DNA of 64,000 nt from the NCBI GenBank assembly GCA_945878865.1, contig CAMCUD010000016.1:1-64000 (forward strand), given 5' to 3'. This DNA is from Bifidobacterium breve. Lineage in GTDB: Bacteria; Actinomycetota; Thermoleophilia; Solirubrobacterales; Solirubrobacteraceae. The notes beneath the pieces were generated by a model, which was not told the origin of the DNA, did not search any database, and saw only the letters and a program-made list of their open reading frames with translations. Numbering within the stretch: the first letter of the stretch is position 1; each line of letters begins with the position of its first letter. The translations under genes were made by a program, and so were the position numbers. Shown one piece after another: positions 1 through 64,000 of this stretch.

Positions 1-432
1 GAGGCGCTCGTCGTACCCGCCGGCGCGGAAGCGCGAGATCGCCTCGAGGATCTTGAGGTCCTCGGGGTCGTAGCCCGCATCGACGGCGGAGATGACGTCG
101 AGCTCGCCGAGGCGCTCGAGCGCGTCGCGGGGGATGGCGAAGCGCGCCTCGGCCTCGGCGGCGTCGACGCGCTCGCCCTCGGCGGCCTGGGCCTCGGCGA
201 TGAGCCGCTCGCGGATGACGCGCAGGGGCATGAAGCGGTCCTCCTGCAAGCGCTTGATGCGCTGGATGCGCTCGACATACGCGGGCGGGTAGTACGCCAT
301 GTTGCGCGAGGTGCGCACGATGTCGGCGCCGTCGCCGAGCAGCCCTTCGCGGAGGTAGTGCTTGATCGTCGCGGCGCTCACGCCCGACTGCGCAGCGAGC
401 TCGCTCATCTTCAGGAGGCCGTCGGAGTTCAT
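1..432 (-). CDS. MerR family transcriptional regulator (3' end cut by window edge)
   Basis: Reading leftward from the ATG at 432, the first ~140 residues form an uninterrupted frame. A MerR-type winged helix opens it: the KMSELAAQSGVSAATIKHYL stretch is helix-turn-helix and recognition helix, followed by the wing (REGLLGDGADIVRTSRNMAY) and the second helix pair ending RIKRLQEDRFMPLRVIRE. The remainder (helical, Glu/Ala-rich) continues past the edge, so any effector domain is not visible. MerR proteins bind dyads as dimers and often control themselves; a perfect dyad lies just upstream at 440-458. No ligand can be inferred. Confidence 0.85.
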   Translation of the reverse strand, partial: MNSDGLLKMSELAAQSGVSAATIKHYLREGLLGDGADIVRTSRNMAYYPPAYVERIQRIKRLQEDRFMPLRVIRERLIAEAQAAEGERVDAAEAEARFAIPRDALERLGELDVISAVDAGYDPEDLKILEAISRFRAGGYDERL

Positions 433-439
433 GTCTCAC

Positions 440-458
440 CCTCAGGTTGAGCCTGAGG
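440..458. promoter_or_regulatory. Perfect inverted repeat upstream of the MerR gene
   Basis: CCTCAGG (440-446), TTGAG, CCTGAGG (452-458): 7-bp arms with a 5-bp spacer, 8 bp upstream of the MerR start codon. Size and position suit an autoregulatory operator. A second, weaker dyad TGCCA-GAAG-TGGCA lies at 470-483. No gene is seen between 433 and the riboswitch at 604. Confidence 0.5.
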
Positions 459-603
459 TCCAGGGGACATGCCAGAAGTGGCACGTCCCACCTGCCACTC
501 TGACGACCCCGGCGAATGCGGTCAAGGCGCCTGGACGCGGCACGTCGCCCAGGAAAAGTGTTCAATTGCTGGCCGATTTCGCGCACGACCGGTAGGATCC
601 TCG

Positions 604-693
604 CCGCTTGGCACCCCCACCGTGAGGTGGGCTCGCAAAGCCAGAGGTCTCCGAGCGCCCACCGGCGCCCGAGACGGCTCGGCTGCCGGGTGG
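604..693 (+). promoter_or_regulatory. Cyclic-di-GMP-I (GEMM-I) riboswitch candidate
   Basis: The leader folds as the GEMM-I aptamer. P1 is a 10-bp helix of 604-613 with 684-693, including G-U pairs. The next hairpin is CCCACC (616-621), a GUGA tetraloop of GNRA type, and GGUGGG (626-631). The joining strand CGCAAAGCCA (634-643) matches the family's most conserved block. The second arm pairs GUCUC (647-651) with GAGAC (671-675) around an inner GCGCC/GGCGC hairpin, and the closing strand reads GGCUGCCGGG, as in family members. It ends 46 nt before the start of the secreted-protein gene at 740. Whether it prefers c-di-GMP or cGAMP, and whether it turns expression on or off, cannot be told by eye. 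Confidence 0.78.
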
Positions 694-739
694 CCCCCTG
701 TCTCGCCGCCCGCTCGCGTACCCCGACTTACGGAGAACC

Positions 740-1558
740 ATGCTCAAGCGCGTCCCTGTCATCCTCGCCGGCCTCGCCGCCATGGCGCTCATCGCGGCGC
801 CGAGCGCGTCGGCGACGAACATGACGCCGCTCGTCACCTGCGTTGACAAGACCGCCGACGGCTACCTCGCCCACTTCGGCTACCGCAACGACGAGACGTT
901 CACCGTCACCCGGACGGTCGCCCGCAGCGAGGGCAAGAACTCCTGGCTGAACTTCCTCTACAACGGCAAGGCCAACGACTGGACCAACGTCGACGACAAG
1001 ACGCTCGACCGCGGCCAGCCCACGGTCTTCGCGCCGGGCGTGCACGACGACGTCTTCACCGTGCCGTTCACGTCGGGCGTCCTGACCTGGGCGCTCGTCG
1101 GCCGCTGGGCGACCGCCAGCGCGGACAGCCCGGCGTGCCCGCCGAAGCCGACGCCCAACCCCGAGCCGCAGCCCCAGCCGCAGCCGCAGCCCACGCCGCC
1201 GGCCGACACGACGACGCCGGCCGCCGGCACGTCGACGACCACCACCGGCACGTCGACCACGAAGAAGACCTGCACCTCGCGCCGCACGCTCACCATCCGC
1301 CTGCGTGAGCGCAAGGGCCAGCGCATCCGCTCGGCGAAGGTCACGTTCAACGGCAAGGTCATCGCCGTGTCCCGCCGCACGACCGACGGGCGCGTCATCG
1401 CGAAGATCGACTTCCGCAAGCTGCCGTCCGGGCGGTTCTCGGTGAAGATCACCGCGAAGCTCACGAGCGGCAAGACGAAGACCTACACCCGCAAGTACTA
1501 CACCTGCAAGCCCAAGCTCGGGCCCGCGAACAACCTCGGGTCGAAGACGAGCATCTAA
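740..1558 (+). CDS. Secreted protein with Pro/Gln-Thr linker and Cys-flanked C-terminal beta domain
   Basis: 272 aa, with GGAGAACC directly before the ATG. A Sec signal peptide (to about residue 28, ending SASA) leads into a compact domain of ~110 aa with a CVDKTADGYLAHFGYRN opening and a closing PACP. Then come a linker of PQ repeats and Thr runs, and an ~85-aa C-terminal domain from CTSRRTLTIRLRERKG to YYTCKPK. That domain has one Cys near each end, probably a disulfide, and many Arg/Lys, as expected of a beta-sandwich at the cell surface. The next gene carries the same C-terminal domain. It sits directly behind the c-di-GMP riboswitch candidate, suggesting surface, adhesion or matrix use. 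No enzymatic motif is seen and the function is unknown. Confidence 0.85.
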   Translation: MLKRVPVILAGLAAMALIAAPSASATNMTPLVTCVDKTADGYLAHFGYRNDETFTVTRTVARSEGKNSWLNFLYNGKANDWTNVDDKTLDRGQPTVFAPGVHDDVFTVPFTSGVLTWALVGRWATASADSPACPPKPTPNPEPQPQPQPQPTPPADTTTPAAGTSTTTTGTSTTKKTCTSRRTLTIRLRERKGQRIRSAKVTFNGKVIAVSRRTTDGRVIAKIDFRKLPSGRFSVKITAKLTSGKTKTYTRKYYTCKPKLGPANNLGSKTSI

Positions 1559-1559
1559 G

Positions 1560-1575
1560 CCCCGCTGCTTCGGGG
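1560..1575 (+). terminator. Small hairpin between the two secreted-protein genes
   Basis: CCCCG (1560-1564), CTGCTT, CGGGG (1571-1575) begins two bases after the stop codon at 1558; the ribosome-binding region of the next gene (GGGGAGGGAA) overlaps its 3' arm. With only 5 bp and no T-run it is more likely a processing or attenuation hairpin than a strong terminator. Confidence 0.3.
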
Positions 1576-1585
1576 AGGGAATCCC

Positions 1586-2527
1586 ATGCGCAAGTTCATC
1601 GCGGCCATCGGCGTCGTCCTCATGGGGACGATGCTGGCGGCCGCGCTCACCACCGCCCAGGCTGCCGAAGGCACCGGCACGACGACGACGGAGAAGCCGA
1701 CGGGGCCGGAGGGCTGTCAGGTCTTCCAGTCCGGCTTCTCGTTCTTCGATCCCGACTGCGTGATCTTCTCGTTCACCGCGCAGCCGCCGGACAGCACCAC
1801 CGACACCACCGCGGAGATCGGCTGGAGCGTCGACGTCTTCGGCATCGACGATGAGCGCGCGAGCGACTGGCGCGAGTGGGAGGACAAGGTCTGCGAGCTC
1901 GACGGCGTCGAGATCGCGTGTCCGGACAGCGCCGATCCGAAGGTGCTCCTGAAGGATCTCGCCCTGGGCAAGCACACCTTCAAGGTGACGGCGAAGACGC
2001 CGGCGGACCGGTTCGAGGAGGAGCCGCCGCGCAGCAGCCGCGACAGCTCGAGCACCAGCCTGGAGATCTGCGGGTTCTCCGAGGGCAGCGGCGTGTCGTG
2101 CGCGCAGGTGACCGGTGAGGTGACGTGGACGGTCGTCGCCAAGCCGCAGACCACCACCACGCCGCCGGCGACCACGGAGGCGGCGCCGGCGCCGACCCCG
2201 ACGGTCGCCGCACAGGCCCCGGCGGCGACGCCGCAGGCCTGCCTGTCGCGGCGCACGCTGACGATCCGCATCCGCGAGCGCAAGGGCGAGAAGGTGTCCA
2301 GCGCGAAGGTGCTGTTCAACGGCAAGACGATCGCGACGTCGCGCCGGACGAGCGACGGCCGCCTCGTGGCGAAGATCGACTTCCGCAAGCTGCCCGCGGG
2401 CCGCTTCGCGGTGCAGATCCGCGCGAAGCTCGCCGACGGCGGCACGCGGACGTACACGCGGCGGTACTTCACGTGCGAGCCCAAGCGCCCGCCGAGCAAC
2501 AACCTGGAGTCGCCCAAGGCGCTCTGA
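1586..2527 (+). CDS. Secreted protein, paralogue of the upstream gene
   Basis: 313 aa with a signal peptide (about residues 1-26, ending AQA). The N-terminal ~180 residues differ from the upstream neighbour and include the Cys-containing segments GCQVFQSG and VCELDGVEIACPDS, typical of an Ig-like fold. A Thr/Ala/Pro linker leads to a C-terminal domain (CLSRRTLTIRIRERKG to YFTCEPK) clearly homologous to that of the preceding protein. The 27-bp gap suggests co-transcription, hence shared riboswitch control. A T-tailed terminator follows. This is a duplicated surface-protein pair with divergent heads and a conserved tail; the function is not recognised. Confidence 0.85.
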   Translation: MRKFIAAIGVVLMGTMLAAALTTAQAAEGTGTTTTEKPTGPEGCQVFQSGFSFFDPDCVIFSFTAQPPDSTTDTTAEIGWSVDVFGIDDERASDWREWEDKVCELDGVEIACPDSADPKVLLKDLALGKHTFKVTAKTPADRFEEEPPRSSRDSSSTSLEICGFSEGSGVSCAQVTGEVTWTVVAKPQTTTTPPATTEAAPAPTPTVAAQAPAATPQACLSRRTLTIRIRERKGEKVSSAKVLFNGKTIATSRRTSDGRLVAKIDFRKLPAGRFAVQIRAKLADGGTRTYTRRYFTCEPKRPPSNNLESPKAL

Positions 2528-2550
2528 CCGACCACGCCGGGGGCCTGTCG

Positions 2551-2594
2551 ACGGGGGTCGTGTCCGCAGCCGGACGCGGCCCCCGTCGCGTTTT
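2551..2594 (+). terminator. Rho-independent terminator after the secreted-protein pair
   Basis: A 16-bp stem pairs 2551-2566 with 2571-2586, including two G-U pairs, around a CAGC loop. It is followed by CGCGTTTT. It ends the riboswitch-led unit and separates it from the tandem GGDEF gene. A small dyad GTACC-CGTC-GGTAC follows at 2597-2610. Confidence 0.75.
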
Positions 2595-2667
2595 CCGTAC
2601 CCGTCGGTACGTCCAGGAGCGGCCGTCTTCCTCGAGATTCCGGGAGATCGGGACGATCCCCGGGGAG

Positions 2668-4827
2668 ATGGGCCGCTCACCTGCCACGTCGCATCGCGTC
2701 GCCCTGCGCGAAGAGCGCAACCTGCGGGTCTCGACCGCCGTGGCGATGTGGGTCGCAGGCGCGGCCACGCTGGCGGGGGGCACGCTCCTGGGCGCGACCG
2801 ATCCCGGCCGTGAATCGCTGACGTGGGCGCTGGCGCTGACGGGCATGGCCATGGCGGTCGTCACCGCCCTCGTCTTCCCCCGGGTCTCGATGCGGACGCT
2901 CGTCGTCCTCACGAACGTGTGCTGCGCGATCGGCGGCGGCTTCATCGCGATCGGCGCGGCGCTGACGGGCGGCGCGGCCTCGCCGTTCTTCGAGCTCTTC
3001 CTCTTCACCTCGCTCTACGCCGCGTACTTCTTCTCCCGGCGCAGTCTCGCGCTGCACCTCCTCCTCTACGCCGCGGCGGTCCTCACGGTCGTCCTGCTCG
3101 AGCCAGCAGACGATGCCGGCCACACGGCCGCACGCCTGCTGATCATCGGCGCCGGTGCGCTGGCGATCGGGACCGTGATCTCCTGGCACCGCGGGCGCCT
3201 GCTGGAGGCCGAGGCGCGCGCCCGGCGCCAGGCGCTGCGCGACCCCCTGACCGGCCTGCACAACCTCCGCAGCCTGCGCGCCGAGGTCGAGGCGACGCCG
3301 CTGGACGGCGGCGCCGCGCTGCTGCTGCTCGACGTCGACAACTTCAAGGGCGTCAACTCGCACTTCGGCCACACCGGCGCCGACCGGCTGCTGACCGCCC
3401 TCGGGCAGGAACTCACGGCCGCCGCCGGCGACGGCGCCTGCGTCGCGCGCATCGGCGGTGACGAGTTCGTCGTGCTCGTCCGCGACCATGACGCCGACCG
3501 CCTGCAGGCGCTCATCGCCGGCTGCGAGGAGGCGGCCGGGCGCGCCCGCGCGGCGACAGGGCTGCCCGGACCCGACCTGACCGCCAGCGTCGGCACGGCC
3601 GCGTGGCCGCGCGACGGCGACGATCTCTCGGCGCTGCTCGACGCCGCAGACCGCGACATGCTCGCCCGCAAGCACGCGTCGCGGCGCGGACGCGTCGATA
3701 CGGCGCTGGGCGCGCTGGCCGCCCGCCCCCACGCGGGGCACCAGCGCACGCTGACCGCCGTCGAGCAGGCCCCGGCGCCGGTACCCAGCGGCCGCGTGGC
3801 GTCGTGGCTGCGCTCGCGGCCGAGCCGGACGTTGGCGGGCACGGCCGGCTGGTGGACGGCGGCACTCGCCATCACGGCGGTCCTCGTCCTGTCCCGCGGG
3901 GAGCTGGCCGCGCCCGTGATGGTCGCCGGCTGCGCCCTGTTCGCGCTGAGCGCCGGAGCCCTGCTGCTCCCGTTCGGGGCGCGGTACGGCGACCGCGCGT
4001 ACCTCGTCTCCGACGTGTGCGCGTTCGGCGGCCTCGTCCTGAGCGTCGCGCTCACCGGGGGGACGACGAGCCCGCTGCTGCCGTTCGTGCTCGTCCCCAC
4101 GGCGATCAACGCGTACTTCGCCGACGCCCGCCAGGCCGTGATCCAGCTCGTCGCGGGCATCCTCGTGATCGCCACGCCGCTGCTGTACGCGATGCCGGCC
4201 GAGCGCGTCGACTACAGCGTGCGGTTCCTCGCGCTCGTCACCACCGCGGCGATTCTCACGCTCGTCATCGCGCGCAACCGCGCCGAGCTCGACCGCGCCC
4301 AGCGGCAGGCCGACGAGCAGGCGCTGACCGACCCGCTCACCCTGCTGCCCAACCGCCGCGCGTTCTCCCGCCGCCTCGCCACCGCCCTTGCCGACGCGTC
4401 GCACGAGACGGGCGCGACGGTGTGCGCGGCGATCATCGACCTCGACAACTTCAAGCGCGTCAACGACCGCCACGGCCACGCCGCCGGTGACCTCCTGCTG
4501 CGCAGCATCGGGCAGGAGCTCGAACGCGTCGTCCGCGAGGAGGACACCGTCGCGCGCGTCGGCGGCGACGAATTCGCGATCGTCGCGCCCGGGACGGGGC
4601 TGGACACCGGGCGTGCGTTGGGCGAGCGCTGCGTCGCCGCCGTCGAGGACGTCGCGCGGCGCCTGGGGTTCTCCGCGTGCGGGGTGTCCGCCACCGTCGG
4701 GTTCGCGCTGTACCGACGCGACGCCATGACGGCGGACGACCTGCTCACCGCCGCCGATACCGCGCTGCTGCGCGCCAAGGACGCGGGCAAGCGTCGCGTC
4801 GCGCACCCGGAGCGGGCAGCGGCCTGA
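2668..4827 (+). CDS. Membrane protein with two TM-GGDEF modules in one chain (predicted diguanylate cyclase)
   Basis: 719 aa from the ATG at 2668 (GGGGAG adjoins it; 2746 is an alternative start). The order is a hydrophobic segment of about five to six helices, GGDEF-1 (motif at residues 263-267), a second set of hydrophobic helices (about 390-530), then GGDEF-2 (motif at 632-636). Both keep DPLTxLxN, a D-x-D-N-F-K metal/substrate strand and GGDEF itself, so both look catalytic. An RxxD inhibitory site precedes GGDEF-2 (REED, nine residues before the first Gly) but is absent before GGDEF-1. GGDEF domains work as dimers, so the duplication could give an intramolecular pair (inference). It lies directly downstream of the riboswitch-controlled pair. 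The sensory input of the membrane parts is unknown. Confidence 0.88.
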   Translation: MGRSPATSHRVALREERNLRVSTAVAMWVAGAATLAGGTLLGATDPGRESLTWALALTGMAMAVVTALVFPRVSMRTLVVLTNVCCAIGGGFIAIGAALTGGAASPFFELFLFTSLYAAYFFSRRSLALHLLLYAAAVLTVVLLEPADDAGHTAARLLIIGAGALAIGTVISWHRGRLLEAEARARRQALRDPLTGLHNLRSLRAEVEATPLDGGAALLLLDVDNFKGVNSHFGHTGADRLLTALGQELTAAAGDGACVARIGGDEFVVLVRDHDADRLQALIAGCEEAAGRARAATGLPGPDLTASVGTAAWPRDGDDLSALLDAADRDMLARKHASRRGRVDTALGALAARPHAGHQRTLTAVEQAPAPVPSGRVASWLRSRPSRTLAGTAGWWTAALAITAVLVLSRGELAAPVMVAGCALFALSAGALLLPFGARYGDRAYLVSDVCAFGGLVLSVALTGGTTSPLLPFVLVPTAINAYFADARQAVIQLVAGILVIATPLLYAMPAERVDYSVRFLALVTTAAILTLVIARNRAELDRAQRQADEQALTDPLTLLPNRRAFSRRLATALADASHETGATVCAAIIDLDNFKRVNDRHGHAAGDLLLRSIGQELERVVREEDTVARVGGDEFAIVAPGTGLDTGRALGERCVAAVEDVARRLGFSACGVSATVGFALYRRDAMTADDLLTAADTALLRAKDAGKRRVAHPERAAA

Positions 4828-4845
4828 CCGGCACGGTCCCGGCGG

Positions 4846-6594
4846 TCAGCGCCGCGGCAGCTTCAGCGACTGGCGGGCGACGGTCGACCCGCCGTCGGCG
4901 CCGTAGAACTCCAGCCGGAGGGCGACCTTGCCGCCCTTGGCCAGCCGGGCGCGCGCCTTGCGGCTGAGCCGCGCGGTGAACTGCTCGCTGCGGCCGCCCT
5001 TCACGCTCCAGCTCGCGGCGGCGACCTTGCGGCCGTTCGCCGTCACCGACGCGACGAGCCAGCCGGCCTGCGGCGCGGTGAAGCGGACCTTCAGCCGCGC
5101 CGAGCGCTGCGCGTCGCGCAGCGCGCCCTTCAGCCGGGTCAGGGAGGCGCGCAGCGCGGAGCTGATCTGCCGGCGCCCGCGATCGTCCGCGTTCCCGGTC
5201 GTCGGCCGCGTGGTCGTGACCGGCGGCGCGGCGGCCGGGGCGGCGACCTGGATCGAGGTGGTGGCCGTCGCGCTGGCGCCGTAGCCGTCGCGGACGGTGA
5301 GCTTCACCGGCACGGTCCCGGCGCTCGAGAAGGCAGCGACGAACGACGCGGCGCGGCTCTCGACGCTGCCGTCGGCGCCGACGTCCCAGGCGTACTCGGC
5401 GACCGACTCGTCGTCGCTGGAGCCGGAAGCGTCGAGGACCAGCCGGCCACCCGCCGTGACGGTCGTCGTCGCCGCGCCGCCCAGGTCGCGCACGGCGATG
5501 TTCGCGACGGGAGCGGGGTTGCCCCCACCGACGCTCGACCCGACGCAGGCCGACGGGGCGCACAGGAACACCGACCGGTGGACGTTCCAGTGGGTCGCGA
5601 GGTACGAGCCGCCGGCGGGCGCGGGGTTGAAGTAGTCGTTCTGCCCGCAGTCGTAGGCCTGCACGGCGCAGGGGTTCGACATGGTCGAGGTGGGGCCGCC
5701 GTCGTCGTAGCACATGACGTCCTGCTCGTCGGTGCAGTGCCCGGCGCCCGTGGAGTTCGGCGCGGAGTCCTGGACGGCGCCGAGGTTGTGGCTGACTTCG
5801 TGGAGCACCGTCGTCAGGCGCCCGCCGGAGAAGTCCGGGTCGCTGCCGTTGCCGAACGCCACCGCCCACAGATTCCCCGCGTTCGCCGGGTTGTCGCTGC
5901 CGGGCCGGTCGTCGAGGAACATGCTGCCGATGCCCGCGACGCCATCCCCGGCGCTGGTCGCGTCGGCGTAGACGAGGAAGTTGCGCTTGCCCGTCATGCC
6001 CGAGACGGACGACGCGAGATCGCTCGTGAGCATCGACATCCGCGACGAGGCGTTGACCTGCCGGTACTGCGCCGACGTGCGAGGCAGCTTCACGCTGATG
6101 ATGTCGAGGTACCCGGCGCCGCACACGGTGCCGACGTCGAAGCGCAGGGTCTTCGTGTTCGAGGAGGCCGCGAGCACGATGTCGGTCATGTCGCGCGCGT
6201 CGGCCTGGATGAGGTCGCGCATCGTCGAGAAGCGGTTGGGGCGATCGGACGGGTACGCGTAGATGACCTTGATGCGCGGGCCGGTGGTCGCCGCGTACGT
6301 CGTGTCGTCGGTGGCCCGCTCGGCGCCGCACCACGCCCCGTCGGCCAGCCCGCCGGCGGACGCCGCGCCGAACTTCGCCTTCGTGACACGCCGGGCGCGT
6401 TTGAGCTGCACGCGCAGGATCCGATCGGCGCCCGCGGGGAACCTGTCGCCGTGCGTGGCACCCGGGAGCACAGGCCGCACCTTGCCGCCCGGGCGCGCCG
6501 ACGCGGCGATCGGCGGCAGCAGCCCGACGGCGACGAGCACGACCACGACGAGGAGCGGCGGGCGGGGCACGTCCTGGGCATCGGCACGCCGCAC
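4846..6594 (-). CDS. Secreted metzincin-like zinc metalloprotease with PKD domain
   Basis: 582 aa with a signal peptide (hydrophobic run LLVVVVLVAVGLLPPIAASA). The catalytic segment has HEVSHNLGAVQD (residues 265-276), which is HExxHxxG plus a divergent end: Gln275/Asp276 stand where metzincins have the third ligand His or Asp. It is followed by a Met-turn-like VMCY (Met294). Several Cys probably form disulfides. After residue ~370 a PKD/Ig-like domain follows (VANIAVRD to SIQVAAP), then a Thr/Pro linker and a C-terminal beta domain. The protein is probably an extracellular peptidase. Its gene is convergent with the GGDEF gene 18 bp away. Confidence 0.8.
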   Translation of the reverse strand: MRRADAQDVPRPPLLVVVVLVAVGLLPPIAASARPGGKVRPVLPGATHGDRFPAGADRILRVQLKRARRVTKAKFGAASAGGLADGAWCGAERATDDTTYAATTGPRIKVIYAYPSDRPNRFSTMRDLIQADARDMTDIVLAASSNTKTLRFDVGTVCGAGYLDIISVKLPRTSAQYRQVNASSRMSMLTSDLASSVSGMTGKRNFLVYADATSAGDGVAGIGSMFLDDRPGSDNPANAGNLWAVAFGNGSDPDFSGGRLTTVLHEVSHNLGAVQDSAPNSTGAGHCTDEQDVMCYDDGGPTSTMSNPCAVQAYDCGQNDYFNPAPAGGSYLATHWNVHRSVFLCAPSACVGSSVGGGNPAPVANIAVRDLGGAATTTVTAGGRLVLDASGSSDDESVAEYAWDVGADGSVESRAASFVAAFSSAGTVPVKLTVRDGYGASATATTSIQVAAPAAAPPVTTTRPTTGNADDRGRRQISSALRASLTRLKGALRDAQRSARLKVRFTAPQAGWLVASVTANGRKVAAASWSVKGGRSEQFTARLSRKARARLAKGGKVALRLEFYGADGGSTVARQSLKLPRR

Positions 6595-6660
6595 GCAGGC
6601 GTATCACCGGGGGTCGCGCGGATGGACGGAATGCCGGAGCGCTGCGCCTTGCGGTGAAAA

Positions 6661-6688
6661 GTAGGAAGTTCTACATTCCACTTCTGGC
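6661..6688. promoter_or_regulatory. Dyad elements upstream of the acyl-CoA dehydrogenase
   Basis: Two overlapping inverted repeats lie 28-55 bp before the start at 6716: GTAG-N6-CTAC (6661-6674) and GAAGT-N10-ACTTC (6665-6684). The stretch CCACTTCTGGC (6678-6688) is the exact reverse complement of GCCAGAAGTGG at 471-481, in the MerR gene's promoter region. The rest of the 6595-6715 gap holds nothing else evident. Confidence 0.4.
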
Positions 6689-6715
6689 CTTGCCCGATCG
6701 AGGAGAGCATCCGCT

Positions 6716-7906
6716 GTGTCCACCGCCGCGAACGACGTCCTGAAGCCCGACTACAGCGCTCAGCGCCGGCACTTCATCTTCACCGAGGAGCATGAGCAGC
6801 TGCGCGAGAGCATCCGCGCGTTCTGCCAGAAGGAGCTGGCGCCCCACGCCAACGAGTGGGAGGAGACGACGTTCCCCGACTCGGTCTTCCGGCGCATGGG
6901 CGAGCTGGGCTACCTCGGCCTGGACAAGCCCGAGGAATACGGCGGCCAGGGCGGCGACTACTTCACCGCCATGGTGCTCGGCGAGGAGATGGCCCACGCG
7001 CACTCCGGCGGCCTGGCGATGGGCGTCGCCGTCCAGACCGACATGGCGATGCCGCCGATCCTCGCGTTCGGCACCGAAGAGCAGAAGCAGGAGTGGGCGG
7101 TCCCCGCGATCAAGGGCGAGAAGATCCTCTGCCTCGGCATCACCGAGCCCGACGCAGGCTCGGATGTGGCCGGCATCAAGACCCGCGCCGTCAAGGACGG
7201 GGACGAGTGGGTCATCAACGGCGCGAAGACCTACATCACCAACGGCCACCGCGCCGACGTCATCGTGCTCGTGACGAAGACCGACCCGGACGCCGGCTAT
7301 GACGGGTTCACCCTCTTCCTCGTCCCGATGGACACGCCCGGCGTCATCCGCGAGAAGCGCCTGCAGAAGCTCGGCATGCACGCCTCGGACACCGCGCTGC
7401 TGGCCTTCCAGGACGTGCGGGTCCCCGACAGCGCGGTCCTCGGCCAGATCGGCAAGGGCTTCTACCACATCATGTGGGAGCTCCAGGGCGAGCGGATGAT
7501 CGGCGCGGCCGGCTCGGTCTCCGGCGCGCAGCTGTGCTTCGAGCGCACGCTGCAGTACGCCAAGGAGCGCGAGGCGTTCGGCCGCCCGATCGCCAACTTC
7601 CAGGTCACGCGCCACAAGTTCGCCGAGATGGCGACGAAGATCGAGAGCGCGCGCCAGATGGTGTACGTCACCGCGTGGCGCTTCGCCAACGGCGAGTACC
7701 CCGTGCGCGAGATCTCGATGGCCAAGCTGCACGCCTCACGCGTGGCCGTCGAGGTCGCCGACGAGTGCATCCAGATCCATGGCGGCGCCGGGTACATGCA
7801 GGAATACGGCGTCGAGCGCGTGTGGCGGGACCTGCGGCTCAACCGCATCGGGGCGGGCACCGACGAGGTGATGCTCGAGGTGATCGGGAAGTCGTACGGG
7901 ATCTGA
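6716..7906 (+). CDS. Acyl-CoA dehydrogenase
   Basis: 396 aa starting at GTG 6716 behind AGGAGAG. The usual acyl-CoA dehydrogenase plan is complete: N-terminal helical domain, middle beta domain with LGITEPDAGSDVAG and WVINGAKTYITNG (FAD/substrate contacts), and C-terminal helical domain ending QIHGGAGYMQEYGVERVW. The Glu of medium-chain enzymes (IYEGT) is replaced (IGAGTDE). A Glu in WELQGER lies where isovaleryl- and long-chain-type enzymes place their base (inference). It oxidises an acyl-CoA thioester in the cytoplasm and passes electrons to ETF; the chain-length preference is not deducible. It is apparently monocistronic. Confidence 0.92.
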   Translation: MSTAANDVLKPDYSAQRRHFIFTEEHEQLRESIRAFCQKELAPHANEWEETTFPDSVFRRMGELGYLGLDKPEEYGGQGGDYFTAMVLGEEMAHAHSGGLAMGVAVQTDMAMPPILAFGTEEQKQEWAVPAIKGEKILCLGITEPDAGSDVAGIKTRAVKDGDEWVINGAKTYITNGHRADVIVLVTKTDPDAGYDGFTLFLVPMDTPGVIREKRLQKLGMHASDTALLAFQDVRVPDSAVLGQIGKGFYHIMWELQGERMIGAAGSVSGAQLCFERTLQYAKEREAFGRPIANFQVTRHKFAEMATKIESARQMVYVTAWRFANGEYPVREISMAKLHASRVAVEVADECIQIHGGAGYMQEYGVERVWRDLRLNRIGAGTDEVMLEVIGKSYGI

Positions 7907-7945
7907 GCTGCCCAGGAGAGGGCGGGGGCTACGCTCGCAGGAGGC

Positions 7946-8668
7946 ATGTGCACCCTCGCCCTCTCGCTGGAGCCCGGCGCCGACTGGGGCGCCGTGATCG
8001 GCGCCAACCGCGACGAGTTTCGCGGCCGCGCGTGGGACATGCCCGCGGCATGGTGGCCCGAGGACTTCCCCGGCGTGCTGGGCGGGCGGGACCGCGAGGC
8101 CGGCGGGACGTGGCTGGCCGTCGACCCGCAACGCCGCCGCGTCGCCGCGGTCCTCAACCGCATCGAACCGTCCCCGGTCGACGACGCACACGCGCGCACC
8201 CGGGGCGTCCTGCCGCTGCTCGCCGTCGCCGGCGGTGACGACGCCGTCGCCGCCGAGGATCCCGGCCTCTTCCGGCCGTTCAACCTCGTCACGATCGACG
8301 CCGACCGCGCGACGTGGTGGCGCTGGGACGGCCGCGAGCTGACGCGGCACGTCGTCGAACCCGGCGTCCACCTGCTGACGAGCGCGGACCTCGACGACCC
8401 GTCGCATGTGCGCCAGGCGCGCTGGTTGCCCGTCTTTCGCAGCGCACCGCGCCCCGACCCCGCCGACGGGTGGGGCGGGTGGCCGGCGCTGCTCGCCGAT
8501 GTCGAGACGCCCGAGGGCGACCCGGCCGCGCTGAACGTCCGGCGGATCGCGCAGGTCCCCGACTACGGGACGGTGTCGTCGTCACTCGTCGCCGTGGGCG
8601 CGCACGGCGTGCGCTTCGCCAGCACCGACGGTCCACCGGACCGCGGCGGCTGGACGACGGTGACCTAG
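7946..8668 (+). CDS. NRDE (TANGO2-like) family protein
   Basis: 240 aa starting MCTLALSLE, with the family-naming motif NRDEF at about residues 28-32 and the conserved LGGRDREAGGTWLAVD and LNRI segments. NRDE/TANGO2 proteins are a widespread family whose N-terminal Cys resembles Ntn-hydrolase active sites; eukaryotic members have been linked to heme or lipid handling. The biochemical role here is unknown. It follows the acyl-CoA dehydrogenase by 39 bp. Its last four bases overlap the convergent oxidase gene. Confidence 0.82.
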   Translation: MCTLALSLEPGADWGAVIGANRDEFRGRAWDMPAAWWPEDFPGVLGGRDREAGGTWLAVDPQRRRVAAVLNRIEPSPVDDAHARTRGVLPLLAVAGGDDAVAAEDPGLFRPFNLVTIDADRATWWRWDGRELTRHVVEPGVHLLTSADLDDPSHVRQARWLPVFRSAPRPDPADGWGGWPALLADVETPEGDPAALNVRRIAQVPDYGTVSSSLVAVGAHGVRFASTDGPPDRGGWTTVT

Positions 8669-9849
8669 AGGTCGATGCGGCCGGCGAGGTGCTCGGCGAT
8701 CGCCAGCGACGCCGTCGCGGCGGGAGAGGGCGCGTTGCGCACCCACGTGACGTGGCGCGTCGTGTCCAGGCGGAAGTCGTCGACGAGCGAGCCGTCCGGA
8801 TCGACGGCCTGCGCGCGCACCCCCGCCTGCGCGCGGACGACGTCGTCGTCGCGCAGCTCCGGGACGTAGCGCCGCGCGGCCTCGACGAAGCGGCGCCGGC
8901 TCAGCGACTGGACGACCTCGTCGATCCCCGTCCGCCAGTACGTGCGGAACAGCCGCCAGGTCCCGCGCCAGGCGAGCATCTCGGCGAGGTCGGCGGGGCG
9001 AACCGTGCGCCAGTCGTAGCCCTCCCGGGCGAGCGCGAGCACCGCGTTCGGCCCGACGAGGATCTCCCCATCGATGCGCTTCGTCAGGTGGACGCCGAGG
9101 AACGGCAGCGCCGGGTCGGGCACCGGGTAGATGAGGCCGCGGACGAGCGACCGCCGCTCGGGGCGCAGCGCCCAGTACTCGCCGCGAAAAGGCACGATCC
9201 GCGGGTCGGGGTCGCCACCCGACGCACGTGCGAGCTCGTCGACGTGCAGCCCGGCGCAGACGCACACATGGTCGGCGGCGAGATCCTCCCCCGCGGCCGT
9301 GTGCAGCCGCACGCCGTCAGCGCGCTCCTCCACGCGCGTGACCTCCACGCCGACGCGCACCGTCGCGCCGCGATCGGCGAGCTCAGCCTGCAGCGCGCGA
9401 CAGACCGCGCCGTAGTCCACGATCGCCGTGGTCGGTGAGTGCAACGCCGCGACGCCGGTGCAGTGCGGCTCGAGCTCGGCCAGCCGCTCCGGTCCGACCA
9501 TCTCGACGGGCACGCCGTTGGCGCGCGACTTCTCCTCGATGGCGCGCAGCCGTGGCAGCTCGGTGTCGTGTGTGGCGACGACGACCTTCCCGCAGGCCTC
9601 CCATGCGAGATCGTGCTCCTCGCAGAAGGTGCGGAGCAGACCCACCCCGCGGCGGCAGAGCGTCGCCTTCAGCGACCCGGGCGCGTAGTAGAGGCCGGCA
9701 TGCACGACCCCGCTGTTGCGGCCCGTCTGATGCAGCGCGACGGCTGGCTCCTTCTCGAGGACCTCGATCGCGGCACCGGGGTGGCGCGTGGTCAGCTCGC
9801 GCGCGAGCGCGAGCCCGAGGATGCCGCCGCCGACGATCACGATCCGCAC
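8665..9849 (-). CDS. lhgO: L-2-hydroxyglutarate oxidase
   Basis: 394 aa from the GTG at 9849, which places the Rossmann fingerprint IVIVGGGILGLALARELT at the N-terminus; a TTG at 9903 would add 18 residues and overlap the upstream stop. It is a DAO-fold flavoprotein with the LhgO hallmarks HQTGRNSGVVHAGLYY and LKATLCRRG, and a C-terminal FAD loop AQAVDPDGSLVDDF. The family oxidises L-2-hydroxyglutarate to 2-oxoglutarate and feeds electrons to the membrane quinone pool. It lies downstream of the GT9 gene on the same strand. LhgO is the best match, but a related 2-hydroxyacid oxidase cannot be excluded. Confidence 0.85.
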   Translation of the reverse strand: MRIVIVGGGILGLALARELTTRHPGAAIEVLEKEPAVALHQTGRNSGVVHAGLYYAPGSLKATLCRRGVGLLRTFCEEHDLAWEACGKVVVATHDTELPRLRAIEEKSRANGVPVEMVGPERLAELEPHCTGVAALHSPTTAIVDYGAVCRALQAELADRGATVRVGVEVTRVEERADGVRLHTAAGEDLAADHVCVCAGLHVDELARASGGDPDPRIVPFRGEYWALRPERRSLVRGLIYPVPDPALPFLGVHLTKRIDGEILVGPNAVLALAREGYDWRTVRPADLAEMLAWRGTWRLFRTYWRTGIDEVVQSLSRRRFVEAARRYVPELRDDDVVRAQAGVRAQAVDPDGSLVDDFRLDTTRHVTWVRNAPSPAATASLAIAEHLAGRIDL

Positions 9850-9895
9850 GGGCGGCAGGGTAGGTGATCGGCCGCGCGGGCTCGGCGACGTGGCG

Positions 9896-10912
9896 TCACC
9901 CAAGCTGTCGGACGCGCTGCACCGGCAGGAGGTCGAGCGCGGTCAGCACATCGCCGACGGTGATCCTCAGCAGGCCTGGGTCGGGCGTCGAGGCCTGCGG
10001 ATCTCCGTGGTGTCCGGCCCACAGCGAGACGTGCTGCGGGCGTTCGGGCGGCGGCCCACATTGCGCCGGCGCGGCGGGCCCGAACAGCACGACGGACGGG
10101 GCGCCGACGGCCGTCGCGACATGGGCGATCCCCGTGTCCCCGCACACCAGGCGCCCCGCCCGCGCGACCACCCCGACGAGATCGCGGAGGCCCGTGCGGC
10201 CGGCGAGCACGTCGCCTTCGGGCAGCCCTGCCTCCCGCGCGACGGCCATCGCGATCGGCCGTTCGGTCGCCGACCCGGTCACGAGCACGCGGCGGCCCCC
10301 GCGGCGTTCCTGCGCGGCGACCTCCGCCCAGCGAGACGGCGGCCAGCGCCGCGCCGGCGAGGCCGCCCCCGGATGCACGACCGTGGCCCCCGGGACCGCC
10401 CACGACGTGGGCGGCACGTCGATCGCGAGGTCGCCCGGGTCCACGGGGATCCCGTCGTGCGCCAACAGCGCGCTCCAGCGGCGCACGTCGTGCTCGTCGC
10501 CGGGCCAGCGCGGCCCGGGCACGCCCTCGGCCGGGCACCCGAACGCGAGGAGGCGGCGCGGGTGCAGCGCGCGGAGGACGCGATGACTCCGCGGTCCGCG
10601 ACCGTGGAGGTTGATGGCGATGTCCGGGCCGTACTCCGCCGGCACCGGCGCGTCGAGCCCGGCGAAGGGGGTGACGCGGTCAACCACCGGCTCGCCGTGC
10701 AGGGTGACCAACTCGATGAGCCCGCGCAGGGTGTGGGGCGCCAGCAGGACCCGCGTGTGCTCGGGGAATGCCCGCGCGAGGGCGCGGAGCGCCGGGACCG
10801 CTGTGAGCATGTCCCCGAGGCCGCGCGCACGCAGCACGACGAGGCGCGGGCGTCTGTGGGGCGTCGAGTCGGTGGTGTCGGGCCCGAGCCAGGCGGCGGC
10901 GCGAGCGGTCAT
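9896..10912 (-). CDS. Glycosyltransferase family 9 protein
   Basis: 338 aa. The GT9 (heptosyltransferase-like) GT-B fold shows VVLRARGLGDMLTAVPALRAL in the N-terminal Rossmann half. The C-terminal donor half has VVHPGAASPARRWPPSRWAEV, LVTGS, and CGDTGIAHVATAVGAPSVVLFGP. The family transfers ADP-heptose or related sugars. In a Gram-positive-type cell the acceptor is more likely a surface glycan or glycolipid than LPS (inference). The start codon overlaps the stop of an upstream 50-codon ORF as ATGA, implying translational coupling. Confidence 0.88.
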   Translation of the reverse strand: MTARAAAWLGPDTTDSTPHRRPRLVVLRARGLGDMLTAVPALRALARAFPEHTRVLLAPHTLRGLIELVTLHGEPVVDRVTPFAGLDAPVPAEYGPDIAINLHGRGPRSHRVLRALHPRRLLAFGCPAEGVPGPRWPGDEHDVRRWSALLAHDGIPVDPGDLAIDVPPTSWAVPGATVVHPGAASPARRWPPSRWAEVAAQERRGGRRVLVTGSATERPIAMAVAREAGLPEGDVLAGRTGLRDLVGVVARAGRLVCGDTGIAHVATAVGAPSVVLFGPAAPAQCGPPPERPQHVSLWAGHHGDPQASTPDPGLLRITVGDVLTALDLLPVQRVRQLG

Positions 10913-11061
10913 GCGGCGTCGCGGACCACGACGAGCTCCTCGTGATCGGTGACATCACGAGCGCCCGTTTCGATCTCGCGGAGCAGTGCGCCGGTACGCA
11001 GGTGCGCGTCGGAGACGGGACGGAAGACGCCGGAGAGCCGCAGGAGCATGCGCCTTTCCAT
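10909..11061 (-). CDS. Small 50-aa ORF translationally coupled to the glycosyltransferase
   Basis: ATG at 11061 and TGA at 10911-10909, which overlaps the GT9 start codon as ATGA. The product MERRMLLRLSGVFRPVS... ends LVVVRDAA, is basic at the start and acidic toward the end, and has no recognisable domain. The tight four-base overlap is the main argument that it is real. The frame stays open upstream, so the start is uncertain. It could equally be a leader that sets GT9 translation. Confidence 0.4.
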   Translation of the reverse strand: MERRMLLRLSGVFRPVSDAHLRTGALLREIETGARDVTDHEELVVVRDAA

Positions 11062-11078
11062 GCCCAGAGCACCGCGCG

Positions 11079-12260
11079 ATGAACCGCGGTTCGGCGGCGG
11101 GCCGGCCGGGCACGAAGCGAGACGTGCCTGCCCCGCCGTTGACCATCGGGCTCGAGGAGGAGGTCCTGCTCCTCGACCCGCGGACGTTCGCGCCCGCGCC
11201 GGTGGCCGCCCAGGCCCTCGAGCGTCTCGGCGGCGACCCGCGCTTCACCAGCGAGCTGCCGGCCGACCAGCTGGAGATCACGATCGGTCCCGCGCAGACC
11301 GTCAGGGAGCTCACCGCCGCGCTCGCCGCCGCGCGGCGCGACCTCGCCACGGCGCTCGACGGCCTCGCAGTGCCCGCCGCCGCCGGCGTCCACCCCACCG
11401 CCCCGGTGGCTGGCCAGCTGCAAAGCGGCGCGCGCTACGACGCGCTGCACCTCGAGTTCGGCGAGCTCGCCCGCCGCCAGCAGGTGTGCGCGCTGCAGAT
11501 CCACGTCGACCTCGGCGAGCGCGGGCGGACCGTCGTCGTGCATGATGCGCTGCGCAGCCATCTGCCCGAGATCGCAGCGCTGGCGGCGAACGCCCCCTTC
11601 CAGGCCGGGCGCGACACCGGGCTGGCATCCGCGCGTCCCGTCGTCTGCCGGCTGCTGCCGCGCCAGGGTGTCCCGCCCGCCCTCGGCGGCCACGACGGCT
11701 GGCAGCGCGAGCTCGCGTGGGGCGACGCCGCCGGCGCGCTGCCCGACACTGGCCGCTGGTGGTGGGAGCTGCGGCCCCACCCGCGCTTCGGCACGCTCGA
11801 AGTGCGCGTGCCCGACGCCCAGACCACGGTGACCGACGCTGCGGCGATCGCCGCGTTCGTCCACGCGCTGACCGCCTCGCTCGCCGCACGCCACGACGCC
11901 GGCGTGGCGCTCCCCGTCCACCCCACCTGGCGGATCGAGGAGCTGCGCTGGCGCGCATGCCGCGACGGGGTGGCCGCCATGTTCGCCGACCTCGACACCG
12001 GCGCGCAGCGCCCCGTCCACGACATCCTCACCGAGCGCCTGCGCGACCTCGCCCCGATGGCGGAGCGGCTCGGGTGCGACGCTGAGTTGGCCGATGCCGC
12101 GCGGCTGCTCGGCGCCGGCGGCGGATGCGCGGCGCAGCGGGAGATCGCCGCCCGGGCGGGCATCGGCAGCGTGCCCGCCTGGCTTGCCTCGCGGTACGTC
12201 GAATCGGTGATTGACCGGGAAACCGGTGGGGTACCGCCCGGGCGTGCCACTGCTCCCTGA
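11079..12260 (+). CDS. Carboxylate-amine ligase, GCS2 (YbdK-like glutamate-cysteine ligase) family
   Basis: 393 aa from ATG 11079 (GTG at 11124 would start nearer the conserved region). TIGLEEEVLLLDPRTF is the family N-terminal motif, with Glu residues that bind metal/ATP. FTSELPADQLEITIGP, the AGVHPTAP region and a late WWELRPHPRFGTLEVRVPDAQ segment complete the GCS2 fold. Members join Glu to Cys or similar amines using ATP. In actinobacteria they often sit in stress clusters, sometimes with unproven thiol roles. It is followed, with a 17-bp overlap, by a diiron-type redox protein, consistent with a shared operon. Confidence 0.87.
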   Translation: MNRGSAAGRPGTKRDVPAPPLTIGLEEEVLLLDPRTFAPAPVAAQALERLGGDPRFTSELPADQLEITIGPAQTVRELTAALAAARRDLATALDGLAVPAAAGVHPTAPVAGQLQSGARYDALHLEFGELARRQQVCALQIHVDLGERGRTVVVHDALRSHLPEIAALAANAPFQAGRDTGLASARPVVCRLLPRQGVPPALGGHDGWQRELAWGDAAGALPDTGRWWWELRPHPRFGTLEVRVPDAQTTVTDAAAIAAFVHALTASLAARHDAGVALPVHPTWRIEELRWRACRDGVAAMFADLDTGAQRPVHDILTERLRDLAPMAERLGCDAELADAARLLGAGGGCAAQREIAARAGIGSVPAWLASRYVESVIDRETGGVPPGRATAP

Positions 12261-13242
12261 GGCCCGCGGACCGCTGACCGAGGCCCTGTTCGCCGCCCTG
12301 GTCGAGGCGCCCGCCGAGACACTCACCCTGCCGCCGGTCGTCGCCGACGACCCGCTCGCCGACGACGACCTTCAGCTCGGGTTGTACGCCTGCTACGAAC
12401 TGCACTACCGCGGGTTCGACGACGTCGACGCCCGCTGGGAATGGAACCCGGCGCTGCTCGCAGCGCGGGCCGCGTTCGAAGCCCCATTCGAGCAGGCGCT
12501 GCGCGACCTCGTCCCCTGGCCGGCGCCCGTGGCCCCCCTCGACACCGACGTGGCGCTGCGCGAGATCTCCGACCCCGGCGACGGGCCGTCGCTGTCGCGC
12601 CACCTCGCGCGCGAGGCGACGGTGGACCAGTTCCGCCAGTTCCTCGTGCACCGATCGGCCTACCAGCTCAAGGAGGCCGATCCGCACTCGTGGGCGCTCC
12701 CGCGGCTGTGGGGCGCGCCGAAGGCCGCGATGGTGGAGATCCAGGCCGACGAGTACGGCGGCGGGCGGCCGGACCGCATCCACGCCGAGCTCTTCGCGCA
12801 GACGCTGCGCGCGTTCGACCTCGACGCGACGTACGGCGCGCACCTCGACGTCATCCCGGCGCGCACGCTCGCGACGGTGAACCTCATGTCGCTCTTCGGC
12901 CTGCACCGCCGGCTGCGCGGCGCGCTCGTCGGCCACCTCGCGGTCTTCGAGATGACGTCGTCCGTGCCCAACGGCCGCTACGCGGCAGGCGCCAGGCGCC
13001 TGGGGTTCACCACCCCGGAGGCGACGGGCTTCTTCGACGAGCACGTCACCGCGGACGCCGTGCACGAGTCGATCGCAGCGGTCGACCTCGCGGGCGGGCT
13101 CGCCCGCCAGCAGCCCGAACTGGGCGCCGACATCCTGTGGGGCGCCGCCGCGCTCACGGAACTCGACGCGGCGTGGGAGCGTGACGTGCTCGCGGCGTTC
13201 GACGAGGGCCGCAGCTCGCTGCGCCAGCCGGTCCTGGCCTAG
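12244..13242 (+). CDS. Iron-containing redox enzyme family protein (heme-oxygenase-like diiron fold)
   Basis: 332 aa from the GTG at 12244 (TTG 12211 is an alternative). It is all-helical and has the traits of heme-oxygenase-like diiron oxidases: E/H-bearing helices around YELHYRGFDDV, REATVDQFRQFLVHRSAYQLKEADPH, AMVEIQADEYGGG, and a late FEMTSSVPN...FFDEHVTADAVHE segment that can supply His/Glu ligands. Known members oxidise amine or fatty substrates with O2; this one's substrate is unknown. It overlaps the GCS2 gene and meets the CDGSH gene tail-to-tail with four shared bases. Confidence 0.82.
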   Translation: MPLLPEARGPLTEALFAALVEAPAETLTLPPVVADDPLADDDLQLGLYACYELHYRGFDDVDARWEWNPALLAARAAFEAPFEQALRDLVPWPAPVAPLDTDVALREISDPGDGPSLSRHLAREATVDQFRQFLVHRSAYQLKEADPHSWALPRLWGAPKAAMVEIQADEYGGGRPDRIHAELFAQTLRAFDLDATYGAHLDVIPARTLATVNLMSLFGLHRRLRGALVGHLAVFEMTSSVPNGRYAAGARRLGFTTPEATGFFDEHVTADAVHESIAAVDLAGGLARQQPELGADILWGAAALTELDAAWERDVLAAFDEGRSSLRQPVLA

Positions 13243-13469
13243 CGCTTCTCGGCGCCGCCCGGCGCCGAGAAGCGCGTCAGGCGGTGGGTGCCGTCGCAGA
13301 AGGGACGCTGGCGCGAATGCCCGCACCGGCACAGCGCGACGACCTCGCGGTCGACGGTGATCTCGTCGCCGTCCTGATCGACGAGCGTGAAGGGGCCGCG
13401 CACGAGCAGCGGGCCGTCGCGGTACGGGGTGATGCGGGCCGATTCGCTCAAACGTGCCCGCTCGCCCAC
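13239..13469 (-). CDS. CDGSH-type iron-sulfur protein
   Basis: 76 aa. The single domain carries CRCGHSRQRPFCDGTH, the 3Cys-1His [2Fe-2S] signature; clusters of this type are redox-active and labile. The preceding segment (YRDGPLLVRGPFTLVDQDG) is the usual beta cap of short actinobacterial members. It overlaps the SRPBCC gene by 22 bp and is the last cistron of the sigma-Rieske-SRPBCC-CDGSH operon. Proximity to a Rieske flavoprotein and a diiron protein suggests electron transfer or Fe-S sensing (inference). Confidence 0.93.
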   Translation of the reverse strand: MGERARLSESARITPYRDGPLLVRGPFTLVDQDGDEITVDREVVALCRCGHSRQRPFCDGTHRLTRFSAPGGAEKR

Positions 13470-13888
13470 GCCATGGCCGCCAGGCGCCGTACGCTCTCGG
13501 TGTTGCGCAGGCGGATGAACGGGTCGGTCGCAAACGACGGCGGGATCCCCGCCAGGCCACCCGTGGCCTCCTCGCCGATGCGGATGATCGTGCCCCCGTC
13601 GTGCGGGGTGAACGTCAGCGTGACGACGCCGACGAACAGCGGCCGCGCGCGGACCTCGAGGCGCAGGAGCCGTGGCGGCACGGCTTCCAGCACGGTGGTC
13701 GTGTCGTGCAGGCGCAGCGGTGCGCTGCCCTGCGCGTGATGGAACGTCGCGCCGGGGGACGGCCAGTCGCCCTCGACGCCCTCGATGTCATCCGCGCCGA
13801 TGACCCAGAACGCGTAGCTGCGCGGGTCCGCCACGACGTCCCAGCATGTGGTCTGGGACGCGGGAACCCACGCCTCGTTCTCGGCCAT
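13448..13888 (-). CDS. SRPBCC (START/polyketide-cyclase-like) family protein
   Basis: 146 aa. The N-terminal VPASQTTCWDVVADPRSYAFWV and the central GDWPSPGATFHHAQG, LEVRARPL and GGTIIRIGEE strands show the helix-grip fold of SRPBCC ligand-binding proteins. No catalytic residues can be assigned. The start codon overlaps the stop of the upstream Rieske oxidoreductase (TGATG), so the two are likely made together. It may bind a hydrophobic substrate or product of the neighbouring oxidoreductase (inference). Confidence 0.83.
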   Translation of the reverse strand: MAENEAWVPASQTTCWDVVADPRSYAFWVIGADDIEGVEGDWPSPGATFHHAQGSAPLRLHDTTTVLEAVPPRLLRLEVRARPLFVGVVTLTFTPHDGGTIIRIGEEATGGLAGIPPSFATDPFIRLRNTESVRRLAAMAWASGHV

Positions 13889-15447
13889 CAGTCGCGCGCC
13901 GGGCGCAGCCGGCGGGTCGCGGGGCCGGTCAGCACGCGCCCGTCCCGCGCGTCAAACCGCGAGGCGTGGCAGGGGCAGTCCCAGCTGCGCTCGGCCTCGT
14001 TGAAGCGCACCTCGCACCCGAGATGCGTGCAGGTGGCGGCGTGCGAGTGCAGCGTTCCGTCGTCATCACGGTAGGCCGCTACCCGCCGATGCGGCGGTCC
14101 ATGCACGGCGCCCTGACCGGGCTCGAGCTCGTCGGACGAGGCGCCCGGATGCAGGCGCCCGGTCGCCAGCCGGATGCCGTTGCCAGCGTTCTCGCGCGCC
14201 GCGTGGGCGATCGCGCGGACCGGCGGGACGCGTGGATGGTCGAACGCGGCGGCGTGCGGGGCGGGGCGCCCGGCGAAGCGGTCGGCGAGGTGGTGCGCCG
14301 CCGCGGTCCCGAGCGTCATGCCCCACTTGCGCAGCCCTGTGACGGCGAAGATCCGCCCGTCGCCGCCCAGGATCGGCTCGGCGTACGGCAGCTCGTCGGC
14401 GCTCGTCACGTCCTGCGCCGACCAGCGGTGCAGCAGCGGCGCGCCGGGGTACCAGTCGCGGGCGGTCGCAGCCAGCGCCTCGTAGCGCTCCTCGGTGTCC
14501 GTCTCCCGCCCTGTCGCGTGCCCCTCGCCGCCCACGAGGACGAGCTCGTGCCCGTCCGGCAGCGGCGTGGACCGCAGCGAACGCATGGGGTCGTCGATGC
14601 CGTAGAGCATCGCGCCGACCGGGTCCGGCGTCCGGACCCCGACGATGTACGACCGCTGAACGGACACCCGTGCGATGTGCAGCGAGCGGTCGAGCAGCGG
14701 ATAGAGCGTTGCCAGGACGACCCGGTTGGCGCGCAGGGTGGTCCCGTCGCAATGCAGGACGCACGGGTCGCCCGCGTCGATCCCGCAGACCCGCGTGCCC
14801 TCGGCGATGATGCAGCCGGCGGCCTCCGCGCGGTCGGCCAGGCCCAGCACGTACCGGCGCGGGTGCATCTCGGCCTGATCGGCGAGCCGCAGCGCGGCGA
14901 CGGCGGCCGTCGGCCCCGGCACCTCGTCGACCATGGAGGCCGGGAGCCCGAGCCGGGCGCACACCTCGGCCTCCGCCCGCAGGTCGTCGATGCGGTCCTC
15001 GTGCGCGGTGTACGTGAGCGCGTCACGACCGCGCCACTCGCAGTCGAGGTCCTCCGTCGTGACGAGCTCGCGCATCCACGCCAGCGCGGCGGCGTTGGCG
15101 GCGGCGAAGGCGCCGGCGCGGTCCTCGCCCACATCGCGTGCGAGACGCCCGTGCACCAGACCCTGCGGAGCGCTGACCTTCGCCGTCGTGCCGCCGGTGG
15201 TGCCGGCGCCGAGGCGGCCGGCTTCGACAAGCGCGACGCGGGCGCCGTCGCGCGCCAGCAGGAGCGCGAGGGTGGCGCCGACGATCCCGCCGCCGACGAC
15301 GGCGACATCGACGTGGCCGAGCCGGCCGAGCGGCGGCCGCGTTCCTGTCCCGGCGGTGGAGGCGCGCCACCAGGACCCGGCGCGCGCGGCGGCGCGCTGC
15401 GTGGTCGAGGAGAAGGCCTCACCGGGTGAGGTCGAGATGCTGCTCAT
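13888..15447 (-). CDS. FAD-dependent oxidoreductase with C-terminal Rieske [2Fe-2S] domain
   Basis: 519 aa. After ~45 variable residues, HVDVAVVGGGIVGATLALLL binds FAD. The DAO-type body follows (TGGTTAKVSAPQGLVHGRL, LRKWGMTLG). A Rieske domain closes the chain: CTHLGC (Cys473, His475) and CPCHAS (Cys491, His494). This architecture is common in actinobacteria and bacilli but of largely unknown substrate. It begins 10 bp after the stop of the sigma-factor gene and is coupled to the SRPBCC gene, so the flavoprotein, lipid-like-binding and CDGSH proteins appear to be one unit led by a stress sigma factor. Confidence 0.92.
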   Translation of the reverse strand: MSSISTSPGEAFSSTTQRAAARAGSWWRASTAGTGTRPPLGRLGHVDVAVVGGGIVGATLALLLARDGARVALVEAGRLGAGTTGGTTAKVSAPQGLVHGRLARDVGEDRAGAFAAANAAALAWMRELVTTEDLDCEWRGRDALTYTAHEDRIDDLRAEAEVCARLGLPASMVDEVPGPTAAVAALRLADQAEMHPRRYVLGLADRAEAAGCIIAEGTRVCGIDAGDPCVLHCDGTTLRANRVVLATLYPLLDRSLHIARVSVQRSYIVGVRTPDPVGAMLYGIDDPMRSLRSTPLPDGHELVLVGGEGHATGRETDTEERYEALAATARDWYPGAPLLHRWSAQDVTSADELPYAEPILGGDGRIFAVTGLRKWGMTLGTAAAHHLADRFAGRPAPHAAAFDHPRVPPVRAIAHAARENAGNGIRLATGRLHPGASSDELEPGQGAVHGPPHRRVAAYRDDDGTLHSHAATCTHLGCEVRFNEAERSWDCPCHASRFDARDGRVLTGPATRRLRPARD

Positions 15448-15457
15448 CGGATGCCGC

Positions 15458-16216
15458 TCACCGGCGCTCCACCGGCTCGAGGTCCATCTGTCCGATCGTC
15501 GACCGCATCTGTCCGAGCGCCGACCGCAGCAGGCGCGATACGTGCATCTGGGAGATGCCGATGCGAGCAGCGATCTCGCGCTGCGAGAGCCCGCCCAGGA
15601 ATCGCAGCGCGATGATGCGCCGCTCGCGGGGACGCAGACCTGCCAGTCCCACGCGAAGGTCGTTGCGCCACTCGACCATCGAGTACTCGCCGTCGAGCTC
15701 GCCCATCGCCTCGGACAAGGTGGTGCCGTCCTCCAGCACGGGAGCGTCGAGCGAGGTGGCGCTGTAGCCCTCCCCCGCGGACTTCGCCTCGGCGACGTCG
15801 TCGACGCTGCGATCGATCGCCTCGGCGAGCTCCGACACGGTGGGCGGACGGCCGTGCACCGCAGAGAGCCGTTCGGTGGCCGCGCTCAGCGCGAGCACGA
15901 GCTCCTGGAGCTCGCGCGGGGGCCGCACGGTCCACGTGGTGTCCCGGAAGTGGCGGCGGATCTCGCCGGTGATCGTCGGCGCGGCGAACGCGCCAAACGG
16001 CACGCCACGGTCGGGATCGAAGCGGTCGATCGCCTTGAGCAATCCGACGGACCCGACCTGGACGAGATCGTCAAGGGGCTCGCCACGGCGGGCGTACCGC
16101 CGGGCGATCGACCGGACGAGCGGCAACAGGCCGACCACGAGGTCCTCTCGGAGTCGGGCGTCCCGCGTTCGTGCATACTCGCGGAGCCTGTCTGCCTCTG
16201 TGGTGGACGTGGGCAT
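15458..16216 (-). CDS. RNA polymerase sigma factor, SigB/SigF/SigG type
   Basis: 252 aa from the ATG at 16216, preceded by GGGAAGGGTG; an upstream in-frame start would run through the divergent promoter. Region 2 (LVRSIARRYARRGEPLDDLVQVGSVGLLKAIDRFDP...FGAFAAPTITGEIRRHFRD) and region 4 (LRPRERRIIALRFLGGLSQREIAARIGISQMHVSRLL) are typical of group-3 stress/sporulation sigma factors. Such factors are held by an RsbW-type anti-sigma kinase and freed by STAS antagonists; a STAS gene is divergent, but no RsbW is seen in the window. It is the first gene of the operon that runs into the Rieske, SRPBCC and CDGSH genes. Confidence 0.93.
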   Translation of the reverse strand: MPTSTTEADRLREYARTRDARLREDLVVGLLPLVRSIARRYARRGEPLDDLVQVGSVGLLKAIDRFDPDRGVPFGAFAAPTITGEIRRHFRDTTWTVRPPRELQELVLALSAATERLSAVHGRPPTVSELAEAIDRSVDDVAEAKSAGEGYSATSLDAPVLEDGTTLSEAMGELDGEYSMVEWRNDLRVGLAGLRPRERRIIALRFLGGLSQREIAARIGISQMHVSRLLRSALGQMRSTIGQMDLEPVERR

Positions 16217-16236
16217 GTCTTTCACCCTTCCCTGTC

Positions 16237-16257
16237 CCACCTGGGCAGACCAGGTGG
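16237..16257. promoter_or_regulatory. 8-bp perfect dyad between sigma and STAS genes
   Basis: CCACCTGG (16237-16244), GCAGA, CCAGGTGG (16250-16257). It lies 21 bp upstream of the sigma start codon and 70 bp upstream of the STAS start. Its length and symmetry suit a dimeric repressor or activator. The rest of the 110-bp intergenic region must contain both promoters; none matches a clear consensus. Confidence 0.5.
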
Positions 16258-16326
16258 ACAGGGGTGGACAACCCCGCTGCACCGGGTAGTACCGCACCCA
16301 GCCACGACGCTCACGCTCTCTCTCTC

Positions 16327-16695
16327 GTGGACGCCTCCGACGGCCTCAGCTTCACCTCCACCATCGTCCGAGCCCCCGGTGGCGCGGCCGTCCTCGTGCT
16401 CACCGGCGAGCTCGACGTCTTCAGCGCCGAACGGTTCCGCGACGTGCTCTCCGAGGCGTGCGCGGGCGAGCGCCACGTATGCGTCGACCTCAACGACGTG
16501 CCGTTCGTGGACACGACGGCGCTCGCGGCGCTCCTGCGCGCCCGCCGCATCCTGCGCGACCAGCGCGGCGTGCTCGCCCTCGCGCGAGCGAACGACACGG
16601 TCTCCCGGGTGATCCGACAGGCCGGGCTGGACGCCCTCATGCCGCTGTTCGACACCCTCGACGAGGCCACCGCGTATCTCGCCGAACGCCCGTAG
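16327..16695 (+). CDS. STAS-domain protein (anti-sigma factor antagonist type)
   Basis: 122 aa from GTG 16327, which removes an unlikely N-terminal extension. The STAS fold is clear: AVLVLTGELDVFSAERFRDVL, then VCVDLNDVPFVDTTALAALLRARR, where the DTT segment replaces the usual D-S-x-G phosphosite with Asp-Thr-Thr. Thr can still be phosphorylated. RsbV/SpoIIAA-like proteins bind an anti-sigma kinase and release the sigma factor. Its divergent position beside the SigB-like gene supports that role, although its partner kinase lies elsewhere. Confidence 0.88.
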   Translation: MDASDGLSFTSTIVRAPGGAAVLVLTGELDVFSAERFRDVLSEACAGERHVCVDLNDVPFVDTTALAALLRARRILRDQRGVLALARANDTVSRVIRQAGLDALMPLFDTLDEATAYLAERP

Positions 16696-16704
16696 GCGCT
16701 GACC

Positions 16705-16730
16705 GTTTCAGCGGCCGGGACGTCGGGAAG
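16705..16730 (+). promoter_or_regulatory. SigB/SigF-type promoter candidate
   Basis: GTTT at 16705-16708 and GGGAA at 16725-16729, separated by 16 bp, resemble the GTTT-N15-17-GGGWA promoters of SigB/SigF-class factors. The site ends 14 bp before the start codon at 16744, so the untranslated leader would be very short. Confidence 0.4.
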
Positions 16731-16743
16731 TCCCCCAGGTGAC

Positions 16744-17850
16744 ATGAGTGGCCCGACCCTCAGCGCGTCGGAGTTCGCCGACGTCACCGGCATGACCCGC
16801 GATCGCCTTCGCACGTGGGAGCGCCGGCACGGCTGGCCCGAGCCGGTTCGCAGCGACGGAGGCGCCCGGCGGTACGCCACCGACGACGCCGCCCGCGTCG
16901 TGGCCGTCCGCCGGCTCCACGAGAGCGGCGTCCCGCTCGACCGTGCCATCGAGCAGCACGCCAATGCTGCGCTGCGCTCCCTCGCAGCATCGACCTGGCG
17001 GGCGCTCGTCGACGAGCTGCCGATGCCGGTCGTGCTGCTGTCCGGCCCCATCCCCCTGACCGTCGTGCACGCCAACGCCATGCTCCGCGAGCGGGCCGAC
17101 GGGCCGCGGACGGGCGACATCGTCGAGGACGTCGCCCCCTGGTTCACCGCCGACGAAGGCTACGAGCGCATGCGGTCGTTGTTCACGGGCCGGGAGCGGG
17201 TCGCCGCGAGTACCCATCCCGACTGGAGCGCCGGCATGCAGCAGCCGGCGCGGTCGATGGCCATCCGCGTCCCACAGCGGCCCGGGACGCTGCCGCTCGT
17301 CGCGCTCGTCGGCATCGAGACGGGCGCAAACCGGCGCGCCCAGTCCGACGTCGGCCTGCACCGCCGCGAGCGCGCCAGGCTCGCCGACCGTACGACGCGC
17401 ATCGAGCAGTGGGCCGCCACCACCGCCGAGATCACCAGGATCTCCGACCAGGACACCATTCGCGCGCTGCGCATGGCGATGCACGCGCTGCGCAAGGCGA
17501 CCGGAGTCGCCGACGCGGCGGCGTTCATGCTGCGCGACGGGGTCCCGGTCCTGCTGACCTGCCTGCGGGGCCGGTTCTCGCCACCCCGGGAGGTCGCGTC
17601 AGAGCTTCTTTCCGCATGCGACGATGACACCCCTGCGTGGCTCGAGCCGGCGATCGCGAGCACCCTCGGCGCCCCGGCCACCTGCGGCGTGACCGTCACC
17701 GCCGTGCCGGCGCGCGGCGACGCGCCCGCCGCCTTCATCGCCCTCGCCGGCATCCGCCCGCTCGACGTCGGCCACGCCGAGACGTCGCTGTTCGAGGCGT
17801 GCGCCGCCCAAGTCGCGCGCATGGCCGGGGCCGTCGCCGCCGGCGCATAG
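16744..17850 (+). CDS. MerR-type HTH regulator with PAS-like and GAF-like sensory regions
   Basis: 368 aa. The N-terminal winged helix (SASEFADVTGMTRDRLRTWERRHGWPEPVR, then GARRYATDD) is the MerR class used by light- and B12-responsive regulators. A PAS-like region follows (WRALVDELPMPVVLLSGP to PWFTADEGYERM), then a coil. A GAF-like C-terminal half with a short helical lead (ISDQDTIRALRMAMHALRKATG) ends in IALAGIRPLDVGHAETSLFEACAAQVARM. No B12-binding motif is present. It probably senses a small molecule or redox/light signal and regulates transcription. It lies between the sigma/STAS pair and the ADH gene. Confidence 0.75.
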   Translation: MSGPTLSASEFADVTGMTRDRLRTWERRHGWPEPVRSDGGARRYATDDAARVVAVRRLHESGVPLDRAIEQHANAALRSLAASTWRALVDELPMPVVLLSGPIPLTVVHANAMLRERADGPRTGDIVEDVAPWFTADEGYERMRSLFTGRERVAASTHPDWSAGMQQPARSMAIRVPQRPGTLPLVALVGIETGANRRAQSDVGLHRRERARLADRTTRIEQWAATTAEITRISDQDTIRALRMAMHALRKATGVADAAAFMLRDGVPVLLTCLRGRFSPPREVASELLSACDDDTPAWLEPAIASTLGAPATCGVTVTAVPARGDAPAAFIALAGIRPLDVGHAETSLFEACAAQVARMAGAVAAGA

Positions 17851-17852
17851 AC

Positions 17853-17879
17853 GTTTCGCGAGGACCGCCGGCGAGGTAG
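17853..17879 (+). promoter_or_regulatory. Possible SigB/SigF-type promoter before the ADH unit
   Basis: GTTT at 17853-17856, then AGGTAG at 17874-17879 after 17 bp. The -10-like element is imperfect (A in place of the first G), so this is weaker than the other two sites. Confidence 0.28.
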
Positions 17880-17914
17880 ACGCAGGGGACTTCCCCCGAG
17901 CCGAGGAGACGAGC

Positions 17915-17983
17915 ATGAGGCACCCCACCCCCGAGGGGCCCGCACCCGTCCGCGACCTCCGCGCCACGGCGCTCACCCGATAG
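17915..17983 (+). CDS. 22-aa leader-like ORF
   Basis: ATG at 17915 sits behind a good ribosome-binding site (GAGGAGACGAGC). It encodes MRHPTPEGPAPVRDLRATAL plus Thr-Arg, ending at TAG 17983, four bases before the ADH start codon. No residue bias suggests an amino-acid attenuator. The strong Shine-Dalgarno sequence and tight spacing suggest a translated leader coupled to ADH expression, but chance cannot be excluded. Confidence 0.35.
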   Translation: MRHPTPEGPAPVRDLRATALTR

Positions 17984-17987
17984 TCGC

Positions 17988-19160
17988 ATGCGTGCTCTCA
18001 CCTGGCACGGCAAGCGCGACGTCCGCGTCGACACCCACCCCGATCCGCGGATCGAGGAGCCGACCGACGCGATCATCAGCGTGACGTCGTCGGGCGTCTG
18101 TGGGTCCGACCTGCACCTCTACGAGGTGCTCTCCCCCTTCCTCGATGAGGGCGACATCCTCGGCCACGAGCCGATGGGCGTCGTCGAAGAGGTCGGGTCC
18201 GAGGTGACGAACCTCCAGCCCGGCGACCGCGTCGTCATCCCGTTCAACATCTCCTGCGGGCACTGCCATCCGTGCAGCACCGGGCTGCAGTCGCAGTGCG
18301 ACACCACGCGCACCGACGGGATGGGCGCGGCGCTGTTCGGCTACACCAAGCTCTACGGGCAGGTGCCGGGCGGACAGGCGGAGTTCCTCCGCGTGCCCCA
18401 AGCCCAGTACGGCCCGATCAAGGTGCCGCAAGGGCCGCCCGACGACCGCTTCGTCTACCTCTCCGACGTGCTGCCCACGGCCTGGCAGGGCGTGCGCTAC
18501 GCCGACGTCCACGCCGGGGACACGCTCGTCGTCCTCGGCCTCGGCCCGATCGGCGACATGAGCTGCCGCGTCGCCCAGCTCGAGGAGACCCGCGTCATCG
18601 GCGTCGACCTCGTGCCCGAGCGCTTGGAGCGCGCGCGGCGACGCGGCGTCGAGGTCATCGACTCCTCCCGTGAGGACGTCGTCGAGCGGGTCATGGAGCT
18701 GACGGGCGGCCGCGGCGCCGACGCCGTGATCGACGCCGTCGGCATGGAGGCGCACGGCGCCCCGGTCGGCAAGCTCGCCCAGACGCTTGCGGGGCTGCTG
18801 CCCGACGCCGTCGCGGCGAAGGTGCAGGAGCAGGCGGGCATCGACCGGCTCAGCGCGCTCCACCTCGCCGTCGAGCTCGCCCGGCGCGGCGGGACGATCT
18901 CGCTGCTCGGCGTGTACGGCGGCAACGCCGACCCGATGCCCATGCTCACGATGTTCGACAAGCAGCTCCAGGTGCGTATGGGCCAGGCGAACGTCCGGCG
19001 CTGGACCGACGACATCCTGCCGCTGCTGCTCGACGACGAGGACCGCCTCGGCGTCGACGAGTTCGCCACCCACCGGGTCGCCCTGGACGACGCCCCCGAC
19101 GCCTATGCCGCCTTCCAGGAGAAGCGCGACGGCACAGTGAAGGTGCTGATCCAGCCATGA
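17988..19160 (+). CDS. Zinc-dependent alcohol dehydrogenase (MDR family, formaldehyde-dehydrogenase-like)
   Basis: 390 aa. The GroES-like domain has the catalytic Zn ligands CGSD (about Cys38) and GHEPMG, and the structural Zn cluster CGHCHPCSTGLQSQC. The Rossmann domain reads LVVLGLGPIGDMSCRVAQL with a downstream Asp (GVDLVPERLERA) that points to NAD. The ~50-aa insert between VDAVGMEAHG and LAVELARRGG occurs in glutathione-independent formaldehyde-dehydrogenase-like members. It presumably oxidises an alcohol or aldehyde adduct during stress. It overlaps the next small gene by ATGA. Confidence 0.9.
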   Translation: MRALTWHGKRDVRVDTHPDPRIEEPTDAIISVTSSGVCGSDLHLYEVLSPFLDEGDILGHEPMGVVEEVGSEVTNLQPGDRVVIPFNISCGHCHPCSTGLQSQCDTTRTDGMGAALFGYTKLYGQVPGGQAEFLRVPQAQYGPIKVPQGPPDDRFVYLSDVLPTAWQGVRYADVHAGDTLVVLGLGPIGDMSCRVAQLEETRVIGVDLVPERLERARRRGVEVIDSSREDVVERVMELTGGRGADAVIDAVGMEAHGAPVGKLAQTLAGLLPDAVAAKVQEQAGIDRLSALHLAVELARRGGTISLLGVYGGNADPMPMLTMFDKQLQVRMGQANVRRWTDDILPLLLDDEDRLGVDEFATHRVALDDAPDAYAAFQEKRDGTVKVLIQP

Positions 19161-19363
19161 CCACGATCGTTCCTCGCTTCCTCCTCGAGGTCCCCGACCC
19201 GCTGCCCGAGCACGAGGCGCCGGGGCCGGAGGGCCCGGACGTCGAGCCGGGTCCCGCCTCTGAGCCGTCCTACGAGCCGGAACCCGTCGGGCCCGAACCC
19301 GAGACCCCGCCGGTCGATCCGGAGATCCCCACCGCGCCGGCGGCCCCGCCCGCGGCCTCGTAA
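19157..19363 (+). CDS. Small acidic Pro/Glu-rich protein
   Basis: 68 aa whose start overlaps the ADH stop as ATGA. After a short [16 protein letters not shown] the sequence is nearly all Pro, Glu, Gly, Ala and Asp, so it is disordered and strongly acidic. No signal peptide or domain is seen. The GC3 pattern follows real coding sequence and the coupling is tight, so it is probably expressed. Function unknown. Confidence 0.55.
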   Translation: MTTIVPRFLLEVPDPLPEHEAPGPEGPDVEPGPASEPSYEPEPVGPEPETPPVDPEIPTAPAAPPAAS

Positions 19364-19383
19364 GGGGAACCTGGCGCACCCGC

Positions 19384-19408
19384 GTTTCAGCGCGGGCGCG
19401 GCGGGTAC
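19384..19408 (+). promoter_or_regulatory. SigB/SigF-type promoter candidate before the ANTAR gene
   Basis: GTTTCA at 19384-19389 and GGGTAC at 19403-19408; GTTT and GGG are 15 bp apart. It is the best match in the window to the stress-sigma consensus. Transcription would start about 55 bp before the GTG at 19471; the leader carries a small TGTTC-TGGG-GAACA hairpin (19431-19444). Confidence 0.5.
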
Positions 19409-19470
19409 GGAGTCCAGATGGAACCTGCCTTGTTCTGGGGAACACCAGGACCGAACCCCGTGAGCAGGAC

Positions 19471-20043
19471 GTGACGCGGACTCGCGCTGCGCACCGCATC
19501 GCGCTGGCCGACCAGGACCGCGAGGCGCTCGAGCGCCTCGCGGCGGTGCTGAGGGTCCTCGGGCACGAGGTCTCGGGGTTCGCGCTGTCCGTGCGCGAGG
19601 CGATCGACGAGATCATCACGCGCGACCCGGAGCTGGCGATCGTGGTGCTCCACGACGACGTCGAGCATGCGCTGGCGCTCGTCGACGAGATGACGGCGTC
19701 GCTTGACGGCCCGGTCATGGTGTTCCTCGACCCGCCCGACGCGGCGTTCCTCGCGTCGGCGGCCGACCTGGGGCTCAACGCGTTCGCGTCCTCCCTCGAC
19801 CCCGAGGAGCTCCAGGGCGCCATCGAGGTCGCGATCCGCCTGCACGAGCAGCGCGAGGCGCTCACCACCCAGGTGCAGATGCTCTCCACCGCGCTGGCGC
19901 GACGCTCGGTGATCGAGCGCGCGAAGGGCGTGCTGATGGAGCGCGACGCGCTGACCGAGCGGCAGGCGTTCAGCCGGCTGCAGGAGCTCGCCGCGCAGCG
20001 CGGCCAGCGGGTCGCCGACATCGCGGCCGAGCTCGCCGGTTAA
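19471..20043 (+). CDS. ANTAR-domain regulator with receiver-like N-terminus
   Basis: 190 aa from GTG 19471. Residues 1-120 have a CheY-like layout (RIALADQDREALERLAAVL, ELAIVVLHDD, PVMVFLDPPD). The phospho-acceptor position is ambiguous, and the usual Lys region is altered, so it may be a pseudo-receiver. A coil leads to the ANTAR domain (ALARRSVIERAKGVLMERDALTERQAFSRLQELA), a three-helix RNA-binding module that antiterminates transcription by gripping paired hairpins. Its target transcripts are unknown. It sits behind the best stress-sigma promoter of the window and ends convergently with HAD, sharing four bases. Confidence 0.9.
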   Translation: MTRTRAAHRIALADQDREALERLAAVLRVLGHEVSGFALSVREAIDEIITRDPELAIVVLHDDVEHALALVDEMTASLDGPVMVFLDPPDAAFLASAADLGLNAFASSLDPEELQGAIEVAIRLHEQREALTTQVQMLSTALARRSVIERAKGVLMERDALTERQAFSRLQELAAQRGQRVADIAAELAG

Positions 20044-20693
20044 GCCGCCAGCAGCGTCGCCGCGAGATCGGCGGTCAGCGCGCGCACATCGTCGACGATG
20101 TGGATCGCACCGGCGTCGCGCAGCTCGTCGGCGCCCACGCCGCCGCTCAAGACCGCGATCGCGGGGATCCCGGCGCGAGCGGCGGCCTCGACGTCCCAGA
20201 CCGTGTCGCCGATCAGGACCGCGTCGCGGTCACCGGCACGCTCCAGCGCGGCCTCGACAACGTCGGGCGCGGGCTTCGTCGCCTCGACGTCGGCCGACGA
20301 CGTCCACGCGTCGACGACCGGGCGCGCGTCGAGGAGCTCGAGATAGTGCTCGAGCTCCTCCTCCTTCGCCGAGCTCGCCAGCACGACGGTCAGGCCCTCA
20401 TCGTGCAGCCTCCCCAGCAGGTCCCGGGCCCCGGGGAACGGGCGGACCTCGCCGATCAGCTCCTGGTACCGCTCGCTCTCGGCGGCACGCAGGTCGTCGC
20501 CCTGGCGGTTCTCGACCTCGTCGCCGAGGAGGTGGCCGACGAGCTGGTCGCCGCCCATGCCGATCGTGCGGTGGATCTGCCAGCCAGGCACCTCGTACCC
20601 GTGGGCGGCCATGGCGCGCTGCCAGGCGAGCACGTGGTGGTAGTTGGTGTCGACGAGCGTGCCGTCGATGTCGACGATCGCGGTGGAGGCCAT
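20040..20693 (-). CDS. HAD-family hydrolase (phosphoglycolate-phosphatase-like)
   Basis: 217 aa from the ATG at 20693. HAD motif I is AIVDIDGTLVDTNYHH (nucleophile Asp and general-acid Asp). The alpha-helical cap follows, then motif II (VVLASSAKEEEL), motif III Lys (ATKPAPDVVEAAL) and motif IV IGDTVWDVEAA. It resembles phosphoglycolate phosphatases and beta-phosphoglucomutases of the Gph group. The substrate is not predictable. It diverges from the DUF1360 gene, with only 63 bp between them. Confidence 0.88.
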   Translation of the reverse strand: MASTAIVDIDGTLVDTNYHHVLAWQRAMAAHGYEVPGWQIHRTIGMGGDQLVGHLLGDEVENRQGDDLRAAESERYQELIGEVRPFPGARDLLGRLHDEGLTVVLASSAKEEELEHYLELLDARPVVDAWTSSADVEATKPAPDVVEAALERAGDRDAVLIGDTVWDVEAAARAGIPAIAVLSGGVGADELRDAGAIHIVDDVRALTADLAATLLAA

Positions 20694-20756
20694 GGTCGTG
20701 GCGCGTACCCGCCCGACGCGGGGTTCACGCCCGGGCTGCCTGGGCAGGCGCTGTGC

Positions 20757-21320
20757 ATGCATGGCCGCGCGTCCCATCCCGACGCCGCCGAACGCGTGAG
20801 CCGCGGGTTCGACGCCGAGCGCCCGCTGGCGGGCTACGCCGCCCTCGCCGGCGCGTACGCGGTCCTCCTGACCGGCGGGCTGGCGGCCGCGCGCCGTCAA
20901 GGCGGCCTGCTCGAGGAGCTGCCGCCAGCCGACCTCGCGGTGCTGACCGTCGGCGCGCACCGCCTGAGCCGCACGCTCTCGCGGGAGAAGGTGACGCGGC
21001 CGCTGCGGCGCCCGTTCACCGTGGTGCGCGAGGACGCCGCCGCGCCGCCCGCCGAGCTCGACGAGCGCACGCGGACCGATCGCGGGACCGTTGGTCGCGC
21101 GATCGGCGACCTGCTGACGTGCACGCTGTGCCTCGATCAGTGGACGGCGTCCGCACTGCTGACCGGCTACCTCGTCGCGCCGCGCGTCACCCGCACCCTC
21201 GCGGTGCTCTTGACGATGCGCGCAGGGGCCGACGCACTCCAGCTCGCCCACGGGCGCCTCGCCGGCCCAGCCGGCGCGGGTGTTTCGCCCGCCCCGGCCG
21301 CGGGCACCGGCGTCGCATGA
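20757..21320 (+). CDS. DUF1360 family membrane-associated protein
   Basis: 187 aa. The hallmark segments of DUF1360 are present: AYAVLLTGGLAAARR (hydrophobic helix), LTVGAHRLSRTLSREKVTRPLRRPFT, and IGDLLTCTLCLDQWTASALLTGYL with a CxxC pair at the start of another hydrophobic helix. Bacillus members are sporulation- or SigB/F-associated, which fits this neighbourhood. Biochemical function is unknown. Its stop overlaps the next ORF's start as ATGA. Confidence 0.75.
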   Translation: MHGRASHPDAAERVSRGFDAERPLAGYAALAGAYAVLLTGGLAAARRQGGLLEELPPADLAVLTVGAHRLSRTLSREKVTRPLRRPFTVVREDAAAPPAELDERTRTDRGTVGRAIGDLLTCTLCLDQWTASALLTGYLVAPRVTRTLAVLLTMRAGADALQLAHGRLAGPAGAGVSPAPAAGTGVA

Positions 21321-21763
21321 CGTCGACGACGGATCGTCCCCTCGCGCTCATCACAGGCGCCTCCACCGGCATCGGACGCGAGCTCGCGCGCGAGTTCGCC
21401 GCGCACGGCTATGACCTCGGCGTCGCCGCCAACGAACCGCGCATCCACGAAGCCGGCGAGGAGCTCCGCGGCCCCGTGGAGGTCGACAGCGTCGAGGTCG
21501 ATCTTGCGACGGACGAGGGCGTCGACACGTTCCAGGCCGTCTACAACGCGTCGACGTCCTTCATCCCGTCCTTTGCGCTCGCGCTGCGCAACGAGGCCAA
21601 GGGCAGCGGCGTGACGATCACGGCGCGCATGCACGGTGACGAGCGCGTCGTCTCGCACAGCCGCAAGACCCGCGCGCAGGCCGCCCTGAGCCGTGTGCTC
21701 CCTGACCACGTGAAGGCCGAGCTGCACCGCCGGCAGGCCGCGCCCGGGTCCGGGCGCCGGTGA
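21317..21763 (+). pseudogene. Short-chain dehydrogenase remnant with two internal in-frame deletions
   Basis: 148 aa where the related SDR subfamily runs to roughly 260-280. The N-terminus is intact (LALITGASTGIGRELAREFAAHGYDL), but from residue ~65 (VDLATDEGV) the chain jumps to the active-site helix (QAVYNASTSFIPSFALALRNEAKG). There the catalytic YxxxK is Y-N-A-S-T, with Lys lost. It then skips from GVTITA to a C-terminal tail (DERVVSHSRKTRAQAAL...LPDHVKAELHRR) normally ~60 residues further on. The frame is kept, so it is either a decaying gene or a short non-catalytic protein. It is coupled by ATGA to the DUF1360 gene. Confidence 0.65.
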
Positions 21764-21857
21764 CGCCGCGTCCCGCGCCAGCCGGGCGAGTAGGGTCATC
21801 GGTACACCAGCGCGCGCCCCGCCTCGGGGACGCCGCGTCCCATCCGGCGAGCTGAGG

Positions 21858-23081
21858 ATGGCCCCTACCGACACGCACCGGCCGCTCACCCTGTGGTCCA
21901 CCGATGCTGCTGACCCGTCCGCGGACGGCCCAGCCATCCTGCTCGTCGAAGACGACGACGGTGACGCGTTCCTCTTCTCCGAGCTGCTCGTCGACGCGTT
22001 CGCCGAGGCGGTCGTCGCCCGCGCCGCGGACCTCCGGGGCATCGACGCCGCGCTGACCGACCTCCCCGGCGGGCCGGACTGCGTCGTGCTCGACCTCGGC
22101 CTGCCCGACGCCCAGGGGCTCGACGCGCTCGCGCGCATCCTCGAGCGCTGGGCCGACATCCCGGTCGTCGTCCTCACGGGCGATGTCGACACCGACCGCG
22201 GCGTGGCTGCGGTGGGCGCAGGCGCCCAGGACTACCTCGTCAAGGGCCAGGCGGACGCCGAGACCCTGCGCCGCAGCATCGCCTACGCGATCGTGCGCGC
22301 CCGCGCGGACGCCGCCGAGCGCGAGCTGCGCGTCGCCCAGTCACAGGCCCGCGAGAACGAGCGCCTGGAGCGCGGGCTGCTGCCCAGCCCGGTGCTGCGC
22401 GATCCGCGTGTCGCCGTCGACACCCAGTCCCGGCCGGGGCGCGCCGCGACGTACGTCGGCGGTGACTTCTACGACGTCGTGGAGACCGACGACGGCCGCG
22501 TGCACGCGCTCATCGGCGACGTCTGCGGCCACGGGCCCGACGAGGCGGCGCTCGGCGTCTGCCTGCGCGTGGCCTGGCGCACGCTCGTCCTCGCCGGCCA
22601 TGACCAGGAGGCCGCACTGCGCGGCGTCGAACGGGTCCTCGAGCACGAGCGCGACGCCGCAGAGATCTTCGTGACCGCCGCCACCCTCGTGATCGACGCC
22701 GACCGGCGGCGCGGATCCATCTGCCTCGCCGGGCATCCCAACCCGCTGCTGCTGGCCGGCGGGAGCGTCGAGGCGATCAGCCTCGCGCCCTCCCCCGCGC
22801 TTGGCCTGCTGCCGGGCCGGACGGTGCCGGCGCAGCCGATCGCCATCGACCGGGACGCCGCGCTGCTGCTGTACACCGACGGCCTCATCGAGGGCCGGGT
22901 CGGCGCGGGGCAGGACCGGCTCGGCATCGACGGTCTGCTGGAGCTGCTCGGCCGCCACCACGCCGGCGGGGCGCGGGGCGGGGTCCTGCTCGAGCGCGTG
23001 ATCGACGAGGTGGAGACGCTGAACGGCGAGCCGCTCGCCGACGATGTCGCGGCCCTCATGCTCGACCTCGATGCCGCCTGA
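21858..23081 (+). CDS. Response regulator with C-terminal PP2C/SpoIIE phosphatase (RsbU-like)
   Basis: 407 aa. The receiver (about residues 26-145) has ILLVEDDDGDAFLF, phospho-Asp in CVVLDLGLPDAQG, and the late Lys in DYLVKGQ. A coil (RELRVAQSQARENERLERGLLPSPVL) is the family's usual connector. The PPM phosphatase keeps metal ligands in GGDFYDVV, IGDVCGHGPDEA and LADDVAAL. Such proteins dephosphorylate STAS antagonists when the receiver is phosphorylated and so turn on SigB-type factors. A natural substrate is the STAS protein at 16327-16695 (inference). The next gene overlaps by 11 bp. Confidence 0.93.
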   Translation: MAPTDTHRPLTLWSTDAADPSADGPAILLVEDDDGDAFLFSELLVDAFAEAVVARAADLRGIDAALTDLPGGPDCVVLDLGLPDAQGLDALARILERWADIPVVVLTGDVDTDRGVAAVGAGAQDYLVKGQADAETLRRSIAYAIVRARADAAERELRVAQSQARENERLERGLLPSPVLRDPRVAVDTQSRPGRAATYVGGDFYDVVETDDGRVHALIGDVCGHGPDEAALGVCLRVAWRTLVLAGHDQEAALRGVERVLEHERDAAEIFVTAATLVIDADRRRGSICLAGHPNPLLLAGGSVEAISLAPSPALGLLPGRTVPAQPIAIDRDAALLLYTDGLIEGRVGAGQDRLGIDGLLELLGRHHAGGARGGVLLERVIDEVETLNGEPLADDVAALMLDLDAA

Positions 23082-24639
23082 GCGCCGCTCCACCCCGCTG
23101 ATCGGGCGGCTCACCAGCGGGCAGTGGCTCGCGGCCGGATCGGGGGCGCTCGCGCTCATCGCGCTGGCCGCGATCGTGCTGAGCCTCGCGGCACTCGACC
23201 GCCAGCAAGATCGGCGCGATCTCGTCATCGACCGCCTCGACCCCGCGACCGCGGCGTCCCAGCGCCTGGCGATCAGCCTCCTCAACGAGGAGACCGGTGT
23301 CCGCGGATACCTGCTCAGCGGCGACGAGGCGTTCCTGGCGCCCTACCGGGAGGGGCGCGCCGAGTCCGCGGCCACCCTGCGCCGGCTCCGCGCCCTGGCC
23401 GGTGACGATGTTCCCGCGCTGACCGGTGACCTCGCGGCGGCGCAAGCGGCCGTGACGCGCTGGCGCGACACGTACGCCGACCCGGCGATCCTCGCGGTCC
23501 GCGAGCGCGGCGCGGGCGCGAGCAACCAGCGCATCGACACCCAGGGCAAGGCCCGGTTCGACGAAATCCGGCGCAGCCTCGTGCGCGTCCAGCGCGACAT
23601 CGCCGCCGCCCGCGCCGAAGCGCGCGACGACCTGTCGGCGGCCACGCGCGTCACGCAGCGCAGCCTCATCTTCACCGGCATCGTGCTGCTCGCCACCACC
23701 CTCCTGCTGTGGCTGCTCCTCCGGCGGGCGGTCGGCGCGCCCCTCGCGCGGCTCGCGGGCGACGTGCGCCGCGTCTCGCGCGGCGAGTTCGATCACGAGC
23801 TCACGCCCGACGGCGCGCGCGACATGCGGGCGATGACCGACGACGTCGAGCGCATGCGCGCGCAGATCGTCCGCGAGCTGCAGGCCCTCGAGGAGGCGCG
23901 CGCGCAGGTCGAGGCGCAGGCCGCGGACCTCCAGCGCTCCAACCAGGAGCTCGAGCAGTTCGCCTACGTCGCCTCCCACGACCTGCAGGAGCCGCTGCGC
24001 AAGATCTCGAGCTTCTGCACGCTGCTCGAGCGGAGGTACGCCGGCCAGCTCGACGACCGCGCCGATCAGTACATCGCGTTCGCGGTCGACGGCGCGAAGC
24101 GGATGCAGGCCCTGATCAACGACCTCCTCGCGTTCAGCCGTGTCGGGCGCGTCGGCGCGACGGGCTTCGAGGACGTCGACCTCGGCGCGGTCGTCGAGCA
24201 GGCCCGGTCCAACGTCCAGGACGCCGCCGAGGAGACGGGCGCGACGATCACCGTCGCGGACGGCCTGCCCACGGTGCGCGGCGACGAGGCGCTTCTCGTC
24301 GCCGTCTTCCAGAACCTCATCTCCAACGCGGTGAAGTTCCACGGCGACGCGCCGCCGCAGGTCGACATCTCCGCCGCGCGCGACGGCGACGACTGGGTCT
24401 TCACCATCCGCGACAACGGGATCGGCATCGACGCCGAGTTCGCCGACCGCATCTTCGTCATCTTTCAGCGCCTGCACCAGAAGGCCGCCTACCCCGGCAC
24501 GGGGATCGGCCTGGCGATGTGCCGCAAGATCGTCGAATACCACGGCGGGCGCATCTGGCTGGCGACCGACGGCGCTCCCGGCAGCACCTTCCACTTCACC
24601 CTCCCCGCCGCAGAAAGGCGCGCGCATGACGAATCCTGA
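23071..24639 (+). CDS. CHASE3-HAMP sensor histidine kinase
   Basis: 522 aa from the ATG at 23071, overlapping the upstream phosphatase by 11 bp. TM1 (about 20-40) leads to an extracellular CHASE3 domain with the signature [20 protein letters not shown]. Then come TM2 ([19 protein letters not shown]), HAMP, a coil, HisKA ([20 protein letters not shown]) and HATPase with N box (NLISNAVKF), G1 (DNGIGID) and G2 ([18 protein letters not shown]). This is the bacteriophytochrome-like kinase class that pairs with Rcp1-type receivers. It probably phosphorylates the flanking receivers. Confidence 0.95.
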
Positions 24640-25078
24640 CGCCCACGTCGAGCCGATCGACGTCCTCCTCGTCGAGGACGACCCGGGCGACGTCGTCCTC
24701 ATCCAGGAGGCCTTCGAGCACAACAAGGTGCAAAACCGCCTGGCGATCGTCAGTGACGGCGTGGAGGCCGTCGCCTATCTGCGCCGGGAGGGCGAGTTCG
24801 CGGGCGCGCCGCGGCCCGACCTCGTGCTCCTCGACCTCAACCTGCCGCGCAAGGACGGCCGGGAGGTCCTCGCCGAGATCAAGGCCGACGATGGCCTCGC
24901 CGCCATCCCCGTCGTGGTGCTGACGACGTCCGAGGCCGAAGAGGACATCCTGCGCAGCTACAAGCTGCACGCCAACGCGTACGTCTCCAAGCCGGTCGAC
25001 TTCGACCGCTTCATCGAAGTCGTCCGTCAGATCGACGAGTTCTTCGTCAGCGTCGTCAAGCTGCCGCCCGGCGCCTGA
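24626..25078 (+). CDS. Single-domain response regulator (Rcp1-like)
   Basis: 150 aa, overlapping the kinase gene by 14 bp. It is a stand-alone receiver: [18 protein letters not shown] (acidic pocket), [14 protein letters not shown] (phospho-Asp), [13 protein letters not shown] and [12 protein letters not shown] (Lys). The long [12 protein letters not shown] loop is typical of Rcp1/CheY-like partners of phytochrome-type kinases. With no output domain it may act as a phosphate sink or shuttle between the kinase and the receiver-phosphatase encoded two genes upstream. Confidence 0.93.
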
Positions 25079-25086
25079 CGTTCAGC

Positions 25087-25109
25087 CGCTCAGCCGTCGA
25101 CGCTGAGCG
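25087..25109. terminator. Bidirectional terminator hairpin
   Basis: CGCTCAGC (25087-25094), CGTCGAC loop, GCTGAGCG (25102-25109). The 8-bp stem lies between the convergent receiver and Mn-catalase genes. There is no T-run on either side. Confidence 0.5.
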
Positions 25110-25139
25110 CGCATGTCCCCTCGCGGAGCACGAGGCCTC

Positions 25140-26024
25140 TTACGACCCCAGCGCCGCGCCGATGCGCCCGAGGAAGCCGGGGCCGGAATTACCATCCCCG
25201 TTGCCGCTCGTCGCCTCCGGCCCGCGATGGATGTCGTGCGGCGTCGGCTGCAGGTCCGGACGCGGCGCGGCGGTCTCGAACGGGTCGGTGACGTGGAACT
25301 CGCCCTTGCCGTCGATCGACGGGCCGGTCGCCCAGCGGGCGTCGGCGGGCGGCGGGGCGTCGGCGTTGTGGTCGAAGAACCCGTAGGCGACCTGGGCGAA
25401 CTCCCCCTCGTTCTCGAAGTCGCCCGGGGCGTTGGCCGGGTCCTCGAGCTCCTCGAGCACCGCGAGCCACTGCTGCTGGTGCATCGTGTCGCGGGCGATG
25501 AGGAAGCGCCACATGTCCTTCATGCCCGGGTCGTCGGTCGCCTCGTACAGCCGCGTGGCGAGCGTGCGGCCGATCGCCTCGGCGGCGACGTTCGCGCGCA
25601 TGTCGGCGCGCAGGTTGCCGCCCGCGTCGACGTAGCCGGCGCTGAAGGGGACGCCGTTGGCGTCCGCCGGGGTCGCGCCCAGGCCCGTCGAGAGGAAGTG
25701 CCGCGGCTCGATGCCGCCCAGTCGCGCCGCGACGAGCGGGTTCGTCGCGACCTGGTCGACGAGCTCGGATTTCGCGCCTTCGAGGTTCAGCGCGACCGCG
25801 GTCGCGAGCACCTCCACGTGGCCGATCTCCTCGGTGCCCGTGGCGAGCAGGAGGTCCCGATAGCGGGTGTCACCCCGCGCGTTGAAGCCCTGGAAGAGGT
25901 ACTGCGACATGACGCGCAGCTCGCCTTCGGGGCCGCCGATGGCCTGCTGCAGGAGCCGGGCGTACATCGGGTTGGGCTGGTCGACGCGGACGCTGTAGGC
26001 CAGGTCGGAGTGATGGACGAACAC
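25140..26024 (-). CDS. Manganese catalase
   Basis: 294 aa from GTG 26024 behind AAGGAGCG. It is a ferritin-like four-helix core: GGPEGELRVMSQYLFQGF supplies the first Glu, LATGTEEIGHVEVLAT the ExxH pair, NVAAEAIGRTLATRLYEATDD another Glu, and IARDTMHQQQWLAVLEEL the last His. The C-terminal tail (GPSIDGKGEF...TPHDIHRGP) is the usual lid region. It dismutates H2O2 in the cytoplasm without heme. Its place beside a SigB-type regulatory block fits stress-induced control. Confidence 0.94.
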   Translation of the reverse strand: MFVHHSDLAYSVRVDQPNPMYARLLQQAIGGPEGELRVMSQYLFQGFNARGDTRYRDLLLATGTEEIGHVEVLATAVALNLEGAKSELVDQVATNPLVAARLGGIEPRHFLSTGLGATPADANGVPFSAGYVDAGGNLRADMRANVAAEAIGRTLATRLYEATDDPGMKDMWRFLIARDTMHQQQWLAVLEELEDPANAPGDFENEGEFAQVAYGFFDHNADAPPPADARWATGPSIDGKGEFHVTDPFETAAPRPDLQPTPHDIHRGPEATSGNGDGNSGPGFLGRIGAALGS

Positions 26025-26049
26025 GCGTGTCGCTCCTTGGTCGGGGAGG

Positions 26050-26229
26050 GTGTGTGCGTCTCTCGCGTGCCCTCGCCTCAGGAGCGCGACACACGGATCG
26101 GGCTCGGCCTTCGACGAGCCCGACGGTGTCGGCTACGACATCGCCGTCGTCCCGTCACGCGAGGACGAGACGACGGAGCAGGTCAGCTGGCTGCGGGCAC
26201 CGACGACGCAGGCGCTGGGGGTCGGCTGA
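26050..26229 (+). CDS. Possible 59-aa ORF
   Basis: GTG at 26050 behind GGGGAGG; the frame ends at TGA 26229. The second half (SAFDEPDGVGYDIAVVPSRE and onward to TTQALGVG) has the codon bias of real coding sequence, while the first half looks random. It overlaps the 3' end of the convergent monooxygenase gene by 47 bp. It could be a remnant of a longer gene. No homology is recognised. Confidence 0.25.
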   Translation: MCASLACPRLRSATHGSGSAFDEPDGVGYDIAVVPSREDETTEQVSWLRAPTTQALGVG

Positions 26230-27688
26230 CCTCGCGGGTCCCGCCGAACACCATCTCCTCATCCACCGCGCCGCGCCGCAGCGTCACGACGTCCTGGGCG
26301 TAGCTCATCCGCATCTTCCACGGCGGGCGCGACCCCTGGACGGGGAACTCGTGCATCGAGCGCAGGACATAGCCGGCCTGGAAGTCGAGCAGCGGCTCCT
26401 GGGTCACCGACGCGTCGTGGTTCACCGGCTTGGCCCAGGCGTAGCCGCGGTCGCGCATGTGCGCGAGCAGGCGACAGAGGTACGTCGAGGCGAGATCGAC
26501 CTTGAGCGTCCACGAGGCGTTCGTGTACCCGATGGCGAACGCGAAGTTCGGCACGCCCTCGAGCATCATGCCCTTGTACGTCATGCGCTGCGCGAGCTCG
26601 ACGTGCTCGCCGTCGACGTCGAGGTCGACGCCGCCGAAGGCCAGGAGCTGCAGGCCGGTCGCGGTGACGATGATGTCGGCCTCGAGCTCCTCCCCGGACC
26701 GCAGGCGGATGCCCCGCTCGGTGAAGGTGTCGATGTGGTCGGTGACGACCGACGCCTGCTGCCGGCGGATCGCCTTGAACAGGTCGGCGTCGGGCACGAG
26801 GCAGAGGCGCTGGTCCCAGGGGTTGTACGTGGGCGTGAAGTGCCGCAGGTCGTAGCCCTCGGGCAGGCGCTGCTTGACCCCGAACCGCAGCAGCCGTTTC
26901 ATGAGGCCGGGCGCGCGGCGGCTCAGCTGGTACTGGATCGTCTGCATCGTGACGTTCTTCCAGCGCACGATGTCGTAGGCGGTCTGCGCCGGCAGGACGC
27001 GGCGCAGCGCGTTGGCGACCGGGTCCTCGCCGGGCAGCGAGACGACGTACGTCGGGGAGCGCTGCAGCATCGTGACGTGCGCCGCGCCGCCGTTGGCCAG
27101 CGCGGGCACGAGGGTCATCGCGGTCGCGCCGCTGCCGATCACCACGACACGCTTGCCCTCGTAGTCGAGATCCTCGGGCCAGTGCTGCGGGTGCACGATC
27201 TCGCCGGCGAAGTCGTCGCGGCCCGGGAACTCCGGCGTGTAGCCCTCGTCGTAGCGGTAGTAGCCGCTGCACAGGTAGAGGAAGCCCGCGGTGATCACCG
27301 TGCGCTCTCCGGTGTCGGTGCGCTCGGCCTCCACGGTCCAGCGCGCGTCCTCGGTCGACCAGCGCGCGGCGACCACGCGATGGTGGAAGCGGATGTGGTC
27401 GTCGACGCCGTGGTCGCGCGCCGTCTCTCGGACGTACTCGAGGATCGACGGGCCGTCGGCGATCGACTTGGCCGCCGTCCACGGGCGGAACGCGTACCCG
27501 AGGGTGTGCATGTCCGAGTCCGAGCGGATGCCCGGATAGCGGAAGAGGTCCCAGGTCCCGCCGGTGGCGCCGCGGGACTCGAGGATGACGTAGCTGGTGC
27601 CAGGCAGCCGGTCGGTCAGGTGGCAGGCCGCGCCGATGCCGGACAGGCCTGCCCCGACGATCAGCACGTCGAAGTGCTCCGAGGTCAT
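26183..27688 (-). CDS. Flavin-containing monooxygenase (Baeyer-Villiger type)
   Basis: 501 aa from the ATG at 27688. FAD-binding VLIVGAGLSGIGAACHL opens the chain. GGTWDLFRYPGIRSDSDM is the family's conserved region, and the BVMO-like fingerprint appears as FPGRDDFAGEIVHPQHWPED. NADPH-binding VVVIGSGATAMTLVPAL and the ATG stretch (IIVTATGLQ) follow. It inserts one oxygen atom into a carbonyl, sulfide or amine substrate. It lies downstream of a small membrane protein and a P450 on the same strand, so the three may form an oxidative unit, though an operator-like dyad sits just upstream. Confidence 0.92.
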   Translation of the reverse strand: MTSEHFDVLIVGAGLSGIGAACHLTDRLPGTSYVILESRGATGGTWDLFRYPGIRSDSDMHTLGYAFRPWTAAKSIADGPSILEYVRETARDHGVDDHIRFHHRVVAARWSTEDARWTVEAERTDTGERTVITAGFLYLCSGYYRYDEGYTPEFPGRDDFAGEIVHPQHWPEDLDYEGKRVVVIGSGATAMTLVPALANGGAAHVTMLQRSPTYVVSLPGEDPVANALRRVLPAQTAYDIVRWKNVTMQTIQYQLSRRAPGLMKRLLRFGVKQRLPEGYDLRHFTPTYNPWDQRLCLVPDADLFKAIRRQQASVVTDHIDTFTERGIRLRSGEELEADIIVTATGLQLLAFGGVDLDVDGEHVELAQRMTYKGMMLEGVPNFAFAIGYTNASWTLKVDLASTYLCRLLAHMRDRGYAWAKPVNHDASVTQEPLLDFQAGYVLRSMHEFPVQGSRPPWKMRMSYAQDVVTLRRGAVDEEMVFGGTREVSRPPAPASSVPAAS

Positions 27689-27700
27689 GCCGCGGAATGT

Positions 27701-27712
27701 TACCGACCGGTA
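27701..27712. promoter_or_regulatory. TACCG-AC-CGGTA dyad before the monooxygenase
   Basis: Arms TACCG (27701-27705) and CGGTA (27708-27712), 13 bp upstream of the start codon. The ACCGnnCGGT core is typical of TetR-family operators, but no regulator gene is adjacent. Confidence 0.42.
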
Positions 27713-27732
27713 GCAACCCGCCGGCGCATGGT

Positions 27733-27921
27733 CTACTGCAGGCGGTACAGCGGCGCGTTCGGGCGCGCGCGCTGAGGCTCCCATCGCCGCACGTGGACCC
27801 GTCGCCGGGCCGCGCGCAGGCGCACGGCCATGACGGCCGCACGGGTCAGGATCGCCGCGATCGCGAGGACCGCGGCGATGGCGATGAGCAGGAAGGCCAG
27901 AAGGATCGTGGCGATGCTCAT
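27733..27921 (-). CDS. Small single-span membrane protein
   Basis: 62 aa from the ATG at 27921. The hydrophobic helix IATILLAFLLIAIAAVLAIA spans about residues 3-22. A strongly basic tail follows (RLRAARRRVHVRRW), so the C-terminus should stay in the cytoplasm. It lies between the P450 and the monooxygenase on the same strand with gaps of 43 and 44 bp. It may be an accessory or anchoring peptide. No family is recognised. Confidence 0.55.
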   Translation of the reverse strand: MSIATILLAFLLIAIAAVLAIAAILTRAAVMAVRLRAARRRVHVRRWEPQRARPNAPLYRLQ

Positions 27922-27964
27922 GCCCTGGACGCTACCCCTGAGCGCGGAGGCGCGAAACCGTCGC

Positions 27965-29308
27965 TCAGACGGCGGCAGGCACGACGGCAGGCGCCGCGCG
28001 GCGGACCCGCCGCGTGACGATCGCGCGGCCGCCGCGCGCAGGCGCCATCGCGACCCCGCGGAAGCGCCAGCCCTCAGGGGGATCGTCCGTCGGCGCAAAC
28101 GTCACCTCGCGCAGCAGCGTGCGCAGGACGACGTCCATCTCCATGTGCGCGAACGTCGCGCCGATGCACCGCCGCACGCCGCCGCCGAACGGGATCCAGC
28201 TGTACGTGTCGGGCAGCTGGTCGAGGAAGCGATCGGGATCGAAGCGGTCGGGGTGCGGGAACAGCGCCGGGTCGAAGTGCGTCAGCGCCGCCGCGAGCCC
28301 GATGCGCGTGCCGCGCGGCAGGCGGTAGCCGCCGAGCTCGTACGGCGCCATGACGTACCGGCCTGCGAAGAAGATCACCGGACGCATGCGCTGCACTTCG
28401 CGGATCGTCGCCTCGCGCAGCGCGCGGCCGCCTTCGTCGGCTTCCGCCGTCAGCCGCGCGAGCACCGCCGGGTGGCGGCGCAGGCGCTCGACCGCCCAGC
28501 TGAGCTGGTGGGCGGTCGTCTCGTGCCCGGCGGCCATCATCGTGACGAGCTGGTCGCGGATCTCCTCCCCGGTCATCGGCGAGCCGTCGCTGTGCGTGGC
28601 CTGCACCAGCAGCGCGAGGATGTCCGCGCGCTCCTCGAGCCCGGGGTCGTCCTTCGCCATCGCGATGAGCCGGTCGAGCACCGCGTCGACCCGGGCCCGC
28701 ACGCGCAGGAACGCGCCCCACGGGCTCCGCGGCCCGAGGTCGCGCTGGAGGTGGGTGAGCGTGGCCAGCCGCGAGCCGCGCGCCGTCAGGTCGGGCATGA
28801 GCTCCTCGAGCTCGCGCAGCTCCGTGCCCGACGCGCCGAAGATCGCGCGCAGGATCGCCCGGAGCGTGATCCGCTGCATCGAACCCGCGACGGCGAACTC
28901 GCTCCCCGACGGCCATGACGCGATCTCCGCGAGCGTGATCTCCTCGATGAGCCCCTCGTAGGTCTGCATCCGCTGCCCCTTGAACGGCGGCAGCAGCAGA
29001 CGCCGCTGCTCGAGGTGGCGGTCCTCGTCGATTCCGAGCAGCGAGTTCGGCCCGAGGATCCGCCGCAGCGGGCTGTGGTCGCCGGCGTGCAGCGCGGACG
29101 GCGAGGCCGTGAAGACCTGCTTGGCCAGCGCCGGGTCGGCGACGATCACGAACGGGCCGAAGCCCCACACCCGCGCGGTGATCATCTGGCCGTACCGGCG
29201 GCGGGATCGCTCGAGGTACTCGCGCTGGCGCACCATCATCGCCAGCGTCTGGACGCCGGCCGGCGTGCGCGGTCCGGGTGGCAGGCCGTCGGTGACCGCG
29301 GTGGGCAT
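27965..29308 (-). CDS. Cytochrome P450
   Basis: 447 aa, no membrane anchor. Motifs: I-helix MMAAGHETTAHQLSWA (acid-alcohol pair Glu-Thr), ExxR in ATIREVQRMRPV, the PERF-like region FDPDRFLDQ, and the heme loop PFGGGVRRCIGATFAHMEM with the axial Cys. This is the bacterial type most like CYP102/CYP110-style fatty-acid or terpenoid hydroxylases by its PPGPRTP N-terminus. No ferredoxin or reductase gene is adjacent, so redox partners are elsewhere. It is followed by a small membrane protein and a flavin monooxygenase. Confidence 0.94.
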   Translation of the reverse strand: MPTAVTDGLPPGPRTPAGVQTLAMMVRQREYLERSRRRYGQMITARVWGFGPFVIVADPALAKQVFTASPSALHAGDHSPLRRILGPNSLLGIDEDRHLEQRRLLLPPFKGQRMQTYEGLIEEITLAEIASWPSGSEFAVAGSMQRITLRAILRAIFGASGTELRELEELMPDLTARGSRLATLTHLQRDLGPRSPWGAFLRVRARVDAVLDRLIAMAKDDPGLEERADILALLVQATHSDGSPMTGEEIRDQLVTMMAAGHETTAHQLSWAVERLRRHPAVLARLTAEADEGGRALREATIREVQRMRPVIFFAGRYVMAPYELGGYRLPRGTRIGLAAALTHFDPALFPHPDRFDPDRFLDQLPDTYSWIPFGGGVRRCIGATFAHMEMDVVLRTLLREVTFAPTDDPPEGWRFRGVAMAPARGGRAIVTRRVRRAAPAVVPAAV

Positions 29309-29317
29309 GCGCCGACG

Positions 29318-31651
29318 TTACACGGGCCAGGCGGGCGACAGGGCGTCGGCAAGCGGGCCGGGCCGTCCGAGGAGGTAGCCCTGCACGAAGTCGCAGCCGA
29401 GGCCACGGAGGATCTCCAGATGTCCCGCGTGCTCGACGCCCTCGGCCGTCACGGGCCGTCCCATGCCGTGTGCCATCCCGATCACGGCCTCCACGATGGC
29501 GGCGTCGCCGGCGTCCGTCCCGAGCCCCGCGACGAACATCCGGTCGATCTTCAGCGCGTGGACCGGGTGCTCCTTCAGCGTCGCCAGCGACGAGTAGCCC
29601 GTGCCGAAGTCGTCGAGCACGAGCTCGATGCCCTGCTCCTCGAGCGTCGTGAGCGCCTGCGCGGTCTGCGCGTCGGCACGCAGCAGCGCCGTCTCGGTGA
29701 TCTCCAGCGCGAGGCGCTCGGGGCACAGCTTTGCGGCGCGCAGCGCCGAGCGGACCGTGGCGCCGAGCCCGGGGTCGGCGAGCTGCCGCGGCGAGAGATT
29801 GACGTTGACGCGCAGGCCGGCGTGCGGCGCGACGTCGCGGCAGGCGGTGCGAACCACCCACTCGCCGATCGGGACGATGAGCCCGGTCTCCTCGGCGACG
29901 GGGATGAAGTCGACGGGCGACACGGGCCCGAGCCGCCTGCTGTCCCAGCGCAGCAGCGCCTCCACCGTCTCGACGCGACCATCGGCGACGCGCACGATCG
30001 GCTGGTAGACGACGCGCAGCTCGTCACGCTCGAGCGCGCCGCGGAGCTCCTGCTCGAGGCGCAGCCGCCTGGCGACCTGCGGCTCGCCCGCTGCCGCGTA
30101 CGGCCGATAGCCGTGCCCGCCGTGGCGCTTGACCTCGTACATCGCGATGTCGGCCCGGCGCAGCGCCTCGCGCACCGACGTGTCCGCCGGGTCGATCCGG
30201 ACGCTCCCGATGCTCGCCGACACCGTGACGGGCTCTTCGCCCTCGAGGAGGATGGGGCGCTCGAGCTCGCGCATGATCCGCCGGGCGGTCTGTTCGATCC
30301 GCCGGTCGTCCAGCGGGCGCCGCGGGACGATCACGAACTCGTCGCCGCCGAAGCGGGCCACCACGTCCTGTGCGCGGACGGCGCAGCGCAGCCGCTCGCC
30401 GACGACCCGGAGCACCTCGTCGCCGGCCTCGTGGCCGAGCGCGTCGTTGACCCGCTTGAGCCGGTCGAGGTCGACGAACAGCACACTGACATCGTTGCCG
30501 CGGGCGCGAGCGGCGTCGAGCAGCTCACCCATCGTGGCGGTCAGGCCGTGCCGGTTCGCCAGGCCGGTCAGCGAGTCGTGCGTCGCTTCGTGCGTGAGGC
30601 GGTCGTGCGCTCGCTTGCGTTCGATCGCGATGCCCGCCAGGCGTGCGGCGTCGCGGAGGAACTCGAGGATGTCGCTGTCGGGCTCACGCGGGTGGGCCCC
30701 GTAGAGCGCGAAGGTGCCGAGCACGCCGCCGGCGCGGTCGAGCACCGGGACCGACCAGCAGTGCCGCAGATCGTGCGCCCGCGCGAGATCTGCGAACGCG
30801 TCCCAGTTCGGCTCAGCGAGGATGTCGGGCGTGATGACCTCGACGCCGAGCGCGGCGGCGCGGCCGCACGAGCCGACGTCCGGGGCGATGTGCACGCCGT
30901 CGATGGCGTCGCGGTAGGCCTTCGGCAGCCGAGTCCCCGCGGCGTGATGCAGCGTTTCTGTGGCCCTGTCGCGCAACAGGACCGACGCCCAGACGTTCGG
31001 GTCGAAGCGTTCGATGCCGTCGACGATCGTGCCCAGCGTGTCCTCCAGCGGCGCGTCCGCGGCGATGAGCTCGTGGGCGCGGTTGTGCGCCGCGGCGACG
31101 TCACGTGCGCGTCGCAGCTCGCGATCCTGCAGCCGCAGCTGCATCGCAGCGCCCACGGCCTCGGCGAGGTCCTCGAGGAGCACACGGTCACGTTCGCTCC
31201 ACGCATGCGGATGGCGGTCCATCACGCACAGCGCGCCAACCGTCTCCCCACCCGCGCGGACCGGCACGCCCGCGTAGGCGGCGATCCCGTACTCGGTGTG
31301 CGCCGCGTGCTCGGCAAGACGGTCGTGCGCGGCGAGGTCCTCGACGGCGAGCGGCGCGTCACCGCCGACGACGTAGCGACACAGCGCGTGGGCGACCGAA
31401 AGGCTCGCCCCTTCCAGCACCGCGGGGCTCACCGCGTGGGAGCACTCATCGGTGAGCAGCGAGATGAGGCAGATGGGGGCATCGAGCGCCGTGCGGGCCA
31501 GCGTGGCCCAGCGATCGAGCGCGTCCGAGAGCTGCACGGGTTCGGCGAGCAGCCGGTGAAGCACCGCCATCCGGGGCCCGGACGCCAGGACGGCCTGGAC
31601 GTGGCCCTCGTCGAAGGGATCGGGAACGGCGACAGCGGGGGCGGAGCGCAT
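29318..31651 (-). CDS. GAF-GAF-GGDEF-EAL protein (c-di-GMP synthesis/hydrolysis)
   Basis: 777 aa, cytoplasmic. GAF-1 (about 30-185; ICLISLLTDE, LCRYVVGGDAPLAVEDL, GVPVRAGGETVGALCVMD) and GAF-2 (about 200-345) precede GGDEF (motif at residues 435-439), which has an intact RxxD inhibitory site (RAQD). The EAL domain keeps VEALLRW (564-566 are EAL), NVNLSPRQL, EITETALL, VLDDFGTGYSSL and AEGVE. Both catalytic activities look possible; which dominates is unknown. With the tandem-GGDEF protein and the riboswitch near the left end it makes c-di-GMP a recurrent theme. The start is uncertain by a few codons. Confidence 0.92.
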   Translation of the reverse strand: MRSAPAVAVPDPFDEGHVQAVLASGPRMAVLHRLLAEPVQLSDALDRWATLARTALDAPICLISLLTDECSHAVSPAVLEGASLSVAHALCRYVVGGDAPLAVEDLAAHDRLAEHAAHTEYGIAAYAGVPVRAGGETVGALCVMDRHPHAWSERDRVLLEDLAEAVGAAMQLRLQDRELRRARDVAAAHNRAHELIAADAPLEDTLGTIVDGIERFDPNVWASVLLRDRATETLHHAAGTRLPKAYRDAIDGVHIAPDVGSCGRAAALGVEVITPDILAEPNWDAFADLARAHDLRHCWSVPVLDRAGGVLGTFALYGAHPREPDSDILEFLRDAARLAGIAIERKRAHDRLTHEATHDSLTGLANRHGLTATMGELLDAARARGNDVSVLFVDLDRLKRVNDALGHEAGDEVLRVVGERLRCAVRAQDVVARFGGDEFVIVPRRPLDDRRIEQTARRIMRELERPILLEGEEPVTVSASIGSVRIDPADTSVREALRRADIAMYEVKRHGGHGYRPYAAAGEPQVARRLRLEQELRGALERDELRVVYQPIVRVADGRVETVEALLRWDSRRLGPVSPVDFIPVAEETGLIVPIGEWVVRTACRDVAPHAGLRVNVNLSPRQLADPGLGATVRSALRAAKLCPERLALEITETALLRADAQTAQALTTLEEQGIELVLDDFGTGYSSLATLKEHPVHALKIDRMFVAGLGTDAGDAAIVEAVIGMAHGMGRPVTAEGVEHAGHLEILRGLGCDFVQGYLLGRPGPLADALSPAWPV

Positions 31652-31696
31652 GCTCTGTCGTCATCGACGCATTCGGGCTGCTTCTGGATCGCCAGT

Positions 31697-31729
31697 CGAT
31701 GGGATCCCGAGAAGTCGGGAGGCCCATCG
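31697..31729. promoter_or_regulatory. Nested dyad between GGDEF-EAL and acyl-CoA dehydrogenase genes
   Basis: CGATGGG (31697-31703) pairs with CCCATCG (31723-31729), enclosing TCCCGA-GAAG-TCGGGA (31705-31720). Together they give a 13-bp stem with small bulges in a 133-bp divergent region, so it is more likely an operator or 5'-leader structure than a terminator. Confidence 0.45.
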
Positions 31730-31784
31730 TCCATCCGGCCCGAAGTCCGACGTCTCGGCTGGCCAGCCAGCTAGGCTCGCGCCC

Positions 31785-32945
31785 ATGTCTGCCCCGCCCG
31801 CGCCCCACCCGCCGTTCGACGCCGACCACGAGCGCATCCGCCGGGAGATGCGCGCGTTCATCGCCGCCGAGCTCGCGCCGAACGCCGACGCGTGGGAAGA
31901 GGCGCGGTACTTCCCCGACGAGCTCTTCCCGAAGGTCGGCGCCGCCGGCTACTTCGGGCTGAAGTTCGAGCCCGAGTGGGGCGGCAGCGCTCCGAGCTTC
32001 CAGGAGGGCACCCTGCGCGCCGCGCTCTGGGCGCTGGAGCTCGCACGGTGCGGATCAGGCGGCTTGGCGGCGGGTCTCGGCGCGCACAGCGAGATCGCCG
32101 CACCGCCGATCTGGAAGTTCGGCACCGACGAGCAGAAGCGCCGGTGGCTCGCGCCCGCCATCCGCGGAGAGTTGCGCTGCGCGCTGGGCATCACCGAGCC
32201 CGGCGCGGGGTCGGACGTCGCCGGCCTGCGCACGCGCGCCACGCGCGTGGACGGCGGCTGGCTCGTCAACGGCGAGAAGATGTTCATCACCAACGGCGTC
32301 CGGTTCGATGCCATGGTCACGGCGGTGCGCACCGGCGAGGGCGACCGGCATGCCGGGATCTCGTTCCTCGTCGTCGAGCGCGGGGACGGCGTGAGCGCGT
32401 CGCCCATCCACAAGCTCGGCTGGCACGCATCGGACACCGGGATGGTCGCCCTGCAGGACGCGTTCGTCCCTGAAGACCATCTCCTGGGTCAGCTCGACCA
32501 GGGCTTCGCGCTGATCATGGCCAACTTCCAGTGGGAGCGGCTGCAGATGTCGCTCGGCGCCGTTGGCGCGATGGAGGCGCTGCTCGACATGACGATCCCG
32601 TTCGTGCAGACCCGTCAGGTCGGCGGCCGCCCGCTCGTCGCCCAGCAGGCGATCCGCCACAGGCTCGCCGAGGCGGAGGTCACCCTCAACGCGTCACGCG
32701 CGATGACGTTCGACACCCTCGGCCGCTTCGCCGCCGGTCACGACGTCCTGCGCGAGGTGACGATGGCCAAGCTGCAGACCCAGCGGGCCGCCGTCGACGT
32801 CGCCGACGTCTGCCTGCAGCTGCACGGCGGCTACGGCACCCTCGAGGAATCCGGCCTTCCGCGCGCGCTGCGCGACGCGCGGCTCGGGCCGATCGGCGGC
32901 GGGACCGACGAGATCATGGCCGAGATCCTCGGCCGCACGATGTAG
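31785..32945 (+). CDS. Acyl-CoA dehydrogenase
   Basis: 386 aa from ATG 31785. ALGITEPGAGSDVAG and WLVNGEKMFITNGVR are the FAD/substrate segments, and LQLHGGYGTLEESGLPRALRDARLGPIGGGTDEI is the C-terminal region. The medium-chain type Glu is absent (IGGGTDE). The Glu found in the first dehydrogenase (WELQGER) is Asn here (MANFQWER), so the catalytic base is unclear. Family role: alpha,beta-dehydrogenation of an acyl-CoA with ETF as acceptor. It is divergent from the GGDEF-EAL gene and convergent with the lipoprotein gene nine bases away. Confidence 0.9.
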   Translation: MSAPPAPHPPFDADHERIRREMRAFIAAELAPNADAWEEARYFPDELFPKVGAAGYFGLKFEPEWGGSAPSFQEGTLRAALWALELARCGSGGLAAGLGAHSEIAAPPIWKFGTDEQKRRWLAPAIRGELRCALGITEPGAGSDVAGLRTRATRVDGGWLVNGEKMFITNGVRFDAMVTAVRTGEGDRHAGISFLVVERGDGVSASPIHKLGWHASDTGMVALQDAFVPEDHLLGQLDQGFALIMANFQWERLQMSLGAVGAMEALLDMTIPFVQTRQVGGRPLVAQQAIRHRLAEAEVTLNASRAMTFDTLGRFAAGHDVLREVTMAKLQTQRAAVDVADVCLQLHGGYGTLEESGLPRALRDARLGPIGGGTDEIMAEILGRTM

Positions 32946-32954
32946 GCGGCGCGC

Positions 32955-33923
32955 TCACCCGTACGGGCACTGGCCGCGCTGCACCCGTGCCAGCTCGGCC
33001 GGCAGCAGGACCGCCGTCTCCGAGGCGCCTTCGAGCTGGTCCTGGACCGAGCTCAGCATCCCCTGATCGCTCGACGGGACCTTGCCCCCGTTCTTCGCGG
33101 CGTCAGCCTGAAGCTGCGCCAGGTCGTACGGCACGTCGGCGACCACGGACTGCTGCACCTCAAGCATGCGATTGAAGAACTGCATGAGGCAGGCCGACTC
33201 GCCGTCCTCGTCGATGGCGATCCGGGTGACGTTCACGGCGTTGGTGTAGATCGACTCGAGCTTTGCGTCCTCGGCGACAAGCGCCTGCAGCTCCTGGTTG
33301 ACGGGCGCCGCCGGCGCGTCGTCGATGAACACCGTCGCCGCACCGAACTTCGCGGGCACCGCGCCGTCCTGGTCGGCCAGCGCCTCGGCGAGCCCGGGAT
33401 GCCGCGCGATGCGCGCGGCGCGGGCGGACTTCGACTCACCGTCGGGGACGACGTTCGCGGCGAAGGACAACGTTCTCGCCTTCGCGTCGTACGCGGGCTC
33501 GGACAGCTCGACCACGGCGAGGTCCTTCGACGCAGGCGCGCCGGCAACCTTGACCGCCGCGTTCGGCGGGTCGTCCCCGGCGAAGAAGCGCTTTGTGAAG
33601 GCGTCGATGCCCTCGGTCCCCGCCCGGCGGGCCGGGCGGTCGGTGAACCACACGCCGCGAGGATCGACGTCCGTGAGCGTGAGCTTGCCGTCGGCGAACG
33701 TCCCGCCTTCGGCGTTGAGCACGCCGAGGAGCGCCACGCCGTCGGGCGGCACCTTGGAGGTCGCCGCGCTCGCCGGCGCCGACGTGGCCGCGCTGGACTC
33801 GTCGTCCGACGACGAACCGCACCCGCCCAGGCCGAAGGCGAGGACGATGGCCGCGGACGCGAACGTCACCCGGGTGGCGCGGCGGAGCAGGCGGTGGTGA
33901 GAGTCGCTCAGGATTCCGTGCAT
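32955..33923 (-). CDS. Predicted lipoprotein of unknown function
   Basis: 322 aa from the ATG at 33923. The basic N-terminus (HHRLLRRATR), hydrophobic run and lipobox-like GLGGC give a lipid-anchored Cys at about residue 35. A Ser/Ala-rich tether (SSSDDESSAATSAPASAATS) precedes a domain starting VALLGVLNAEGG, with KLTLTDVDPRGVWFTDRPARRAGT and a later helical C-terminus. A probable disulfide pair lies near the end. No enzymatic motif is recognised. A structured element lies 30-71 bp upstream. Confidence 0.8.
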   Translation of the reverse strand: MHGILSDSHHRLLRRATRVTFASAAIVLAFGLGGCGSSSDDESSAATSAPASAATSKVPPDGVALLGVLNAEGGTFADGKLTLTDVDPRGVWFTDRPARRAGTEGIDAFTKRFFAGDDPPNAAVKVAGAPASKDLAVVELSEPAYDAKARTLSFAANVVPDGESKSARAARIARHPGLAEALADQDGAVPAKFGAATVFIDDAPAAPVNQELQALVAEDAKLESIYTNAVNVTRIAIDEDGESACLMQFFNRMLEVQQSVVADVPYDLAQLQADAAKNGGKVPSSDQGMLSSVQDQLEGASETAVLLPAELARVQRGQCPYG

Positions 33924-33952
33924 ACGTTGCCCACGATAGGGGTGCAGAGCAG

Positions 33953-33994
33953 ACCGGCCGGCGACCTCCGTGGGAGAGGCGGCCGCCGGCCGGT
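33953..33994. other. Long GC-rich hairpin upstream of the lipoprotein gene
   Basis: ACCGGCCGGCG (33953-33963) pairs perfectly with CGCCGGCCGGT (33984-33994); the 20-nt loop contains a smaller CTCC-GTG-GGAG hairpin. It lies in a 256-bp divergent region between the lipoprotein and SDR genes, so termination is unlikely. The rest of the region (33995-34179) shows no ORF and only weaker dyads. Confidence 0.45.
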
Positions 33995-34179
33995 GTCCTC
34001 CCTCCCCAGGCGAGGAGCTTCTGGCGTCCGTGCGGCATGAACTGGCGCAGCCGCGCCGGTCCAGATTCCGGTGCGGAAGGCTAGCGACCTGCTGACACCA
34101 TGTCCAGTCGGCAGCGTTCGCCGCGCGCACATACGATGCCGGGCGCTCAAGCATTCAGTTCCCCCCTGAGGAGACGCAC

Positions 34180-35007
34180 ATGGGAGTTCTCGACGACAAG
34201 GTGGCGATCGTCACCGGTTCCGCTCGTGGCATCGGCCGCGCCACGGCCGAGCTGCTCAGCTCGCAGGGCGCGAAGGTCGTCATCAACGACCTCGACGCGG
34301 ACGTCGCCAACCAGACCTCGTCGGAGATCGCGGGCGAGACCGTCGTCTACGCCGGCGACCTCACGAAGGAAGGCGCTGCGGACGAGCTCGTCAAGACGGC
34401 GGTCGACGCGTGGGGCAAGGTCGACATCCTCGTCAACAACGCCGGCTACACGATCGACAAGCCGGTCCACAAGCTGACCGACGACGACTTCCGCAAGATG
34501 CTGGAGATCCACAACGTGGTGCCGTTCCAGACCATCCGCGCGGTGGCGCCGTACTTCCGCGAGCCGGCTAAGGCCGAGCGCGAGCGCGGCGAAGAGGTCT
34601 TCCGCAAGATCGTCAACGTGTCCTCGACCTCCGGCCTCTTCGGCAACGCCGGCCAGGCGAACTACTCCTCCGGCAAGGCCGGCGTCGTCGGCCTGACGAA
34701 GACCGTCGCCAAGGAGTGGGGCCAGTTCAAGGTCAACGTCAACGCGGTCGCGTTCGGCTTCATCGAGACGCGCCTGACGGCGGCCAAGGACGACGAGAAC
34801 GTCGCCGAGATCGGCGGGCAGAAGATCCAGCTCGGCATCCCGGAGAACCTCCGCGCCATGTCGACGATGCTCATCCCGATGGGCCGCGCGGGCACCCCGG
34901 AGGAGGCCGCCGGCGGCATCTTCCTGCTCTGCTCGCCGTGGGCGAACTACGTCACCGGCCAGACCCTGAACATCACGGGCGGCCTCTTCTCCGGGATGGT
35001 CAGCTAG
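34180..35007 (+). CDS. Short-chain dehydrogenase/reductase (FabG-like)
   Basis: 275 aa. The complete classical SDR has KVAIVTGSARGIGRATAELL (dinucleotide loop), an Asp after the second strand (VVINDLDADV, suggesting NAD), DILVNNAGY, catalytic Ser in KIVNVSSTSGLFGNAG, and YSSGK with Lys. The insert around RAVAPYFREPAKAERERGEE is longer than in FabG. The substrate is probably a hydroxyacyl or cyclic alcohol, possibly a 3-hydroxyacyl-CoA. It is followed by a GNAT gene 28 bp on. Confidence 0.9.
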   Translation: MGVLDDKVAIVTGSARGIGRATAELLSSQGAKVVINDLDADVANQTSSEIAGETVVYAGDLTKEGAADELVKTAVDAWGKVDILVNNAGYTIDKPVHKLTDDDFRKMLEIHNVVPFQTIRAVAPYFREPAKAERERGEEVFRKIVNVSSTSGLFGNAGQANYSSGKAGVVGLTKTVAKEWGQFKVNVNAVAFGFIETRLTAAKDDENVAEIGGQKIQLGIPENLRAMSTMLIPMGRAGTPEEAAGGIFLLCSPWANYVTGQTLNITGGLFSGMVS

Positions 35008-35035
35008 CACCGACGCGAGGACGGGAGGCCCCGAC

Positions 35036-35515
35036 GTGTCATCTCCGTTCTCGATCTCGGTGGTCGGCGAGGGCGACCTCGCCGACCTCCTGCCCCTCAT
35101 GCGGGGGTACTGCGAGTTCTACGGCACGGCACCGGGCGACGACGCGCTGGAGCGTCTCGCCCGGGCGTGCCTGGACGACCCGAGAGCGACGGGCACGCAG
35201 CTCATCGCCCGCGCTCCGGGCGGCGACGCAATCGGGTTCGCCACGATGTACTGGACCTGGTCGAGCACCCGCGCCGAGCCGATCGGCCTCATGAACGACC
35301 TGTTTGTGACCCCAGCCGCGCGCGGTACTGGTCTGGGCCGGGCGCTCATCGACGCGTGCGCGCGGCTGACCGCCTCACGCGGGCGGAAGATCCTCGAGTG
35401 GGAGACCGCGCCCGACAACCACACCGCCCAGCGCGTGTACGACGCGACGCCCGCTGAGCGCTCGGAGTGGCTCGCGTACGACTGGGACCTGGAGAGCAGT
35501 CCTCCCACGCCGTAA
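35036..35515 (+). CDS. GNAT family N-acetyltransferase
   Basis: 159 aa from GTG 35036. The GNAT fold shows ISVVGEGDLADLLPLMRGYCEFY at the start, IGLMNDLFVTPAARGTGLGRALIDACARL as the acetyl-CoA-binding motif A (RGTGLG), and a C-terminal NHTAQRVYDAT helix. The acceptor is unknown; small-molecule amines or protein N-termini are possible. It follows the SDR on the same strand. Confidence 0.88.
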   Translation: MSSPFSISVVGEGDLADLLPLMRGYCEFYGTAPGDDALERLARACLDDPRATGTQLIARAPGGDAIGFATMYWTWSSTRAEPIGLMNDLFVTPAARGTGLGRALIDACARLTASRGRKILEWETAPDNHTAQRVYDATPAERSEWLAYDWDLESSPPTP

Positions 35516-35545
35516 CTCGGCGCGGGCGCGCGTGTTTCCCTATCG

Positions 35546-37831
35546 ATGCCCCGCGTCCGCCTCCTCACCAGCGCCGCGCTCGCCGCCGCCCTCCTCCTCC
35601 CTGCCGCCGACGCCCACGCGCGTTCGATCCTCGTCGCCTCCGGCGACGCCGCCGCGACCATCACCGATGCCTCGACGAACAAGGTCCTCGGCCGGGTTCC
35701 CGTCGGCGGCCGGACCATCGCCGCCGCCGTCTCCCCCGACGGCAACCGCGGGTACGTCGCGACCCAGAACCGCGTGGTCGCCATCGACATGGGCGGCCGG
35801 ACGTCCGCCGGCACCTTCACCGCGGGCGGCGCGATCCGGGCCTTGGCGCTGACGAGCGATGGCACCCGGCTGTTCGTCGCGCGCCGCGGCGGCATCGAGA
35901 TCGTCGACCCGGCCACGCTGCAGCGCGTCGGGGCCATCTCGCTCGGCGGCGCGACCCCAGGCGCGATCGCCGTCGCCCCGGGCGGTCAGCGTGCCGCCGT
36001 CACGCTGAAGGACAAGATCGGCCTCATCGACGTGGCCGGCAGCCGGCTCGCCCGGCGGGCGAAGAGCGGCACGCTCGGCGACGTCGCCTTCGCCCCCGGC
36101 GGCGCGCTCTGGGCGACGTCCCCGAAGGGGGAGCTGCGCAACTACGACCGGGTGACCGGCAAGCTCCTGCGACGGGTAAAGCTCAAGGCGGGTGTCGGCG
36201 CGGGCCTGGCGATCTCGGCGGACGGCCGGCGCGCGCTCGTCGGCGCGACGCGCACCAGCAAGGCGACCGCGGTCGTCGACCTCGCGGGGCGCCGCCTGCT
36301 CGCGCGGGTGAAGACGGGCGCCGGCCCCGGCCACCCCGCGTTCTCGCCGGACACCCTGCGCGCGTACGTCGCCGATGAGCGCGGCGGCACGATCTCCGTG
36401 CTGGCGACGCGCTCGTGGAAGCGCCTGACCATGCAGAAGCTCCCGCGCGGCGCGCGCCCAGTGGCGCTGCAGGTCCAGCCCGGACTCGCGCTGAAGCGCG
36501 GCACGGAGGGCAACGACCAGCTCATCGGCTCGCGCCTGAACGACCGGCTCGAGGGTCTCGGGGGCGACGACCTCCTGCGCGGCTTCCGTGGCAACGATCA
36601 GCTCGACGGCGGCGCCGGCAACGACAACCTCGACGGCGGGCCGGGCAACGACCAGCTCGTCGGCGGCGACGGTGACGACCGGATGTCGAGCGGTGCCGGC
36701 AACGACACGATCGCCGGCGGTGTCGGCAACGACGTCGCATTCGGCGGAACGGGCAACGACAACGTCAACGGCGACGACGGCAGCGACTACCTCGACGGCG
36801 GCGACGGCGACGATGAGGTGTTCGGCGGCGCCGGCGACGACAAGATCAACGAGGCCGGCCTCGGCAATGACCCGATGCTCGACGGCGGGCCGGGCAACGA
36901 CTACATCAACGGCAACCGCGGGACCGACAAGATCGTCGGCGGCGAGGGCAACGACACGCTCTTCGGCGGGCCGGGCGGCGAGATCATCGACGCGGGACCG
37001 GGCGCGGACACCGTCGACGGCGGCACCGCCGGCGACAACATCTACGGGCGTGACGGCGATGACGCGCTGCGCGGCGACGCCGGCCGGGACACGATCTACG
37101 GGGCCGACGGCAATGACACGATCGACGGCGGCTCGGGCGACGACACGCTCTCGGGCGGCAACGGCGGGGACGAGATCGTCGCCGGCCCGGGCGAGGACAC
37201 GGTCAACGGCGGCAACGGCGTCGACTCGATCCGCGTCGCCGACGGCGACCGGGACATCGTCGACTGCGGCACGGGCAAGGACACCGTCTACGTCGAAGAG
37301 GACGCCCCCACGCGCGACACGCTCCGCCGCTGCGAGACCGTCGTCAAGGTGCCGGCCGAGCCCTCGACCGACGCGCCGCCCGCCTCGAACACCATCATCG
37401 GCACGGCGATCGCCGACGTCCTCAACGGCACGCCGGGCAAGGACACGCTCCTCGGGGGCGACGGCGACGACCAGCTCTTCGGCAACGACGGCGACGACTA
37501 CGTCGACGGCGAGAACGGCAACGACACCGTCCGCGGCGGCCCCGGCAACGACGAGCTCTACGGCCGCTTCGGCGACGACCTCGTCCTCGGCAACGAGGGC
37601 GACGACAAGCTCAACGGCGACCGTGGCGCGGACACGCTCAACGGCGGTCCGGGGAACGACCAGATCTTCGGCGGCTTCGACGACGACGTCATCTCCGGCG
37701 AGGACGGCGACGACCGCATCCAGGTCGTGGGCCTCGGGGTCGATCGCGTCGACTGCGGGGAGGGCAACGACACGGTGTTCGCCGGACCGGAGGACGTCAT
37801 CGCCCCGAACTGCGAGAACGTCCGGATCTGA
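35546..37831 (+). CDS. Secreted beta-propeller/RTX-like calcium-binding repeat protein
   Basis: 761 aa with a signal peptide (to about residue 25, ending AHA). Residues ~28-315 form a propeller of about 40-residue blades (TIAAAVSPDGNRGYVAT, IRALALTSDGTRLFVA, GLAISADGRRALVGAT). From ~320 to the end run many nonapeptide repeats of GGxGNDxLx type (DGGAGNDNLDGGPGND and variants), split into two blocks by a linker around VPAEPSTDAPPASN. Such repeats fold as a Ca2+-binding parallel beta-roll outside the cell. Gram-negative RTX proteins leave by type I secretion; here a Sec signal is used instead. No catalytic domain is seen. Confidence 0.9.
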   Translation: MPRVRLLTSAALAAALLLPAADAHARSILVASGDAAATITDASTNKVLGRVPVGGRTIAAAVSPDGNRGYVATQNRVVAIDMGGRTSAGTFTAGGAIRALALTSDGTRLFVARRGGIEIVDPATLQRVGAISLGGATPGAIAVAPGGQRAAVTLKDKIGLIDVAGSRLARRAKSGTLGDVAFAPGGALWATSPKGELRNYDRVTGKLLRRVKLKAGVGAGLAISADGRRALVGATRTSKATAVVDLAGRRLLARVKTGAGPGHPAFSPDTLRAYVADERGGTISVLATRSWKRLTMQKLPRGARPVALQVQPGLALKRGTEGNDQLIGSRLNDRLEGLGGDDLLRGFRGNDQLDGGAGNDNLDGGPGNDQLVGGDGDDRMSSGAGNDTIAGGVGNDVAFGGTGNDNVNGDDGSDYLDGGDGDDEVFGGAGDDKINEAGLGNDPMLDGGPGNDYINGNRGTDKIVGGEGNDTLFGGPGGEIIDAGPGADTVDGGTAGDNIYGRDGDDALRGDAGRDTIYGADGNDTIDGGSGDDTLSGGNGGDEIVAGPGEDTVNGGNGVDSIRVADGDRDIVDCGTGKDTVYVEEDAPTRDTLRRCETVVKVPAEPSTDAPPASNTIIGTAIADVLNGTPGKDTLLGGDGDDQLFGNDGDDYVDGENGNDTVRGGPGNDELYGRFGDDLVLGNEGDDKLNGDRGADTLNGGPGNDQIFGGFDDDVISGEDGDDRIQVVGLGVDRVDCGEGNDTVFAGPEDVIAPNCENVRI
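36510..37780 (+). repeat. Coding tandem repeat (RTX-like nonapeptides)
   Basis: Degenerate 27-bp units (ggcggc...ggcaacgac) encode the calcium-binding nonapeptides of the surrounding gene. Units differ at wobble positions, so the array is old. It could mislead assembly or read mapping. Confidence 0.8.
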
Positions 37832-38419
37832 TCAACGCAGGCCGTCGAGGAGCGCCTCGACGGCCACGCGCCAGCGGCGGTCGACCGACGCCTTCGATGT
37901 GCCCAGCCGCCGCGCGTTCTCCGCGGCCGCCAGTCCCTGGATGAGCGATACGTACGCGTGCGCGATGTCGGTCGCGTCACCGCGAAGGATGCGCGCGTCG
38001 ATCGCGCGGCGAACGCGGGCGACGACGAGGTCACGGACATCGGCGCCGGCCTGCGACTCCTCCGGCCCCGGCGAGAAGTCGGCGAACGGCCGGGAGAACA
38101 TCACCCCGGCCAGCTCCGGGTGCGCGACGAGGAACGCGCGGTAGTCGTCGGCGAGCGCCAGCAGATCCGCCCGTGGATCGTCGCTCTCCGGCCGCGCCGC
38201 GAGCCGTTCCGCGAGCCGGCGGAACCCGGCGAAGAACACCGCGCGCAGCAGGCCTGCCCGGTTGCCGAAGAGCTCGTAGACCGCCGGCGTGGAGGTCGAG
38301 GCCTCCCGCGCGATCGCCCGCGTGGAGAACCCGGCCGCCCCCTCCCGCGCCAGGAGATCGAGTGCGACATCGAGGACCTGATCACGCAGAACCGGTGTGC
38401 GCTGCTTCGGGCGGGGCAT
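37832..38419 (-). CDS. TetR family transcriptional regulator
   Basis: 195 aa from the ATG at 38419. The TetR helix-turn-helix is clear: VLDVALDLLAREGAAGFSTRAIAREASTSTPAVYELFGNRAGLLRAVFF. The C-terminal ligand domain (residues ~60-195) has no diagnostic motif. Its stop codon directly abuts that of the RTX gene (TGATCA). The promoter region shared with the divergent crotonase gene holds a strong operator, so this regulator very likely controls both itself and that gene. Confidence 0.92.
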   Translation of the reverse strand: MPRPKQRTPVLRDQVLDVALDLLAREGAAGFSTRAIAREASTSTPAVYELFGNRAGLLRAVFFAGFRRLAERLAARPESDDPRADLLALADDYRAFLVAHPELAGVMFSRPFADFSPGPEESQAGADVRDLVVARVRRAIDARILRGDATDIAHAYVSLIQGLAAAENARRLGTSKASVDRRWRVAVEALLDGLR

Positions 38420-38441
38420 GCCAGGCACCTTATCGCTGTTT

Positions 38442-38469
38442 CGTAACACCGTTTCGTAACAGTGTTACG
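38442..38469. promoter_or_regulatory. TetR operator in the tetR/crotonase divergent promoter
   Basis: CGTAACA-G-TGTTACG (38455-38469) is a perfect 7-bp-arm dyad, preceded by a direct copy of the half-site CGTAACA (38442-38448) in the context GTTTCGTAACA. The dyad ends 8 bp before the crotonase start codon and 36 bp before the tetR one. Confidence 0.72.
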
Positions 38470-38477
38470 ATATCTCC

Positions 38478-39191
38478 ATGACCTCCCTCCTCCGGTATGA
38501 CCTCACTGACGGCGTCGCGACGATCACGCTCGACGACGGGAAGGCGAACGTCCTCTCCGCCCCGATGCTGCAGGCGCTCCACGGCGCGTTCGACCGCGCG
38601 GAAGCCGATGACGCGGTCGTGCTCGTCACCGGCCGCGCAGGTCGCTTCTCCGCCGGATTCGACCTCGCCACCTTCCAGGCAGGGCCCGAGCCGCTCCTGG
38701 AGATGCTCACGCTCGGTGGCACGCTCACCGAGCGGGTCCTGGCGTTCCCGCGGCCAGTCGTCGCCGCCGTCAGCGGCCACGCGATCGCCGCCGGCGCCTT
38801 CATCCCCCTCGCCGCCGACCTGCGCCTCGGTGCCGACGGCCCGTTCCAGATCGGGCTGAACGAGACCCGCATCGGGCTCACGCTTCCTGCATTCGTGCAG
38901 GCGCTCGCCCGCGAGCGACTTGCACCGTCCTGGCTGCCGCGCGCCGCGATCTGCGGCGAGCTGCTGCAGGGCAGCGACGCAGTGTCGGCTGGCTATCTCG
39001 ACCGGATCGTGGCGTCGGACGAGCTGATGGACGCCGCCCGCGCCGCCGCGCTGGAGCTGCGCGCCGTCGAGGCGCGCGCCTACGCGGAGACGAAGCTGAT
39101 GGTGCGCGCCGACGTGCTGGCAGACGTGCGCGCCGGGATCGATGCGGAGTTCACCCGCGAGCGGTTCGGGCTCGCCACCGCGGCCGCCTGA
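38478..39191 (+). CDS. Enoyl-CoA hydratase/isomerase (crotonase) family protein
   Basis: 237 aa. The crotonase fold has VATITLDDGKANVLSAPMLQALH, the oxyanion segment AGRFSAGFDLATF, and SGHAIAAGAFIPLAADLRLG. The usual catalytic Glu of GGGxEL is missing (AGAFIPL). A Glu in LNETRIGL may correspond to the second Glu. So it may hydrolyse, isomerise or act on a nonstandard acyl-CoA rather than hydrate. It is divergent from, and probably repressed by, the adjacent TetR. Confidence 0.88.
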   Translation: MTSLLRYDLTDGVATITLDDGKANVLSAPMLQALHGAFDRAEADDAVVLVTGRAGRFSAGFDLATFQAGPEPLLEMLTLGGTLTERVLAFPRPVVAAVSGHAIAAGAFIPLAADLRLGADGPFQIGLNETRIGLTLPAFVQALARERLAPSWLPRAAICGELLQGSDAVSAGYLDRIVASDELMDAARAAALELRAVEARAYAETKLMVRADVLADVRAGIDAEFTRERFGLATAAA

Positions 39192-39224
39192 CGCCGCCGC
39201 ACCCGGCCGCACACGACGCGCCAG

Positions 39225-39272
39225 GGTGAAGAACGTTCACCTTCTTGACTGTCCCGTACGCCTGGGTACGGT
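39225..39272 (+). promoter_or_regulatory. Operator-like dyad and sigma-70-type promoter for the polyester-hydrolase gene
   Basis: GGTGAA-GAACG-TTCACC (39225-39241) is immediately followed by a -35 TTGACT (39245-39250), a 16-bp spacer and a -10-like TACGGT (39267-39272). An ~80-nt leader leads to the start codon at 39355. The dyad abuts the -35 box, suiting an activator or a repressor. The rest of 39192-39354 has no ORF. Confidence 0.55.
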
Positions 39273-39354
39273 CCGCCGCAACGGCGCAGAGGGGGCGTCG
39301 CCCGGGGCCGCCGCCAGGACGGCGGCCCCGGGGGCAACAAGCAAGGAGAGAGCC

Positions 39355-40215
39355 ATGAAGTCCCTGTCCCGACTGCTGGTCGCGATCGTCGCGGCCTGCG
39401 GTATCGCCGCGCCTGCGAGCGCGGCCGTCACCCCGTCCATCCGCGGCCCGGAACCGACGCTCGACACGATCTCCGCCCCGAGCGGCCCGTACGAGGTGCG
39501 CGCGATCCAGATCCCGGACAGCGCGACCCCGGGGTTCGGCTCGGCGACGATCACGTACCCGGCCTCGACCGCCGAAGGGCGGTTCGGAGGCATCGCCGTC
39601 TCCCCCGGGTTCGTGTCGTACGAGTCGGCGATCTCGTGGTTCGGCCCCCGGCTGGCCTCGCACGGCTTCGTGGTCATCACGTACTCGACGCAGACGATCT
39701 TCGACCAACCCGCGGCACGGGGCCGGCAGTTGCTCGCCGCGCTCGACTACCTCACGAAGACGAGCACCGTCGCCGCACGCGTCGACCCGTCGCGTCTGGC
39801 GGTCGTGGGGCACTCGATGGGCGGCGGCGGCACCCTCGAGGCCGCCAAGGCACGCCGCTCGCTGAAGGCGGCGGTGGCCCTCACGCCGTGGGACATGGAC
39901 AAGACCTGGCCCGAGATCACGACCCCGTCGCTCATCGTCAGCGCGCAGAACGACACGGTGGCACCGGCTGCGCAGCACGCGACCCGCTTCTACCAGACCC
40001 TCCCCGCGTCGACCCCGAAGAGCCACCTCCGGCTCGCCGGTGTCGGTCATGGGGCTCCGAACTCGCCACAGACGACGATCGCCGTGGCCACCATTTCGTG
40101 GCTGAAGCGCTTCGTCGACGGCGACACCCGCTACACCCAGTTCTTGTGTCCGCGGATCCCCGCGCCGCCCGGTGACGTGGCCGGCTACGACACAACCTGT
40201 CCGGGCTGGGGGTAG
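39355..40215 (+). CDS. Secreted PETase/cutinase-like polyester hydrolase (alpha/beta hydrolase)
   Basis: 286 aa with a signal peptide (about 1-23), start behind AAGGAGAG. The residues that define bacterial cutinases and PET hydrolases are present. The triad is Ser154 (GHSMGGGG), Asp200 (QNDTVAP) and His232 (GVGHGAPN). Oxyanion residues are Phe86 (PGFVSYESA) and Met155. The substrate-cleft Trp179 lies in TPWD. WFGPRLASHGFVVIT and DQPAARGRQLLAALDYL match the family closely. A C-terminal Cys pair (FLCPR and TTCPGW) matches the conserved disulfide. Like thermophilic cutinases it has His before Ser, and His208/Phe212 where the Ideonella enzyme has Ser/Ile. It lacks that enzyme's extra disulfide. 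The natural substrate may be cutin, polyhydroxyester or lipid. Confidence 0.9.
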   Translation: MKSLSRLLVAIVAACGIAAPASAAVTPSIRGPEPTLDTISAPSGPYEVRAIQIPDSATPGFGSATITYPASTAEGRFGGIAVSPGFVSYESAISWFGPRLASHGFVVITYSTQTIFDQPAARGRQLLAALDYLTKTSTVAARVDPSRLAVVGHSMGGGGTLEAAKARRSLKAAVALTPWDMDKTWPEITTPSLIVSAQNDTVAPAAQHATRFYQTLPASTPKSHLRLAGVGHGAPNSPQTTIAVATISWLKRFVDGDTRYTQFLCPRIPAPPGDVAGYDTTCPGWG

Positions 40216-40221
40216 ACCGAG

Positions 40222-40268
40222 GCACGGCCCGCCGGCCCCCGGCCCCATCCCGCGCCGGCGGGTCGTGC
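40222..40268. terminator. Bidirectional terminator
   Basis: GCACGGCCCGCCGGC (40222-40236) pairs with GCCGGCGGGTCGTGC (40254-40268): a 15-bp stem with one G-U or A-C pair depending on strand. It lies between the convergent polyester-hydrolase and TetR genes. No T-run is present. Confidence 0.65.
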
Positions 40269-40270
40269 TC

Positions 40271-40945
40271 TCACAACGGAGGCAGCGGTTCCGGGTGCGC
40301 TTCGAAGTGCGCAGCGGCCCGGCGGATGAGGTCGCGGCCCCGCTCGATCGATCGGTCGGCCAACTCCTGCGGGATCGCCGACCCGTCACGGCGGATCATC
40401 AGCGACGTCATGCCGTACCAGAACGCCCACAGGAACGTGATCATCTCGTCGATCGGCACCCGTGGCGTCTCACCGGCGTCCATCGCCTCCTTCAGGTCCG
40501 TGGCGACCTGGAGGACGAGCAGCTGTGTCCGGCGCGACAGGTCCGCCTGGATCTCCTTGAGCTCCGGGCTGTCGTCCGGCTGCATCGCCCGCAGGACCAT
40601 GAAGCGGTACGAGACGGGGTGCTCGCGCGCGAACGCGCTGTAGGCGTCCCCGACGGCGTACACGCGCATGAGCGGCGACGCATTCGCCCGGGCCTCCTCC
40701 AGCCGTGCCTCGAACTCGTCGATCGCCTCCGTGGTGAACGCGAGCAGGATGCCCTGCTTGTTCGTGAAGTGCTTGTACAGCGTGCCGACCGAGACGCCCG
40801 CGCCCTCGGCGATGTCCTCGATGCGCACCTGGCTGACGGCCGTCTGCGAGAAGAGCTCCCCCGCGACGTCGAGGATCAGGCGCCGTGTCCGGGCTCCGCG
40901 GGCGGTCGTCGCGGGCCTTGCCGTGCTGTCGTCCTGCAGTCCCAT
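40271..40945 (-). CDS. TetR family transcriptional regulator
   Basis: 224 aa from the ATG at 40945. The HTH is RRLILDVAGELFSQTAVSQVRIEDIAEGAGVSVGTLYKHFTNKQGILLAF. The C-terminal domain (ELADRSIERGRDLIRRA near the end) shows the layout of actinobacterial lipid- or acyl-responsive TetRs. It is 38 bp downstream of the VOC gene on the same strand, possibly the last cistron of glpK-plsC-VOC-tetR. It is convergent with the polyester-hydrolase gene; whether it controls that gene is unknown. Confidence 0.9.
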   Translation of the reverse strand: MGLQDDSTARPATTARGARTRRLILDVAGELFSQTAVSQVRIEDIAEGAGVSVGTLYKHFTNKQGILLAFTTEAIDEFEARLEEARANASPLMRVYAVGDAYSAFAREHPVSYRFMVLRAMQPDDSPELKEIQADLSRRTQLLVLQVATDLKEAMDAGETPRVPIDEMITFLWAFWYGMTSLMIRRDGSAIPQELADRSIERGRDLIRRAAAHFEAHPEPLPPL

Positions 40946-40983
40946 CCGCGCATGCTCGCAAACGAGATGGCCGCGACCCGCAC

Positions 40984-41796
40984 CTACGCGAGCACCGGCA
41001 TCACGCGCACCCCCGCCGGCTGGCGCTCGGCGCCGTCCAGCCGGCGCATCGCGTCGCCGAGCGTGTCCTTGTCGGGGTAGCCAATCGCGACGGTGTCCAG
41101 CCCCGGCAGCTCGGGCGCACCGGGCGGCGCGCCCTTGGAGTGCCACGTGTTCAGCCCGACGTGGTGGTGATACCCGCCCGCACTGACGAACGCGGCTTCG
41201 CTGCCGAAGTGCTGCATGAGCTCGAAGCCCAGGCAGTCGACCCAGAACCGCAGCGCCGCGGGCAGGTCGGCGACCTGGAGATGGACATGTCCGATCTCGA
41301 CGTCGTGGGCGTCACTGCCGTCGGCGGCGTCGAGGATCGCGTTGAGGTCGAGCGGCCGGGTGACCATCCCCACCCGCTCGCCCGGCCCGCCAGCAGGCCA
41401 CGTCTCGCGCGGGCGGTCGTGGTAGAGCTCGACGCCGTTGCCGTCGGGGTCGTCGAGGTACAGCGCCTCGGACACCGCGTGGTCGGACGCGCCACTCAGC
41501 GGATAGCGCGCGTCGAGCAACCGGGAGAAGACCTCGCCCAGCCCGCCGAGCGTCGGCCAGAGAAGCGCGGTGTGGAACAACCCGGTGGCCTCCTTGGGCG
41601 CCGTCCCGGGCATGCTGCTCGGCCGCAGGACGACCAGCGGGTGGTCGCCGCCAGGGGCGGCCAGGGTCGCGCCATCGGCCCCTTCGCGCAGCAGGTCGAG
41701 GCCGAGCAGCTCCCCGTAGAACCCCACCGAGCGCGAGACATCCGAGACGCGCAGGACGACATGGTCGATGTGCACCCGCGGGTCGACTGGCTCCAT
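40984..41796 (-). CDS. VOC (glyoxalase/extradiol-dioxygenase-like) protein
   Basis: 270 aa with two vicinal-oxygen-chelate modules. Module 1 is IDHVVLRVSDVSRSVGFYGELLGL to DPDGNGVELYHDRP. Module 2 is IGHVHLQVADLPAALRFWVDCLGFEL with GGYHHHVGLNTW. The metal ligands of catechol-2,3-dioxygenase types (His, His, Glu) can be placed at His11-region, GGYHHH and the late ELYH, though the Glu in module 1 is in the first half. CatE-like ring-cleavage or a related role is likely. It lies between plsC and tetR on the same strand. Confidence 0.82.
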   Translation of the reverse strand: MEPVDPRVHIDHVVLRVSDVSRSVGFYGELLGLDLLREGADGATLAAPGGDHPLVVLRPSSMPGTAPKEATGLFHTALLWPTLGGLGEVFSRLLDARYPLSGASDHAVSEALYLDDPDGNGVELYHDRPRETWPAGGPGERVGMVTRPLDLNAILDAADGSDAHDVEIGHVHLQVADLPAALRFWVDCLGFELMQHFGSEAAFVSAGGYHHHVGLNTWHSKGAPPGAPELPGLDTVAIGYPDKDTLGDAMRRLDGAERQPAGVRVMPVLA

Positions 41797-41859
41797 GTGC
41801 GGGGGACGGTATCCGGTGCGACGAGCAGCGGCGGCAGTTCCCCCGCTGGCGCGTCGCCG

Positions 41860-42627
41860 CTACGCCTGTTCGTCGCGCCGCAGGCGGGCGGCGATGCCCG
41901 CGCGGCCGTGCTCGCGCAGCTCGCCGTAGAGCGTCTTGATCTCGGCGTAGATCTCCTCCGCGGCGGCCTGCGACTGCTCGCGCGTCGGGTCGAGCACGCG
42001 CGGGAAGCGCAGCGGCTCGCCGTAGAGCACCGTGACCTGGGGGAACTCCCCGCGCTTCCAGTTGCGCACCTTCGAGGAGCCGAAGATCGCGGTCGGAACG
42101 ACGGGCGCGCCCGACTCGAGCGCCAGCCGGCCGATGCCCGGCTTCGGCTTCTCGGCGAGATCGCCGGTGCGCGAACGCCCGCCCTCGCAGTACATGCACA
42201 GCGTGGAGCCCCGCTCGAGCACGGTGTGCGCGGTGATGAACGCGTCGTCGTCACGCTCACCGCGGCGCACCGGGAACACGCCGCCGTGCGTGTAGACGAA
42301 CTGCAGCGGCCGGGCGAACAGCTGGGACTTCGCCATGAACTGCACCTTGCGCCGCAGCGCGGCGCCGGCGAAGAAGTGGTCCATGAACGAGAAGTGGTTC
42401 GGCGCGAGGATCACCGGCCCGCTCTGCGGGACGAGCTCGGAGCGGAAGACCTTCAGCCGGAAGAACGAGTACGAGTAGAGCGTGACGCCGACGCGGACGA
42501 TCTCGTACATCGCGTCGGGGCTCTTCGTGCGCGTGCGCGTGTGGAAGCGGTCGAAGTACGACTTGGGACGCGGGTCGCGGTAGACCTGCTCCTTCATCGC
42601 GACGAGGTTGTCCGTCTGGCCGGCCAT
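41860..42627 (-). CDS. 1-acyl-sn-glycerol-3-phosphate acyltransferase family protein (PlsC-like)
   Basis: 255 aa. The acyltransferase motif I NHFSFMDHFF (NHx4D) and motif III CEGGRSRTGDL (usually EGTRS) are present. A P-rich motif (GAPVVPTAIFGS) lies nearby, and an N-terminal hydrophobic patch may dip into the membrane. It transfers an acyl group to lysophosphatidate or a similar glycerol ester. The gene starts 15 bp after glpK, so glycerol phosphorylation and phospholipid or triacylglycerol synthesis may be co-regulated (inference). Confidence 0.9.
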   Translation of the reverse strand: MAGQTDNLVAMKEQVYRDPRPKSYFDRFHTRTRTKSPDAMYEIVRVGVTLYSYSFFRLKVFRSELVPQSGPVILAPNHFSFMDHFFAGAALRRKVQFMAKSQLFARPLQFVYTHGGVFPVRRGERDDDAFITAHTVLERGSTLCMYCEGGRSRTGDLAEKPKPGIGRLALESGAPVVPTAIFGSSKVRNWKRGEFPQVTVLYGEPLRFPRVLDPTREQSQAAAEEIYAEIKTLYGELREHGRAGIAARLRRDEQA

Positions 42628-42642
42628 GGCGACGAGATGATG

Positions 42643-44115
42643 TCAGCTGCGCGCGCGATCCAGCGCGCGGTGCCATCCGACCAGCAGCGCCTCGCGTTCG
42701 GCGGCCTGCATCCTTGGCTCGTAGCGGGCCTCCTCACGCCAGGTCCGCGACACGTCGCGCTGCGTCCACAGCCCCACCCCGACCCCGGCGAGCCGGGCGG
42801 CGCCCATCGCCGTGGTCTCGTGCACGTGGGGGACGACGACGGGCACGCCGAGCACGTCGGCCTGGAACTGCATGAGCCAGCGGTTGACCGTCGCGCCGCC
42901 GTCGACGCGCAGCTCCTCCAGCCGTGGCGCGCCTGCGGCCTCCATCGCCCGCACGGCGTCGACCGCCTGGTAGGCGATGGCCTCGAGGGTCGCGCGCGCG
43001 AGGTGTGCGCGCGTGGAGCCGCGGGTCAGCCCGACGATCGTGCCCCGCGCGTATGGGTCCCAGTGCGGCGACCCGAGGCCGGTGAGCGCGGGGACGAAGT
43101 AGACGCCGTCGTTGCCGCTCAGTGACGCGGCGAGAGGTTCGGTCTCGGCGGCGACCTCGATGAGGCCGAGCCCGTCGCGCAGCCACTGCACCGCGGCGCC
43201 GGTCACGAAGATCGAGGCCTCCAGCGCATACTGCGTGCGCGCCCCGATGCGCCACGCGATGGTCGAGAGCAGCCCCTCAGCGGGCGGCGGCGGCGCGTCC
43301 CCGGTGTTCATGAGCACGAAGGAGCCCGTGCCGTAGGTGTTCTTGCCGAGCCCCGGGTCGAGACACGCCTGCCCGTAGAGCGCCGCATGCTGATCGCCGG
43401 CAACGCCGCTCACGGGCACGCCGCCCCACCCCGGCAGCGAGGCGTCGCGCACGCGACCGAGCTCGCCGATCGAAGGGCGGATCTCCGGCAGCGCCTCGCG
43501 TGGGATCTCGCCGAGCAGCGCGAGCAGCTCGTCGTCCCAGTCTCCGGTCTGCAGGTTGCAGAGCAGGGTGCGCGACGCGTTGCTCGCGTCGGTGACGTGC
43601 TCGCCGCAGAGGTTCCAGATGAGCCAGCTGTCGACCGTGCCGATCTTCGCGCGACCGGCCCGCATCCGTTCGCGCAGCCCGTCGACGTGGTCGAGCAGCC
43701 ACGCGATCTTCGTGCCCGAGAAGTACGGGTCGAGCACCAGGCCGGTGCGCTCGCGGATCAGCGGCTCGTGCCCGGCCTCGCGCAGTTCGTCGCATCGCGC
43801 AGCGGTCCGCCGGTCCTGCCAGACCAGCGCGCGATGCAGCGGCTGCCCGGTCTCGGGATCCCACACGCAGACGGTCTCGCGCTGGTTCGTGATCCCGATC
43901 GCCTGCAGACCTCCCTCGGGCACGCCGGCGTCCTCGAGCGCCTCCAGCGCGACATCGCGGGTGACCTCCCAGAGCTCGCGCGCGTCGTGCTCGACCCAGC
44001 CCGGCTGCGGGAAGTGCTGGCGGAACTCGCGGTAGGCGCGCCCGGCGAGCTCCCCCTCCTCGTCGAAGACGAGGCAGGTCGAGCCGGTCGTGCCCTGGTC
44101 GATGGCCAGGATCAT
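42643..44115 (-). CDS. glpK: Glycerol kinase
   Basis: 490 aa, full length. FGGY-family signatures: ILAIDQGTTGSTCLVFD (phosphate 1), GITNQRETVCVWD, the substrate loop ALVWQDRRTAARCD, VSGVAGDQHAALYGQACL, YGTGSFVLMNTG and LRVDGGATVNRWLMQFQADVLG (adenosine region). It phosphorylates glycerol with ATP to sn-glycerol-3-phosphate. No glpF or glpD is adjacent; plsC follows at once. Upstream is an unusual structured 470-bp intergenic region. Confidence 0.96.
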   Translation of the reverse strand: MILAIDQGTTGSTCLVFDEEGELAGRAYREFRQHFPQPGWVEHDARELWEVTRDVALEALEDAGVPEGGLQAIGITNQRETVCVWDPETGQPLHRALVWQDRRTAARCDELREAGHEPLIRERTGLVLDPYFSGTKIAWLLDHVDGLRERMRAGRAKIGTVDSWLIWNLCGEHVTDASNASRTLLCNLQTGDWDDELLALLGEIPREALPEIRPSIGELGRVRDASLPGWGGVPVSGVAGDQHAALYGQACLDPGLGKNTYGTGSFVLMNTGDAPPPPAEGLLSTIAWRIGARTQYALEASIFVTGAAVQWLRDGLGLIEVAAETEPLAASLSGNDGVYFVPALTGLGSPHWDPYARGTIVGLTRGSTRAHLARATLEAIAYQAVDAVRAMEAAGAPRLEELRVDGGATVNRWLMQFQADVLGVPVVVPHVHETTAMGAARLAGVGVGLWTQRDVSRTWREEARYEPRMQAAEREALLVGWHRALDRARS

Positions 44116-44160
44116 CGCCGCGGCAGCCTACGCGTCTGGCCGGGCGCCAGCGTCAGGTCT

Positions 44161-44243
44161 TCGGTGAGCAGCCGGGGCCGGCCCTGTGGCCGGTCTGTCC
44201 CATACCCGCCACGGGGTCCCCTCGACCCCGGCTGCCTCACCGA
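44161..44243. other. Structured element between glpK and the biotinyl-protein gene (unclassified)
   Basis: A 17-bp helix with a single-base bulge pairs 44161-44177 with 44226-44243. Inside it CCGGCC-CTGT-GGCCGG (44178-44193) forms a perfect tetraloop hairpin flush with the outer stem. CGGGGTC (44212-44218) can pair with GACCCCG (44224-44230), which competes with the 3' arm of the outer helix, so two exclusive folds exist. On the minus strand it would be the glpK leader (46-128 nt upstream of its ATG); on the plus strand, upstream of the biotinyl carrier gene. No known riboswitch consensus was recognised. Confidence 0.5.
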
Positions 44244-44346
44244 AAGGGTGGTGTCACACGCGGGAGACTGCGCGCCGGCCCGAAGGCCTCCACCCGTCGC
44301 CGTCGCCGCACTGGGTCAGGGCGCGAGGACGGCCACGCTCCAGTCC

Positions 44347-44398
44347 CATGCACCGGGTGGGATCGTCGCAGGAGGAGACGGTGTGTCCCCGGTGCATG
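44347..44398. promoter_or_regulatory. 11-bp perfect inverted repeat with 30-nt loop
   Basis: CATGCACCGGG (44347-44357) and CCCGGTGCATG (44388-44398). The loop contains GGAGGAG (44371-44377), a perfect Shine-Dalgarno match, followed by GTG at 44381. An ORF from there would run out of frame into the biotinyl-protein gene, so it is not called. The remainder of 44244-44586 shows no convincing gene. Confidence 0.4.
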
Positions 44399-44586
44399 GC
44401 CTCGCTGGATCGCATGGCACAAAGGTACGTCGGGCCCGGGGAACCACCCATAGACAGTCGGTCGGAGATTGCCGACGGGCACCCGTACACCCGGTCGGGG
44501 GGCGTGTGCTCGTGCCGGCCGGCCTCCGCCCGGACCTCGCTCTACGCTCCGCCTACCGGGTATCGGGGAGAGTCGAGGAGGCGCGA

Positions 44587-44799
44587 GTGCCGGAGATCGA
44601 GGCCCACATCACGGGCACTGTCTGGAAGATCGAGGTGGAGGTCGGCGACGAGATCACCGAAGGTGACGCCGTCGTCGTGCTCGAGTCCATGAAGATGGAG
44701 ATGCCCGTGGAGGCCGAGGATGGCGGGACGGTCGCGCAGATCCTCTGCGAAGAGGGCCAGAGCGTGAAGGAGGGCGACACGCTCGTCGTCCTGACGTAG
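44587..44799 (+). CDS. Stand-alone biotin carboxyl carrier (biotinyl/lipoyl attachment) protein
   Basis: 70 aa from GTG 44587 behind GAGGAGG. The whole protein is one biotinyl domain: EIEAHITGTVWKIEVEVGD, then VVLESMKMEMPV with the biotinylated Lys in the canonical MKM. It is a carrier for an acyl-CoA carboxylase or similar enzyme encoded elsewhere. It is followed 31 bp on by an enoyl-CoA hydratase. The biotin synthesis genes lie 9 kb downstream. Confidence 0.92.
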   Translation: MPEIEAHITGTVWKIEVEVGDEITEGDAVVVLESMKMEMPVEAEDGGTVAQILCEEGQSVKEGDTLVVLT

Positions 44800-44830
44800 C
44801 CGCGCCCCCTGCTCTACCCTCCGCCCCACG

Positions 44831-45616
44831 ATGCCGGGGCAGCTGCACATCGACCATCCGAGCGAGGGCATCGTCCGGCTCACGCTCGCCAATCCCACGA
44901 AGCGCAACGCGCTGGATTTCGCGATCCTCGACGCGATCACCGCCGCGGTGGAGCGCCATGACGACGCGCGCTGCCTGATCCTGACCGCCGAGCCGCCGCT
45001 CTTCTCCGCCGGCTACGACCTCACCGACCTGCCGGCCGACCGCTTCGCCGCGGCCGCTGAGGAACTCGTCGCCCACCCCTTCGCGGACGCGCTCGACGCG
45101 CTCGAGGGCACCGACGTCCCGACGGTCGCCGCGCTCCCGGGCCACGCGATCGGCGGCGGCCTGGAGCTGGCGCTCGTCTGCGATTTCCGCGTGGCCTCCG
45201 ACGGCGCGAAGGTCGGCATGCCGCCGGCCAAGCTCGGCCTCGTCTACTCCCACACCGGCCTGCGCCGCTTCATCGACGCCATCGGCATCAACCGCACGCG
45301 CGAGCTGTTCCTGCTCGGCCGCAACATCGACGCGTCGACCGCGCTGGACTGGGGCCTGCTCAACCGGGTCGTCCCCGTCGAGGACGTCGCGTCGACGGCG
45401 GTCGGCCTGGCCGAGAAGCTCGCCGGCAACGCTCCGCTGTCGCTGCGCGGCAACAAGCGCGTGATGCGCGAACTGCTGCGCGCCGAGCGCGAGCTCGACC
45501 CGGCGATCGAGCAGGAGCTCATCGACCTGCGCCACAGCTGTTTTGACAGCGAGGACTTCGCCGAGGGCGTGAGGGCGTTCGCCGAGAAGCGCCAGCCGAA
45601 CTGGCAGGGACGGTGA
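44831..45616 (+). CDS. Enoyl-CoA hydratase/isomerase family protein
   Basis: 261 aa. The crotonase signatures are IVRLTLANPTKRNALDF, EPPLFSAGYDLTDL and PGHAIGGGLELALVCDFRVAS with the first catalytic Glu. The second Glu position is Ala/Pro (MPPAKLGLVYS), so classical hydration is uncertain; isomerase, hydrolase or other crotonase chemistry is possible. The C-terminal helix is complete (FAEGVRAFAEKRQPNW). A perfect palindrome starts on the last base of its stop codon. Confidence 0.9.
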   Translation: MPGQLHIDHPSEGIVRLTLANPTKRNALDFAILDAITAAVERHDDARCLILTAEPPLFSAGYDLTDLPADRFAAAAEELVAHPFADALDALEGTDVPTVAALPGHAIGGGLELALVCDFRVASDGAKVGMPPAKLGLVYSHTGLRRFIDAIGINRTRELFLLGRNIDASTALDWGLLNRVVPVEDVASTAVGLAEKLAGNAPLSLRGNKRVMRELLRAERELDPAIEQELIDLRHSCFDSEDFAEGVRAFAEKRQPNWQGR

Positions 45617-45644
45617 CGTTCTTCCCGCTGAACGGGAAGAACGT
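45616..45644. repeat. Palindrome copy 1 (ACGTTCTTCCCG type)
   Basis: ACGTTCTTCCCG (45616-45627), CTGAA, CGGGAAGAACGT (45633-45644): 12-bp perfect arms between the convergent enoyl-CoA hydratase and Ig-like-protein genes, where it could end transcription from both sides. A near-identical palindrome recurs at 48537-48565. Confidence 0.75.
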
Positions 45645-45655
45645 GACCATCCGCG

Positions 45656-48433
45656 TCAGCGCTTGAGCGTCAGCGTCTTCGTCGTCACCGGGCCGTCGTT
45701 GACGCCGGCCTGCAGCGTGAACGTGACCTTCTTCGCCTTGGCCAGCGCCCGCTTGGCGGCCTTGGTGAAGCGGAGGGTGATGGTGGTCGGCCGACCGGCC
45801 GCGGCGGAGGTGGTCCCGGTGGCCACGGCGACCGGCTTGCCCTTGGAGAGCTTCAGGCGCTTGGCGGTCTTGCCGTCGAGGGTGAGCTTGGCGCGGGCGG
45901 TGCCGGCGTAGGTGGAGGTCAGCTTCACCTGGAAGCCCTTGGCGAGCGCGGCCCGGAGCTTCGGGAGGGCGCCGAGGGTGAGGGTGGGCGGGGTGGGCTG
46001 CGGCTGAGGCTGTGGCGACGAGCCGCCGACGTTGTCGCCGCTCGGGCCGGGAGCGAACGGCAGGTCGACAGGCGGGGTGCCGGGCGTCGGCGTCGCCGCA
46101 CGGCCGAACGACCAGGTGCTGGCACGGACCGTGCGAACGACGATCTCGGCGTCGCCTCCGCGGAGGGGAATGCGGCTCGCGACACACGGATTCGGGGTTG
46201 CACCCTGCCCCGTGCACGCAGACACCGCCTTGCCATCACGGAACACCGTGATGTCGCCGAGCGCAACACCCGAGAGGAGCGACGCGTCGAACCTGAAGCG
46301 CAGGAGCAGCGGGGCTTCCGGGATGGCATCAGGCGCGGTGATGGCGAAGCTCAGACCAAAGGCCGAGTACCCAGAGGGCGCCGCCCCGCTGGTCACCGCG
46401 ATCTTGGCCCGCCCCTCGTTCAGCGTGGTCAGTCTGACCGTCACCGGGCGGGCGGGCGTCGGCAGATCGTCAGCTTCGGCGCCGAGCGATTCGCCGCGCC
46501 CAAGGTCACGGTCGAACGTCTCCTGGGGCGCGACCACACGCAACGAACGGCCCATCGGCCCGAGGTCGGCTCCACGATCGTCACGCGCGCGCAGTTCGAA
46601 CGTCCGCCAGCCGCGCGTGGCGGGATCGGGCCGCAGCACGGTTGAGAGCACATCGCCGTCACGGGTGAACGGCTCCACAGCGATGCCCTCGGGCGGCGTC
46701 ACGACCAGCGACACCGGGTCCCCCTCGCGATCCGAGCAGCGTTCCGCGTACGCGCTCTCTCCGCCGGCGACCAGCACCTGCGAGGAGACGGGAAGGGAAT
46801 CGCAGCGGGGCGCCGTGTTGAACGTGCCCGGTCGGACCGCGACCACCGCCTCGGCCGCGGAGGCCCCGCCCCGACCGTCGGCCCCGGTGATCCGAAGCGT
46901 GTCGAAGCCGGCGAACCCCGTGTCCGGCAGATACGTCCCGGCGCTGACGGATGTCGCCGCAGGGTCCTCGGTCGGCAGCAGCGACCCGATGGGCGCGAAC
47001 CCGAGCACGGCACCGTGCGTCGGGTCGTCCGCGACGATCGTCACCCGATCGTCTTCGGCGTCGAAGCATGAGACTCGGATCGGGGCGCTCGTCCCCATGC
47101 GCACCACGGGTTCGTCGTAGGCGCCGTAGCCGAAGCCGCGCCCCGGAAACGCGATGCCGCATCCCGGCGCGGTGTTTCCGTCGGCGACGACCTGGATGGC
47201 CTGAGTGACGGTGGGACCGGACCCGCCGGCGCTCAGCACGCGGTAGCCGAAGCTGTCCGGACCGGTGTATCCGGGAGCGGGCGTGTAGCGATAGCCGTCG
47301 TCGGTGAACTCGACCGTGCCGTGTGCCGGAGGCGTGATGATCTCCGGCCCGCCTGGCGATGTGAACCAGCACGCCAGCCCGCGGCGCGCCGTCGCCCCCG
47401 CGCGGACGGTGACCTGTGACGACGACGAGCACTGCGGCCCAAGAGGTGCCGGCGGTGGTGTGACCGACAGCGTGATGATCACAGGAGCGCCAAGCACCCC
47501 CTGCGCGTCACGCGGGCGTACGGTGAACGCGTCCGGCCCCGTGTATCCGTCGAATGGTGTGTAGGTCGCGGTGAGGTAGGGGAACTGCGGCGAGATGCTG
47601 GCGGGCGCCCCGCCCTGAGCGACCCCGTGCCCCGCCTGGGAGGTGACCTCGAGCCCGACCGGATCGTCTTCGGCGTCCTGGCAGTACAGCGTCGCGCCGC
47701 TCGGCGTGTCGCGGTTTAGGGTCGGCGGGAACATGGGCGGTGAGCAGGTCGGCGCGGTGTTGACGTCCGCCGCGACCACGGTCCACGGCACGGTCTGCGT
47801 GGCGGACTGGCCACGACCATCAGATGCCCGGTACACCAGGGAGTCCACGCCGGTGTAGCCGGCGGTCGGGGTGACGGTGACGAGCTTCGAGGTATCTGTC
47901 ACCGCGCCGGACGTCAGCGCCGCATGGCCGGGCGCTTGCGTGATCTCGATCGTGAGCGGATCACCATCGGCATCAGTGCAGGCCAGCGTGAACCCCCTCG
48001 CCACTCCGGCGCGCACCTTGCGACCTGGGGCTCCAGGTGCGCAGACCGGGAGGGCGTTGGCGGAGGCTGACACACTGACCGACTGCGTCACCGGGGCGGA
48101 CACGCCGCCCGGTGTCACGGCGCGATACGAGAAGCTGTCCGCGCCGTTGTAGCCGGCGGCCGGCAGGTAGCGCAGGGTCGTGGCGATGTCTCGAGCCACC
48201 CGTGCCGTTCCGTGCTGAGGCGGCGTGGTGATCTCGTACGTCGCCGCGTAGTACTCGTCCGTTCCGAACAAGAACCCGCAGTCAGGAATGAAGCTGGCAA
48301 GCGTGTCCGTCCGGACGTCCTTCGTGGGCGGCACCACGCACGTCGGCGCCGCCGCCGACGCCACCCCAGCGCCTCCAGCAAGCAGGGCGACGACCACGGT
48401 CGCGACGGTCAGGACAGGTGCAAGGCGGGCCAT
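45656..48433 (-). CDS. Large exported protein with tandem Ig/cadherin-like domains
   Basis: 925 aa with a signal peptide (LTVATVVVALLAGGAGVASA, then AAPTC). Residues ~30-640 are a string of ~95-aa repeats, each with a Cys early (NTAPTCSPP, NALPVCAPG, NTAPGCGIAF, NTAPRCDSLP), a PxxGYxGxDSFxYR motif (AGYNGADSFSYRAV, AGYTGVDSLVYRAS, PGYTGPDSFGYRVL) and D-x-D-x-D Ca2+-type loops. A different C-terminal region ends in a Thr/Lys-rich beta domain resembling the tails of other exported proteins here. It is probably a surface or matrix adhesin. It is flanked on both sides by the same palindrome. Confidence 0.88.
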   Translation of the reverse strand: MARLAPVLTVATVVVALLAGGAGVASAAAPTCVVPPTKDVRTDTLASFIPDCGFLFGTDEYYAATYEITTPPQHGTARVARDIATTLRYLPAAGYNGADSFSYRAVTPGGVSAPVTQSVSVSASANALPVCAPGAPGRKVRAGVARGFTLACTDADGDPLTIEITQAPGHAALTSGAVTDTSKLVTVTPTAGYTGVDSLVYRASDGRGQSATQTVPWTVVAADVNTAPTCSPPMFPPTLNRDTPSGATLYCQDAEDDPVGLEVTSQAGHGVAQGGAPASISPQFPYLTATYTPFDGYTGPDAFTVRPRDAQGVLGAPVIITLSVTPPPAPLGPQCSSSSQVTVRAGATARRGLACWFTSPGGPEIITPPAHGTVEFTDDGYRYTPAPGYTGPDSFGYRVLSAGGSGPTVTQAIQVVADGNTAPGCGIAFPGRGFGYGAYDEPVVRMGTSAPIRVSCFDAEDDRVTIVADDPTHGAVLGFAPIGSLLPTEDPAATSVSAGTYLPDTGFAGFDTLRITGADGRGGASAAEAVVAVRPGTFNTAPRCDSLPVSSQVLVAGGESAYAERCSDREGDPVSLVVTPPEGIAVEPFTRDGDVLSTVLRPDPATRGWRTFELRARDDRGADLGPMGRSLRVVAPQETFDRDLGRGESLGAEADDLPTPARPVTVRLTTLNEGRAKIAVTSGAAPSGYSAFGLSFAITAPDAIPEAPLLLRFRFDASLLSGVALGDITVFRDGKAVSACTGQGATPNPCVASRIPLRGGDAEIVVRTVRASTWSFGRAATPTPGTPPVDLPFAPGPSGDNVGGSSPQPQPQPTPPTLTLGALPKLRAALAKGFQVKLTSTYAGTARAKLTLDGKTAKRLKLSKGKPVAVATGTTSAAAGRPTTITLRFTKAAKRALAKAKKVTFTLQAGVNDGPVTTKTLTLKR

Positions 48434-48536
48434 CGAGCGGCGGATCGTACACGGTGGACAGGCTCAATGGTCAGCATTCCGTGAACATGGACAGCGAGCC
48501 TCGGGCCGCTCCAGCGTCCACCCCGCCTCGAACCGA

Positions 48537-48565
48537 ACGTTCTTCCCGCCCAGCGGGAAGAACGT
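48537..48565. repeat. Palindrome copy 2 (ACGTTCTTCCCG type)
   Basis: ACGTTCTTCCCGC (48537-48549), CCA, GCGGGAAGAACGT (48553-48565): 13-bp perfect arms. It lies in the divergent region between the Ig-like-protein and aldo/keto-reductase genes, where a terminator is not expected, and 34 bp before the start codon at 48599. Confidence 0.75.
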
Positions 48566-48598
48566 CACCGTCGAGCCGCCCACCTACCGTGGAACCCC

Positions 48599-49524
<926 letters not shown>

Positions 49525-49528
<4 letters not shown>

Positions 49529-49890
49529 TTGCCCGAGTCCTGAATCTGCGACTTCGCGTCGTCGAGCTGCTTCTGGACGTCGTCCGGCACGCCCGACTGC
49601 TCCTTGGCGGCGTCGATCGCCGTGGTCGCGGCGGTCTTCACCGACTCCTGCACGGTCTTCGCCGACTCCTGAAGCTCCTTCGAGGCCTCCTCCGGCGTCT
49701 TCTCGCCGCTCTGGACCTGCTGGGCCGTGGTCTTGGCCTGATCGGCGAGCTGCGTGGCCTGCGTCTTGATCTTCTCGCCCTGCTGCTTGAGGTCGTCGGT
49801 CGCGTCGTTTCCACCACACGCACCGAAGGCGAGCGAGGTGGCGAGGGCGGCGGCGACGAGCAGGGCCGCAGGCTTCTTGGCAGTGGTCAT
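49525..49890 (-). CDS. Small helical lipoprotein
   Basis: 121 aa from the ATG at 49890. The signal peptide ends in a lipobox-like LAFGAC, giving a lipid-anchored Cys at about residue 25. The rest is charged, Gln/Lys/Glu/Ala-rich and coiled-coil-like (DDLKQQGEKIKTQATQLADQ and similar heptads), with no Cys or enzymatic motif. It is probably a cell-envelope spacer or stress lipoprotein. Function unknown. Confidence 0.75.
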
Positions 49891-50015
49891 GACATGTCTC
49901 CTGTCAGGCGCGAATCTCGCGCGGGGCGTGCGCAGCCTACGCCTCCGCAAGCTGGCACCTCAACGTGGTTCCGACCGGGCAACGGCGCCGCGACCGGTGT
50001 CTTACGCGGCGCGCG

Positions 50016-53000
50016 TCATTTCACATAGACCGGCCGGCGGAACGTCACGCGCTGGAAGGAGATGCCTTCCGAGCGGGCGACCACCGACACCCAGTTGATC
50101 CGGGTGCGCAGCGCCTTCATCGGGATGCGGTACCGGCCCGCCGAACGCAGTCCGCGCTTGACCAGCGTGCCCTGGCCCTTCCGCGTCGAGGACACATAGA
50201 CATCGACCTTCGTCCCGCGCGGGAGCCCGCTCGACCGCCACGTGGCGAGTACGCCCTTGACCTTCGTCCGCTGCAGCGGTGCCTTCGCGGTGCCCGCCGG
50301 CCGCAGCGTCCGCGCCCGCAGCCGGCCGAGCTCGGCGACTTCCTGGACCTTCACCCGGGCCTTCGGGGCATCGACGGCCCGCAGCCGCCACGTGCCCGCC
50401 CTCGGCTCGAGGACGACGATCGCGCTGACCTTGCCGCCGTCGCGCACCTCGGTGTAGAGGTCTCTGCGCTCGCCGCCGATCCTGTAGGTCACGCCCGTCG
50501 GCCCGACCAGCTCGAACCTCGTCTTCGCGTCACCCGAGCGGGCGGTCACGTAGAGCAGCGGGCGGTCACGGCCCACCGTGAAGCGTCGCTCGGCCGGCGC
50601 GGAGGTCGCCGCCGCCGTCGCGGAGATGGTCCGGTACTGCTCGGTGTTGCCGCCGATCCAGTCGATGTCCGGCGGGAAGCTCGACACGTTCGCCCACCGC
50701 AGCCCGTAGCCCACCGACCAGCACCTGAAGAAGCAGACCCGCGTGCTCGCCCCCGCACCGACGTCGGAGATGATGCCGCTGGCGCTGCCGACGGTGTAGC
50801 CGACGAGCTTGCCCGAGACGCTGCCCGAGCCGGTGAAGTGCGAGCGGTTCATCGCCGCCTGCGCGTTGAATTGCAGCGACAGCGCAACGGCATTGAGCTT
50901 GACGTTCATCGACCCGGACGCCTGGAAGGGCAGGATCGCGATCGTGAGGTTCATCGTGCCGCCGGCGAGGCGTCCTTCGCCGTCGAGGACCGCGATCCCG
51001 CCGGACAGGCTCCCCGACCCCGACGTGTTGATCGTCAGCGTGACGTCCTTGATGTGCAGGATCCAGTTGAACGGGTCGGGCGCGCCCGTCGGCGTCCACC
51101 CGCCCCCGGTGAGCGCCGAGATGATGAGCGGGTTGTTGTTCCCGCCGGAGAGCCCCTTGAGGCTGCCGCCGAACGTGTCGAGCACGATGCCGGTCTGCCC
51201 GAGCGGCACGCCCGGGGTCTTGATCTTCAGGCCGAGCTGATCGAGCCGGCTGCCGACGATCCCGCCGGTGATCTCCAGGCCGCCGACACCGGTGATCTCC
51301 GCGCCGCCGGTGAACGCCCAGGAGCTCGTGGCGCCCTGGTACTCGAGCTTGAGCAGCCCGATCTTCCAGCCGCCGGGGAGGTTGATGCCGTTCCAGCCGA
51401 TGGAGCCGCCGAGCAGGCGGAACTCGCTTGACGGGGTCGCGTGGATGCCGAGCGCGAACGATCCGACGGGCTGGACGTTGATGAACGCGCCGAGATCGAA
51501 GTTCGGCTTGACCGAGAGGATGAGCCCGCCGCCGTCGGCCGCGTCGAGGTACTCGTTCGAGGTGCCGAGGAAGCCCATCGTCAGGCCGCCGACCGTCGTC
51601 TGGACGATGCGGGTGAAGTCGAAGACCGTCACGGCCGCGAGGTTGCCCCGCCCGGAGACGGGGTCGGTGGTCGCCCGCGTGTCGATCTGCAGCCGGCCGG
51701 TGCCCCAGTTCACGACAGAGCCGCGGCTCACGCCGATGCTCGTCCCTGGCCCCGACGTGATGAGCTGCTGGCCGTCGTCGAGGTCGAGCGTCCCGCCGAC
51801 GACCACGCCGGCGTTCAGCGTGACGTTGCCCGACGCGCGCCACGTGCCGGTCCCCGTCGAGGTGATCGCGTCCGCACAGACGGCGACGACACCGATCGTG
51901 TGCCCGACCCGCGCACACCCGGACGCACCGCCGGGGTCGGCGCCCGTGGTGAAGGTCTTGTCGGCGCCGGTGGCGACCACCGCCCCGCCGCGGAGGCCGA
52001 CGATCCGGTAGTGGTAGGTGGTGCGCGCCGCCAGCCCCGAGATCGTGGCGGAGGCGGTCACGTCAGCCGACCCGGCGCCCGCGTCGGTCGCCGTCGTCGT
52101 CGTTCCGTACGACGTCGTCGTCCCGTAGTCGAACCGAAACGACGTCGACGCGCCCTGCGGGTTGACCGTCCCGGTCAGCCGCGCGCCGCTCTGCGTGATG
52201 TCGGCGGCGTCCCCGGTGACGACCGTCGGCGAGGCGCCGGGCGGGGCGCCGCCCTCGCCGAGGATCTGGATGCGGTTGTTCAGCTCGTCGGCGACGTAGA
52301 CCTTGCCGTTGAGGAACCCCAAGACGTCACTCGGGGAGGAGAACTGGCCGGGGCCGCTGCCCGTCGCGCCGTACGTGTCGATCAGCGCGCCGGTGCTCTG
52401 GTACCGGCGGACGCGGTTGTTGCCGGTGTCGGCGACGACGACGTTCCCGGAGAGGTCGACCGCCACCCCCTCGGGGTGGTTGAGCTCCGCGCTGCCGATC
52501 GTGAGCATGTGGGCCCCGGTCGTGCCGTTGAGCCTCTGGACCCGGTTGTTGCCCTTGTCGGCGACCAGGAGGTTTCCCGAGCCGTCGAGCGCGAGCCGCG
52601 ACGGGTCGTTGAACTGCCCGTCGCCGCTGCCTGGCCCGCCCCAGCTGCCCAGCAGGGTCCCGGAGCTCGAGTAGCGATCGATCCGGTCGTTCGTGGTGTT
52701 GCTCACGAAGACCGTCCCCGTCGACCCGACGACGATGCCGTCGGGGCCCGGCGCAGCGAACGTCGTCGGCGTGCCCGTCGGCGTCCCGGTCGAGGTGAAC
52801 CTCCGCACGAGGTTGCCGGAGAAGTCGACCGTCAGCACGTTGTTGGGCGATCCGCTGGCGGGGTCGAACGTGACATCGGCGGGTCCGCCCGTCGTGCCGA
52901 ACTTCCCGAGGAACGCCTTCGTGTCCGGGTTGAACCGCTGGACACGCGTGTTCAGCCGGTCGGCGACGACCAGCTCGCCGTTGGCCGCTCCGACGCCCGC

Positions 53001-53138
53001 GGGATCCTGGAACTGCCCGTCGGCCGTCCCCGCCGACCCGAGCTGGTCGAGGTAGCCGAATGCGGCACCGGCGTCGGCGGGAAGCGCGATGGTGAGCAGC
53101 AGGGCGATGAAGGCGGCGAGCATGTGGCGACCGACCAT
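50016..53138 (-). CDS. Exported NHL-propeller protein with large C-terminal beta region
   Basis: 1040 aa with a signal peptide (MLAAFIALLLTIALPADAGA). Six NHL-type blades fill about 28-310, each with a D/G-x-Q/F-x-x-P-x-G-V/I pattern (GQFQDPAGVGAANGELVVAD, NHPEGVAVDLSGNVVVAD, GQFSSPSDVLGFLNGKVYVAD). An FN3-like domain follows (about 320-400; TGTVNPQGASTSFRFDYG). The remaining ~600 residues are Gly/Thr-rich beta sequence with amphipathic stretches and a Cys pair (RVCFFRC). A charged Arg/Lys C-terminal domain ends it. It is probably a cell-surface or secreted structural protein; no enzyme is recognised. Confidence 0.85.
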   Translation of the reverse strand: MVGRHMLAAFIALLLTIALPADAGAAFGYLDQLGSAGTADGQFQDPAGVGAANGELVVADRLNTRVQRFNPDTKAFLGKFGTTGGPADVTFDPASGSPNNVLTVDFSGNLVRRFTSTGTPTGTPTTFAAPGPDGIVVGSTGTVFVSNTTNDRIDRYSSSGTLLGSWGGPGSGDGQFNDPSRLALDGSGNLLVADKGNNRVQRLNGTTGAHMLTIGSAELNHPEGVAVDLSGNVVVADTGNNRVRRYQSTGALIDTYGATGSGPGQFSSPSDVLGFLNGKVYVADELNNRIQILGEGGAPPGASPTVVTGDAADITQSGARLTGTVNPQGASTSFRFDYGTTTSYGTTTTATDAGAGSADVTASATISGLAARTTYHYRIVGLRGGAVVATGADKTFTTGADPGGASGCARVGHTIGVVAVCADAITSTGTGTWRASGNVTLNAGVVVGGTLDLDDGQQLITSGPGTSIGVSRGSVVNWGTGRLQIDTRATTDPVSGRGNLAAVTVFDFTRIVQTTVGGLTMGFLGTSNEYLDAADGGGLILSVKPNFDLGAFINVQPVGSFALGIHATPSSEFRLLGGSIGWNGINLPGGWKIGLLKLEYQGATSSWAFTGGAEITGVGGLEITGGIVGSRLDQLGLKIKTPGVPLGQTGIVLDTFGGSLKGLSGGNNNPLIISALTGGGWTPTGAPDPFNWILHIKDVTLTINTSGSGSLSGGIAVLDGEGRLAGGTMNLTIAILPFQASGSMNVKLNAVALSLQFNAQAAMNRSHFTGSGSVSGKLVGYTVGSASGIISDVGAGASTRVCFFRCWSVGYGLRWANVSSFPPDIDWIGGNTEQYRTISATAAATSAPAERRFTVGRDRPLLYVTARSGDAKTRFELVGPTGVTYRIGGERRDLYTEVRDGGKVSAIVVLEPRAGTWRLRAVDAPKARVKVQEVAELGRLRARTLRPAGTAKAPLQRTKVKGVLATWRSSGLPRGTKVDVYVSSTRKGQGTLVKRGLRSAGRYRIPMKALRTRINWVSVVARSEGISFQRVTFRRPVYVK

Positions 53139-53190
53139 CGGTCAACCCTTCCGCTGGGCGAAAGACACGGCATCCGCGACGCGCCGCGGA

Positions 53191-53264
53191 CGTGCACGGG
53201 AAAGCCGCGGACCAGGTCCGGACTTCCCCCGGCGAACTTCAGGCCGGACCGTGCGGGAAAAGCC
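53191..53264. other. Structured divergent leader between the NHL protein and bioB
   Basis: In the 172-bp divergent region (53139-53310), CGTGC(AC)GGGAAA(A)GCC occurs twice (53191-53206 and 53250-53264). Between the copies lie the palindrome GGACC-A-GGTCC (53209-53219) and a GGTCCGG/CCGGACC pair (53215-53221 with 53244-53250). It could be an operator cluster or an RNA leader. No known biotin operator was recognised. Confidence 0.35.
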
Positions 53265-53310
53265 TGGGGGCAGCCGACACGGCGTCCGGGCGGGGGCATA
53301 TCTTGCGGCC

Positions 53311-54480
53311 ATGCCGCCGCTGATCACCCGCCAGGAGGCGCTCGAGCTCGGAGCGCTCACCGACCCGAAGGACATCGAGGCGCTGGTGGAGCGCGCGTGG
53401 GCCGCACGCGTCGAGCACTTCGGCGACAGCACGGACATGTGCTCGCTCGTCAACGCGAAGTCCGGCGGCTGCGCCGAGGACTGCGGGTTCTGCGCGCAGT
53501 CGCGCTTCGCCGAGGCCGAGACGCCGATGCACGCGATGATGGATCCCGAGCAGATCCTGGAGCACGCGAAGGCCGCCGAGGCGGCCGGCGCACACCGCTT
53601 CTGCATGGTCACCCAGGGCCAGGGCCTCTCCAAGCGCGACTTCGACAAGCTGCTCGAGGGCGCGAGGCTCGTCAGCGAGCAGACGAACCTCAAGCGCTGC
53701 GCGTCGATCGGCCACATGAGCGTCGCGCGCGCGAAGCAGCTCAAGGACGCGGGCATCCAGCGGATCCACCACAACGTGGAGACGTCGCGCTCGTACTACG
53801 ACGAGGTCACCACGACGGTCCGCTACGAGGGCCGGCTGCGCACGATCAACGCGGTGAAGGAGGCCGGCCTCGAGACGTGCGTCGGCGGGATCCTCAACCT
53901 CGGCGAGTCCGAGGAGCAGCGCGTCGAGATGGCGTTCGAGCTGGCGGAGATCAACCCGACCTCGGTGCCGATCAACCTGCTCAACCCGCGCGCGGGCACG
54001 AAGTTCGGCGACCGCGAGTACATGGACCCGTGGGAGGCCGTCAAGTGGGTGGCGATCTTCCGCCTCATCCTCCCCGACGCGCTTTTCCGCCTCTGCGGTG
54101 GCCGCACCGAGAACCTCGGTGAGCTGCAGCCGCTGGCCGTCAAGGCCGGCGTCAACGGCGTGATGATGGGCAACTTCCTCACGACGCTCGGCAACACGCC
54201 CGAGGAGGACCGTGAGATGTTCGAGGGCCTCGGCCTGAACATCGCCCGGCAGCCCGACAACGGGGCGAACCCGCGCCCGGACAACCGCACCGGATGGCTC
54301 GAGGGCGCGACGCCCGACCCGGTCGGCGACTACCTCGACGCCGCCACGCCCGCCGGCGAGGTCGAGCTCGATGTCCGGCTCTGGGACCCGTCCACCCAGC
54401 TTCGCTACGCGAAGAAGCGCCGTGTCCCACCGCGACCGGACGGGACGTCGAACCGCGTTCCCGCCCAGGCCGGCAGCTGA
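53311..54480 (+). CDS. bioB: Biotin synthase
   Basis: 389 aa from ATG 53311. The radical-SAM cluster motif CAEDCGFC is at residues 54-61, within CSLVNAKSGGCAEDCGFCAQ. The [2Fe-2S] environment (RFCMVTQGQG, SIGHMSVARAKQLKDAG), HHNVETSRSYY and LNPRAGTKF are present. It inserts sulfur into dethiobiotin. The chain is longer than the usual ~350 aa because of a C-terminal extension (about 345-389, LRYAKKRRVPPRPDG and onward), which looks disordered. It is the first gene of bioB-bioF-bioD. Confidence 0.96.
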   Translation: MPPLITRQEALELGALTDPKDIEALVERAWAARVEHFGDSTDMCSLVNAKSGGCAEDCGFCAQSRFAEAETPMHAMMDPEQILEHAKAAEAAGAHRFCMVTQGQGLSKRDFDKLLEGARLVSEQTNLKRCASIGHMSVARAKQLKDAGIQRIHHNVETSRSYYDEVTTTVRYEGRLRTINAVKEAGLETCVGGILNLGESEEQRVEMAFELAEINPTSVPINLLNPRAGTKFGDREYMDPWEAVKWVAIFRLILPDALFRLCGGRTENLGELQPLAVKAGVNGVMMGNFLTTLGNTPEEDREMFEGLGLNIARQPDNGANPRPDNRTGWLEGATPDPVGDYLDAATPAGEVELDVRLWDPSTQLRYAKKRRVPPRPDGTSNRVPAQAGS

Positions 54481-54513
54481 CGGCGAACGTCATCCCCGGG
54501 GAGGCAGACTGAC

Positions 54514-55836
54514 GTGACCGAGATCCACGAGCGACTGGACGAGCTCAAGGAGCTCGGCCTGTTCCGTCGTATGCGCCTCGTCAGCGGGCCGCAGGGCCCG
54601 CGCGTCGTGCTGGACGGCAAGCCGGTGCTCCTGCTGTGCTCGAACAACTACCTCGGCCTGGCCGACCATCCCCGCGTGCGCGAGGCGGCCGCCGACGCCG
54701 CCATGCGCTGGGGTGTCGGCGCGGGCGCGTCGCGCCTCATCAGCGGGACGATGACGGTGCACCGCCGGCTCGAGGAGTCGCTCGCGATGTTCAAGGGGAC
54801 CGAGACCGCGCTGCTGTTCGGCTCGGGCTACCTCGCGAACACCGGCGTCATCAGCGCGCTGGGCACCGAGGGCACCATGATCTTCAGCGACGAGCTCAAC
54901 CACGCGTCGCTCATCGACGGCTGCCGGCTCGCGCGCGGCGAGACCTTCGTCTACGCGCACGCCGATCTCGACCATCTCGAGTGGGGCCTGCAGCAGTCGC
55001 TGCGCGACGGCGACGGCCGCCGCGGCCGCACGCGCACGCCGCTCATCGTCACCGACAGCGTGTTCTCGATGGACGGCGACGTCGCGCCCCTGGAAGGCAT
55101 CGTCGAGCTCGCCGAGCACTACGGCGCGCGGGTGATCGTCGACGAGGCGCACGGCACGGGCTGCATGGGCCCCGACGGCCGCGGCGCGGTCGCCGAGGCC
55201 GGCCTGGAGGGCCAGATCGACGTCGTCATCGGCACCCTGGGCAAGGCGCTGGGGTCCTACGGCGCGTTCGCGGCGTGCGACGCGCAGATGGCCGCGTACC
55301 TGACGAACACGTCGCGCTCGTTCATCTTCTCGACCGCGCCGCCGCCTCCCGCGGTGGCGGGCGCGATGGCGGCGCTCGAGCTCCTGTTCGAGCAGCCGCG
55401 CCGCGTGGAGCGCCTCCAGGCCAACGCCGCCGTCCTGCGCGACGAGCTGGCGAAGGAGGGCTTCGAGGTGGCGGGCTCCACGACGCAGATCGTCCCGCTG
55501 ATCGTCGGCGAGGCCGACGTGGCGATGCGCGTCTGCGAGGCCGCGCTCGAGCGCGGCGTCTTCGCCCAGGCGATCCGGCCGCCGACGGTGCCCGAGGGCA
55601 CGTCGCGCCTGCGTCTCGCCGTGATGGCGTCCCACACGAAGGACGAGTTGCGCGAGGCCGCCCGCGTCATGGGCAAGGCGGCGCTCGCAGCGGGCTGGCG
55701 GCCGTCCGCCGGCGTCCCGATCGCCGAGGCGCAGAGCCGCCCTTCCTCGCCCGACGCCAGCGGTGAGCCCCAGCCTCCCGCTCCGCGCGGCGGCATCTTC
55801 GACCAGCAGGCCGACTCGGTCGCCCGCGCCGCCTGA
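54514..55836 (+). CDS. bioF: 8-amino-7-oxononanoate synthase
   Basis: 440 aa from GTG 54514. An alpha-oxoamine synthase with VLLLCSNNYLGLADHP, GVGAGASRLISGTM, the PLP strand IVDEAHGTGCMGPDGRG, and Lys244 in GTLGKALGSYG, which carries PLP. It condenses pimeloyl thioester with alanine; a 2-amino-3-ketobutyrate ligase activity is the alternative for this fold, but the bio neighbours decide. A ~45-aa Pro-rich C-terminal tail follows the fold (from WRPSAGVPIAEAQSRPSS). BioD begins 10 bp later. Confidence 0.93.
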   Translation: MTEIHERLDELKELGLFRRMRLVSGPQGPRVVLDGKPVLLLCSNNYLGLADHPRVREAAADAAMRWGVGAGASRLISGTMTVHRRLEESLAMFKGTETALLFGSGYLANTGVISALGTEGTMIFSDELNHASLIDGCRLARGETFVYAHADLDHLEWGLQQSLRDGDGRRGRTRTPLIVTDSVFSMDGDVAPLEGIVELAEHYGARVIVDEAHGTGCMGPDGRGAVAEAGLEGQIDVVIGTLGKALGSYGAFAACDAQMAAYLTNTSRSFIFSTAPPPPAVAGAMAALELLFEQPRRVERLQANAAVLRDELAKEGFEVAGSTTQIVPLIVGEADVAMRVCEAALERGVFAQAIRPPTVPEGTSRLRLAVMASHTKDELREAARVMGKAALAAGWRPSAGVPIAEAQSRPSSPDASGEPQPPAPRGGIFDQQADSVARAA

Positions 55837-55846
55837 CGCGGGGCTC

Positions 55847-56563
55847 GTGTACGACCCTGCCCCGGCCCACGCGCGCGGTCTCTTCGTCACCGCCACCGAC
55901 ACGGAGGTCGGCAAGACGTTCCTGGCCGGGGCGATCCTCGCCGCGCTCGTCGCCCGCGGGGAGCACGCCGTCCCGTACAAACCGGTCGTCACCGGCGTGG
56001 ACGAGCCCCAGCCCGACCTGCCGACGGATCCAGAGGTCCTCGCCGCGGCGGCAGGCGGCACACTCGACCCGCTCGAGGTCACGGCCTACCGCTTCGGTCC
56101 GGCCGTCTCACCGCACCTCGCCGCTGAGGAGCACGGCGAGCGCATCGAGGCCGCCGCGCTCATCCGGCGCGCCCGGGAGCTCGGGGAGGGCGCCGACGCC
56201 CTCATCGTCGAGGGCGCCGGCGGCCTCCTCGTCCCGCTGAACGACACGCTCGTCATGCGCGACCTCATGGTCATGCTCGGCCTGCCCGTCGTGATCGCCG
56301 CGCGCCCTGGCCTGGGCACCATCAATCACGTCCTGCTCACACTGGAATCGGCCCGCTCCGCCGGGCTCGACGTGCGTGGCGTGGTCCTCACCCCGTGGCC
56401 CGAGCATCCCACCGAGATGCAGCGCTCGAACCGGGACACGATCGCGATGCTCGGGGAGGTCGAGGTCACCACCCTGGCGCGCGCCGAGCATGCCACGCCC
56501 CGGGCGCTCGCGGCGGTCGGCCGGAGCCTGCCGCTCGACGCCTGGCTGCCGCCGCGAGGGTGA
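55847..56563 (+). CDS. bioD: Dethiobiotin synthetase
   Basis: 238 aa from the GTG at 55847 (an in-frame start at 55763 would overlap bioF by 74 bp). P-loop TATDTEVGKTFLAGAIL, substrate and Mg2+ segments (YKPVVTGVD, EGAGGLLVPLND) and IAARPGLGTINHVLLTLE complete the fold. It closes the ureido ring of biotin using ATP and CO2. bioA and the pimeloyl-forming genes are not in the window, so the pathway is completed elsewhere. Confidence 0.94.
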   Translation: MYDPAPAHARGLFVTATDTEVGKTFLAGAILAALVARGEHAVPYKPVVTGVDEPQPDLPTDPEVLAAAAGGTLDPLEVTAYRFGPAVSPHLAAEEHGERIEAAALIRRARELGEGADALIVEGAGGLLVPLNDTLVMRDLMVMLGLPVVIAARPGLGTINHVLLTLESARSAGLDVRGVVLTPWPEHPTEMQRSNRDTIAMLGEVEVTTLARAEHATPRALAAVGRSLPLDAWLPPRG

Positions 56564-56617
56564 CCGCGGCCCGCCGCCCAGGCGGGCGACCGGGACCGCC
56601 GCGCCGGACAGAGGCGT

Positions 56618-58060
56618 ATGGTCGGCGGTACGCACATGGTTCCCGATGCCTCAGATCCAGGCGGCAACGCCGCCGTCGTCGTCCAGGCGCTGGTGGCCGC
56701 CTTCAGGTCGCGCGACGTCGACGACGCGATGCGCGTCATGACCGACGACGTCCGGCTCGAGGGGTTCCTGCTCGCGCAGCTCTCCGGCCGCTACGAGCCC
56801 TACGTCGGGCGTGAGGGGCTCGAGGAGTACCTCGGGGACATGCAGCGGGTCTGGGAGGAGATGCGGGTGACGCCGCTGCGCCTCGAGGAGACCGGGCCGG
56901 ACACCGTCGTCTTCGAGGGCGTCGTCCACGGGAAGATCGGCGTCGAGGACCTCAGCCGCCCACTGCACCTCGAGTTCACCCTGCGCGACGGTCTCGTCGC
57001 CCGGGTCGTGCGCGGCCCCGCCGAGCCGCATCCGCCGCATCGTATGGTGGGCGACTCCACCCGCGGCGACGGAGGCACGATGCAGCAGCGCACCCTCGGA
57101 CAGGACGGTCTCACCGTCGCGGCCCTCGGCCTCGGCTGCATGGGCATGTCGGAGTTCTACGGCCCGGGCGACCGCGCGGAGTCCATCGCGACGATCCACC
57201 GCGCGCTCGATCTGGGCGCGAACTTCCTCGACACCGCCGACATGTACGGCCGCGGCGAGAACGAGCGCCTCGTCGGTGAGGCGCTGGCGGGCGGGCGCCG
57301 CGAGCAGGCGGTCGTCGCGACGAAGTTCGGGATCGTCCGCGGCGAGAACCCGTTCGACCGCCGCATCGACAACAGTGCCGCCTACATCAAGGAGGCGTGC
57401 GAGGCCTCGCTGCAGCGCCTGGGCATCGACCACATCGACCTGTACTACGCCCATCGCCGCGACACCTCCGTGCCGATCGAGGAGACGGTCGGCGCGATGG
57501 CGGAGCTCGTGGCCGAGGGCAAGGTGCGCCACCTCGGGCTCAGCGAGGTCAGCGCGGAGACGCTGCGCGCCGCCTGCGCCGTCCACCCGATCGCGGCGCT
57601 GCAGAGCGAGTGGTCGCTGTGGACGCGCGGCCTGGAGGGCGAGATCGTCCCGGCGGCCCGCGAGCTCGGGGTCGGCCTCGTGCCGTACTCGCCGATCGGC
57701 CGCGGGTTCCTCACGGGCACCATCCGGTCGCGCGACGACCTCGATCCCACGGACTTCCGCCGGCACGCGCCGCGCTTTCAGGACGAGAACCTCGACGCCA
57801 ACCTGGAGATCGTCGACAAGGTCCGCGCGATCGCCGAAGAGGTGGGCGCCAGCCCGGTCCAGGTGGCGCTGGCGTGGCTGCTCGCCCAGGGCGACGACGT
57901 CGTGCCGATCCCCGGGACGAAGCGGGTCCGGTACCTCGAGGAGAACCTCGCCGCGCTCGACGTCGAGCTCAGCGACGCCCAGCTAGCCGAGCTCGACGCG
58001 CTGCAGCCGCCGTCAGGTGAGCGCTACGACCCGGGCGGCATGGCGAACGTGGAGCTGTAG
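56618..58060 (+). CDS. SnoaL/NTF2-like domain in frame with aldo/keto reductase
   Basis: 480 codons without a stop. Residues 1-~140 are an NTF2/SnoaL-like domain ([30 protein letters not shown], then [14 protein letters not shown]). From residue 155 (ATG at 57080, behind GGAGG) a complete 326-aa AKR runs to the end: [30 protein letters not shown] with Asp/Tyr, VVATKFG with Lys, DLYYAHRRD with His. The good internal ribosome-binding site suggests the reductase is also, or only, made alone. The open frame between them may be chance in this GC-rich genome or a true fusion. Confidence 0.75.
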
Positions 58061-59956
58061 TCAGCCGACGAACGGCAGGAAGCCCACCGGCGTGAGCCCT
58101 TCGATGCGGTGGGTGGCCACGCCGAGGTCGGAGACCGTGAGCACCCGGTCGCCGACCACGACGGCGCGCTCGACCGGGGCACGGTCCCACTCCGGGCCGT
58201 GCGTGATCCGTCCGACCTCGATCAGCCCTTCGGCCCCCCCGGCGCGCAGCCCGACCATCCCGTTGTCGGCGCGGCCCACGTTCGGGTCCCAGTCGGAGAA
58301 GGGCAGCAGCGCGAGCTTGGCCTTCGCCCACCACAGGAACGCGTGCGGATCGAACTCGGCCGCAGATGCCGCCGCCCCGAGCGACGCCTGGTGCAGGCGG
58401 ACGGGCCGTGCCGGGTCGCGGACGTCGAACACCGAGACCTGCGCCCCGGTCCGCCGGCCCTCAGGCGTCGCGTCCTGGCCGACGCCGAGCAGCAGCCCGT
58501 CGCCGATCGGGTGCAGGTAGGCCGAGTACCCCGGGATCTTCAGCTCGCCGGCGACCCGCGGCCGGGTCGGGTCGGCGAGGTCCACGGTGTACAGCGGGTC
58601 GACCTGGCGGAACGTCACGAGGTAGGCCGCGTCGTCGATGAATCGCGCCGCATAGATCCGCTCGTTGCGCCCCAGGCCGCCGACGCGACCGACCTGCTGC
58701 AGCGCGCCGCCGCGCTGGCGCAGCACGGTGACCGCGCTGCGGGATTCCCGCGCCGCGGGATCCTCAGAGAGCCATTGCGGCTCCTCCGTGGAGGCGACGC
58801 GCAGGTCACCGCGGTACTCCGAGAGCGCGTACTGGTTGAGCACGAAGCCGGTGACGTCACCGCTCGCGGAGTACGTCGTCTGGCCGGGCACGGTGGTGTC
58901 GAAGCGGTGGATCTCCGTGCGACTGGCCTCGGGGACGTCGCCCGGCGCGAGCGCGGTGGCTCTGCGGCTGGCGACGTACAGGCCGGTCGGCGACGCGTAG
59001 ACGACCTGGGCGCCGGCGAGCACCGCATCGCGGTCGACGTCGAACAGCCCGCGGTCCAGGTCGATGCTCAGGACGGTCAGCAGGTCGTTGCCCGAGTACG
59101 CGGCCGGGTGGCGCACGGCCGCGCACGGCACGAGCGCACGGCGGAAGGTGCGGCGGGTGATGCGGCTGCGCAGCACGGTCCGCGGGACGAACGCCGAGAG
59201 CCGTGGCTGCGTCTTGGCGGACGCCGCGACCGCGGTCGGCGACGACGGCTGCTCCAGGCTCGGCGGGCTGGAGATCACCACGCGCGCGGTGCCGCCGGTC
59301 AGGCGGGCGGTCACAGCGATGCCGGGGACCTCCATCGTCCGGGCGATCCGCATCGCCGCCGGATCCGTCGCGTCGACCTCGGTGAGCTGGGTCGCGCCCG
59401 AGCCGGGTACCGCGACCGTCGCCGCCACGGCGCCCATCGCCGGCGCCGCGGAGATCGCCAGGACGCGCGACCCGCGCAGGAGGATCTCGGCCGGTCCGCC
59501 GAGGGTGACCCGGCCGAGGACCCGGGGGCTGTCCCCCGTGATGTCGTACGCGCGCAGCTCCGAGCCGGCGACCACGTACAGGCGCCGGCCGTCGGTCTTG
59601 ACGACGTCCGGCTCGTCGATGCCCTGCTCCTGGACGTTCGTGCCAGAGAAGTCCTCGCCCTCCACCGGTGCGGACTCCGACGCGGCGGCCGGCGCCGCCG
59701 CGGCGATGGGCATGTCGCCCGGGGACGCCGGCGGCGGCTCGGCCAGGGCGGGCCGCGGCCCCACCGAGCCGGGAGCGCGCATCGCGGTGACCTGGGGGCT
59801 GACCGCCGGGCGGCGCAGGTTGCGGCGCGCGTAGCCGACGAGGTCGTCACACGACGTGAAAGCGGGGAGGTCCGATGAGGGCGCCGCGGTCGCACCCGCC
59901 GGGACGAGCGCGGGACTGGCCGCGACGGCGGCGAGCAGCACAGCGACCCGGCGCAT
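58061..59956 (-). CDS. Secreted beta-propeller-domain protein (Beta_propel/PF09826-like)
   Basis: 631 aa from the ATG at 59956, with a signal peptide (MRRVAVLLAAVAASPALVPAGATA). The family's marker segment FSGTNVQEQGIDEPDVVKTDG lies near residue 120. Propeller strands follow (RRLYVVAGSELRAYDIT, VLNQYALSEYRGDLRVAST, RIYAARFIDDAAYLVTFRQVDPLYTVDL). Near the C-terminus is the conserved EFDPHAFLWW. The role is unknown. Its start codon overlaps the stop of the upstream spermidine-synthase-like gene (TGATG), and its last base abuts the convergent AKR gene, so expression is likely coupled to the former. Confidence 0.86.
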   Translation of the reverse strand: MRRVAVLLAAVAASPALVPAGATAAPSSDLPAFTSCDDLVGYARRNLRRPAVSPQVTAMRAPGSVGPRPALAEPPPASPGDMPIAAAAPAAASESAPVEGEDFSGTNVQEQGIDEPDVVKTDGRRLYVVAGSELRAYDITGDSPRVLGRVTLGGPAEILLRGSRVLAISAAPAMGAVAATVAVPGSGATQLTEVDATDPAAMRIARTMEVPGIAVTARLTGGTARVVISSPPSLEQPSSPTAVAASAKTQPRLSAFVPRTVLRSRITRRTFRRALVPCAAVRHPAAYSGNDLLTVLSIDLDRGLFDVDRDAVLAGAQVVYASPTGLYVASRRATALAPGDVPEASRTEIHRFDTTVPGQTTYSASGDVTGFVLNQYALSEYRGDLRVASTEEPQWLSEDPAARESRSAVTVLRQRGGALQQVGRVGGLGRNERIYAARFIDDAAYLVTFRQVDPLYTVDLADPTRPRVAGELKIPGYSAYLHPIGDGLLLGVGQDATPEGRRTGAQVSVFDVRDPARPVRLHQASLGAAASAAEFDPHAFLWWAKAKLALLPFSDWDPNVGRADNGMVGLRAGGAEGLIEVGRITHGPEWDRAPVERAVVVGDRVLTVSDLGVATHRIEGLTPVGFLPFVG

Positions 59957-61464
59957 CAGCCGCCGTCTCCCGCCGCGAACTCCACGATCGACGTGTCGAC
60001 CAGCCATTCGACGGGCGCGCGGTCGTCCGTGTAGACCGTTCCGCCCTTGAGCGGGGGCGCGATACGCGCCGCCGCCTCCCGGGCACGCGGGCGCACCTCA
60101 GGCGGAAGCGTGGGCACGGCCGCGGCGAGCTTGGCCGCGGAGGCGTCGCCGTTCGTGCCGAGCAGGATCGTGTTCACGTCCTCAGCGGGGTCGCGCAGCA
60201 CCGTCGCAAACGTCGCCCCCATGGTCGCGCTGAGGACCTGCTCGAGCTCGTCGTTGCCCTCGACGTGTCCGACGTTGACGAGCACCACGCCGCCGGGCCG
60301 CAGCCGGTCGGCGGCCAGCTGGAAGAACTCCTTCGTCGTGAGATAGAAGGGGATGTACGGCTGGCGGTAGGCGTCGACGAAGATCGCGTCGTAGCGCTGG
60401 TCGGTCTGGCGCAGGAACGGCCGAGCGTCGTCCGTGTACGCCGTCATCCGCGGGTTGTCGAGGTCGAAGTAGCGCCGGCCGATGTCGGTGAGCTCCCCGT
60501 CGATCTCGACCGCGTCGACGGCGGTCTGCGGGTACAGCGCGCCGTACGCCCGCGCAACGGTCCCTCCCGCGTTGCCGAGGATCGCGATGCGCGCGGGCGG
60601 CCCGTCGAGCGCGGCGAACGGGGCGACCAGGAACTCGTCCCAGTAGTTGTCGGTCAGGACCGTGCCCGGCCGGGTGATCGAGTGCACCGCCTGCCCCTCG
60701 TTGAGCTCGAGCAACCGGCTGCCGTCGTCGCGCTGCACGACGCGCGCGTACTGGTACTCGGTGTCCGCGTCGAAGATGACCTTCCCGTTCTCGGTCTCGG
60801 CCTTGACGATGCCGACCGGCACGGCCATGAGCGCGATGAGGATCACCGGCACGATCATCCAGCGCGCGCGGGCCAGGCCGACGACGGCCACCACCGCGAG
60901 CAGGATCGCGTAGGTCAGGAACGTGCGGCGGGTCCCGACCAGCGGGATGAGCAGGAGCGCTGAGGTGAAGGTCCCCGCCAGCGAGCCCACGGTGGAGATC
61001 GCGTAGAGCCGCCCGGAGACGCGGCCGGCCTCGGTGACGTCTTCGACCGCGAGGCGGATGGCGTAGGGCGCGACCATCCCGAGCACGAGGATCGGCGTGG
61101 CGACGAGCACGAGTACGGCCACGAGCGACCCGACGAACGCGCCGGCCTCGATCGAGTCGAGCGCGTTGACCGCCGCGTCGAGGAACGGACCGGAGACGAA
61201 CGGCACGACCCCGACGAGCACGGCGCCCACCAGCACGATGGCGTAGAGCCCCTGGAACGTCGGGTCGCGGTCGGCGCGGCGTCCGCCGAGCCAGTACCCG
61301 ATCGAGAGCGCGACGAGGACGACGCCGATCGTGTTCGCCCAGATGATCGTGGACGCGCCGAAATACGGGGCGAGCAGCCGCGCAGCCGCGATCTCGGCGC
61401 CCAGCGTCGCCAGGCCGACCACGCCCACGACGACCTCGAGCGGGACAGCTTGGGCGCGGCGCAT
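59956..61464 (-). CDS. Membrane protein fused to spermidine-synthase-like domain
   Basis: 502 aa. About seven N-terminal transmembrane helices (residues 1-230) are followed by a Rossmann methyltransferase/aminopropyltransferase fold: IAILGNAGGTVARAYGALYP, VDAVEIDGELTDIGRRYF, DARPFLRQTDQRYDAIFVDAYRQPYIPFYLTTKEFF. This fused polyamine-synthase-like group is common in actinobacteria. The usual GGGDG substrate loop reads GNAGG, so aminopropyl transfer is not assured. It is translationally coupled to a propeller protein. Confidence 0.88.
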   Translation of the reverse strand: MRRAQAVPLEVVVGVVGLATLGAEIAAARLLAPYFGASTIIWANTIGVVLVALSIGYWLGGRRADRDPTFQGLYAIVLVGAVLVGVVPFVSGPFLDAAVNALDSIEAGAFVGSLVAVLVLVATPILVLGMVAPYAIRLAVEDVTEAGRVSGRLYAISTVGSLAGTFTSALLLIPLVGTRRTFLTYAILLAVVAVVGLARARWMIVPVILIALMAVPVGIVKAETENGKVIFDADTEYQYARVVQRDDGSRLLELNEGQAVHSITRPGTVLTDNYWDEFLVAPFAALDGPPARIAILGNAGGTVARAYGALYPQTAVDAVEIDGELTDIGRRYFDLDNPRMTAYTDDARPFLRQTDQRYDAIFVDAYRQPYIPFYLTTKEFFQLAADRLRPGGVVLVNVGHVEGNDELEQVLSATMGATFATVLRDPAEDVNTILLGTNGDASAAKLAAAVPTLPPEVRPRAREAAARIAPPLKGGTVYTDDRAPVEWLVDTSIVEFAAGDGG

Positions 61465-61523
61465 TCGTCTTCACGATACGGATCCGGGTCAACGGGCACG
61501 GGCGTCGTGCCGATGGAGAGGCC

Positions 61524-63066
<1,543 letters not shown>

Positions 63067-63077
<11 letters not shown>

Positions 63078-63531
63078 GGCTGCGGAGCGCCGCGGCGGCG
63101 CCCAGGAGCCCGGCGGCGGTGACGGCCAGCGACCGGGTCGTCTTCAGGACCCGATCGGGATCCGGGATGGCGCGGAACCGGGCGCCATCGGGACCGACCT
63201 CGATGTAGCCCACCGGTGTGGCGTCGACCGCCCCACCGCCGCCCTGGCCCTCGTCGGCCGGGCCGTTGCCGAAGCCGCCCGCGACACGGACGCGCGCGAC
63301 GGGGACGATCGTGAGATCACCGCCGGTGACGGGCTTGCCGTAGCACAGGCGCGCGCCGCTCATCCGGGCGAGGAGGCGACGCGGGGTGAGGCCCTGGGCA
63401 GGTGCCGGGATGTCGGCGGGAGCCTCGACGGGCTCGGCGGTGAAGACCGGGGTGGCCGGGACGGACGAGCGCTTCTTCTTGGCTTTCGGCGTGTCGCCCT
63501 TGGCCTTGCGCTTGTCCTTGTCCTTGGCCAC
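63067..63531 (-). CDS. GerW/YtfJ-like protein
   Basis: 154 aa from GTG 63531, five bases after the rubredoxin stop. A Lys-rich N-terminus (AKDKDKRKAKGDTPKAKKKR) and a linker precede the GerW core: RLCYGKPVTGGDLTIVPVARVRVAGGFGNG, a Gly/Gln-rich loop, and ATPVGYIEVGPDGARFRAIPD. A C-terminal hydrophobic stretch follows (LAVTAAGLLGAAAAL). In bacilli the family acts in spore germination. Actinobacteria that do not form endospores also carry it, with unknown function. Confidence 0.82.
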
Positions 63532-63536
63532 GCGGA

Positions 63537-63701
63537 TCAGTCCTCGTACGGCGTGAAGTCGCGCTTGCGCGCACCGCACACCGGGCAGAACCAGGTGTCC
63601 GGGATGTCCTCGAACGCGGTGCCGGCGGGGATGCCACCGTCCGGGTCGCCCTCTTCCGGGTCGTAGATGTACCCGCAGGCCTCGCAGATCCAACGTGTCA
63701 T
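63537..63701 (-). CDS. Rubredoxin
   Basis: 54 aa from the ATG at 63701. Iron ligands: [19 protein letters not shown] (first CxxCG pair) and [13 protein letters not shown] (second CxxCG pair), with the conserved aromatic core. It is a one-iron electron carrier. It is followed by the GerW-like gene with a five-base gap. Confidence 0.96.
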
Positions 63702-63796
63702 GCCCGGGAGCGTAGAGATCCGGCCCCGCGCGTGCCTCCTGGCTGGCCGGCCAGGATCGGCGCGTCGCCGCCCGACGCGCCGGTAGGGTTCCCGGC

Positions 63797-64000
63797 ATGT
63801 CGAGGGTCGGAGAGCCGGGACAGGAGCTTGCTGGCGCCGAGGTCGCGACGCCGCGCCAGGCGGCCTCGATCATCCTGCTGCGCGGCGGTGACGACGCACT
63901 CGAGCTGCTGCTCGTCCAGCGCACCCCGCACGCGCGGTTCATGGGCGGCGTCTGGGTCTTTCCCGGCGGCGCGGTGGACGCGGGCGAGGGTGAGGGCGAT
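63797..64000 (+). CDS. NUDIX hydrolase (cut by window edge)
   Basis: The first 68 residues, from ATG 63797, are visible. [22 protein letters not shown] is the NUDIX first strand and [18 protein letters not shown] begins the Nudix box approach. The catalytic helix lies beyond the edge. Some such proteins carry long insertions and hydrolyse acyl-CoA or nucleoside diphosphate derivatives. Substrate unknown. Confidence 0.85.

What the first reader, a model, noticed from the sequence alone, without database searches (positions are those of the whole stretch)
39355..40215. PETase/cutinase-like polyester hydrolase in a Thermoleophilia-type genome
Seen: triad Ser154-Asp200-His232, Trp179, Met155, the C-terminal Cys pair and close match to the family core. 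It combines cutinase-type residues (His153, His208, Phe212) with Phe86 at the oxyanion site and no second disulfide. Known: such proteins hydrolyse cutin and, in some cases, PET. Few members are described from this lineage, so it is a worthwhile sequence-space point.
Basis: partly seen in the sequence, partly recalled or inferred. Interest (0 to 1): 0.7.

Follow-up and report, generated by a model that had tools for sequence, protein, structure and literature searches.

The report
Ordinary PETase-family enzyme, unusual lineage
This gene encodes a secreted enzyme of the well-known family that cuts fats, plant cutin and some plastics; it looks like a normal early-branching relative from a little-sampled actinobacterium, notable mainly for a naturally small amino acid at a cleft position that engineers shrink to speed up PET breakdown.

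Summary
It is an intact, probably secreted alpha/beta-hydrolase of Pfam PETase (PF12740, 318 bits against a cut-off of 28), closest in the PDB to Streptomyces exfoliatus lipase and a Thermomonospora curvata hydrolase (57% and 56%). It matches LCC F243, TfCut2 F209 and PHL7 L210, where small engineered residues raise PET activity. The tree places it just outside the well-supported clade holding every reference enzyme. The family is rare in its class (8 of 399 genomes, all in one taxonomic family) against 77 of 395 in another class of the phylum. Best reading: type I cutinase/lipase-like polyesterase; natural substrates probably acylglycerols or cutin-like esters; PET activity plausible but unshown. 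New member of a known kind; modest interest.

The parts
39355..40215 (+). CDS, probably secreted PETase/cutinase-like alpha/beta hydrolase, 286 aa
39355..39423 (+). Sec-type signal peptide (residues 1-23, MKSLSRLLVAIVAACGIAAPASA|AV; cleavage site inferred)
   Evidence: read from the sequence (positive n-region, hydrophobic core, ASA|A); pLDDT under 50 there; no predictor run
39430..40203 (+). catalytic domain (residues 26-283)
   Evidence: PDB and Pfam alignments
39610..39612 (+). Phe86, aromatic clamp/oxyanion residue of subsite I
39814..39816 (+). nucleophile Ser154 (GHSMG)
39952..39954 (+). catalytic Asp200
40048..40050 (+). catalytic His232
40051..40053 (+). Gly233, subsite II position of LCC F243, TfCut2 F209, PHL7 L210 and IsPETase S238
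40147..40200 (+). C-terminal Cys265-Cys282 pair (conserved disulfide by homology)
   Evidence: 181 of 193 rows keep both
39343..39348 (+). Shine-Dalgarno AAGGAG
   Evidence: sequence
39254..39271 (.). perfect inverted repeat CCGTAC-N6-GTACGG, candidate operator
   Evidence: single site in the 4.96-Mb genome; function inferred
39301..39332 (+). 13-bp GC hairpin just before the ribosome-binding site
38478..39191 (+). neighbour: crotonase/enoyl-CoA hydratase family protein (PRK06213, above cut-off)
37832..38449 (-). neighbour: TetR-type regulator
40271..40942 (-). neighbour: TetR-type regulator

Best explanation
A secreted type I cutinase/lipase-like polyesterase of the PF12740 (PETase) family. 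Ser154, activated by His232 and Asp200, attacks ester carbonyls held between Phe86 and Trp179. The oxyanion is held by backbone NH groups of Phe86 and Met155, and the acyl-enzyme is then hydrolysed. Natural substrates are most likely acylglycerols and cutin/suberin-like or other aliphatic polyesters, with hydroxyethyl terephthalates such as BHET as accidental substrates. Shown here: gene, family, predicted fold, triad, residue identities. Inferred: secretion, reaction, substrate, oxyanion geometry. Whether it attacks PET film is open (my estimate about 0.5 for detectable activity).
For: PF12740 at 318 bits against a cut-off of 28. PDB sequence matches to 1JFR, 7YKQ, PET40, Cut190, Thermobifida cutinases and PHL7 at E 1e-76 to 1e-95. 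AF2 model (pLDDT 84.7) superposes on 1JFR at 1.2 A over 257 columns, TM 0.96 by target. All type I active-site residues kept, and both IsPETase-type insertions and the second disulfide absent. Close kin have tested activities: Streptomyces LipA cleaves BHET and tributyrin (PMC11169514), and Amycolatopsis AML cleaves PCL and PBS (PMC7851449). Neighbours include a crotonase and, further on, glycerol kinase, which fits acylglycerol/fatty-acid use but is weak evidence.
Against: No activity data. It branches outside the clade holding the reference enzymes and has changes near the cleft with few or no precedents: Val87 and Tyr110 in no other row, Gly233 in six others. AML, also with Phe at position 86, did not attack PET at 30 C, and ScLipA had little or no effect on PET film, so membership does not guarantee PET activity.
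Confidence: 0.87

Rival explanations
1. It is a genuine PET hydrolase whose natural Gly233 opens subsite II, giving PET activity above that of its Phe-bearing relatives.
For: Gly233 sits where F209A/S in TfCut2, L210T/S/A in PHL7 and F243T/I/G in BhrPETase raise PET activity (PMC6831586; PMC10076380; PMC10869840). His153, Trp179, His208 and Phe212 are kept.
Against: Those gains were made in thermostable PET-active scaffolds, and the change at F243 lowered stability there. Here the neighbouring residues Val87, Val230 and Gly231 also differ, so the effect may not carry over. The lineage lies outside the clade with the tested references.
Confidence: 0.2
2. It is a narrow esterase or lipase for acylglycerols or other small esters, with no polymer activity.
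For: Nearest solved relative by structure is named lipase (1JFR); crotonase and glycerol kinase lie close by; it falls short of the BHET-hydrolase equivalog cut-off (376 against 520 bits).
Against: The lidless fold (no extra domain in the model) and the full type I cleft are those of enzymes that usually attack at least polycaprolactone; SM14est and AML do.
Confidence: 0.25
3. The gene was acquired by horizontal transfer from Streptomyces- or Nocardioides-like actinomycetes (a claim about origin, compatible with any of the functional readings).
For: Identity to Streptomyces and Nocardioides proteins (56-61%) exceeds that to the copies of its two congeners (46-48%). The flanking crotonase and TetR are not found in either congener at E 1e-30 and no shared neighbourhood appears.
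Against: The tree does not nest it inside any actinomycete clade; it sits between them and the other copies of its own family, with all family copies on one side of an (unsupported) branch. Holding it with its congeners is not rejected (p-AU 0.33). GC3 matches its neighbours.
Confidence: 0.2

Closest known systems
Streptomyces exfoliatus lipase (PDB 1JFR) and Streptomyces LipA
   Same: 57% identity to 1JFR; same triad, Phe at the clamp position, His/His/Phe set, one C-terminal Cys pair; model superposes at 1.2 A
   Different: Gly233 where 1JFR has Phe; Val87, Tyr110, Val230-Gly231; branches outside the Streptomyces clade
PHL7/PES-H1 (PDB 7NEI, 7CUV)
   Same: type I; Phe at the clamp; non-Phe residue at the PHL7 position 210
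   Different: Leu there rather than Gly; 49% identity; PHL7 is a proven thermostable PET hydrolase
LCC and Thermobifida cutinases
   Same: type I cleft residues and fold
   Different: Tyr at the clamp, Phe at 243/209; 51% identity; proven PET activity
Ideonella sakaiensis PETase (type II)
   Same: triad, Met, Trp185 equivalent, small residue at 238
   Different: 40% identity; query has His153, His208, Phe212, no second disulfide and no helix/loop insertions
Homologs of the two congeners (L005, L006)
   Same: same genus, same family PF12740
   Different: 46-48% identity, different neighbourhood, Phe after the catalytic His

Membership tests
PF12740 PETase family | profile match over curated cut-off | tested here: met
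   318 bits against 28, residues 24-282
PF12740 PETase family | Ser-Asp-His triad in GHSMG context | tested here: met
   S154/D200/H232
Type I (cutinase-like) PET hydrolase group | His before Ser, His and Phe beside the clamp Trp (H153, H208, F212) | tested here: met
Type I (cutinase-like) PET hydrolase group | single C-terminal disulfide pair, no second Cys pair | tested here: met
   C265/C282 present, A197/A234; the bond itself is not testable here
Type I (cutinase-like) PET hydrolase group | no extended loop after beta8 and no helix-2 extension | tested here: met
   alignment with IsPETase
Type I (cutinase-like) PET hydrolase group | Phe after the catalytic His (called strictly conserved in type I by PMC10076380, although PHL7 itself has Leu) | tested here: not met
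   Gly233; accepted exceptions exist (Leu in PHL7 and SM14est), so I treat it as variation inside the group, not a defining feature
Clade of characterised PET hydrolases | falls inside the clade that holds the tested enzymes | tested here: not met
   outside the 38-row clade (100/99); holding it with the PET hydrolase references is close to rejected, p-AU 0.063
Type II PETase (IsPETase) | second disulfide, Trp before Ser, Ser/Ile near the wobbling Trp | tested here: not met
BHET hydrolase BdeA (NF051441) | equivalog cut-off 520 bits | tested here: not met
   376 bits
PET hydrolase by activity | hydrolysis of PET | not testable with these tools
   needs purified protein

The most novel reading that the evidence does not exclude
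A deep-branching type I polyesterase lineage that evolved a glycine at the LCC F243/TfCut2 F209 position on its own while keeping the stabilising His/His/Phe set, giving a naturally opened subsite II and useful PET or polyester activity.
Probability: 0.15. Interest if true: 0.45.

Novelty: new member of a known kind. Interest (0 to 1): 0.25.

Why it matters
It adds a branch just outside the clade from which the reference PET hydrolases come, in a class where the family is rare. A natural Gly at a heavily engineered subsite II position gives a ready test of whether evolution uses the same cleft-opening change that engineers found. Beyond that it is a routine family member.

Tried and rejected
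Mixed-type active site: rejected, the combination is the family norm. Gly233 as unique: it looked unique in 110 rows, but 193 rows gave six more, five of them divergent paralogs lacking the clamp Trp, so only 'rare' is claimed. Lipoprotein anchoring through Cys15 (VAAC): considered; the stretch between Arg6 and the would-be lipobox is too short by pattern rules recalled from memory, so Sec signal peptidase I is preferred. MHETase partner (PF07519) in the own genome: nothing found, but no control rang, so inconclusive. Viral copies: none. Plasmid copies: six weak to moderate matches, none above 60%. Sigma-70 promoter and T-tailed terminator scan: nothing. Naming the genome's class: not possible, the named genome scan returned no relative of the window's own class.

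Full report
Observation. The ORF at 39355-40215 (+) encodes 286 residues without interruption, with a ribosome-binding site AAGGAG at 39343-39348 and GC3 of 0.92 like its neighbours. A residue-by-residue check confirms Phe86, His153, Ser154, Met155, Trp179, Asp200, His208, Phe212, His232, Cys265 and Cys282. The first 23 residues read as a Sec signal peptide ending ASA|A; this is judged from sequence, no predictor was run.

Family. Pfam gives PETase PF12740 at 318 bits against a cut-off of 28. NCBIfam's nearest model is BHET hydrolase at 376 bits, below its equivalog cut-off of 520. In the PDB the best matches are the Thermomonospora curvata hydrolase 7YKQ and Streptomyces exfoliatus lipase 1JFR, then ancestral PETases, PET40, Cut190, PHL7 and the Thermobifida cutinases. 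The AF2 model (13-row alignment, pLDDT 84.7) superposes on 1JFR at 1.2 A over 257 columns and on most of the well-known PET hydrolases at 1.1-1.6 A.

Is the residue combination unusual? Reference sequences for LCC, IsPETase, Thermobifida cutinase and PES-H1 were recalled and then found identical, end to end, to PDB entries. In an alignment of 193 rows, 155 keep the whole canonical set (Phe/Tyr at 86, His153, Ser154, Met155, Trp179, Asp200, His208, Phe212, His232); Phe at 86 occurs in 69 of them. A published survey gives Phe in 46% of core domains at that position (quoted in PMC10213408). Only IsPETase carries the second Cys pair. The query also lacks the IsPETase helix and loop insertions. It is a plain type I cleft, not a hybrid.

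Position 233, right after the catalytic His, is Gly. It corresponds to LCC F243, TfCut2 F209, PHL7 L210 and IsPETase S238 by alignment. Among the 155 canonical rows it is Phe in 139, Leu in 7, Ser in 3 and Gly in 2. In TfCut2, F209S and F209A raise PET hydrolysis two- to threefold (PMC10076380 citing earlier work; PMC6831586). In PHL7, smaller residues at 210 raise activity and Phe lowers it. In BhrPETase M2, F243I/T/G and changes at W104 raised activity by 10-34% at a cost in stability (PMC10869840). Val87 and Tyr110 are found in no other row. Whether these act together to help or hurt polymer binding is unknown.

Placement. A careful tree of 52 rows puts the query alone between nine divergent copies from its own taxonomic family and a 42-row group of mostly actinomycete proteins; the branch separating the nine from the rest has support 99/90, the one separating query plus nine from the 42 has 93/93. 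All reference enzymes sit in a 38-row clade (100/99) that excludes the query. Holding the query together with the PET hydrolase references is close to rejected (p-AU 0.063); holding it with its two congeners is not rejected (p-AU 0.33). The tree is unrooted and several branches are long, so descent within the lineage and old transfer both remain open. A larger quick tree agrees in outline.

Distribution. In the class of the window's genome 8 of 399 sampled genomes have the family, all in one taxonomic family and three genera; both congeners have a copy, at 46-48% identity and in a different neighbourhood. In the class of another actinobacterium 77 of 395 genomes have it. One 'same phylum' genome (G565) carries a catalytic domain identical to that of Streptomyces aureus, so the window's genome is inferred to lie in Actinomycetota outside the Streptomyces class; 'Thermoleophilia' is consistent with GC 71-76% but was not confirmed by name. 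No paper in the library pairs Thermoleophilia with PET hydrolase or Solirubrobacter with PET-degrading.

Neighbourhood. A TetR gene (37832-38449, -), a crotonase (38478-39191, +), the hydrolase and a second TetR gene (40271-40942, -) lie together. Crotonase and the second TetR are not found in either congener at E 1e-30. Further on the minus strand is glycerol kinase at 42643-44115. A perfect inverted repeat CCGTAC-N6-GTACGG at 39254-39271, the only one in the genome, followed by a 13-bp hairpin, lies ahead of the hydrolase; operator function is a guess. The setting suits lipid or fatty-acyl ester use but proves nothing about substrate.

Function. By homology: acyl-enzyme ester hydrolysis by Ser154-His232-Asp200. 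Tested relatives range from PET-active (PHL7, PET40, Cut190) through BHET- and tributyrin-active with little effect on PET (ScLipA; PMC11169514) to PCL/PBS-active without PET activity at 30 C (AML; PMC7851449). Aliphatic polyester and acylglycerol hydrolysis is therefore the safest prediction; PET activity is roughly even odds and unshown.

Verdict. It is a new member of a known kind with one rare cleft residue that merits a simple mutant test.

Noticed in passing
39254-39271: Perfect 18-bp inverted repeat CCGTACGCCTGGGTACGG, the only such site in the 4.96-Mb genome, about 85 bp ahead of the hydrolase start; candidate operator for one of the two flanking TetR regulators.
   Followed up: partly
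39301-39332: 13-bp all-GC hairpin directly ahead of the ribosome-binding site; 5' UTR fold more stable than shuffles (z -2.1).
   Followed up: partly
35546-37831: 761-aa predicted secreted protein joining a beta-propeller-like N-terminal part to many RTX-type calcium-binding nonapeptide repeats (Pfam HemolysinCabind, 10 stretches).
   Followed up: no
40984-44115: Minus-strand run of a VOC dioxygenase-like gene, an acyltransferase-like gene (both named from sequence only; no NCBIfam match at 1e-20) and glycerol kinase GlpK, behind the TetR gene.
   Followed up: partly
L137 (G921:C2:414833-415618): A second homolog with the full canonical type I site and Gly after the catalytic His, 52% identical to the query; other Gly rows (L027, L185, L190, L194, L196) have lost the clamp Trp and look like divergent paralogs.
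   Followed up: no
L015, L016, L017, L018 (G238): One genome of the same taxonomic family carries four PF12740 copies.
   Followed up: no
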